Below, piece by piece: positions 1 to 33,326 of a stretch of 33,326 nucleotides of DNA (its first letter is position 1; each line of letters starts with the position of its first letter). The stretch is from assembly GCA_947448135.1 (NCBI GenBank), contig CANFLZ010000024.1, forward strand, positions 1-33,326, read 5' to 3'. The DNA comes from Flavobacteriales bacterium. GTDB lineage: Bacteria; Bacteroidota; Bacteroidia; Flavobacteriales_D; Sanyastnellaceae. Position numbers and translations under genes: made by a program. The notes beneath the pieces were generated by a model. It did no database searches. It had not been told where the DNA came from and saw nothing but the letters and a program-made list of their open reading frames with translations.

Positions 1-143
1 ACCTTTCCCTTGTGAAACAAAAAAAGATGTTCCAAATGGGTGTAATCCAAAGGAGATTCGGTATCCAACCAAGCTGTCAACTCACCCTTGTAGCCGTGCA
101 GTTTGGTAATTTTTCCAAGAAAATATAAATCTTCTATTTCCAT
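1..143 (-). CDS. rimM: RimM, ribosome maturation factor (3' part outside window)
   Basis: Only the first 47 codons are in the window; the gene runs off the left edge. The N-terminus reads MEIEDLYFLGKITKLHGYKG, and the GKI.K.HG.KGEL pattern is the hallmark of the RimM N-terminal PRC-like barrel. RimM binds the 30S head through uS19 and assists 16S rRNA processing. It sits just downstream of rpsP, the classic rpsP-rimM order, which supports the call. A hairpin terminator lies between the two genes, so rimM expression probably depends on read-through or an unseen promoter. Confidence 0.85.
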   Translation of the reverse strand, partial: MEIEDLYFLGKITKLHGYKGELTAWLDTESPLDYTHLEHLFLFHKGK

Positions 144-152
144 AATTATAAG

Positions 153-183
153 AAAAAAAAAGCCTCGTCAAAGAGACGAGGCT
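153..183 (-). terminator. Intrinsic terminator or attenuator after rpsP
   Basis: A perfect 9-bp stem (AGCCTCGTC at 161-169 pairing with GACGAGGCT at 175-183) with a 5-nt loop is followed, on the minus strand, by a run of eight T (160 down to 153). It lies between rpsP and rimM and would end most rpsP transcripts before rimM. Confidence 0.85.
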
Positions 184-203
184 TCATGGTATTTTAAGTC
201 CAA

Positions 204-773
204 TTATTCTCCAGCGTTTTCTGCAGGAGCTTCTTGAGCTGTAGCCTCTTCAGCAGCAGGTGCCTCTTCAGCAGCTGGAGCTTCTTCTGCAGCCTCAGCT
301 ACAACAGCTTCAGCAGCCGCAGCAGCTTCAGAAATTGCTTTCAAACGAGCCTCGTTAACCGAACGCTCATGCTTCAATGCGTCCGCTTTTGCAGATGCTT
401 TAGCAGAAGCTAAATTCTCACGCTTCGATTCAATTTTGTTGTCTTTTTCAGCACTCCAAGCATTCCATTTTGCGTCAGCTTGTTCTTGAGTGATAACACC
501 TTTGATTACACCTTTTTGCAAATGCAAACGGTACAATACACCACGGTAGCTAAGAATAGCACGTGCTGTGTCTGAAGGTTGAGCACCATTTTGCAACCAT
601 GACAATGCTTTTACATTATCCAAATCGATTGTTGCAGGATTGGTGTTAGGATTGTAGCTACCGATACGCTCGATGTACTTACCATCACGTGGTGAACGAG
701 AGTCAGCTGCTACGATGTGGAAGAATGGTTTTCCTTTCTTACCGTGTCTTTGAAGACGAATTTTAACTGCCAT
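204..773 (-). CDS. rpsP: 30S ribosomal protein bS16, C-terminally extended
   Basis: The 189-aa product starts MAVKIRLQRHGKKGKPFF, the conserved bS16 start. The open frame extends 12 codons further upstream, but this ATG gives the family N-terminus, so I chose it. Residues 1 to about 90 are the bS16 fold (VAADSR.PRDGKYIE.IG.YNP). Beyond that the protein carries a charged helix-forming stretch and an Ala/Glu-rich tail with the repeated unit EEAPAA. Proteobacterial bS16 is about 80-90 aa, so half of this protein is extension. Longer bS16 proteins are known in Bacteroidota. A promoter-like TATATTTG lies about 50 bp upstream and a hairpin terminator follows the stop. Confidence 0.97.
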   Translation of the reverse strand: MAVKIRLQRHGKKGKPFFHIVAADSRSPRDGKYIERIGSYNPNTNPATIDLDNVKALSWLQNGAQPSDTARAILSYRGVLYRLHLQKGVIKGVITQEQADAKWNAWSAEKDNKIESKRENLASAKASAKADALKHERSVNEARLKAISEAAAAAEAVVAEAAEEAPAAEEAPAAEEATAQEAPAENAGE

Positions 774-824
774 AATTTTTGTTTTTTGGGTGCGAAACCC
801 GGTTAACAATTTGATTTAAGGGTG

Positions 825-832
825 CAAATATA
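825..832 (-). promoter_or_regulatory. Bacteroidota -7 element upstream of rpsP
   Basis: TATATTTG on the minus strand matches TAnnTTTG exactly and lies about 50 nt upstream of the rpsP start. No convincing TTTG -33 box is present at the usual distance, so this is a weaker call than the other promoters in the window. Confidence 0.5.
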
Positions 833-864
833 AGCAAGATCGTTGAATCCAGCTATTTTTTTAT

Positions 865-1767
865 TCATGCATTAAACGCCAATAGGGTCATCCACGCCTC
901 TTCCACTTTGCCTTGATCCAAAAGCGCTGCGGCATACTGATGCAATGCGCGTTCCAGCGCCAAACCATCGCCCTCATTGTCCATAAAAACATCGGACAAT
1001 TCTGTTAGCTTGTATTCATTGACCATCGTTTCATCTGGCATTTTCTCGGTGTTGCCCAACTGCCCCAAATGATTGCCCGTTAAAATTTTTGACAATCGAA
1101 TGTCCTTGGGCAATTGATCCACGCCCATGCCCATGGTGGTCAAAGGTTTGGCTACTTCAAACAAACTGTCTTTAGCTCTGCAATACCAATCTCCTCCAAG
1201 ACGGGCCACTTGATCCATTTTTACAGGATCGATTCTTCCCATCTCATCGAGTACAGCCTCATTGATGTGGATTTTTACAATTTCGCTGATCACCAAATTC
1301 CCTGCTCCCCCATCTTGTCCCAACTCGATAACCTCCTTGACGATGCACTCCAACTGAACTGGAGACTCTGCTACTCGCTTGGATCGCACCATCGCACTGT
1401 CAATGGGCGTTAGACCACTTTTTTCAAATTCATTTACTCCTTTGGGATACTCAGTAGAAGACAAACTCATCTGTTGCACCATATTATAATTGACAATATT
1501 GATGACACATTCCGGATGAATTTTCACATTTTCATAGGTATGTTTCACCGTATTGTCCCTCACTCTTCTGGCGGGTGAAAAAATCGCGATCGGTGGGTTG
1601 GCACTGAAAACATTGAAAAAACTAAAGGGCGACAAATTATCATTACCGTCTTCATCAACTGTACTCACTAGGGCGATAGGACGAGGTGCAATGGCTCCCG
1701 ATAGGTAGGCATGCAATTGTCCCAATTTCATTTCTTTCGGATCTAAACTCAACATGGTATTAGGCAT
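865..1767 (-). CDS. Flavin reductase-like (FMN-binding split barrel) protein
   Basis: The 300-aa product has a split-barrel flavin reductase domain over residues about 20-200. Visible features are the [10 protein letters not shown] segment, [14 protein letters not shown], and a late LGGDWYCR segment. Such proteins bind FMN and are either NAD(P)H:flavin oxidoreductases or flavoproteins of unknown substrate; the sequence does not say which. The last about 90 residues are a helical extension not needed for the fold. The start overlaps the end of purE by 8 bp, so the two are probably co-transcribed and translationally coupled. An alternative start (MLSLDPKEM) lies four codons in, at 1755. Confidence 0.8.
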
Positions 1768-2239
1768 TTAAATCTTTAGCGGCATCCAAAACTTTTTTCT
1801 TCAATTCCTCCTTGAAAGCAACAATTCTCTTGGTCAAAGCCTCGTCTGAAGTGGCTATAATTTGCGCTGCCAATATGCCCGCATTGCGCCCTCCATTCAA
1901 AGCAACTGTTGCCACAGGAACTCCTGCAGGCATTTGCAAAATAGAGAGAACACTGTCCCAACCATCAATGGAGTTAGACGATTTAATGGGAACGCCAATC
2001 ACAGGTAACGGCGTAATCGATGCTGTCATCCCCGGCAAATGTGCCGCTCCTCCCGCTCCTGCTATGATAACTTTGATACCGCGCGAGTGCGCTTTTTGTG
2101 CATATTCAAACATCCTTTCGGGTGTTCTGTGCGCCGACACCACTTCTGCTTCATAGGAAACTCCCAACATCTTTAATACCTCTGCTGCTTCTTGCATGAT
2201 GGGCCAGTCACTTTTGCTGCCCATGATAATTCCAACCAT
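1760..2239 (-). CDS. purE: N5-carboxyaminoimidazole ribonucleotide mutase, class I PurE
   Basis: The 159-aa product has the complete class I PurE signature: GSKSDWPIM near the start, SAHRTPER around residue 35, and [11 protein letters not shown] around residue 60, followed by GVPIKS and a GGRNAGILA segment. The enzyme converts N5-CAIR to CAIR in de novo purine synthesis, acting with PurK, which is not in this window. Length is normal. It is first in a two-gene unit with the flavin-reductase-like gene, which starts before purE ends. Confidence 0.97.
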
Positions 2240-2256
2240 GGTGTATAAATTTTGGA

Positions 2257-2264
2257 CAAAGATA
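2257..2264 (-). promoter_or_regulatory. Bacteroidota -7 element upstream of purE
   Basis: TATCTTTG on the minus strand matches TAnnTTTG exactly and ends 17 nt before the purE ATG, giving a very short leader. A -33 box is not evident. Confidence 0.5.
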
Positions 2265-2308
2265 GACCGAAACCATTTTAACTTGTGCCCATATTTTGAT
2301 TTGAAAAG

Positions 2309-4351
2309 ATGAGAACTTTAGAACATTACATACTCGGCCAATGGCAAGCAGGACAAGGCGAAACCCAAGTTTTATCCGACGCATCTACGGGACAAGAGTT
2401 GTTTCATATCAGCAAAGAAGATGTCGACTTTGGACGTGTCTTTGACTACGCAAGAACTGTTGGAGGTCCTGCCCTTCGCAAACTAACTTTTCATGAGAGA
2501 GGTCGTATGCTCAAAGCGTTGGCGATGTTTCTCAACGAGCGCAAGGCGGCCTATTATGAATGGTCCTATAAAACGGGCGCTACCAAAATTGATTCTTGGA
2601 TTGATATCGATGGAGGAATTGGTAATTTGTTCGCATATGCTTCTTTGAGAAGACAATTTCCCAACGAAAGATTTTACACGGATGGCGAAATGGCCAAATT
2701 GTCTAAAAACGGCACTTTCGGTGGACATCACATCATGGTTCCCAAGCAAGGAGTTGCCTTTCACATCAACGCTTTTAATTTTCCCATATGGGGAATGTTG
2801 GAAAAAATAGCGGTCAATCTTTTGGCTGGAGTACCCGCTGTAGTAAAGCCTGCCAGCATTTCGGGTTATCTTACAGAGTTGGTGGTCAAAGACATCATTG
2901 CTTCTCAAATATTGCCTGAAGGTGCTTTGCAATTGATCATGGGTAGCGCATACAGTGCGCTGGATCATGTGACCATGCAAGACGTCGTCACCTTTACGGG
3001 CTCCGCCTCTACTGGAAAGAAATTGAAATCACATCCCCGCATTGTTCAAGAATCCGTTCCTTTTAATTTAGAAGCAGACTCGTTGAATGCCGCAGTTCTG
3101 GGACTGCAAGCGGCGCCTGGCACTCCCGAATTTGATTTATTTATCAAAGAAGTTCGAAAAGAGATGACGGTCAAATGCGGACAAAAGTGTACGGCAGTGC
3201 GCAGAATCGTTGTTCCAGAACAATACACAGAGGACGTTCAATCCGCTTTGTCCAAAGCCTTGGCTCAAACAGCCATTGGTTTATCCACGCACGAGAAAGT
3301 GCGCATGGGTGCTTTGGCCTCGCTATCACAGCGCACGGATGTTTTGGAAAAAATAGAAATGCTCAAAGCGCAATCCGAAATGGTTTATCAAGGTGATTTG
3401 TCACAATTGATAGACGCCAATGGCAATCAAGGTGCCTTTATCGCACCGACCTTATTTGTGAATGTAAAACCATTCGAAAACTTGAGTTCGCATGAAGTTG
3501 AAGCTTTTGGACCCGTCGCAACGATATTGCCGTATAAAACAACAGAAGAAGCCGTTGCCATTACCAAGTTGGGGAAAGGATCTTTGGTTTCGAGCATCAC
3601 TACTTTCGATGACAATGAAGCCCGCGAATATGCCCTTGAAGCAGCGGCGTATCACGGACGTATTTTGGTCTTGAACCGCGAATCTGCTGTGGAAAGTACA
3701 GGGCATGGATCTCCAATGCCGATGCTGGTTCACGGAGGACCCGGTCGCGCGGGAGGCGGTGAGGAAATGGGTGGAAAACGTGGTGTCATGCATTACTTGC
3801 AACGCACCGCCATCCAAGGCACTCCCACTACCCTGACAAAAATTACCGGGGTATACCAATATGGAGCAACCCAAAGAGAAGCCGTCCCTCACTTGTTCCG
3901 CAAACATTTTGAAGATTTGGTAATTGGCGATACTGTCTTTACCCACAAGCATACCGTCTCAGATGCGGATATCGTCAACTTTGCCAATGTCAGCGGAGAC
4001 AATTTCTATGCACACATGGATGCCACCAGTTTGGAAGGAACCATTTTCGAAAGACGCGTTGCGCATGGATACTTTGTCCTATCGAAAGCAGCAGGACTTT
4101 TCGTCGATCCCAAAAAAGGTCCAGTTCTATTGAACTACGGCCTCGAAGACTGCCGATTCACCAAACCTGTCTATCCAGGAATGACCATTGGCGTGCGTTT
4201 CACTGTGAAAGAAAAAATAGACCAAGAGAAGCGCAACGATGAGGATATTCCCAAAGGCATTGTCAAATTTTTGGTTGATGTCTATGACGAGACGGGTGAA
4301 ACGGTAGCCTTGGCTACGATCTTAACGATGGTCAAAAAGAGAGAGGAATGA
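2309..4351 (+). CDS. paaZ: PaaZ-type bifunctional aldehyde dehydrogenase / enoyl-CoA hydratase
   Basis: The 680-aa product has two domains. Residues 1 to about 510 form an aldehyde dehydrogenase with the general base E255 (LEADSLN) and nucleophile C294 (KCGQKCTA), one residue off the E. coli PaaZ positions E256 and C295. Residues about 530-680 form an R-specific MaoC-like hydratase with [10 protein letters not shown], where D564 and H569 match the E. coli catalytic D561 and H566. PaaZ opens the oxepin-CoA ring and oxidises the resulting semialdehyde in phenylacetate breakdown. No other paa gene lies in the window, so a full pathway cannot be claimed here. The stop overlaps the next start in ATGA. 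Confidence 0.93.
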
Positions 4352-5766
4352 GATTGGGTTTCCTACTGATCTTTACTTTTCTATTTCAAAACATCTTCGG
4401 GCAAGTCGAAAAGCCTTTTCTTTCCGTAGAAGAAATGAAAGCCGACCTCGACTCGCTTTTGTATACCATCGCTATTGCACATCCTGACCCCACCGCGTAT
4501 TGTGGCGCAGAACAATGGAAAGCCGCACAAGCATTGGCCTACACCCAAGTGCAAAGTCCAATGACGACCGTTGGATTTTCATGGGTCGTCAGTCAGTTGT
4601 TGCGTTCCCTCAACGACAGCCACACCCAAATCAGCTACGGCGTTTTGTGGAGACAGCATTTGAAAAATGGCGGTCGCGTTTTGCCCATCCGAAAACGCGG
4701 AGATATCGTTGTGAAGGGCCCCAAAGCTGGACTCTCACCGGGAGATCAACTGATTGCCATCGAAGGTTGGTCGCTTTCTCAAATTGATGAATTGGCCTTG
4801 GCTTATACCGTTCGTGAAGGGGACAGTCCCATTTCCGAAATTAGAATGCAGGATGCTCTTTTCTCATTAACGATAGCACAATTTGTCATACAAAACAAAG
4901 ACAGCATAACCATTCAGTACCGCGATTCTCAAGGTGTACAGCATTGGCGTAAATGCAAAACAATGAACGACAAAGATTGGAAATTGTATTTGAAAGAGTT
5001 GAATCGTGAAAAAGAAGTGCCCAACTTCAAAATGGAAAATGGCATCGGTATTTTACAAATTCCATCCTTTGCTCCTGAGAAATTTGGACAACAACATCGG
5101 GTCATTCGAAGAGCCTTTCGAAAAATGCATCGCCAACAAGCGGATACTTTGGTGATCGATATTCGCAACAATGCTGGAGGGCTCAGCACTGAAGTGGAAT
5201 ATTTGTATTCCTTTTTAAGTCCCCAAGGATACAATACACCGCACAACATCATCTCCAAAGCCAGCACCATTGGGAGACAGCGCTACCGTATGCTCAACCA
5301 TCCTTTCGTTCAGAAGTTGGTTTTGTTCGCCCTCAAAAATCAGGAGAACATTTATCAGTACGTTTATTTGAGGAGTCAACCGCTCGGGGAACAGGACACC
5401 GTGTACTTTCATCAAGCCCTCATGCAAAAGAGATATCGGTTCGATGGAAAAGTAATCCTGTGGGTCAATGGCCTTTCTGCTTCTGCCTCGGTAGACTTTA
5501 CCCATGCCATCCGTTTGAACCATCGCGGAGAGATTTGGGGTGAACCCGTCATGGGAGGCATGAAAGGAACATTTGGCAACACCTCGACCTACTTGATTCC
5601 CAACTCTAAATTGATTGCCCAAATTTCAACCATTCGATACAACTATGACGCATCTTGGCTATATGATCCAGAACCCATCTCCCCAGATGTTTGGGTGGAA
5701 TGGAGCCATGATGCCATCAGAAATGGCATCGACCCGTATCGAGCTATTTTGAAAAAAAAGAAGTAA
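4348..5766 (+). CDS. Secreted S41-family (C-terminal processing) serine peptidase
   Basis: The 472-aa product begins with a signal peptide ([19 protein letters not shown]). The middle part contains a PDZ-like segment (GLSPGDQLIAIEGWSL), and the C-terminal half is an S41 core: VIDIRNNAGGLS, then GLSASASVDF, then WGEPVMGGMKGTFG. By alignment with Tsp, S379 would be the nucleophile and K406 the general base. The Lys sits two residues further along than in Tsp and the usual SASAE Glu is absent, so activity is likely but not certain. The start overlaps paaZ by 4 bp (ATGA). It is probably periplasmic or outer-membrane associated. The substrate is unknown. Confidence 0.85.
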   Translation: MRLGFLLIFTFLFQNIFGQVEKPFLSVEEMKADLDSLLYTIAIAHPDPTAYCGAEQWKAAQALAYTQVQSPMTTVGFSWVVSQLLRSLNDSHTQISYGVLWRQHLKNGGRVLPIRKRGDIVVKGPKAGLSPGDQLIAIEGWSLSQIDELALAYTVREGDSPISEIRMQDALFSLTIAQFVIQNKDSITIQYRDSQGVQHWRKCKTMNDKDWKLYLKELNREKEVPNFKMENGIGILQIPSFAPEKFGQQHRVIRRAFRKMHRQQADTLVIDIRNNAGGLSTEVEYLYSFLSPQGYNTPHNIISKASTIGRQRYRMLNHPFVQKLVLFALKNQENIYQYVYLRSQPLGEQDTVYFHQALMQKRYRFDGKVILWVNGLSASASVDFTHAIRLNHRGEIWGEPVMGGMKGTFGNTSTYLIPNSKLIAQISTIRYNYDASWLYDPEPISPDVWVEWSHDAIRNGIDPYRAILKKKK

Positions 5767-5778
5767 CTTGCGCACGTC

Positions 5779-6645
5779 ATGAAAAAATTGATTTTTACTT
5801 TTCTATTTGTTATTCCTATCCTCTGCTTCTCTCAAAAAGCGACCATCAGTTCACCTATTTTGCCCAAAGGAGAATTGTTGTCAGGAATCAGCAGTGATCA
5901 AGCGGTTGCATTATTAAACAACTGGTCTATCGACACATTGATCGTCAAAAATTTAAAATGGGACCAGAAAGTCATCGATACGGTTGAGACTCTTTTGAGT
6001 AGAATCACGGATACACCGACCATTTTATCAACCCATAAAAAATTAATTTCATTTTACAGCTTTCACAAAAAAGCAGATTTGGTAGAGCGATCTGAGCGGG
6101 TAATTCAGCAAATTCGATTGGCGGAGATTGAGGAGAATGGAAAGAAGATGGAAATCCGGAATGATTCGTTGAAAAGAAAAATCATGGAAATGCAATCCAA
6201 AGATGCCTTCAATCAAGAGCTGATTGGTCAATCAAAAGGCGAACAAGAATTGTGGTTCTTTGTAACTTTAGTGGTTGCTGGTTTGTTGATACTCATGGTC
6301 ATTTTGTATTTTTTAAAAGGAGGCAAGGCCGAAAAAGAAATTGTCTACCGTGAGAAGAAAGTTGTTGTTCATGAGCCAGCGCCAACGCCAGTATCAGATG
6401 GTCAAGCCGAGGAATTACAAGCTCGCGTTCTAGAGCTCGAGAAATTGTACAAAACAAGTCTTCAAACCATACAATTGCAAGACGGAGAAAAAATTGAGCG
6501 CAATGCACAAGTGGCTGAAGTGATTCAATTTTTACGAGAGGCTCAAGGCGACTTGAAGAAGATACAAGAGAACAAAACCATGACTGCTGAGGACTTCATG
6601 CGATTGAGCAACGCGGTGCAGCGCAGTATTTCAAAATTGAGTTAA
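5779..6645 (+). CDS. Membrane-anchored coiled-coil protein of unknown function
   Basis: The 288-aa product is not from a family I recognise. It starts with a signal peptide (MKKLIFTFLFVIPILCFSQ). A periplasmic region of about 135 residues ends in a charged helix, one transmembrane helix follows at about 159-179 (LWFFVTLVVAGLLILMVILY), and then a cytoplasmic part rich in Lys/Glu with a heptad-like coiled coil (AEELQARVLELEKLY). The topology suggests a structural or sensing role across the inner membrane. It starts 12 bp after the S41 peptidase gene and is followed 1 bp later by the aminotransferase gene, so all are likely in one operon. Confidence 0.75.
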   Translation: MKKLIFTFLFVIPILCFSQKATISSPILPKGELLSGISSDQAVALLNNWSIDTLIVKNLKWDQKVIDTVETLLSRITDTPTILSTHKKLISFYSFHKKADLVERSERVIQQIRLAEIEENGKKMEIRNDSLKRKIMEMQSKDAFNQELIGQSKGEQELWFFVTLVVAGLLILMVILYFLKGGKAEKEIVYREKKVVVHEPAPTPVSDGQAEELQARVLELEKLYKTSLQTIQLQDGEKIERNAQVAEVIQFLREAQGDLKKIQENKTMTAEDFMRLSNAVQRSISKLS

Positions 6646-6646
6646 G

Positions 6647-7771
6647 ATGAAAGGGATTCAAATGGTTGACTTAAAAGGTCAATACCACAAAATAAAATCG
6701 GAAGTAGACAAAGCCATTTTGGATGTCATCGAGCAGACCGCATTTATCCAAGGTCCACAAGTGAAGCAGTTTTCAGATGCTTTGCAAAATCACTTGGGGG
6801 TCAAACATGTAATTCCTTGCGCCAATGGTACCGATGCCCTGCAAATAGCCATGATGGCGTTGGATCTGCAACCAGGCGATGAGGTAATCACCACCAGTTA
6901 CACCTATGTTGCGACCTGCGAAGTCATCGCACTTTTGCAATTGGTTCCCGTTTTCATCGAGGTATTACCGGACACCTTCACCATGGATCCTTCCGCCATT
7001 GAGGCTGCTATAACAGAAAAAACAAAAGCGATAGTGCCCGTGCATTTGTATGGACAATGCGCCGATATGGAAGAAATATTGGCTGTTGCCAAAAAGCACA
7101 ATCTTTTTGTTATCGAGGATACTGCGCAAGCCATCGGTGCAGAATACACTTTTTCAGATGGCACCAAAGGTCAAGCAGGCTGCATGGGACATATCGGAAC
7201 GACCAGTTTCTTCCCTTCAAAAAATTTGGGATGCTACGGTGACGGCGGTGCCATGTTTACCAACGATGATGCCTTGGCTGAACAATTAAGAATGGTCGCC
7301 AACCATGGACAAAAGGTAAAGTACCACCACGACATTGTCGGCGTTAACTCGCGTTTGGACACGATTCAAGCAGCTGTTTTGTTGTGTAAACTACCCCATC
7401 TCAACGAATACAGTGACGCAAGACGTGCAGTAGCAGACGCCTATGATCAGGCTTTTGCACAACATCCTCATTTAAAAATTCCCGTCAGAAATTCAAAAAG
7501 CACACACGTTTTTCATCAATACACCTTGACCTGTCAAGGTATCGATCGTGATGCTTTGCAAAAATTCTTGCAGGAAAAAGGAGTTCCGACGATGATCTAC
7601 TATCCGCTTCCTGTCCACAAACAAGCGGGTTATCGCAATGCTAAATTTGCTCCCGGATCATTGGCCAATTCAGAAAACCTTTGCCAGAATGTGATCTCCT
7701 TGCCGATCCATACCGAGATGACCGAAGAGGTTTTGCAATACATCATCCAATCGGTCCTTTCTTTTTTTTAG
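6647..7771 (+). CDS. DegT/DnrJ/EryC1/StrS PLP-dependent sugar aminotransferase
   Basis: The 374-aa product is a full-length member of the DegT/DnrJ/EryC1/StrS family. The segment IQMVDLKGQYHKIK is a typical N-terminus. CANGTDALQIAM binds the cofactor phosphate, and SFFPSKNLGCYGDGGA holds the PLP-binding lysine K192. VPVHLYGQ and VIEDTAQAIGA are also family signatures. These enzymes transfer an amino group to a keto-sugar nucleotide for surface polysaccharide synthesis; the pattern is closest to WbpE/WlbC-type 3-aminotransferases, though the exact sugar cannot be read. No other sugar-nucleotide gene is adjacent. Confidence 0.92.
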   Translation: MKGIQMVDLKGQYHKIKSEVDKAILDVIEQTAFIQGPQVKQFSDALQNHLGVKHVIPCANGTDALQIAMMALDLQPGDEVITTSYTYVATCEVIALLQLVPVFIEVLPDTFTMDPSAIEAAITEKTKAIVPVHLYGQCADMEEILAVAKKHNLFVIEDTAQAIGAEYTFSDGTKGQAGCMGHIGTTSFFPSKNLGCYGDGGAMFTNDDALAEQLRMVANHGQKVKYHHDIVGVNSRLDTIQAAVLLCKLPHLNEYSDARRAVADAYDQAFAQHPHLKIPVRNSKSTHVFHQYTLTCQGIDRDALQKFLQEKGVPTMIYYPLPVHKQAGYRNAKFAPGSLANSENLCQNVISLPIHTEMTEEVLQYIIQSVLSFF

Positions 7772-7789
7772 AACAAGTTTTCAACTAGG

Positions 7790-7820
7790 TTGGTGTACAA
7801 ATGACACTTTATTATATTTG
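7790..7820 (+). promoter_or_regulatory. Promoter of the glucan-utilisation operon
   Basis: TTGG at 7790-7793, a 19-bp spacer and TATATTTG at 7813-7820 form a near-ideal Bacteroidota promoter. It ends 22 nt before the GH13 ATG at 7843 and lies in the only sizeable gap upstream of the five-gene operon. Confidence 0.8.
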
Positions 7821-7842
7821 TCATCTAACCTAATTGAAATCT

Positions 7843-10722
7843 ATGAAGTCTTTGCGCATTTTTGCCATCATTGCTTGCATGTTCTCCATCTCTGCACAAT
7901 CGCAGATTTTGACGACTTCTCCAGCGTTTCCAACCCAGACCGATCAAATCACGATTTATTACAACACCACCAGTGGAAATGCCGCATTGACCGGTTTGAC
8001 GCCGATTTATGCGCACACCGGATGCATCACCAATAATTCTACTGGTCCCAACGACTGGCAGCATGTAGTGGGCAACTGGGGAGTAGCCGACCCCAATGTG
8101 GTGATGACTCCTATGGGAAACAATGTCCACAAAATTGTGATCACTCCGCAAACCTTTTATAATCTCGGTGCCGGTGAAACGATCTCTCAATTGAAATTTG
8201 TTTTCCGCAACCAGAGTGGTAGCATTGTCGGTCGCAACGCCGATGGGTCGGATATTTATTTGGATCTTTATTCGGCGGGATTCAATGCCGCATTGCAAAC
8301 TCCAACTGCCATCAGTTCGATTGTGTCAGCGGGTAGCAACAATGTTGTCACAGGCGTTTCATCGCAAACTGCAGATTTGAATATCTCCGTGAATGGAACT
8401 TCGGTGATGACCGCCAATGCCGCAACCACGATTAGCTATACTTTCAATGAAAGCACTCCTGGAGAATATGAAGTTATTTTCAGCGCCCTATCAGGCACAC
8501 AAAGTATTGCCGACACTTGCTACTTCTTGATTTTACCCGCTGTCAATATTGCATCAGCACCTGCGGGTGTGATTGACGGTATCAATTACATCAATAACAA
8601 CACTGTCATTCTTCAATTATTCGCTCCCGACAAAGACTATGTATTTGTGGTTGGAGATTTCAATGGATGGAACCTTGACTTGAATTACTTCATGAACAAG
8701 ACGCCCGACAATCAACGCTATTGGTTGGAAATTTCTGGTCTACAGCCCCATGTAGAATATGGATTTCAATACCACATCGATGCAGAAGGTTTGAGAGTGG
8801 CAGACGTTTATGCCGATAAAATTTTGGATCAATGGAATGACCCCTGGATTCCAGCAACGACATATCCCAACATCAAACCTTATCCGTATGGCCTAACAAC
8901 AGAACCTGTTTCTGTTCTGGAAATCAATCAAGCTGCATTCAACTGGACCGATCAAAGCTATATCCGACCCAATGCGGCGAAGCTTGTTGTTTATGAGCTT
9001 TTGGTCCGCGACTTTGCTGCAGCCAACAATTATAATACGCTAATCGACACACTGGACTATTTGCAAAACTTGGGTATCACGGCCATTGAATTGATGCCGA
9101 TCAATGAATTCGAAGGGAACAATAGCTGGGGTTACAATCCATCATTCTATTTCGCGCCTGACAAGGCTTATGGAACAGAGGAAGCATTAAAGACTTTTAT
9201 CAATGAAGCACATTTGCGCGGTATTGCTGTGATTGCAGACATCGCATTGAACCACAGCTTTGGCCAAAGCCCTATGGTTCGCATGTACTTTGATCCAACT
9301 GCAGGAACTTATGGTCAACCCACTGCCAACAATCCCTGGTTTAACCAAACACCCAAACACGACTTCAATGTCGGATACGATTTCAATCACGAAAGTGTTC
9401 ATACACGCAATTTCTGTAAAAGAGTCATGGGATATTGGTTGACAGAATACCACATTGATGGATATCGATTTGACCTTTCCAAAGGTTTCACACAAAACTA
9501 TACTTTGGGCAATGTGGCTGCCTGGAGTGCTTATGACCAAAGCCGCGTCAACATTTTGACCGATTATTACAACCATATCCAAACTACGGAACCCGGTGCT
9601 TATGTTATACTGGAGCATTTGGCAGACAATTCAGAGGAAACAGCATTGAGCAATATTGGTATGATGCCTTGGGGAAAAATGACCACGCAATATGAGGAAG
9701 CATCCATGGGATATTCAGGAGACATTAACTGGTGCTCTTACCAAGCTCGTGGTTGGTCACAACCTCGTTTGGTGGGTTATGCTGAATCACATGATGAAGA
9801 ACGTGTGATGTTTAAAAACTTGACCTATGGCAACAGCAATGGCAGTTACAATGTGCAAGATTTGAATACTGCTTTGAAAAGAATGGAAGCAACGCATGCT
9901 TTGTTATTGTTGGTTCCAGGTCCAAAAATGATGTGGCAATTTGGGGAGCTTGGCTATGATTATACGATTGAATATTGTCAAGATGGAACGACCAATAGCA
10001 ATTGTAAAACAGACCCCAAACCTGTGCGATGGGATTATTATCAAAACGCCAATCGTTTGCATTTGTACAAAGTCACAGCCGCATTGAACAAACTGAAAAA
10101 AGATTACCAAACTTTCAGTACATCCACCTATACATTGGATGGAAGCGGAAAAGGAAAACGGTTGATTTTAGATGGCTCGACCATGGATGCGGTTGTGGTT
10201 GGCAATTTCGATGTTATCGGCATGAACATGATTCCAGGCTTCACACACACCGGTACTTGGTACGACTACTTCACTGGAAATCCCGTTGAAGTTTCGAGTA
10301 CCAGTGCCTCTTTTAGCTTCATGGCTGGAGAATATCATGTATACACCGATCAACCATTGCCACTGCCCGACCTTATTGCTTGCGCTACTTACGGACAACC
10401 TTGTGATGACGGAAATCCCAATACCAGCAACGATGTTTATGATGAAACTTGCACTTGTGCAGGTACAGTTGGAATGGACGAGTACAATGCAAGCATGATT
10501 CAAGTTTATCCGAATCCGTCGAATGGCAATTGGACAATCAACATTCCGCAAAATTCAACGCTTCCAACCATTCAAGTATACAGCGTTCAAGGTCAATTGC
10601 TCTTTAGCACAAAACAATTGCACGCCACTGTGCCTGCAGAAAACTGGGCTTCTGGATTGTACATTTTACAAATCAGCAGTGAAAATGGCGTAAAGCAAAC
10701 CATTCCATTGATCAAAAATTAA
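7843..10722 (+). CDS. Secreted GH13 alpha-amylase-family enzyme with T9SS sorting domain
   Basis: The 959-aa product starts at ATG 7843 (MKSLRIFAIIACMFSISAQS, a signal peptide); an in-frame TTG nine bases earlier is less likely. Residues about 22-150 form a beta-rich module, residues about 240-330 an early-set/CBM48-like domain (VVGDFNGW), and about 365-790 the GH13 barrel. All four GH13 regions are seen: D466 in ADIALNH, nucleophile D544 in GYRFDLSK, acid/base E591 in ILEHLADN, and H650-D651 in ESHDEE. A Cys-rich linker leads to a type IX secretion sorting domain from about residue 885 (VYPNPSNGNW). It should cut alpha-glucan at the cell surface or outside, feeding the SusC/SusD genes downstream. 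Amylase versus pullulanase activity cannot be decided. Confidence 0.95.
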   Translation: MKSLRIFAIIACMFSISAQSQILTTSPAFPTQTDQITIYYNTTSGNAALTGLTPIYAHTGCITNNSTGPNDWQHVVGNWGVADPNVVMTPMGNNVHKIVITPQTFYNLGAGETISQLKFVFRNQSGSIVGRNADGSDIYLDLYSAGFNAALQTPTAISSIVSAGSNNVVTGVSSQTADLNISVNGTSVMTANAATTISYTFNESTPGEYEVIFSALSGTQSIADTCYFLILPAVNIASAPAGVIDGINYINNNTVILQLFAPDKDYVFVVGDFNGWNLDLNYFMNKTPDNQRYWLEISGLQPHVEYGFQYHIDAEGLRVADVYADKILDQWNDPWIPATTYPNIKPYPYGLTTEPVSVLEINQAAFNWTDQSYIRPNAAKLVVYELLVRDFAAANNYNTLIDTLDYLQNLGITAIELMPINEFEGNNSWGYNPSFYFAPDKAYGTEEALKTFINEAHLRGIAVIADIALNHSFGQSPMVRMYFDPTAGTYGQPTANNPWFNQTPKHDFNVGYDFNHESVHTRNFCKRVMGYWLTEYHIDGYRFDLSKGFTQNYTLGNVAAWSAYDQSRVNILTDYYNHIQTTEPGAYVILEHLADNSEETALSNIGMMPWGKMTTQYEEASMGYSGDINWCSYQARGWSQPRLVGYAESHDEERVMFKNLTYGNSNGSYNVQDLNTALKRMEATHALLLLVPGPKMMWQFGELGYDYTIEYCQDGTTNSNCKTDPKPVRWDYYQNANRLHLYKVTAALNKLKKDYQTFSTSTYTLDGSGKGKRLILDGSTMDAVVVGNFDVIGMNMIPGFTHTGTWYDYFTGNPVEVSSTSASFSFMAGEYHVYTDQPLPLPDLIACATYGQPCDDGNPNTSNDVYDETCTCAGTVGMDEYNASMIQVYPNPSNGNWTINIPQNSTLPTIQVYSVQGQLLFSTKQLHATVPAENWASGLYILQISSENGVKQTIPLIKN

Positions 10723-10753
10723 TCGAAACTTAAACCTAAACAATACCTATAAC

Positions 10754-13700
10754 ATGTTCAAAGTCAAAAGTTGCTTCTTCCTGATCATGACACTCATGGC
10801 CACACAGATGTGGTCTCAGAGTATCTCAGGGACAGTAAGAGATGAAAAAAACGCGCCTTTGCCAGGCGTGATTATTTCGGTCAACGCTCTAGGCAAGGGT
10901 GTTCCTGCAGATGTCAATGGAAAGTACAATTTGGTATTGCCTGTAGGAACTCACAAAGTAACCTTTTCATATGTTGGATACACCACTTATGAAACAACGG
11001 TTACCTTGATGGCCGGTCAAAATCTTCCATTGGATGCCAAGATGATTAGCGATGAGGTTACACTCGGAAATCTAGAAATTGTTGGTTACGGTGTTGAGCG
11101 CAACAAACCCAACACAGGGTCTGTAGCCAAGATCAACGGAAAGGATGTCACTGCTGTTAGAACGCCATCTTTTGAAGCAGCCCTTCAAGGACAAGCCGCG
11201 GGTTTGCAGATTTCACAAGGTTCCGGAATGGCTGGCGCAGGCTCGATTGTTCGTGTTCGCGGCGTGAGTTCAATCTCCGCTGGCGGCGATCCCCTGTACA
11301 TCGTGGATGGTATTCCCATCACCAATGATTACTTCCTACGCGGTAACAGTGGCGCCATGAACAACAACCCCTTGGCAACCATCAACCCACAAGATATTGA
11401 AAGTGTTGAAGTTCGTAAAGACGCCGCCGCTGCGGGTGAATACGGTTCTCGTGCTGCCAATGGTGTCATCATCATCACAACGAAAAAAGCCCGTCAAAAA
11501 GGTTGGAAATTTGATTTTAATGTCAACACGGGATTGGCCACTCCGGCCTCTCTGCCCAACATGTTAAACACCGAGCAATATTTGCACATTCGCCAAGAGG
11601 CTTGGGAAAACGATGGCGGAACGGGTTACGTTTGGTTGCCCAACTTGACCAGTGCGACTGATGATGCCGCTACAAGAGAAGCCGCTTACAAAAAAGCAAT
11701 GGGTACCAACACGGATTGGGTCAAACAAACCGTTGGAACAGGCACCAAGTACGGCGCTCAATTTGGCGCTCGTTACGGTGGTGAAAAGCACAAAGTATAT
11801 TTCTCTTTGGGTTATGACAACAACGAATCATTCATGATCGGCAATGCATACAAACGTTTGAGTGTGCGCGTGAATCCAGAATTCAACATTAGTAAAAAAC
11901 TCCGCGTGGATTTATCGCTTTCGGGAACTAGAGGAACCAACCAACGTGTTGACGCCGCTTGGTCGGGTGGATTAGGTGATGCGATGTCCAATGCATTGCC
12001 CTACTACCCTGTCACTTACCAAGATTACAATTACGACGCTGCAGGAAATGTCCTCAACAAGCCCGGTGATTATTTCTATTGGAAAGATGAATTTGGTGGA
12101 ACTAAAAATCCAGTGGCCATGCGCAACTTGCGTCGTTGGGCCAATGTTGAAAGTAGATTGATCAACACCGCGCGGATGATCTATACACCCATGAAGAATT
12201 TGTATGTGATTGCAACGGGAGGTATGGATTACATGTATATCGGAGAAAACAAATTGAATCCCGCTGCTTTGGATCAAACCAATTCATTGGGTTCTTACAA
12301 CAGTGATCAACGCATTGTCCGAAATTACAGCTACAACGTGACTGCCGAATACAGCAAAGAAATTGTAGAGCATTTGAAAGCCAACATCTTGGTGGGACAT
12401 GAGCTACAAACCAGCAGCTCAACAGGCTATGGTGATTACATCGGGAACTTGGGACAAGACATTCAAAATTTAAGTGACGTCAATACCAATGCAACCAACC
12501 GCGTACGTAAAGCCTACAACAATGAGCAATTCACTTTCATTGGTGTATTTGCCAAAGGAAGCTTGAATTACAAAGGCAAATATTTCATGGATGCGAGCTT
12601 CCGTAGAGATGGATCTTCTCGATTTGGAGCCAACAATAAATTCGGTAACTTCCCTTCTGTATCTGCAGCATGGATCGCTTCAGAGGAACGCTTTCTAAAA
12701 GACAACAAAACCATCAGCTTCTTAAAGATTCGTGGAAGCTGGGGAATCACGGGTAATTCGAGCATTCCTGCAAATGCCCAATACTCTTTGTATTCTGCAG
12801 TCAACAATGGTGTTTATTACAACCAACAACCGATCATCTTTCCTACACAACGTGGTAACTCCAACTTGAAATGGGAAACTACTTCTAACGCATCTTTCGC
12901 CATTGAAACTGGACTTTGGAACGACCGTGTTAGCTTTACCATTGAGGGTTACAGAAAATTCAGCAAAGACGTCTTGATGAATGTGAGCCTTCCTGCTTCA
13001 ACTGGTTTCTCTAGCTTCTGGGACAATGTTGCGCAAGTGAAAAACCAAGGAATCGAATTGTCTACAACCATCAATTGGTTGAAGAACCGCAAATTGGCTT
13101 GGAAAACAAATGCCAACTTCTCTTACAACTACAACGAGTTGGTGAGTATCGGAAACTACACGCCAGATGCTGTAAGCGGTGGAACCAATGACTCTCGTGT
13201 CATCGTCGGCAAACCGATTGGATCATTCTATTTGGTGGAATTCTCTCACATCGATCCCAACAATGGTAAGCCTGTTTACATTGATTTGAATGGAAAAGAA
13301 ACGTATGACTACGACAACAGCATCCGCAAATTCGTAGGAAGTGGATTGCCCAAAATGTATGGTGGTTTCACCAACTCTTGGTCTTGGAAGAACTTCACAC
13401 TATCAGCTCTATGCACGTATAGCTTGGGTTCTAAAATTTTCGACTCTTCAGCAAAACGCCAATTGGGTGTTGTAACGAGCTGGAACATGAGAACCGACAT
13501 CTTGGATCGTTGGCAACAGCCTGGTGATCAAAGCACATACGGCAAACTTACTTTGGACGAAACCAATTATGGATTACCCGCAGGTTTCCCTTGGTGGAAT
13601 ACTTCATTGTTCATCTACAACGCCGACTTCTTGCGCTTGCGCAACTTGTCTTTGGATTATCAATTCAATCAAGATCAAATCAAATTCTTGAAACTTTCGT

Positions 13701-13879
13701 CTTTGAATGTGGGTGTCTATGTCACCAATGTATTCACCATCACCAATTTCCCAGGATTGGATCCCGAAATTGTGCGTGACTTCGAAAATGCCCAAGACAG
13801 AAACTTGAGCCCCAACGTAACTTACTTAACCCCGATGCAAGAGCGTAGCTACAACTTGCGTTTGTCGGCTAACTTCTAA
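10754..13879 (+). CDS. susC: SusC/RagA-family TonB-linked outer-membrane transporter
   Basis: The 1041-aa product has a signal peptide (to about residue 22), a carboxypeptidase-regulatory-like domain (SGTVRDEKNAPLPGVIISV), a TonB plug with the SusC signature GGDPLYIVDGIPI near residue 180, and a long beta-barrel ending in aromatic F (NLRLSANF). SusC proteins import oligosaccharides across the outer membrane using TonB energy, capped by a SusD lipoprotein. It follows the GH13 gene by 31 bp and precedes susD by 11 bp. There is no STN domain, so it is not an anti-sigma-coupled transducer type. Confidence 0.97.
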   Translation: MFKVKSCFFLIMTLMATQMWSQSISGTVRDEKNAPLPGVIISVNALGKGVPADVNGKYNLVLPVGTHKVTFSYVGYTTYETTVTLMAGQNLPLDAKMISDEVTLGNLEIVGYGVERNKPNTGSVAKINGKDVTAVRTPSFEAALQGQAAGLQISQGSGMAGAGSIVRVRGVSSISAGGDPLYIVDGIPITNDYFLRGNSGAMNNNPLATINPQDIESVEVRKDAAAAGEYGSRAANGVIIITTKKARQKGWKFDFNVNTGLATPASLPNMLNTEQYLHIRQEAWENDGGTGYVWLPNLTSATDDAATREAAYKKAMGTNTDWVKQTVGTGTKYGAQFGARYGGEKHKVYFSLGYDNNESFMIGNAYKRLSVRVNPEFNISKKLRVDLSLSGTRGTNQRVDAAWSGGLGDAMSNALPYYPVTYQDYNYDAAGNVLNKPGDYFYWKDEFGGTKNPVAMRNLRRWANVESRLINTARMIYTPMKNLYVIATGGMDYMYIGENKLNPAALDQTNSLGSYNSDQRIVRNYSYNVTAEYSKEIVEHLKANILVGHELQTSSSTGYGDYIGNLGQDIQNLSDVNTNATNRVRKAYNNEQFTFIGVFAKGSLNYKGKYFMDASFRRDGSSRFGANNKFGNFPSVSAAWIASEERFLKDNKTISFLKIRGSWGITGNSSIPANAQYSLYSAVNNGVYYNQQPIIFPTQRGNSNLKWETTSNASFAIETGLWNDRVSFTIEGYRKFSKDVLMNVSLPASTGFSSFWDNVAQVKNQGIELSTTINWLKNRKLAWKTNANFSYNYNELVSIGNYTPDAVSGGTNDSRVIVGKPIGSFYLVEFSHIDPNNGKPVYIDLNGKETYDYDNSIRKFVGSGLPKMYGGFTNSWSWKNFTLSALCTYSLGSKIFDSSAKRQLGVVTSWNMRTDILDRWQQPGDQSTYGKLTLDETNYGLPAGFPWWNTSLFIYNADFLRLRNLSLDYQFNQDQIKFLKLSSLNVGVYVTNVFTITNFPGLDPEIVRDFENAQDRNLSPNVTYLTPMQERSYNLRLSANF

Positions 13880-13890
13880 TCGAAACAGAC

Positions 13891-15303
13891 ATGAAAAAAT
13901 ATATTCTCATCTCGATTTCAATTCTCACAATTGGCCTTGTGTCTTGTGATAAAATGTTGAACTATCAACCCGATGGCGCTATTCTCGCTGAAGATGCATT
14001 GAAAACGCCAGATGATGCTCAACGCCTTTTGAATTCATGTTATGATGTGATGGCCAACGTCTTTGACGGAAGCTATCAAAATCTTGCCGAATTATTGAGC
14101 AACAACTTGGCCACTCCAACTGGACTCGATTTTCAAGCGGTGTACAACAAAGAAACCAACTTCTTTACGCCGACTACCAATGGTGTTTATTCTGACTTCT
14201 ATTACAGCATCTACCGCTGTAACTCCTTGTTGGAAAACTTTGACTTGATCGAAGGATTGTCAGAATCTGAAAGAACACGCATGGAAGCTGAGGCTCGCTT
14301 CATTCGCGCTTATTGCCATTGGCACGTTGTCAAACTTTGGGCACAACCATGGGGATATACACCCAACAACACGCATTTGGGAATTGTCATTCGTGACAAA
14401 GCGAGTAATGCGCCTTTGCACCGAAATACAGTTGCCGAAGTGTATTCGTTTATTCTCAGCGAGTTGGCGTGGGCTGCTGACAATCTTCCCGAATCCAATG
14501 GCAACTACGCCAATGCCAATGCGGCAAAAGGTGCTTTGGCCATGATTCATTTCCAAATGGGCAATTATTCACAAGCCATTCAATATTGTGATGATGTCAT
14601 CAATCCAAGCCAATTTGCAGATACTTTGCTCGATCGCTTCCCCGCCGATGTTGTCAATATGGTGGCATTGCCCAACCCAGAAACAGTGTTTGGAATTGTG
14701 AGCAACAATGCGGACGTTAGAACAGATGATTTGATCGGCAATTACAACGCCTCAGGTGTTTTGCCTCCCAATTTGACCTTGTGGAATGACGCTACTTATT
14801 CGTCTTCCAACGAATTGGAAAACCCATTCTTTCAATTCATCAATGTTACAGGAACAGACAAACGTTTGTCTTGGATCGGAACAAATGGTTCGAGAAAAAC
14901 ATTGAATCGCTTTTTAGACAAAGTGGTTTTCAATGTTCCGCTTATTTATCAAACAGAATTGATATTGATTCGAGCAGAGGCCATTGCCTATGCCCAACCT
15001 GGAAGATTGAATGAAGCGATTGCAGACATCAACAAAGTTCGCACACGCGCTTATTCGCAAGACAACAGCATCTCAACCAGCAGCAGTGTCGATGAAGTGA
15101 AAATCTCTGCCAGAAGGGAATACAGAATCGAAACGATTGGAGAAGGGAAATGGTTGGATCAATTCCGCCGCTTGGCCACTGAAGGTGTTGTCAACAATAT
15201 CCGCTACTCTCCTTGGGATTGCCCAGGAATGGCCATTCAATTCCCCAACAACGAAACAACTGGAGCAGGATTCCAATTGAATCCTGAAGGAGGTTGCAAT
15301 TAA
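13891..15303 (+). CDS. susD: SusD/RagB-family glycan-binding surface lipoprotein
   Basis: The 470-aa product has a lipoprotein signal with Cys19 (TIGLVSCDK), followed by the typical SusD start (LNYQPDGAIL..DAL.TPDDAQRLLN). The TPR-like helices (RFIRAYCHWHVVKLWAQPWG) and the C-terminal family segment AIADINKVRTRA then RREYRIETIGEGKWLDQFRR are clear. SusD proteins cap SusC and bind the substrate glycan at the cell surface. Its position directly after susC makes the pair. The length is slightly short for the family but all signature parts are present. Confidence 0.96.
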   Translation: MKKYILISISILTIGLVSCDKMLNYQPDGAILAEDALKTPDDAQRLLNSCYDVMANVFDGSYQNLAELLSNNLATPTGLDFQAVYNKETNFFTPTTNGVYSDFYYSIYRCNSLLENFDLIEGLSESERTRMEAEARFIRAYCHWHVVKLWAQPWGYTPNNTHLGIVIRDKASNAPLHRNTVAEVYSFILSELAWAADNLPESNGNYANANAAKGALAMIHFQMGNYSQAIQYCDDVINPSQFADTLLDRFPADVVNMVALPNPETVFGIVSNNADVRTDDLIGNYNASGVLPPNLTLWNDATYSSSNELENPFFQFINVTGTDKRLSWIGTNGSRKTLNRFLDKVVFNVPLIYQTELILIRAEAIAYAQPGRLNEAIADINKVRTRAYSQDNSISTSSSVDEVKISARREYRIETIGEGKWLDQFRRLATEGVVNNIRYSPWDCPGMAIQFPNNETTGAGFQLNPEGGCN

Positions 15304-15332
15304 TGTTTGACGTAAAGTACAAAATGATCAAA

Positions 15333-15815
15333 ATGAAAAAATATATTTTCCTCTTTGCAACAGTTGCAATGGTAACCATCGGTTGTAAACCTGAAGTAAA
15401 AGGTGAATTGGGAAGCACTTCCAACAAAGAAGTTGGAATGAGCGGCACATGGGAGTTGCAGCACTTCACCATCCAAGATCCCAATAGTCCTATCCTTGAG
15501 CAACGTGATTTCACCAGCTACTACGTGAAAGATGGAATCACACCCATGCATTTGGATTTGGAGGCTGCGAATCATACTTATGCTGTCACCATCAACACGG
15601 GCAAGAATTTCTTAGGTGATTCAGGAACTTGGCATTTGGACGATGTGATGGCGCCATCCTTCCTATACCTAGAAAATGCAACGGACACCATCACCATTTC
15701 ATTGGGAAGTATGGTCAATGCCAATTCAGATGAAATGAATTTGAACATTGAGAAAACTTGCACCAGTGGTTTTAAAAACGTGATTTACAAATTCAACTTT
15801 AATCGCCTACCATAA
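15333..15815 (+). CDS. Small lipocalin-like lipoprotein of the glucan operon
   Basis: The 160-aa product starts at MKKYIFLFATVAMVTIGCKP, a lipoprotein signal with a Cys at residue 18; this start gives a normal signal length, while upstream in-frame starts (15324 and earlier) do not. The mature part is beta-rich with GTWELQHFTI near the start and a DSGTWHLDD segment, resembling the lipocalin-like DUF5004-type lipoproteins found in Sus-like loci. It occupies the place of SusE in comparable operons and may bind glucan at the surface, but no binding residues can be identified. The next gene starts on the last base of its stop codon. Confidence 0.7.
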   Translation: MKKYIFLFATVAMVTIGCKPEVKGELGSTSNKEVGMSGTWELQHFTIQDPNSPILEQRDFTSYYVKDGITPMHLDLEAANHTYAVTINTGKNFLGDSGTWHLDDVMAPSFLYLENATDTITISLGSMVNANSDEMNLNIEKTCTSGFKNVIYKFNFNRLP

Positions 15816-16642
15816 TGAAAAGAATATTCGCAATTGCCATTGTAGCATTGACCGCCCTTTCATCTTGGGGACAAGGAGCATTTGTTTTGCCCTCGCCTAC
15901 CAATGCCAATGATTCCATGACGATCTACATTGATCTCAGCCAAACCACCTATGGTTTGAAAGGAATATTAACCAACCACCCAGAATACAAAGATTCCGTT
16001 TACATGTGGACATGGGCACCTGCCGGTCCTGCTTGTGGCAACGGGGATTGGGGAAATTCGAATGCTTGCATGCGCATGACGCACGTCAGCGGTATGATCT
16101 TTTCGATTAAAATGATTCCTACTCAATTCTATTCCTGTACCCCATTGCAATTGTATTCCAATGGAATCAACTGCTTGGCCAAATTGGATGATGGTAATGC
16201 CTTTGCTTCCGATGGCTTGGGCGAAGCCAAAACCGAGGACTTGCACATTGACATCTTGCCTGCATTGTGTGCAGACAAATTTTGTTTCTTCCCTGAAGTG
16301 GCCAAGAAGGACGATTTCTTCACCATTACGTATGACAACGGCGAAGAGACCAATACCAATCTACAAAACCTTGGACCCGATGATTGCTACTTGTACATGT
16401 CCGCAAAAGCGGGAATCAATCAGTTCCCCATTTCAGCTCCAGCAGATGTCACCAGCAATCCTTTATTGAAAATGGAAGCTGTATCTGGTGAGCCCGGAAA
16501 ATTCAGACTGACCATCATCCCTGAAGAATTCTTCAACACCAATGGCGCCAATATTCAAGAAGTATGGTTCTATGTGGTTTCACCCACCTATTTGCCTGCT
16601 CCTCCTACAGTGATGAAATATGTTCTTTTGAACTGTAACTAA
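15815..16642 (+). CDS. Secreted two-module protein sharing a domain with the GH13 enzyme
   Basis: The 275-aa product has a signal peptide (MKRIFAIAIVALTALSSWGQ) and two similar beta-rich modules, about residues 21-150 and 155-275. Each has a D-x(0-1)-hydrophobic-T-I start (NDSMTIYID; DDFFTITYD) and an I-P-x-x-F-[YF] near its end (MIPTQFYS; IIPEEFFN). The N-terminal module of the GH13 protein in the same operon has the same plan (TDQITIYYN; ITPQTFYN), so I infer a common glucan-binding or scaffold module. No catalytic motif and no T9SS tail are seen. It is the last gene of the operon and is followed by a strong terminator. Confidence 0.7.
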   Translation: MKRIFAIAIVALTALSSWGQGAFVLPSPTNANDSMTIYIDLSQTTYGLKGILTNHPEYKDSVYMWTWAPAGPACGNGDWGNSNACMRMTHVSGMIFSIKMIPTQFYSCTPLQLYSNGINCLAKLDDGNAFASDGLGEAKTEDLHIDILPALCADKFCFFPEVAKKDDFFTITYDNGEETNTNLQNLGPDDCYLYMSAKAGINQFPISAPADVTSNPLLKMEAVSGEPGKFRLTIIPEEFFNTNGANIQEVWFYVVSPTYLPAPPTVMKYVLLNCN

Positions 16643-16655
16643 TTTTTTTCTTGAT

Positions 16656-16687
16656 AAAAAAAAGGCAGACTTCGGTCTGCCTTTTTT
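16656..16687 (+). terminator. Intrinsic terminator of the glucan operon
   Basis: A 10-bp stem (AAAGGCAGAC 16661-16670 with GTCTGCCTTT 16675-16684) closed by a TTCG tetraloop is flanked by an A-run upstream and a T-run downstream, so it could act in both directions. It follows the 275-aa gene stop by 14 bases. Confidence 0.93.
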
Positions 16688-16715
16688 GTTTGGACATGGC
16701 CTTTGGTTATATTTG
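16685..16715 (+). promoter_or_regulatory. Promoter of the POT transporter genes
   Basis: TTTG at 16685-16688, a 19-bp spacer and TATATTTG at 16708-16715 fit the Bacteroidota consensus. The -33 box uses the T-tract of the preceding terminator. The ATG follows 17 bases after the -7 element. Confidence 0.78.
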
Positions 16716-16732
16716 GAGAAACTAATAAATCT

Positions 16733-18448
16733 ATGTCGGCTAATCAACAACAAGGACATCCCAAGGGATTGTGGTATTTATTCGGAACCGAAATGTGGGA
16801 ACGATTTGGGTATTATTTGATGCTCGGTATTTTCTCCCTTTATATGATCGAGAATTGGAACAGTGGCGGTATGGGGTTTTCTCCCACGCAAAAGTCTGAT
16901 ATCTACGGCACTTATTTGGGCTTGGTTTATTTGACTCCCTTCATCGGTGGGTTATTGGCGGATAGAATTTTGGGATATCGCCGCTCCATTATCATGGGTG
17001 GTTTGATGATGTCGGCGGGTTACTTCTGCTTGTCGATTCATTCGGTCACTTCTTTCTACGTTGCCTTGTTCTTGATCATTTTGGGAAATGGTTTTTTCAA
17101 ACCCAACATTTCTACATTGGTTGGAAATTTATACAGCACCGATGAATTAAAGCACAAGAAAGATGCGGGTTACAACATCTTCTACATGGGGATCAACATC
17201 GGCGCTTTCATTTGCAACTTCGTTGCGGCTTATATGCGCATCAACTACGGTTGGGGACATGCCTTTGCTGCTGCCGGAGTGGGTATGTTGGTCGGTGTCG
17301 TTGTTTTCATTTTGGGAACCAAGCACATCAAACATGTCGATGTTGTGAAGCCGGTTCAACAAGGTGACATGACTACGGGTCGTATCCTCGCCATGACTGT
17401 GCTACCCATGTTCATCTTTGGTATTTTGGGGTATATGATTCCTGGTAATTTCTTGGGTTCTGATACCAACGATGCCTTCATCATTGGTTGTTTGCCCGTC
17501 ATTGGTTTCTTCATTTACTTGGCCTTCAAATCTGAGGCTTCAGAAGCCCGCGCCATCAAAGCGTTGTTGGCTGTATTCACTTGCGTAATTTTATTCTTTG
17601 CGATCTTCCACCAAAATGGAGATGCTTTAACGGTTTGGGCTGAGGACCACACCGACCGCAAAATGTCAGATGGCGTCGCAGCAGTGGCGCAAGACATGAA
17701 CATGGCACAAGTGGTGATCAACAATGATATCGTTTCTGCACCGCAAGAAAAATTTGACTCTACCATTACAGAATTGCGCAAGCAAGAGTCTGCAATGCCG
17801 GATGTATCGGTAGAAGAGCACAAAGCAAAAGTTGACTTTTCAGACAAAGTGACCCAATTGGAAAAATCCAGAAAGTACTTTGAAACGCTTCCTGCATCTG
17901 AAGTTCCAGCCAAAGGAAGCGACATGAAATTGTACAGCACAGAGTTGTATCAAAGTATCAATCCTTTCTGGGTCGTGATGTTGACTCCTGTTGTGGTGGG
18001 ATTCTTTGGATGGATGGCCAGTCGCAAACGCGAGCCATCAACACCAACAAAAATTGCCATCGGTTTGATCATCACCGCCTTGTCTGCATTGGTGATGGTA
18101 GGCGCAGTAGCTGCTACCAATGGACTATCAGCCAAGGCCGGTTCATTTTGGTTGATTGCCTCTTACGGTGTTATCACTGTGGGTGAGCTTTGCTTGTCGC
18201 CAATGGGATTGAGCTTGGTTTCCAAGCTTTCTCCTCCTCGTATCACAGCGTTGATGATGGGTGGATTTTTCTTGGCCATCTCCGTTGGAAACAAACTTTC
18301 TGGAATGCTTTCCAGTCTTTGGGAAGAAATGGATGACAAAAAGAACTTCTTCTACTTGAACTTTGCGCTGGTATTGGCCGCCGCCATTTGCTTGATGATG
18401 ATGTTGAAGTGGTTGAATAGTGTCATGCGCGAGAAAAACATTTTGTAA
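16733..18448 (+). CDS. POT/PTR-family proton-dependent oligopeptide transporter (first)
   Basis: The 571-aa product starts at MSANQQQGHPKGLWYLFGTE; an upstream in-frame TTG is ignored because it overlaps the promoter. The ExxER proton-coupling motif of POT transporters is present in TEMWERFGYY (TM1), and GNGFFKPNISTLVG is the PTR2 signature. About 12-14 hydrophobic helices are visible. A charged loop of about 110 residues (roughly residues 305-410) splits the two halves, longer than in E. coli DtpA. It should import di- and tripeptides with protons across the inner membrane. It is followed 3 bp later by a paralogue. Confidence 0.93.
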   Translation: MSANQQQGHPKGLWYLFGTEMWERFGYYLMLGIFSLYMIENWNSGGMGFSPTQKSDIYGTYLGLVYLTPFIGGLLADRILGYRRSIIMGGLMMSAGYFCLSIHSVTSFYVALFLIILGNGFFKPNISTLVGNLYSTDELKHKKDAGYNIFYMGINIGAFICNFVAAYMRINYGWGHAFAAAGVGMLVGVVVFILGTKHIKHVDVVKPVQQGDMTTGRILAMTVLPMFIFGILGYMIPGNFLGSDTNDAFIIGCLPVIGFFIYLAFKSEASEARAIKALLAVFTCVILFFAIFHQNGDALTVWAEDHTDRKMSDGVAAVAQDMNMAQVVINNDIVSAPQEKFDSTITELRKQESAMPDVSVEEHKAKVDFSDKVTQLEKSRKYFETLPASEVPAKGSDMKLYSTELYQSINPFWVVMLTPVVVGFFGWMASRKREPSTPTKIAIGLIITALSALVMVGAVAATNGLSAKAGSFWLIASYGVITVGELCLSPMGLSLVSKLSPPRITALMMGGFFLAISVGNKLSGMLSSLWEEMDDKKNFFYLNFALVLAAAICLMMMLKWLNSVMREKNIL

Positions 18449-18451
18449 TTG

Positions 18452-19930
18452 ATGGAAACAACAATCGAACAGATTCAGAATTTCAAAGGCAAATACCCCA
18501 AGCAATTGTGGTATTTGTTTTTTTCTGAAATGTGGGAGCGCTTTAGCTTCTATGGCATGCGCGGCATGCTGACTTATTTCATGATCAATGTATTGGTCAT
18601 GAATGAAGGGGATGCCAACCTACAATATGGCGCAACACAAGCCTTTGTATATGCTTTCACTTTCATCGGTGGCATGTTTGCCGATAAAATTTTAGGATTC
18701 AGAAAATCACTCTTTTGGGGTGGCATTTTGATGATCATTGGAAGTGTCATCTTGGCCATCGATCCCAAGAATTTTTTCTTCATCGGGATATCGTTCAATA
18801 TCATCGGAACAGGATTTTTTAAACCCAACATTTCTACCATGGTCGGGCGATTGTACAAAGACAACGATGATCGAAGAGACAGCGGATTTTCTTTGTTCTA
18901 CAGTGGTATCAATATCGGTGCTTTGATCGGAGGGTATGTTTGCATTGCCTTGGGAAAATCTTATTCTTGGAATATCGCATTTGGCTTGGCGGCCATTGTA
19001 ATGACCATCTCTTTGTTGACTTTCCTGTTCACGCAAAAAAGCCTGGGTCCAATCGGTCTTTCTCCATTGGCCAATGATGAGAAAAGTGTTCGTCAACGAA
19101 AAGAATGGATGGTTTTCATTGGTTCATTGATTTGCATTCCAATCATCAGCATCATGGTCAAAAAGACGGAGTACACCGATTATTTCATGTACAGCATCGG
19201 TCCCTTGACCCTCGTTTACTTTTTAATCGAAACTTTGAAGCTCAACAAATCCGAGCAAAACAAGATGTGGGCCGCCTTGGTGTTCATCCTGTTCTCCATT
19301 CTATTCTGGGCCTTCTTTGAGCAAAGCGGTGGCTCCTTATCCATCTTTGCCGCCAATCACTTGGGTACAGAATTGTTGGGTTTCATCACGGTTGATCCCA
19401 ATGGGGTGAACAATGCCGCCAACTCGCTTTTCGTCATTGCTTTTGCGCCAATATTGGGAATTATTTGGGTCGCTTTAAGCAAGCGCAAGTCAGAACCCAA
19501 CACCATGGTGAAGTTCTCATTGGGATTCTTCTTTTTGGGAGCGGCGTTTTTGACTTTGTATGCTACCATTTTTGTGGCGGATGAAAATGGAATGACCTCA
19601 TTAGACGTATTCACTTTGGCCTATTTCATCATGACTTTGGGTGAACTTTGCTTATCCCCCATTGGTTTATCCATCATGACCAAACTCTCCCCTACCCATT
19701 TGCAAGGAATGATGATGGGAATGTGGTTCTTGGCCAGCGCTTATGGCCAATATGTGGCGGGCTTGCTCGGCAAAGGCATGAGCCTTCCCGATGAGCATGC
19801 AACTAAAATTGAAAAATTAACCTCCTATACCAACGGATACTATCAATTGGCCATCATTGCCGTGATTTGCGGCGCGCTATTGTTGATTTTCTCCAAACAG
19901 GTTAAAAAATTAATGCAAGATGTTAAGTAA
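18452..19930 (+). CDS. POT/PTR-family proton-dependent oligopeptide transporter (second)
   Basis: The 492-aa product starts at ATG 18452 (METTIEQIQNFKGKYPKQLW), three bases after an in-frame TTG. It has ExxER in SEMWERFSFYG, the PTR2 signature GTGFFKPNISTMVGRLY, and YSGINIGALIGGY, with 12 or more hydrophobic helices and no long central loop. It is a tandem paralogue of the gene before it and likely shares its promoter. Different substrate preferences of the two are plausible but not visible in sequence. Confidence 0.93.
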   Translation: METTIEQIQNFKGKYPKQLWYLFFSEMWERFSFYGMRGMLTYFMINVLVMNEGDANLQYGATQAFVYAFTFIGGMFADKILGFRKSLFWGGILMIIGSVILAIDPKNFFFIGISFNIIGTGFFKPNISTMVGRLYKDNDDRRDSGFSLFYSGINIGALIGGYVCIALGKSYSWNIAFGLAAIVMTISLLTFLFTQKSLGPIGLSPLANDEKSVRQRKEWMVFIGSLICIPIISIMVKKTEYTDYFMYSIGPLTLVYFLIETLKLNKSEQNKMWAALVFILFSILFWAFFEQSGGSLSIFAANHLGTELLGFITVDPNGVNNAANSLFVIAFAPILGIIWVALSKRKSEPNTMVKFSLGFFFLGAAFLTLYATIFVADENGMTSLDVFTLAYFIMTLGELCLSPIGLSIMTKLSPTHLQGMMMGMWFLASAYGQYVAGLLGKGMSLPDEHATKIEKLTSYTNGYYQLAIIAVICGALLLIFSKQVKKLMQDVK

Positions 19931-20951
19931 AAAATTAGCGATACTATTCTTCACCTTCGTTGTATTCCTACACAACGGATTTTCTCAAGACAAAATTCAT
20001 TGGATTCACATGGGTGAATTGGAGGAGGCAGTCAAAGCGAATCCCAAAAAAGTGATGGTGGATGTGTATACACAATGGTGTGGTCCTTGTAAAATGATGT
20101 CCAATCAAACCTTTACACACCCAGACGTTGTCAAGTACATGAATGATAATTACCATTGTGTAAAATTTGATGCGGAATCAGGTGATCCCGTTACATTCAA
20201 AGGAAAGACTTACACCAATCCAGAATACAAACCCGGAGTAACCGGAAGGAACGGTGTCCATCAATTGACCATGGAATTGGCTGTCAGCGCCTATCCTACT
20301 TTGATTTTCTTTGATGAGATGTTGAATCCCATTGCGCCCATCACCGGATATCAAAGCGTTGAGAATTTCGAAATTTTTGCCAAGGTCTTTGCCAGCAATG
20401 ATTACCGCAATATCACTTCAGCCGACGCTTGGACAGCCTATCAGAAAAACTTCGTCAGAACTTGGGGAGCCGCGCCAGCACCTGTCGTGACACCACTTCT
20501 CGCTCCAGAGAAAAAAGTGGGCCCCAGCGCTATTGTCATCGAAATCCCTGCGGATACTACAGATGAACCTATGCATTTCGAAGATGTGCCAGTTCCCGAT
20601 TATCCAAATCCAAATGAAGAACCAGTGAAAGAAGACGCTGTGTTGGTCATGGTCGATGAAATGCCCGTTTTCACGGAAGGCGATATCAATCAATACATCG
20701 CGAAGCATGTTACCTATCCCAGAGATGCGATGGAGAATGACATTCAGGGAAAGGTGTATTTGAGTTTTGTGGTGGACAAAACCGGTAAAGTAAAAGATGT
20801 TCAAATTCTGAGAGGAATTCCCGGAGGTGGAAGTCTTGAAAAAGAAGCTTTGCGCGTCATTAAATCCTTGCCCAACTTCAAGCCCGGCAAACAAAATGGC
20901 CAGGCCGTGAACGTAAAAATGACCATTCCAATAAATTTTCAATTGAAGTAA
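19920..20951 (+). CDS. Periplasmic thioredoxin-like domain fused to TonB C-terminal domain
   Basis: The 343-aa product starts with a signal peptide or anchor (MLSKKLAILFFTFVVFLHNG). Residues about 30-170 are a thioredoxin fold with the active site WCGPCK (Cys54, Cys57) and the cis-Pro segment SAYPTLIFF. A Pro/Glu-rich linker (about 190-245) leads to a TonB C-terminal domain (about 255-343) with IQGKVYLSFVVDKTGKVKDV and LPNFKPGKQNGQ. The start overlaps the upstream transporter gene by 11 bp. One half would do thiol redox chemistry in the periplasm and the other could contact TonB-dependent receptors or act as a protein-binding module. The N-terminus could be uncleaved, leaving it in the inner membrane. 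Confidence 0.88.
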   Translation: MLSKKLAILFFTFVVFLHNGFSQDKIHWIHMGELEEAVKANPKKVMVDVYTQWCGPCKMMSNQTFTHPDVVKYMNDNYHCVKFDAESGDPVTFKGKTYTNPEYKPGVTGRNGVHQLTMELAVSAYPTLIFFDEMLNPIAPITGYQSVENFEIFAKVFASNDYRNITSADAWTAYQKNFVRTWGAAPAPVVTPLLAPEKKVGPSAIVIEIPADTTDEPMHFEDVPVPDYPNPNEEPVKEDAVLVMVDEMPVFTEGDINQYIAKHVTYPRDAMENDIQGKVYLSFVVDKTGKVKDVQILRGIPGGGSLEKEALRVIKSLPNFKPGKQNGQAVNVKMTIPINFQLK

Positions 20952-20959
20952 GAAGTTTT

Positions 20960-20990
20960 TTTGGAAATCAAAAGTTATTACATATATTTG
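20960..20990 (+). promoter_or_regulatory. Promoter of rplS
   Basis: TTTG at 20960-20963, a 19-bp spacer and TATATTTG at 20983-20990, 31 nt before the rplS ATG. This is the clearest consensus promoter in the window. Confidence 0.85.
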
Positions 20991-21021
20991 CACCCCTTAA
21001 AAAGGTATAAAACAGACCGAC

Positions 21022-21381
21022 ATGAATCGCATTAAAGAATTAGAAAAGCAATTGAATCCTGTACGTGAATTCCCAGCATTTCAAGCAGGAGACACTATAT
21101 CTGTAACCTACAAGATCAAAGAAGGTAACAAAGAGCGTCCACAAACCTTTACAGGTGTTGTGATTCAACGTCGCGGTTGTGGTTCAACAGAAACTTTCAC
21201 AATCCGTAAAATGAGCGGTGGTGTTGGTGTTGAGCGTATCTTCCCATTTGCTAACCCTTCTATCGAAACAATCGAAGTGAACAAGCGTGGTAAAGTTCGT
21301 CGTGCACGTATTTTCTACTTGCGTAAATTGACTGGTAAAGCAAGCCGTATCCAAGAGCGCAAAGCGCCTGTTAAAGCTTAA
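21022..21381 (+). CDS. rplS: 50S ribosomal protein bL19
   Basis: The 119-aa product is a full-length bL19 ([28 protein letters not shown], then [13 protein letters not shown], then [18 protein letters not shown]). bL19 sits at the interface of the two subunits on the 50S side. It is a single-gene unit with its own promoter and terminator. In many bacteria it follows rpsP-rimM-trmD; here those genes lie about 20 kb away on the other strand, so that cluster is split. Confidence 0.98.
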
Positions 21382-21403
21382 GCTTTCCCAATTACAAATA
21401 TTG

Positions 21404-21429
21404 AAAGCCCCTTTTGGGGCTTTTTTTTT
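21404..21429 (+). terminator. Intrinsic terminator of rplS
   Basis: Stem AAAGCCCC (21404-21411), loop TTTT, GGGGCTTT (21416-21423) continuing into a T-run to 21429, starting 23 bases after the rplS stop. Confidence 0.92.
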
Positions 21430-21471
21430 GCTTACATCCCCACAATCCAATAATCCTCCTATTTTTATTAC

Positions 21472-21879
21472 ATGATTACTGTACAAACGATCGTAAACGC
21501 TTCCTTGGAGAATGCGTGGAATGCTTTTACCCTGCCTGAAGCCATTGTCCAATGGAATTTTGCTGGCGACGATTGGCACTGCCCTTCTGCCACCAATGAT
21601 TTAACGGTCGGAGGCGCTTTCTCCTTCCGCATGGAAGCCAAAGATGGTAGTTTTGGATTTGACTTTGGTGGGGTTTACTCCGAAGTTGTTCCGCACCAAT
21701 TGATTCACTATGCCCTACCCGATGGTCGACAAGTGAAAGTAACTTTTGAAAATACCGACAATGGCATTGTTGTTACCGAGCAATTTGACCCTGAAAATCA
21801 AAATCCGCTTGAAATGCAACAAGCAGGATGGCAGATGATTTTGGATCGTTACAAAACCATTGCAGAATGTTGGAAGTAA
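21472..21879 (+). CDS. SRPBCC (AHSA1-like) small-ligand-binding protein
   Basis: The 135-aa product fits the SRPBCC/START fold of the AHSA1-like group. It starts with V.ASLENAWNAFT.PEAIVQWNFA and has the VGGAFSFRMEAKDGSFGFDFGGVY segment and a C-terminal helix GWQMILDRYK. Members bind hydrophobic ligands or have no known role. The length is normal. It overlaps the start of cutC by 13 bp, so the two are translated from one message. Confidence 0.85.
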   Translation: MITVQTIVNASLENAWNAFTLPEAIVQWNFAGDDWHCPSATNDLTVGGAFSFRMEAKDGSFGFDFGGVYSEVVPHQLIHYALPDGRQVKVTFENTDNGIVVTEQFDPENQNPLEMQQAGWQMILDRYKTIAECWK

Positions 21880-22580
21880 TCGCTACACAATTGAGTCATG
21901 TGCATGCCATTCAAAATTCAGGTGCTGCCAGAATTGAATTGTGCAGCGCAATGGGGGCAGATGGTCTCACACCGAGCGCAGGATTGGTTGAATTGGCTAT
22001 CGCTCATTCCCAACTTCCCATCATGGTGATGATTCGTCCACGTGAAGGTGATTTTGTGTACGATGCCAAGGAAATCGAAGTCATGAAATCCGACATTGTA
22101 TGGGCGAAAAAATCCGGCGCCGCCGGCGTTGTTTTGGGCGTATTGAACAACGATCAAACCGTAGACACCCAAACGCTCAAAGAGTTGGTGCAATTGGCCT
22201 ACCCCATGGATGTTACCTTTCATCGCGCCTTTGATGTTTGTATTGAACCACAACAAGCCTTGGAAGACATCATTGCCGCAGGCTGCACCCGAATTTTAAG
22301 TTCGGGGCAAGAACGAAATTGTATCGAAGGCAAAAAAATGTTGCTGCAAATGGTAGAATGGGCGAAAGATCGCATCATCATCATGCCCGGTGCGGGAATC
22401 AACCCTGACACCATCGATCAAGTCCAAGATGCCGCATTTCCGGAATACCACATGAGCGGTCTTCAAAAATTTGTACCCGAAGGAAAGCAATCCGAATTCT
22501 TTGGTGGGCAATACCAAAGCAACCTCGACAAGATAAAGCGCACAGCGGAATTCATTCGGGAAAATCACATTTCAGCCTAG
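21867..22580 (+). CDS. cutC: CutC family protein
   Basis: The 237-aa product starts at MLEVIATQLSHVHAIQNSGA; a frame start 13 codons earlier lies deep inside the SRPBCC gene and is not used. The CutC TIM-barrel signatures RIELCSAMGADGLTPS, MVMIRPREGDFVY, VTFHRAFDV and RILSSGQ are all present. CutC was named for copper homeostasis in E. coli, but that role is disputed and the biochemical activity is unknown. Confidence 0.93.
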   Translation: MLEVIATQLSHVHAIQNSGAARIELCSAMGADGLTPSAGLVELAIAHSQLPIMVMIRPREGDFVYDAKEIEVMKSDIVWAKKSGAAGVVLGVLNNDQTVDTQTLKELVQLAYPMDVTFHRAFDVCIEPQQALEDIIAAGCTRILSSGQERNCIEGKKMLLQMVEWAKDRIIIMPGAGINPDTIDQVQDAAFPEYHMSGLQKFVPEGKQSEFFGGQYQSNLDKIKRTAEFIRENHISA

Positions 22581-22588
22581 CCCCTATT

Positions 22589-22596
22589 TACCTTTG
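22589..22596 (+). promoter_or_regulatory. Bacteroidota -7 element just before rluF
   Basis: TACCTTTG matches TAnnTTTG exactly and ends 4 bases before the rluF ATG, so a transcript from it would have almost no leader. No good -33 box lies 19 bp upstream. It may be chance. Confidence 0.4.
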
Positions 22597-22600
22597 TCGC

Positions 22601-23371
22601 ATGTCAGAAGAAATCCCGGTAAGAATCAACAAATTTTTAAGTGAAGCAGGCTATTGTTCAAGAAGGCATGCCGATGACTTGATTGCCAAAAACCGCGTGA
22701 CGATCAATGGCAAAGTACCTGAGTTGGGCACCAAGATCACCAGCGCCGACGTCATTTGCGTCGATGGTGTACAAATCCTCGCGCAAACCGAAAAACCCGT
22801 TTATATCGCCTTTAACAAGCCCGTGGGGATTGTTTGCACCACCGATACCAAAAGAGAGAAAAACAACATCATCGACTTTCTCAAATACCCCAAGCGGATA
22901 TTCCCCATCGGTCGTTTGGACAAGCCCAGTGAGGGGCTCATCTTTCTCACCAACGATGGCGACATCGTGAACAAGATCTTGCGCGCTTCCAATCACCACG
23001 AAAAAGAGTACAATGTCAAAGTAGACAAGCCCGTCAACAGCGCCTTCATCAAGGCCATGGCGGCAGGAGTTCCCATCTTGGACACCGTCACCCGCGAGTG
23101 TTATGTGCGACAAACGGGGAAGTTCGAATTTAAAATCGTGCTCACCCAAGGACTCAACCGCCAGATCCGCAGGATGTGTGAGTATTTGGGCTATGACGTC
23201 ATCAAATTGAAACGCGTGCGCATCATGAACATCAAGTTGGATGTTCCAGCAGGTCAATGGCGATATTTCACCGAACAAGAGCTCAAGGACATTCAACGAT
23301 TGGTCGCCACCTCCAAGAAAACATTCGAGGCGCATCCGGTCCAACCACATGAAGATGACCATGAGGAATAA
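22601..23371 (+). CDS. rluF: 23S rRNA pseudouridine synthase, RluF-type
   Basis: The 256-aa product has an N-terminal S4 RNA-binding domain (VRINKFLSEAGYCSRR.AD.LI) and a RsuA/RluB/E/F catalytic domain with the nucleophile D107 in GRLDKPSEGL. The segments AFNKPVGIVCTTD and NNIIDF point to RluF, which in E. coli modifies 23S rRNA U2604. The tail after about residue 235 is short and charged. The ORF stops just before the compound repeat. Confidence 0.92.
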   Translation: MSEEIPVRINKFLSEAGYCSRRHADDLIAKNRVTINGKVPELGTKITSADVICVDGVQILAQTEKPVYIAFNKPVGIVCTTDTKREKNNIIDFLKYPKRIFPIGRLDKPSEGLIFLTNDGDIVNKILRASNHHEKEYNVKVDKPVNSAFIKAMAAGVPILDTVTRECYVRQTGKFEFKIVLTQGLNRQIRRMCEYLGYDVIKLKRVRIMNIKLDVPAGQWRYFTEQELKDIQRLVATSKKTFEAHPVQPHEDDHEE

Positions 23372-23372
23372 A

Positions 23373-23540
23373 GGTGGATCGGTGGATCGGTAAATCGGTA
23401 GGGGCGAATTGACATTCGCCCGGTAAATCGGTGAATCGGCAGGGGCGAATTGATATTCGCCCGGTAAATCGGTGAATCGGTGAATCGGTAGGGGCGAATT
23501 GACATTCGCCCGGTAAATCGGTGAATCGGTAGGGGCGACA
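23373..23540 (+). repeat. Compound tandem repeat with REP-like palindromes
   Basis: An 8-bp unit (GGTGAATC, GGTAAATC or GGTGGATC) is tandemly repeated and interrupted by a palindromic segment GGGCGAA-N6-TTCGCCC. Full palindromes occur at 23402-23421, 23443-23462 and 23492-23511, and a truncated fourth starts at 23532. Spacing of the palindromes is 41, 49 and 41 bp, the 49 being one extra 8-bp unit. The stretch lies between rluF and the next gene. Translation of the minus strand gives a meaningless repetitive peptide, which I do not count as a gene. Confidence 0.92.
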
Positions 23541-23604
23541 TAGAAGGGCACAAAAGGAATCAATGTTGAAGAAAAACGTTGATTGAAATAGCAATAAGAA
23601 TCCA

Positions 23605-24387
23605 ATGAAAAGACACACAACAACATTTTTATTTATTCTTGCCTCTTGTTGTATTGTGGCGCAAACCCGCGCATCATTGGGTGAATTCAAAGTGAATCAC
23701 TTTGAACAACAATTCTGCGGACGCAAGGATAGTTTGATGCAAACCAATTTGGATGGATTGGAAAATTGGTGCGACACCCTTTGTTCCAAGCTCACCTTTG
23801 ACTTTGTCTCTTTTGACAACCCTACTTCCCTACCTGGCGTCCTCATCGCGGATCAACTTAATCATTACGCGCTGCATAAATTGCTGCCCGAAGACTTGGA
23901 TTACGGAACCTTCCATGATGTGCTTCTGATTTATGAGCGCAATAGCCATCTTTACTCAGAAGAAACCAATTGTTCAATCAATGAAGTAGTGGGTAATCCT
24001 AAGATTTTCTCTGTATCCATCGGTCATGATGGATATGGATGTGGAGCTGCACATGGCTATTTTGAAAGCGACCTCTACCACTTCAATCCCAAAGACGGCG
24101 CGCAACTCACGTGGGATGATTTCTTTGAAGCCGATCAGCAAATTGTATTGACGATTGTCGCAGAAGAAGAATGGAAAAAAATGCTCAAGGAGAATGAGTG
24201 GGCCGCAGACTACGGGGAATTTTTTCTAAGCGATGACTTTCTTTTTGATGAGCAAGGCCTTCATCTGTTCTACGATCCCTATGAGATCGCCCCATATGCC
24301 ATGGGAGCGCCTGAGATTCTTTTACAACCCAAAGATTTCCGCCCCTTGCTGCGCAAGGATTGCTTGGTTCGGGAACTTTACCCATGA
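23605..24387 (+). CDS. DUF3298-like secreted protein
   Basis: The 260-aa product starts with a signal peptide (MKRHTTTFLFILASCCIVAQ); a Cys pair near residue 15 leaves a lipoprotein anchor possible. The C-terminal two thirds match the DUF3298 plan seen in RsiV-type proteins: SIGHDGYGCGAAHGYFESD, then AQLTWDDFF, then LHLFYDPYEIAPYAMG. RsiV binds lysozyme in Bacillus; whether this protein does is unknown. It lies between the compound repeat and hipBA and has no evident operon partner. Confidence 0.8.
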   Translation: MKRHTTTFLFILASCCIVAQTRASLGEFKVNHFEQQFCGRKDSLMQTNLDGLENWCDTLCSKLTFDFVSFDNPTSLPGVLIADQLNHYALHKLLPEDLDYGTFHDVLLIYERNSHLYSEETNCSINEVVGNPKIFSVSIGHDGYGCGAAHGYFESDLYHFNPKDGAQLTWDDFFEADQQIVLTIVAEEEWKKMLKENEWAADYGEFFLSDDFLFDEQGLHLFYDPYEIAPYAMGAPEILLQPKDFRPLLRKDCLVRELYP

Positions 24388-24506
24388 TCAGCATGGTAAA
24401 GCAAGTGGCTTTAGCTCACTGGCGTGTAAAAATATCCTATCCAAATGTCATGAAAAAAATAGAAAAATTCATGCGGCATAAGATGCTCTAAAGGTTTAAA
24501 ATAAAA

Positions 24507-24564
24507 ATAACTTGCCATAAAACGGATAAAATACTTTACATTTATCCTTTATAAGACAAGTTAT
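24507..24564 (+). promoter_or_regulatory. Imperfect 58-bp palindrome before hipB, probable HipB operator
   Basis: Two inverted repeats share one centre (24535.5): outer ATAACTTG 24507-24514 with CAAGTTAT 24557-24564, and inner GGATAAA 24524-24530 with TTTATCC 24541-24547. In all, 20 of 29 possible pairs match. It ends at the base before the hipB ATG. A TACATTTA at 24537-24544 differs from the -7 consensus at its last base and would be covered by the inner repeat. E. coli HipB binds TATCC/GGATA-type palindromes, which makes autoregulation likely. Confidence 0.7.
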
Positions 24565-24885
24565 ATGAAGACAGCACCGGCTATATTGCCTAAAAATTTG
24601 AAGATTTTAAAAGATCTAGGTGAACATATTCTATTGGCTCGCTTGCGCCGAAAATTGAGCGCAGATCAAATTGCTGAGCGCACAGGACTTGGCAGAAAAA
24701 CCATTTATAATATAGAACAAGGTAGTCCCACGGTCGCTATTGGGAGCTATTTGCAAGTACTCTTTGTATTGGGATTAGAAAAAGATTTAACCATGGTTGC
24801 CGCAGCTGATCCTTTAGGAAGAAAATTGCAAGATGCTGGAATTGTAACCAATAAACGTGCACCTAAACAAACGAAAAAGTCATAA
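24565..24885 (+). CDS. hipB: HipB-like XRE-family antitoxin/repressor
   Basis: The 106-aa product has a helix-turn-helix of the XRE/Cro type (LSADQIAERTGLGRKTIYNI then EQG.PTVAIGSYLQVLFVLG) at about residues 29-75. It has a short N-terminal extension and a basic C-terminal tail. It precedes hipA by 45 bp in the same direction, the standard HipBA order, and is preceded by a palindrome. It should bind its own operator and neutralise HipA. Confidence 0.88.
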   Translation: MKTAPAILPKNLKILKDLGEHILLARLRRKLSADQIAERTGLGRKTIYNIEQGSPTVAIGSYLQVLFVLGLEKDLTMVAAADPLGRKLQDAGIVTNKRAPKQTKKS

Positions 24886-24930
24886 GCACAACCACCGCGA
24901 AGCTGGGCGAACACCAAAAAAATAATATAA

Positions 24931-26205
24931 ATGAAACGTGAGCAAACAAAAATATGGGTTTACGCCGATTGGGAATTCTTAGAAGAAGCGCAATTGATGG
25001 GTATTTTGACTTCACAACGCGTTCGTGGAAAGGAAATATTTTCGTTTGAATACACAGAGACTTGGGTGAATAATCAAAACCCGATTTTACTCTTGGATCC
25101 GCATTTAGGGTTTTACAAGGGAAAACAATACTTACCTGAAGAGAAAAACAACTTCGGAGTATTCCTTGATTCATCTCCCGACCGTTGGGGTAGGTTATTG
25201 ATGCGAAGAAGAGAAGCATGGCAAGCAAAGCAAGAAGGTCGAGACGAAAGAACGCTTTTTGAAAGTGATTTTTTATTGGGTGTTTTTGACGAACATAGAA
25301 TGGGTGGCGTGCGATTTAAATTGAGTGAAGATGGGCCTTTCATGAATGATCAGAAAAAAATGGCAACACCACCATGGACTTCACTTCGTGAACTAGAGCA
25401 TGCTAGCTTGCAGCTTGAACGTGATGATGCTATAAACGACCCTGAGTATGCTCAATGGTTGAGTGTGTTGATCGATCCAGGATCTTCATTAGGAGGTGCA
25501 AGACCAAAAGCCAGTGTGATCGATGATAAAGGACATTTATGGATTGCAAAATTTCCAAGTTCAAGAGATGAAAAAAATGCGGGTGCTTGGGAAATGGTAT
25601 TGCATCAATTAGCCAAATCCTGTGGTATTCATGTTTCGGAGGCGCGATTGCAAAAATTTTCGGGCAAGCATCATACATTTTTATCTAAACGATTCGATAG
25701 GACTATGAACCAAAGACGAATTCATTTTGCATCGGCAATGACTTTGTTGGGTCTGCAAGATGGAGCTGATCATTTAGAAGGTGTTGGATACCTTGATTTG
25801 GTTGGTTTTATCATGCAAAATTGTCCTGAAGCGAAAGAAGATTTAGAACAATTGTGGCGACGAATGGTATTGAATATATTGGTATCAAACACTGACGACC
25901 ATTTGCGAAATCACGGTTTTATTCTCACAGATAATGGGTGGCGTTTATCTCCAGCTTATGATATGAATCCTAATGAAATGGGGAATGGTTTAACTTTGAA
26001 TATTTCTGAAAACAGCAATGATTTGGACATTTCTTTGGCATTAGAAACCGCACATTTGTATCAATTGAATAGAGTTAGAGCAGCAAGTATCTTAAAGGAA
26101 ATGCAGCAAGAAATTTCTCATTGGCGCACCGTTGCCAAGAAACTTGGAATCAGTAATAGCGAGATTGAACAAACGAAGCGTGCATTTCGGTTGGTGGAGG
26201 AATAA
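24931..26205 (+). CDS. hipA: HipA-like serine/threonine kinase toxin
   Basis: The 424-aa product is full length. The N-subdomain has NNFGVFLDSSPDRWGRLLM (74-92), the HipA-specific segment. GSSLGGARPKAS (184-195) is the Gly-rich loop that carries the autophosphorylated Ser. K207 (IAKFPS) should bind ATP, D322 in NTDDHLRNHGF is the catalytic Asp, and D344 in PAYDMNP binds metal. E. coli HipA phosphorylates glutamyl-tRNA synthetase and induces persistence; the target here is not known. All key residues are present, so it should be active. Its stop codon directly abuts an RHS remnant on the other strand. Confidence 0.93.
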   Translation: MKREQTKIWVYADWEFLEEAQLMGILTSQRVRGKEIFSFEYTETWVNNQNPILLLDPHLGFYKGKQYLPEEKNNFGVFLDSSPDRWGRLLMRRREAWQAKQEGRDERTLFESDFLLGVFDEHRMGGVRFKLSEDGPFMNDQKKMATPPWTSLRELEHASLQLERDDAINDPEYAQWLSVLIDPGSSLGGARPKASVIDDKGHLWIAKFPSSRDEKNAGAWEMVLHQLAKSCGIHVSEARLQKFSGKHHTFLSKRFDRTMNQRRIHFASAMTLLGLQDGADHLEGVGYLDLVGFIMQNCPEAKEDLEQLWRRMVLNILVSNTDDHLRNHGFILTDNGWRLSPAYDMNPNEMGNGLTLNISENSNDLDISLALETAHLYQLNRVRAASILKEMQQEISHWRTVAKKLGISNSEIEQTKRAFRLVEE

Positions 26206-26390
26206 CCGCATTCTCGGCGTCCATCTTGTGCTCATAAACCCACATGACATTGCCCTGCGCATCGCGGACGTAATACGTGCTCGACTCAAGCACACTGCCT
26301 GACGATAACGTAGCATTCGTTTCCGCATCATCTGAGCTATACAATCGGTTGCTTAACAAGTCTCCTGTGCTGTTGGTTATCTTAAAGTAC
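26206..26390 (-). pseudogene. RHS core remnant next to hipA
   Basis: On the minus strand this stretch encodes the same peptide parts as cassette A: LLSNRLYS.DDA.TNA, then GSVLE.STYYVRDAQGNVM, then VYEHKMDAENAV. About 70 residues present in cassette A between these parts are deleted. Similarity stops exactly at the base where the hipA stop codon ends, so the rest of the RHS core and any tip are gone. No start codon is seen and stops lie just upstream. It is a broken leftover of a fourth cassette. Confidence 0.82.
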
Positions 26391-26394
26391 TATC

Positions 26395-26427
26395 ATCAAA
26401 TATATACAAATTGTTTTACAAATCAAC
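26395..26427 (-). repeat. 33-bp cassette-boundary repeat, copy 1
   Basis: It differs from copies 2 and 3 at two positions. On the minus strand it reads GTTG, 19 bp, TATATTTG (-7 element at 26397-26404), a good promoter directed into the RHS remnant. Confidence 0.85.
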
Positions 26428-26494
26428 GGGGTAATAAGGACGTAGAAATGATAAATGTAAGAAGCTCACATGAGTTAAACTATATTTTAGCATT

Positions 26495-27088
26495 TTATAT
26501 CCCATTTCGGAATTTCATGTGGAAATGCTTGATGGGCAAGTACTGGAATACTTTTGCTTCCGCAAAGAATGCAATGGAATCTTGTCTTTCTCCTACTATC
26601 ATTCTAAAAGTAAATCCATCATTAAATTGAGGATCCATATGCTGAATCTTGCAATTGTATATTGAATAAAATACAATTTCGTCGGGATGAACATTTTTAT
26701 TCCTTAAATTAAATTTCAAGGTATCTCTTGGGGCCCATATATATCGAGGGTTCAAATACCAAATCAGTTCAACCTCTGAGCTTTCTATATAGAAATCCGA
26801 AGGATAAACTCTGTTTCCTTCACTGTAATACCCGTCCCAAATTGTATCCCCATTGGGATAAAACTCAATCCAGCGTCCTTCTCGTTTGTTGTGAATCTCA
26901 ATTCCCAAACTTCTCAAAGAACTGTCCAGATAGTATTCCTCGACAAGGTTAGTATCTCCCTTTTCATGGGTAATAATCCTAAATCCATCCGATGAATTCT
27001 CATAGGTTGTTTTGTGGCTAAAATTCAATTGACAACCAGCAATACTGATAGAAAAAACTGCCAATTTTAAAAACAACTCAATTTTCAT
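26495..27088 (-). CDS. Lipoprotein with MORN-like motif, candidate immunity for cassette A
   Basis: The 197-aa product starts at MKIELFLKLAVFSISIAGCQ, a lipoprotein signal with Cys19; the longer open frame upstream lacks a signal and lies inside the neighbouring gene. Residues about 70-92 (GRWIEFYPNGDTIWDGYYSE) resemble a MORN/YwqK-type repeat, a type seen in some antitoxin or immunity families. The rest is beta-rich and unrecognised. It overlaps the previous gene by 11 bp, and both follow the RHS cassette A. As a lipoprotein it would act in the periplasm or outer membrane. Confidence 0.6.
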   Translation of the reverse strand: MKIELFLKLAVFSISIAGCQLNFSHKTTYENSSDGFRIITHEKGDTNLVEEYYLDSSLRSLGIEIHNKREGRWIEFYPNGDTIWDGYYSEGNRVYPSDFYIESSEVELIWYLNPRYIWAPRDTLKFNLRNKNVHPDEIVFYSIYNCKIQHMDPQFNDGFTFRMIVGERQDSIAFFAEAKVFQYLPIKHFHMKFRNGI

Positions 27089-27647
27089 GGCTTGATTTGG
27101 ATTTGGATCTAGTTTTAAATACATGATCAAAAAATGGTACCATTTCATGACGACCAATGCGAGTATAGGCACTAACATAACAATCACCTCCTGTGGGTAT
27201 TATAGATAATGCCCAAGATGAGTCATAACCTGTTGTATACATTCCATTCCCTACTTTAAAGGTAACACCATAAGGAAACAGATCATTATGGGTAAACTTC
27301 AATTCGAAAGTGTCTCCAACAGTTAAAATCTGAGAACTACCACTATCAATAGTGTATTCCATTTCTTTGAAATCTGATAAAATATCAGGTCTGTAACAAG
27401 GAAAATCTTCTTTAAAATAACATTTCTGAATTTCATCCCCATTTCCGCAAAATATCCTTGCCAATCCTTCCGCTCTTTTTTTACTATCGAAATAGCAAAT
27501 GATTGCTTTTTTACCATTATCAAACCGTATGGTATCTATTTTATTGGACTTTTTAAGACTTTCAAAATACGGATTGGGCTGATGTGGTTTAAAACTGTCG
27601 CAAGATACCACCAACATAAGCCACAAAATGGCACAAATTATTTTCAT
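27078..27647 (-). CDS. Lipoprotein, candidate immunity for cassette A
   Basis: The 189-aa product starts MKIICAILWLMLVVSCDSFK, a lipoprotein signal with Cys16. The mature part has Cys residues in a CYFKEDFPCY segment and is beta-rich; I do not recognise a family. It begins 24 bp after the cassette A stop and overlaps the next lipoprotein gene by 11 bp, so the three form one transcript. Position right after a toxin tip is the main reason to propose immunity. Confidence 0.6.
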   Translation of the reverse strand: MKIICAILWLMLVVSCDSFKPHQPNPYFESLKKSNKIDTIRFDNGKKAIICYFDSKKRAEGLARIFCGNGDEIQKCYFKEDFPCYRPDILSDFKEMEYTIDSGSSQILTVGDTFELKFTHNDLFPYGVTFKVGNGMYTTGYDSSWALSIIPTGGDCYVSAYTRIGRHEMVPFFDHVFKTRSKSKSSHEN

Positions 27648-27671
27648 TGTATTATTTTACAATTAAAATTC

Positions 27672-29294
27672 TCATTTATCCGTAGGTAAGGTATCACCTT
27701 TATAATATGTTCTATCCCCTATATGGAGTGCTCCATCCAATTTGTATATCCTATAATCATCAGTTTCTTTAATTGATATTGTTTTTTTTAATTCCGCCTT
27801 GTGTGAAAATGTCTCGTTGTAGTTATCTTGATCTTTAAATCTATCTATCTCAACCATCATTTCATGTGCCGAATTTTCCATATTTTGACCTATACCATTT
27901 GCCTCTGAGATATATTTGATTAATTCAACCATACCTTCCGTATTTTTCATCAATTTTGGATCTTCTATTAGCAATTGTGATATTTGATTAAATTTCCCAC
28001 TTTCCAAAGTCATTCCTCCCAATGCTGCTGTCATTAATGAAATTTCAATATTATCTTCAGCAGTTTCAGCTTGTTTTATGCCATCTTCTCTTGCATCTTC
28101 TGATGTCATTGGAATACCTCCATTTAAATTTCTATCAATTTTTTCTGCCAAATCACATATCCAATTCCAAATACAATTATAGTCATTCTTTTGTAGTACC
28201 GGTTTATGCGTAATTATCATTTCTGGAGTATATATATGTCCGTCTATTTTTAATTCGCCTGATTCACTTTGGGTTCCATGTACCAATAATATTCCGTTTC
28301 CAAATCCATAAATATTTCCATTTTTTTGATAGATTGTTGCAACTGCTACGTTTTGGGGACTATCTATCACAATAGTAATGACTGATTCAGAACCCTCCAG
28401 TTCTACTGCATTTATTACTACATTTTCACTAAACGCATAGTTCGAATTGTAAGGGTATTTAGCGTAAAGTGGATCAACACTGAAGAACCTTCCTAAACGG
28501 GGATCTTCAACGCGATATTTGTAGTACATGGCGCCGTCCCAGAGCTCTTTGTCCATTTCCTGCTTCTGGAACCCATTCCGATACTCCTCAACACTCCAAG
28601 TTCTACCTGCCAACTCAACCCCAAACGGACTGTAATCGCTGACGCTGATGATGTAAGCTGCAAAGTAGTCGATTACCCCGTCGCTGTTGCTGTCAACGGG
28701 TGCCTTGCCGTCGCCAATGGTCGTTAGCACGTTGCCCAGGTGATTGCTGAGGCTGTATTGTCGGTGATTGAGCTGCCTGGCGTGGTAATTCGTCGCCTGC
28801 GTTAACGCTCCCGCTGAGTTCGTAATATTTAAATCAACTGTGTCTTTGCAGATGCCCACCTGCGCACTGCCGTAAATGTTTCTCTCGATGAGCTTGTACT
28901 CCAACACCGCATTCTCTGCGTCCATCTTGTGCTCATAAACCCCCATGACATTGCCCTGCGCATCGCGGACGTAATACGTGCTCGTCTCTAAAACACTGCC
29001 CGCATACACGTGCTTGGCCACTCTGTTGCCCATGGCGTCGTACTCAAACTTCAAGTTCTTCTTCGTTGAACCACCGGTGCGTGTTATCTCTGCTATCTTA
29101 CTGTCCACCCGCCATACGATCTCTTCAATCTCCTCTTGCTTGTCTGTTTTCAACTCACCGATCTGCGTGTACTGGTAATTGTTACTCGCATTGGGCGTTG
29201 TATTATTATACAGCGGCATGTCCTCCATATCCGTTGCCGATAACGAAGCATTCGTTACCGCATCATCTACGCTATACAATCGGTTGCTTAACAA
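27672..29294 (-). CDS. RHS cassette A: orphan RHS core with C-terminal tip (5' truncated)
   Basis: The 540-aa reading frame has no ATG at its head. Coding similarity starts around 29324, just inside two stop codons, and the first ATGs are at 29228 and 29219. Residues 1 to about 310 are RHS repeat and RHS-associated core: YVRDAQGNVMGVYEHK, SLSNHLGNVLTTIGDG, SDYSPFGVELAGRTW, then DPRLGRFFSVDPLYAKYPYN and YAFSEN. After this the sequence is unlike cassettes B and C: a tip of about 230 residues (to TYYKGDTLPTDK) that I cannot assign to a toxin family. Copy 2 of the boundary repeat with its promoter lies just upstream. The two lipoprotein genes downstream are the likely immunity genes. Confidence 0.85.
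   Translation of the reverse strand: MLSNRLYSVDDAVTNASLSATDMEDMPLYNNTTPNASNNYQYTQIGELKTDKQEEIEEIVWRVDSKIAEITRTGGSTKKNLKFEYDAMGNRVAKHVYAGSVLETSTYYVRDAQGNVMGVYEHKMDAENAVLEYKLIERNIYGSAQVGICKDTVDLNITNSAGALTQATNYHARQLNHRQYSLSNHLGNVLTTIGDGKAPVDSNSDGVIDYFAAYIISVSDYSPFGVELAGRTWSVEEYRNGFQKQEMDKELWDGAMYYKYRVEDPRLGRFFSVDPLYAKYPYNSNYAFSENVVINAVELEGSESVITIVIDSPQNVAVATIYQKNGNIYGFGNGILLVHGTQSESGELKIDGHIYTPEMIITHKPVLQKNDYNCIWNWICDLAEKIDRNLNGGIPMTSEDAREDGIKQAETAEDNIEISLMTAALGGMTLESGKFNQISQLLIEDPKLMKNTEGMVELIKYISEANGIGQNMENSAHEMMVEIDRFKDQDNYNETFSHKAELKKTISIKETDDYRIYKLDGALHIGDRTYYKGDTLPTDK
28422..28910 (-). repeat. Direct repeat of RHS core, copy A
   Basis: It is near-identical to copy B at 31021-31510 and, over the downstream half of the coding sequence, to copy C at 32539-32764. 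An uninterrupted identical run of 85 bp links A (28705-28789) and B (31304-31388), including silent sites. This means recent duplication or gene conversion. Confidence 0.9.
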
Positions 29295-29329
29295 GTCTCC
29301 TGTGCTGTTGGTTATCTTAAAGTATTATT

Positions 29330-29362
29330 ATCAAATATAGACAAATTGTTTTACAAAGCAAC
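29330..29362 (-). repeat. 33-bp cassette-boundary repeat, copy 2
   Basis: It is identical to copy 3. On the minus strand: GTTG, 19-bp spacer, TATATTTG (-7 element at 29332-29339), placed to transcribe cassette A. It directly precedes the truncation point of the cassette A frame. Confidence 0.88.
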
Positions 29363-29559
29363 GGGATCTGAAATTGATTGAACTAATATTTTGTCGCAAT
29401 AATTTAAATCCATTTAATCATAATTCCTGTTTCTCCATGACATTAGCACATAACTGAAACTAAAACATCGTGAGATTTTTTGAATTATAATTAATAGGCA
29501 CAGAACAAAGGTTAACGTCATTCATTTAATGGTTTGACAAATCAAGTTCTTTTAAAAAT

Positions 29560-30039
29560 TCATACGTACCATTTTAGAAAAGAAAAAACAACCAAGACAC
29601 TAGTGATTATTGCGTATACAAATATTCTTTTACTTGTCATTGTTGCTAAATACAAAACGCCATTAATAAGATAATATGCAACTGTTCCATTTATTAAAGT
29701 TCTATATAACATTCCTCCCGAAAAATGCCCTCCATACAAATTCAAAAAATCAACTTGACTTTGATTGAGATTCATAACGTCTGGGAATAACATCTGTGTA
29801 TAATATAAAATAATTACAAGTAGAAAAATAAAAAGCATATTCAATCCTAACATATTCTTAAAGAACAAGAAAAATTTTGTGTCTGGAATTTTAAAATAAA
29901 TGATCATCGAAACAATCATTATTAGCATGAATACATGCCCGTAATAGAATAATAGAGAAAGTCCAGGTAAAATAAAAATCGCTGCGATGAGATTTTGCTT
30001 TGTAATAGCTTTTACAAATATGTTTGTGAAAAGTTTCAT
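29560..30039 (-). CDS. Small integral membrane protein, candidate immunity for cassette B
   Basis: The 159-aa product has about four to five hydrophobic helices (LIAAIFILPGLSLLFYYG, MLIMIVSMIIYF, MLFIFLLVIILYY, and VYAIITSVLVVFSFL near the end) with a short basic N-terminus. I do not recognise a family. It is the last gene after RHS cassette B, 33 bp behind the 67-aa membrane gene. The stretch 29363-29559 downstream is AT-rich with no further gene. Confidence 0.6.
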   Translation of the reverse strand: MKLFTNIFVKAITKQNLIAAIFILPGLSLLFYYGHVFMLIMIVSMIIYFKIPDTKFFLFFKNMLGLNMLFIFLLVIILYYTQMLFPDVMNLNQSQVDFLNLYGGHFSGGMLYRTLINGTVAYYLINGVLYLATMTSKRIFVYAIITSVLVVFSFLKWYV

Positions 30040-30072
30040 AGAACAGAATTTACAGTTCAGCTTCAGCCGATT

Positions 30073-30276
30073 TCATTTGAAAAAACTCAAGTAAACATCA
30101 ACAAACCCGAATACAATGAGAAATATTGCCATTCCCCAGCCATTCAGATAAGCCTGAAAAGGATCTTCCGGATCATATTTATTCGGGTCCTCTTTCCACA
30201 TAAATATCAAAAGCAAAACACCCAAAATGACCATAACTAATCCAAAAAATGGGGATGTAAAAAAATTATCGATCAT
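30073..30276 (-). CDS. 67-aa two-helix membrane protein, candidate immunity for cassette B
   Basis: The product has two transmembrane helices (FGLVMVILGVLLLIFMW and GMAIFLIVFGFVDVYLSFF) joined by an acidic loop (KEDPNKYDPEDPFQ). It starts 9 bp after the stop of RHS cassette B and is clearly co-transcribed with it. No family is recognised. Its tight placement behind a toxin-tip gene suggests membrane-located immunity. Confidence 0.6.
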   Translation of the reverse strand: MIDNFFTSPFFGLVMVILGVLLLIFMWKEDPNKYDPEDPFQAYLNGWGMAIFLIVFGFVDVYLSFFK

Positions 30277-30285
30277 ATTCTTAAT

Positions 30286-31530
30286 TTACTTTTTTTTCTC
30301 AACCGCAGGGTTCGTAAGTTGATTTTCCAATTTATCCAAAAAAGTATCAGTGCCAAACTTATAGGCTCTGCCTAGTCCAATATTTTTAAATTTTTCCATA
30401 GGTGTTATATGCGCTACACCTAAACCGACTCCTGTTTTTACTAACCGTATTCCAAAATTTAGATGTGCGTCTTGCATTGATAAATTTTTATAATCTAGAC
30501 CCTGATTTATTGCGAAGCTTCCTAAGCTTAATATAGTTCCAGTTGATTTTGTCAATGGAAACAAACTTAGAAAATTCCCTGTATGCCCCATACCTTCAGC
30601 AAACAACTTTAAACCTTCTTCACCTCCCAATTCCCCTCCCATGTTGACACAATCATGTGACCCATCCAATGAAGAAGACATATTAGCCGTTAAGAATATC
30701 ATTCCTGACAAATTATATTTCGCTTTAGTTTTCCCAATTCTTGCATCCTCTTTATTTTTATATTGACTCATACTATGACCAATAACACCGTCTACGTTCA
30801 ATTCATATATTCGCCAAACTTCCTGAGTATTTCCTTGAATGAACTCCTTATCTGTTGGTAAATAATCACTTCCAAATACTCCTTCAATATCATACCTTCT
30901 CAAAAAATCTTCCTTTTCTTTATATCCTAATTTATTCCACTGAACTACAACAGGTTTTGCTCCTCCACGCCAATACTCAACTGATTCAAGTCCTTCCCAT
31001 TCAATTTTATCCGACACCCTATTCTCACTAAACGCATAATTCGAATTGTAAGGGTATTTCGCGTAAAGCGGATCCACACTGAAGAACCTTCCCAGTCGTG
31101 GATCTTCAACGCGGTATTTGTAATTCATCGCCCCTTCCCAGAGTTCTTTATCACTCTCCTGCCTCTGGAACCCATTCCGATACTCCTCAACACTCCAAGT
31201 TCTACCTGCCAACTCAACCCCGAACGGTGAGTAGTCGCTGACGCTGATGATGTAGGCCGTGAAGGAATCAATCACCCCGTCGCTGTTGCTGTCAACGGGA
31301 GCTTTGCCGTCGCCAATGGTCGTTAGCACGTTGCCCAGGTGATTGCTGAGGCTGTATTGTCGGTGATTGAGCTGCCTGGCGTGGTAATATGTCGCCTGCG
31401 TTAATGCGCCGGCTGAGCTTGTAATATTTAAATCAACTGTGTCTTTGCAGATACCCACCTGAGCACTGCCGTATATGTTTCTCTCGATGAGCCTGTACTC
31501 TATTACTGCAATCTCTAAGCTTTTATCCAT
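30286..31530 (-). CDS. RHS cassette B: orphan RHS core with C-terminal tip
   Basis: The 414-aa product starts at ATG 31530 with a short non-RHS leader (MDKSLEIAV) and then joins the RHS core at EYRLIERNIYGSAQVG. The core runs to about residue 190 (DPRLGRFFSVDPLYAKYPYN, YAFSEN). The tip, about 220 residues, is unlike A and C. It includes a Gly- and hydrophobic-rich stretch (LKLFAEGMGHTGNFLSLFPL; GIRLVKTGVGLGVAHI) that could be membrane-active, but I recognise no toxin family. It follows the cassette C immunity candidate by 18 bp, has no boundary repeat of its own, and probably uses the cassette C promoter. Confidence 0.85.
   Translation of the reverse strand: MDKSLEIAVIEYRLIERNIYGSAQVGICKDTVDLNITSSAGALTQATYYHARQLNHRQYSLSNHLGNVLTTIGDGKAPVDSNSDGVIDSFTAYIISVSDYSPFGVELAGRTWSVEEYRNGFQRQESDKELWEGAMNYKYRVEDPRLGRFFSVDPLYAKYPYNSNYAFSENRVSDKIEWEGLESVEYWRGGAKPVVVQWNKLGYKEKEDFLRRYDIEGVFGSDYLPTDKEFIQGNTQEVWRIYELNVDGVIGHSMSQYKNKEDARIGKTKAKYNLSGMIFLTANMSSSLDGSHDCVNMGGELGGEEGLKLFAEGMGHTGNFLSLFPLTKSTGTILSLGSFAINQGLDYKNLSMQDAHLNFGIRLVKTGVGLGVAHITPMEKFKNIGLGRAYKFGTDTFLDKLENQLTNPAVEKKK
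31021..31510 (-). repeat. Direct repeat of RHS core, copy B
   Basis: It pairs with copy A (28422-28910) from the YAFSEN end of the core back to the AV(L/I)EY(K/R)LIERN junction, where similarity stops on the 5' side of cassette B. Confidence 0.9.
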
Positions 31531-31548
31531 TGCCTTTATGATTCATTA

Positions 31549-32088
31549 TCAATTTGTCTTAATTGAGATTACTTTGTTTTTTAATAAATAGAGATAAATA
31601 TTTTGAAATAGTTCATTTCTAGTTTCAACTTCTTTGTCACAGGACTTTCCTACCCAAAAAATATAGAAATCAAATTCTTGAAAAGCATTTACATCTTTTC
31701 CTAAAGAAGGAATGCCAAACTTTTCAGAAAAATATTCCGAATTATAACCCAAATTTAGGGATGCTGAATAATAACACAACTTGTATGATTCTGGGTCTAT
31801 TGAATTAGGGTCAAATGGTGCCTGTCCTATTAAAAAAATATCCTTTTCAGTTATCTTAAAATCGTCAATATTCGCCAAGAGTATCCCGCTTTCGGGAAAA
31901 ACAAATTTTCTCCGATCCCCTTCAACAAAATCCCCCCCACATTTACATCCATTAACAATAACACACCAATCGGGGTTGGTATCAGAAAAAACATACTCAT
32001 TAAAAAGCTCTTTATTCGTGCAACTAAAAAGCAAAGAAGAAAGCGCAATAATACTAATCAGGGTCGTAATCCAACTGTATTTCATCAT
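31549..32088 (-). CDS. Lipoprotein, candidate immunity for cassette C
   Basis: The 179-aa product starts MMKYSWITTLISIIALSSLL and has a lipobox LLFSC (Cys23). The mature part has CVIVNGCKCGGDF and SCDKE segments and no family I recognise. A second ATG three bases in is an alternative start. Its start lies inside the likely original 3' end of cassette C (see the frameshifted tail), so toxin and immunity genes overlapped by about 35 bp before the frameshift. As a lipoprotein it would protect the periplasm or envelope. Confidence 0.6.
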   Translation of the reverse strand: MMKYSWITTLISIIALSSLLFSCTNKELFNEYVFSDTNPDWCVIVNGCKCGGDFVEGDRRKFVFPESGILLANIDDFKITEKDIFLIGQAPFDPNSIDPESYKLCYYSASLNLGYNSEYFSEKFGIPSLGKDVNAFQEFDFYIFWVGKSCDKEVETRNELFQNIYLYLLKNKVISIKTN

Positions 32089-32154
32089 ACTTGATATTTG
32101 TACCTACATTTTGACCCTTGGGGTCCAAATCTGTAAATATTTTATTCCAATCTT
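32054..32154 (-). pseudogene. Out-of-frame 3' end of cassette C
   Basis: In another frame the DNA past the cassette C stop reads as good protein: NGNGNWFELKDWNKIF, then TDLDPKGQNVG, ending YDEIQLDYDPD and TAG at 32054. Adding one base to the three-T run at 32181-32183 (AAA to AAAA on the minus strand) joins the two frames as PLNENGNGNWF. The restored product would have about 249 residues. Confidence 0.72.
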
Positions 32155-32802
32155 TCAATTCAAACCAATTTCCATTGCCATTTCATTTAACGGCCAAAAT
32201 GGCTCTGCATTACCACCTGAATAATGATAATTCAAACTATTTTTCTCGCTATTGAAATTCTCGAATTTAGCAGCCGAATAATCTGCGTCTCCTGACCAAT
32301 GAGAGTATGCCCCAAAAGCTTGATTAAACATGATTTCTGATGTTACCAAATTAATTTGCACCTCTGAACCAATTCTAAAATTCTCTGACAACTTCGCTAC
32401 TGGATTTACTTTATCTCCAAATCTTCTATTTTCTCCATCTCCGTGATAGCCACCGCCAAAATCACCAAATGGTGCAAATGCATAATTATAAATGGATACA
32501 TACTCTAGTCCCTCTAACTCAACGCCATTGATCAACTTATTCTCACTAAACGCATAGTGCGAGTTGTAAGGGTATTTCGCGTAAAATGGATCAACACTGA
32601 AGAACCTTCCTAGTCGTGGGTCTTCAACGCGGTATTTGTAATACATAGCTCCTTCCCAGAGCTCTTTGTCCTTCTCTTGCTTCTGGAACCCATTCCGATA
32701 CTCTTCAATGCTCCATGTTCTGCTTGCTAGCTCAACCCCAAACGGTGAGTAGTCGCTTAGGCTGGTGCAATTGAAATGGATGGGATTTTTCAAGGGGTTC
32801 AT
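32155..32802 (-). CDS. RHS cassette C: short RHS core with C-terminal tip (frameshifted)
   Basis: The 215-aa product starts at ATG 32802 with a short non-RHS leader (MNPLKNPIHFNCTSL) and joins the RHS core at SDYSPFGVELASRTW. The core ends at YAFSEN near residue 90. The tip (EYVSIYNYAFAPFGDFGGGY, FGAYSHWSGDADYS, HYSGGNAEPFWPLN) is of unknown family. It appears truncated by a 1-nt deletion, with 33 further codons in another frame. It has a complete promoter in boundary repeat copy 3, 24 bp before the ATG, so this small gene looks independently expressed. Confidence 0.82.
   Translation of the reverse strand: MNPLKNPIHFNCTSLSDYSPFGVELASRTWSIEEYRNGFQKQEKDKELWEGAMYYKYRVEDPRLGRFFSVDPFYAKYPYNSHYAFSENKLINGVELEGLEYVSIYNYAFAPFGDFGGGYHGDGENRRFGDKVNPVAKLSENFRIGSEVQINLVTSEIMFNQAFGAYSHWSGDADYSAAKFENFNSEKNSLNYHYSGGNAEPFWPLNEMAMEIGLN
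32539..32764 (-). repeat. Direct repeat of RHS core, copy C
   Basis: It matches the 3' half of core copies A and B and ends at the codon for Ser of SDYSPFG, an earlier 5' break than in cassettes A or B. Confidence 0.88.
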
Positions 32803-32825
32803 TTTTGTTTTAAAAGCAACTTTCT

Positions 32826-32858
32826 ATCAAATATAGACAAATTGTTTTACAAAGCAAC
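32826..32858 (-). repeat. 33-bp cassette-boundary repeat, copy 3
   Basis: It is identical to copy 2 over 33 bp. On the minus strand: GTTG, 19-bp spacer, TATATTTG (-7 element at 32828-32835). It lies between trmN and the cassette C ATG and is the probable promoter for cassette C and B. Confidence 0.88.
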
Positions 32859-32904
32859 CTTTTCATTCAAAGCAGGCATGCGTGAGTTGATTGGAATCAA
32901 AATC

Positions 32905-33326
32905 CTACAAATAAAAAGCTTCTACCCACTTCAAATATTCCGTGGACTTTACGCCTCTACTTTGCTCTAATATCAATTCCGTTTCTTCACACGCCGTTTC
33001 TTGAAATGTCCACTCCAGCAGATATCGGGATATTGCGGCCTCCGAATGTCCTTTGATGGCACATTGCCGATTCAAGAAAAATTGCAATCGCTCGGCCTCG
33101 GCCCTCCAATGGTGGATGCGCTCTACGGGGATGACAACGGCCAATCTGCCGTTGGTGGTGAGGTGGTTGCGGCAGCACTCCAAAAACAATTCGGGAGGAA
33201 GAAACTTCTCTTGCCTGGCCCAATTTCTTTTCTCAATGGAAGACGATATCGCATCTTGGTAAAAGGGAGGATTGCACACAATGGCATCAAAACGATGGTC
33301 CGTATTCCATTCCAAAAAATTGGCAT
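32905..33326 (-). CDS. trmN: TrmN-like tRNA1(Val) adenine-N6 methyltransferase (5' part outside window)
   Basis: The frame is open to the right edge, so the N-terminal SAM-binding half is missing. RFDAIVCNPPFYQDA contains the NPPF catalytic motif of N6-adenine methyltransferases, followed by the RNWARQ segment and VVIPVERI, which match the TrmN6/YfiC family. E. coli TrmN methylates A37 of tRNA1(Val). It ends 46 bp before boundary repeat copy 3 and marks the conserved right flank of the RHS island. Confidence 0.82.
   Translation of the reverse strand, partial: ANFLEWNTDHRFDAIVCNPPFYQDAISSSIEKRNWARQEKFLPPELFLECCRNHLTTNGRLAVVIPVERIHHWRAEAERLQFFLNRQCAIKGHSEAAISRYLLEWTFQETACEETELILEQSRGVKSTEYLKWVEAFYL

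Follow-up and report, generated by a model that had tools for sequence, protein, structure and literature searches.

An alpha-glucan utilisation operon

The window (the whole stretch of DNA that was analysed, 33,326 nucleotides) comes from a Flavobacteriales-type bacterium and holds an alpha-glucan utilisation operon. Its genes and their modules, for which we use the names N1, Nh and Ch, are as follows.

7834..10722, + strand: GH13 alpha-amylase, 962 aa (Pfam PF00128, PF16328, PF18962)
7903..8283, + strand: module N1, enzyme-tethered, a CBM98-like beta module of the DUF4961 C-terminal type
8578..8805, + strand: CBM48-like module of the GH13 enzyme (PF02922, 21.9 bits, just below the cut-off of 22.4)
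10504..10692, + strand: type IX secretion sorting domain of the GH13 enzyme (PF18962, E 1.1e-9; TIGR04183, E 2e-12)
10754..13879, + strand: SusC-like TonB-dependent transporter (Pfam PF07715, PF13715, PF00593)
13891..15303, + strand: SusD-like lipoprotein (PF14322, E 4e-18; SusD homologues in the PDB)
15333..15815, + strand: lipocalin-like lipoprotein, operon gene 4, ORF open from 15294 (PF13648 below cut-off, E 0.094)
15815..16642, + strand: secreted protein of 275 aa with two tandem modules, last gene of the operon
15872..16264, + strand: module Nh, N-half of the 275-aa protein, predicted CBM98-like fold
16265..16639, + strand: module Ch, C-half of the 275-aa protein, DUF4961 C-terminal type

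The likelier start of the amylase is the ATG at 7843. From its N-terminus, the enzyme consists of N1, an Ig-like stretch (recognised by eye), the CBM48-like module, the GH13 body and the type IX secretion tail; SprA_N was found in the window's genome. The segments GYRFD, VILEH and SHDEE, at residues 543, 591 and 652, are presumably catalytic. The closest solved relatives of the enzyme body are 8xx9 (E 7e-170), which we take to be the Rhodothermus marinus enzyme, and BoGH13ASus of Bacteroides ovatus (8dge, E 2e-97), and with 8xx9 so assigned the body resembles the GH13_47 alpha-amylases in that its nearest solved relatives are enzymes of this subfamily. Membership of the B. ovatus and R. marinus enzymes in GH13_47 is stated in the available part of PMC11239784.

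The SusD-like protein matches NF033071, the model for starch SusD, at E 5.6e-13, far under that model's cut-off. The lipocalin-like lipoprotein has the mature start CKPE, and CK[PEDSA] occurs within the first 120 residues of 62 of the 67 ORFs homologous to it. NCBIfam gave no family at E <= 1 for this lipoprotein or for the 275-aa protein, the start of whose gene overlaps the lipoprotein stop by one base. Among 42 stretches with >7.5 kb upstream, the window being one of them, 41 preserve the order GH13-SusC-SusD-lipoprotein-275 aa; this count is conditioned on the 275-aa protein because the loci were gathered by a search with it. In Cryomorpha ignava the SusC-SusD-lipoprotein-275 aa set is present, and the 20 kb examined there show no GH13 match.

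One module family in the amylase and the 275-aa protein

An earlier note had claimed that the amylase's N-terminal module and each half of the 275-aa protein begin and end with the same motifs. The pair is indeed found in N1 (DQITI...TPQTFY), Nh (DSMTI...IPTQFY) and Ch (DFFTI...IPEEFF), with start-to-end spacings of 67, 68 and 68 residues, the one small departure being that Ch ends in F, not Y. When a final Y or F is allowed, the pair is present in 10 of the 2011 ORFs with at least 90 aa from 69 related loci and the window (5 GH13, 5 of the 275-aa type and no others), and 20,000 letter shuffles per module produced it once for N1 and never for Nh or Ch. We rejected the motif as a signature of the family, as just 5 of 51 GH13 ORFs and 5 of 69 ORFs of the 275-aa type hold it. 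Being this rare among family ORFs, it marks a relation in the window rather than what the family conserves.

Single-sequence local alignment scores were equalled by shuffles in 4/1000 cases for N1-Nh, 4/1000 for Nh-Ch and 109/1000 for N1-Ch. Since such comparison is too weak for the last pair, profiles built from relatives were used instead. Profile-profile alignment with hhalign gave E values of 1e-7, 1.2e-7 and 1.7e-7 for the three pairs, with scores of 46.5-47.6; column shuffles averaged about 12-13 and reached 24.9 at most, with 0 of 100 as high for each pair. N1, Nh and Ch are homologous and form one module family. To this extent the enzyme and the 275-aa protein do have a domain in common, as the earlier note had proposed; copying within the operon, the other part of that proposal, was not supported (see below).

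N1 and Ch both fit the C-terminal third of DUF4961 (PF16328) above its curated cut-off of 27.1 bits (N1, E 3.4e-9, 36.7 bits; Ch, E 5.9e-7, 29.4 bits). The matches span profile positions 181-281 (GH13) and 188-274 (275 aa) of 283, and neither is full-length; the difference from DUF4961 is that profile positions 1 to 180 are unmatched, Nh taking their place in the 275-aa protein. N1 and Ch are the sole DUF4961 matches at E <= 1 in the genome of the window, which is 96% complete. Of two full-length DUF4961 proteins examined in other genomes, one (L101) follows a lipoprotein-sized ORF and an ORF that is SusD-like by eye, and the other (L102) follows a lipoprotein-sized ORF. A literature search by name found no paper mentioning DUF4961 or PF16328; DUF5004 appears in one paper, on iron deficiency.

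Likeness to CBM98 and a candidate sugar site

Searched against the PDB at E values up to 1, the N1 profile has a sole match, BoGH13ASus (E 4.9e-5). With single sequences, phmmer found no significant match among solved chains for the GH13 N-terminal stretch or the 275-aa protein. The profile of the 275-aa protein gave no significant match to a solved chain either and did not find BoGH13ASus at E <= 1, and hence at the level of sequence this protein is linked to CBM98 only via N1.

The N1 model (pLDDT 93.8) has 12 Foldseek matches at E <= 0.001, all of them BoGH13ASus chains, and VIA-align places BoGH13ASus at Z 14.5 (114 residues, 2.1 A), with the next entry at 7.1. For Nh, taken as the first half of the 275-aa model (pLDDT 92.6, pTM 0.60), BoGH13ASus is at Z 10.3 (109 residues, 2.7 A) and the next entry at 6.3. 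Structure prediction, the check that the earlier note had suggested, brings N1 and Nh to the same solved module, and in these models both share the fold of the CBM98 of BoGH13ASus. CBM25, CBM41 and AMPK glycogen-binding domains were also considered for N1; their Z values of 5.6-6.5 are within background.

CBM98 is the N-terminal module of BoGH13ASus (PDB 8DGE/8DL1/8DL2) and binds maltooligosaccharides, according to the available part of PMC11633381; the accessible text of PMC10647339 counts it among the starch-binding families. Like CBM98, N1 is N-terminal on a GH13 amylase and lies ahead of a CBM48. Identity is 18-19%, and the window enzyme differs from BoGH13ASus in having, after N1 and ahead of the CBM48-like module, the extra stretch that looks Ig-like by eye, as well as a type IX tail and, in a separate protein, two further members of the family.

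Could the modules instead be generic immunoglobulin-like structural domains that bind no sugar, with the CBM98 match reflecting a common beta sandwich? Many Ig-like chains do lie at Z about 5-7 against both models. In Foldseek, the matches of the whole 275-aa model at E <= 0.001 number 51 and are led by 8dl2 at 1.9e-5, with an antibody chain beside BoGH13ASus at 3.1e-5 (TM about 0.3), such that CBM98 is not set apart. Moreover, the CBM48 of BoGH13ASus itself does not bind, according to the available part of PMC11633381. However, VIA-align puts BoGH13ASus about 7 (N1) and 4 (Nh) Z units over the next entry, and the sequence match of N1 to BoGH13ASus falls at the same place in a homologous enzyme. 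We therefore consider the generic reading unlikely. As for Ch, the entries aligned solely to residues 134-256 of the 275-aa model are for the most part Ig-like chains, with Z 4.8-6.2; Ch itself has no match in the PDB, and sequence is what ties it to the family.

Conserved residues bear on which modules might hold sugar. In N1, W82, R125 and D140 are conserved in 35, 36 and 37 of 37 rows, and their counterparts are W, K and D in 13/13 free Nh rows and also in L100. Among the Ch rows, W is found in 0/13, R or K in 0/13 and D in 1/13. Nh residues W65, W67, W79, K123 and D142 are each kept in 65/65 homologues (alignment A3, without L089, whose start is missing). W75 is common to N1 and the B. ovatus module and absent from Nh, and the conserved D position falls outside the B. 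ovatus segment compared. The W, R/K and D set is a candidate sugar site, although only a guess at one. Judged by these residues, N1 and Nh alone of the three seem capable of holding sugar. That the two halves of the 275-aa protein both bind glucan is doubtful, because Ch is without the conserved W and R/K and mostly without the D.

Origin of the modules and location of the 275-aa protein

A first module tree had 69 rows (68 of 240 module stretches plus the B. ovatus module), from loci chosen to spread taxa. The main module tree has 84 rows over about 126 columns, with long branches (L156_freeC, L098_Ch and Bo_CBM98 are flagged) and module ends set by eye; it took in 12 of the 22 new GH13-borne modules and three of the six new free proteins, and left out L101 and L102 for their long branches and L124 as a near copy. 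In this tree, each of the three modules clusters with its equivalents from other species. Supports are 100/100 for Ch, 96/81 for Nh and 97/90 for the group that joins Nh to modules of other families, both those on enzymes and those in free proteins; N1 is not a single clade.

The earlier note had suggested that one domain was copied within the operon. In the AU test, a clade of Nh and the local N1 was rejected (p-AU 0.00867), as was one of Nh, Ch and the local N1 (p-AU 0.00356), while Nh plus Ch as one clade stays unrejected (p 0.08); apart from the note's own hypothesis, the groups tested were set after a first tree had been seen. The window N1 is 86% identical to the N1 of another species, and its likeness to Nh and Ch is merely distant. 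Hence, although three homologous modules do stand in one operon, it is very improbable that a module was copied there, from enzyme to last gene or in reverse, and that all copies bind glucan: the clades are rejected, N1 has its near relative elsewhere, and Ch is without the conserved W and R/K. Rather than fresh duplicates made in the cluster, the copies appear to be old and separate.

The nearest kin of Nh are GH13-borne modules and free proteins from other families within the class. Of the 28 loci L131-L158, 21 carry a module of the Nh type on a GH13 body and 6 a free protein. The remaining one (L157) has a GH13-borne module closer to N1 (profile match 6.8e-16 to N1 versus 1.3e-6); it branches at the base of the Nh-type group (86/93) and is labelled Nh-type in the trees although N1 is the better profile match. 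As Nh kin are both GH13-borne and free, the idea of a module used both tethered and alone fits the wider family. In the enzyme-body tree, which kept 45 of 47 enzymes (L106 and L109 were not found over 250 residues), L158 stands apart from the remaining 12 enzymes with the Nh-type label; a single event therefore does not account for all of them.

Taken with the conserved residues and predicted folds, these data make it likely that the amylase and the 275-aa protein carry three members of one CBM98-like family, anciently diverged, of which N1 and Nh hold glucan. N1 would hold starch- or glycogen-like chains beside the amylase active site, and Nh, in the stand-alone protein, would hold the same type of chain and raise the local glucan concentration near SusC/SusD. 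Ch would have lost its sugar-binding residues and may play a structural or docking part. The split between the three types would predate that between the species carrying the operon. Given that the Nh type is common to GH13 N-termini and free proteins of other families, free and tethered forms would have been exchanged over time, and not by recent copying of N1 within the operon.

More tentatively, CBM98/DUF4961-type modules may be an exchangeable set that is widespread in the Bacteroidota and moves between the amylases and the stand-alone proteins of alpha-glucan operons; in the stand-alone protein, which has no lipid anchor, one module would still bind sugar and its tandem partner would have become a docking or spacer module. 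If so, DUF4961, or at least its C-terminal domain, would be a glycan-binding family. The analysis ties an unnamed Pfam domain (the DUF4961 C-terminal part) to a module of known maltooligosaccharide binding, and it gives a testable role to the closing gene of an operon that many Flavobacteriales genomes conserve. The data also suggest that enzyme-borne and free binding modules can have a tangled, old history despite a shared operon.

SusE and SusF have tandem binding modules and follow susC/susD in an alpha-glucan operon. The 275-aa protein resembles them in its own tandem modules, and in that its gene follows susC/susD in a GH13-amylase operon, with one lipoprotein gene between. SusE-like proteins occur in marine alpha-glucan loci, as described in the available part of PMC11093988. 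SusE/SusF are absent among the listed sequence and fold matches of the 275-aa protein, which is informative neither way.

Unlike SusE/SusF, the 275-aa protein is without a lipid anchor (signal peptidase II site): it has a signal peptide (by eye), no lipobox and no match to a type IX tail, and so may sit in the periplasm. Counting the window protein, 65 homologues have a complete start, and 55 of them are without a lipobox-like motif before the module. It is accordingly possible, if somewhat doubtful, that this is a periplasmic maltodextrin-binding protein that takes chains after SusC import, and not a surface protein. SusE/F proteins at the same position elsewhere are surface lipoproteins, however, and SusD or the preceding lipoprotein may hold the 275-aa protein outside. 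In the other 10 of the 65 homologues, the signal stretch contains a Cys that lies upstream of a Q-type mature start, and some of these proteins could be lipoproteins. A Cys there is also seen, by eye, in the two full-length DUF4961 proteins L101 and L102.

The operon and the faithfulness of its gene order

Five genes, separated by short gaps or overlapping, make up the operon, which opens with a GH13 enzyme and closes with a 275-aa protein.

Genes of the operon, by position in the window
7834-10722: GH13 enzyme, first gene; its N-terminal module, N1, lies at 7903..8283 (+)
10754-13879: SusC-like, second gene
13891-15303: SusD-like, third gene
ends 15815: lipocalin-like lipoprotein, fourth gene
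15815-16642: 275-aa protein, fifth gene

The GH13 enzyme contains the segments GYRFD, VILEH and SHDEE, which look catalytic, a CBM48-like module scoring just below the cut-off and, at its end, a profile match to a type IX secretion tail; SprA is encoded in the same genome. The alpha-amylase profile matched seven more stretches, in five other frames of this genome. The 275-aa protein has, by eye, a signal peptide. Its sequence holds no lipobox and gave no match to the type IX tail; among the 65 homologues whose start is complete, 10 have a lipobox-like Cys within the signal. The protein may reside either at the surface or in the periplasm. Cysteines 120, 152, 157 and 274 are near-invariant (62, 64, 64 and 64 of 65 rows, respectively), which suggests that they form disulfides. 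Beyond the operon, at 16703-19930, lie two adjoining ORFs (581 and 493 aa) that match each other and look transporter-like by eye.

A profile of the 275-aa protein, run over genome contigs, yielded 69 loci whose titles point to Bacteroidota, for the most part to MAGs of Flavobacteriales (the title of L062 says just 'bacterium'). The order GH13-SusC-SusD-lipoprotein-275 aa was seen in 41 of the 42 stretches with >7.5 kb upstream of the 275-aa gene, the window included; because the loci were collected via the 275-aa protein, this count measures the faithfulness of its company rather than the frequency of the operon. The sole exception is Cryomorpha ignava (L096:4874-10825), where SusC-SusD-lipoprotein-275-aa-type genes lie between bshC upstream and ABC-transporter genes downstream, with no GH13 match in the 20-kb stretch.

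A CBM98-like module in the enzyme and the 275-aa protein

The shared module is real and of a known, CBM98-like kind. An earlier note had proposed that a beta module is common to the GH13 enzyme and both halves of the 275-aa protein (Nh and Ch, the N- and C-half modules), and this is borne out by profile-profile comparison (E ~1e-7) and, for N1 and Ch, by Pfam. Using profiles of relatives, hhalign gave E values of 1e-7 for Nh-Ch, 1.2e-7 for Nh-N1 and 1.7e-7 for Ch-N1; none of 100 column shuffles attained the score of any pair, and reversed profiles scored close to the shuffle means. The C-terminal part of DUF4961 (Pfam) matches N1 and Ch above its cut-off, and these are the only DUF4961 matches at E ≤ 1 in the 2.5-Mb assembly. 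Single-sequence similarity is modest, as judged by pairwise scores versus shuffles, and the N1-Ch comparison fails at this level (109 of 1000 shuffles score as high). The motif pair described for the modules, a D-x(0-1)-hydrophobic-T-I start and an I/T-P-x-x-F-Y end, is found in all three at nearly equal spacing (67, 68 and 68 residues), although Ch ends in FF rather than FY. Of 2011 ORFs from 69 related loci plus the window, 10 carry both parts of the motif, and each of these is either GH13 or 275-aa-type. Just 5 of 51 GH13 ORFs and 5 of 69 275-aa-type ORFs hold it, and hence it is not a family signature.

Predicted structures agree for N1 and Nh, both models matching the N-terminal region of the Bacteroides ovatus amylase BoGH13ASus, whose N-terminal module is CBM98. 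When a profile of 40 N1 modules was searched against the PDB with E up to 1, BoGH13ASus alone was found (E 4.9e-5). The N1 model (pLDDT 93.8) superposes on that region with Z 14.5 (114 residues, 2.1 Å; next entry 7.1), and Foldseek gave 12 matches at E ≤ 0.001, every one a BoGH13ASus chain. For the 275-aa model (pLDDT 92.6, pTM 0.60), the first half matches the same region with Z 10.3 (next 6.3). Foldseek with the whole model is less telling, with BoGH13ASus on top (1.9e-5) and antibody chains from 3.1e-5. The second half matches mostly Ig-like chains (Z 4.8-6.2), so the kinship of Ch rests on the profiles. The best solved relatives of the GH13 body are BoGH13ASus and 8xx9, the latter presumably the R. 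marinus enzyme. This group is termed GH13_47 in PMC11239784, and PMC11633381 states that, in BoSusG (= BoGH13ASus), CBM98 binds maltooligosaccharides and CBM48 does not.

Lineages of the three modules

The arrangement is a variant, in which the members, one tethered to the enzyme and two free, are of different lineages. In an 84-row tree, Ch forms a single clade (100/100), as does Nh (96/81); Nh falls apart from N1 and together with modules, both free and GH13-borne, from other families (97/90), and the N1 of the window adjoins N1 of other species. AU tests rejected a clade of Nh and local N1 (0.00867), one of Nh, Ch and local N1 (0.00356), and a single clade of all enzyme-borne modules (0.000248); a clade of Nh and Ch was not rejected (0.0801). 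The note's idea that the module was copied within the operon finds no support here. From the AU results, Nh and Ch may be a tandemly duplicated pair, and N1 is not their recent source, all inferences on module age being limited by few alignment columns and long branches. In a 45-row tree of enzyme bodies, 12 of 13 enzymes labelled Nh-type fall together (93/76), with L158 elsewhere.

Candidate binding positions and spread

In N1, W82, R125 and D140 are kept in 35, 36 and 37 of 37 rows. At these positions all 13 free Nh rows, like the enzyme-borne module of L100, have W, K and D; the 13 Ch rows have no W and no R or K there, and a single one has the D. The B. ovatus segment carries the same W and R, the D position lying outside the segment compared. 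W75 is kept in N1 (37/37) and in the B. ovatus module and is absent from Nh, which has W65 and W67 of its own. As to the glucan binding proposed in the note, we infer from these kept residues that N1 and Nh would bind and that Ch would not do so in a like manner; the competence of the three members probably differs.

DUF4961 matched at E ≤ 1e-4 in 44 of 296 Bacteroidota genomes (34 of 140 genera). Among the 48 matches listed, which include two from the window's own genome (one of them among the following 38), 38 cover the C-terminal profile part only, in frames of 881-1304 aa. Of the 28 loci L101-L128, 25 hold an N1-, Nh- or Ch-type module according to custom profiles; in the remaining three (L103, L105 and L125) the match is to the N-terminal part of DUF4961. 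Of the 296 genomes, 40 have a match to the Nh profile, including some weak cross-matches to N1-type modules. Across the 28 loci L131-L158, an Nh-type module sits on a GH13 body in 21 and in a free protein in 6, and the GH13-borne module of L157 is nearer to N1.

Another family offers a further free tandem of the module: at L118:2007-3296 (-), a 429-aa ORF next to an N1-carrying GH13 contains a pair of N1-like modules, together with a type IX tail match below the cut-off. In family f17 (L139, L140, L142, L143 and L145), free ORFs of 360-367 aa combine an Nh-type module with a second, weakly similar one; of the five genomes concerned, four (G279, G231, G084 and G263) have a second Nh match, in a frame of 957-972 aa.
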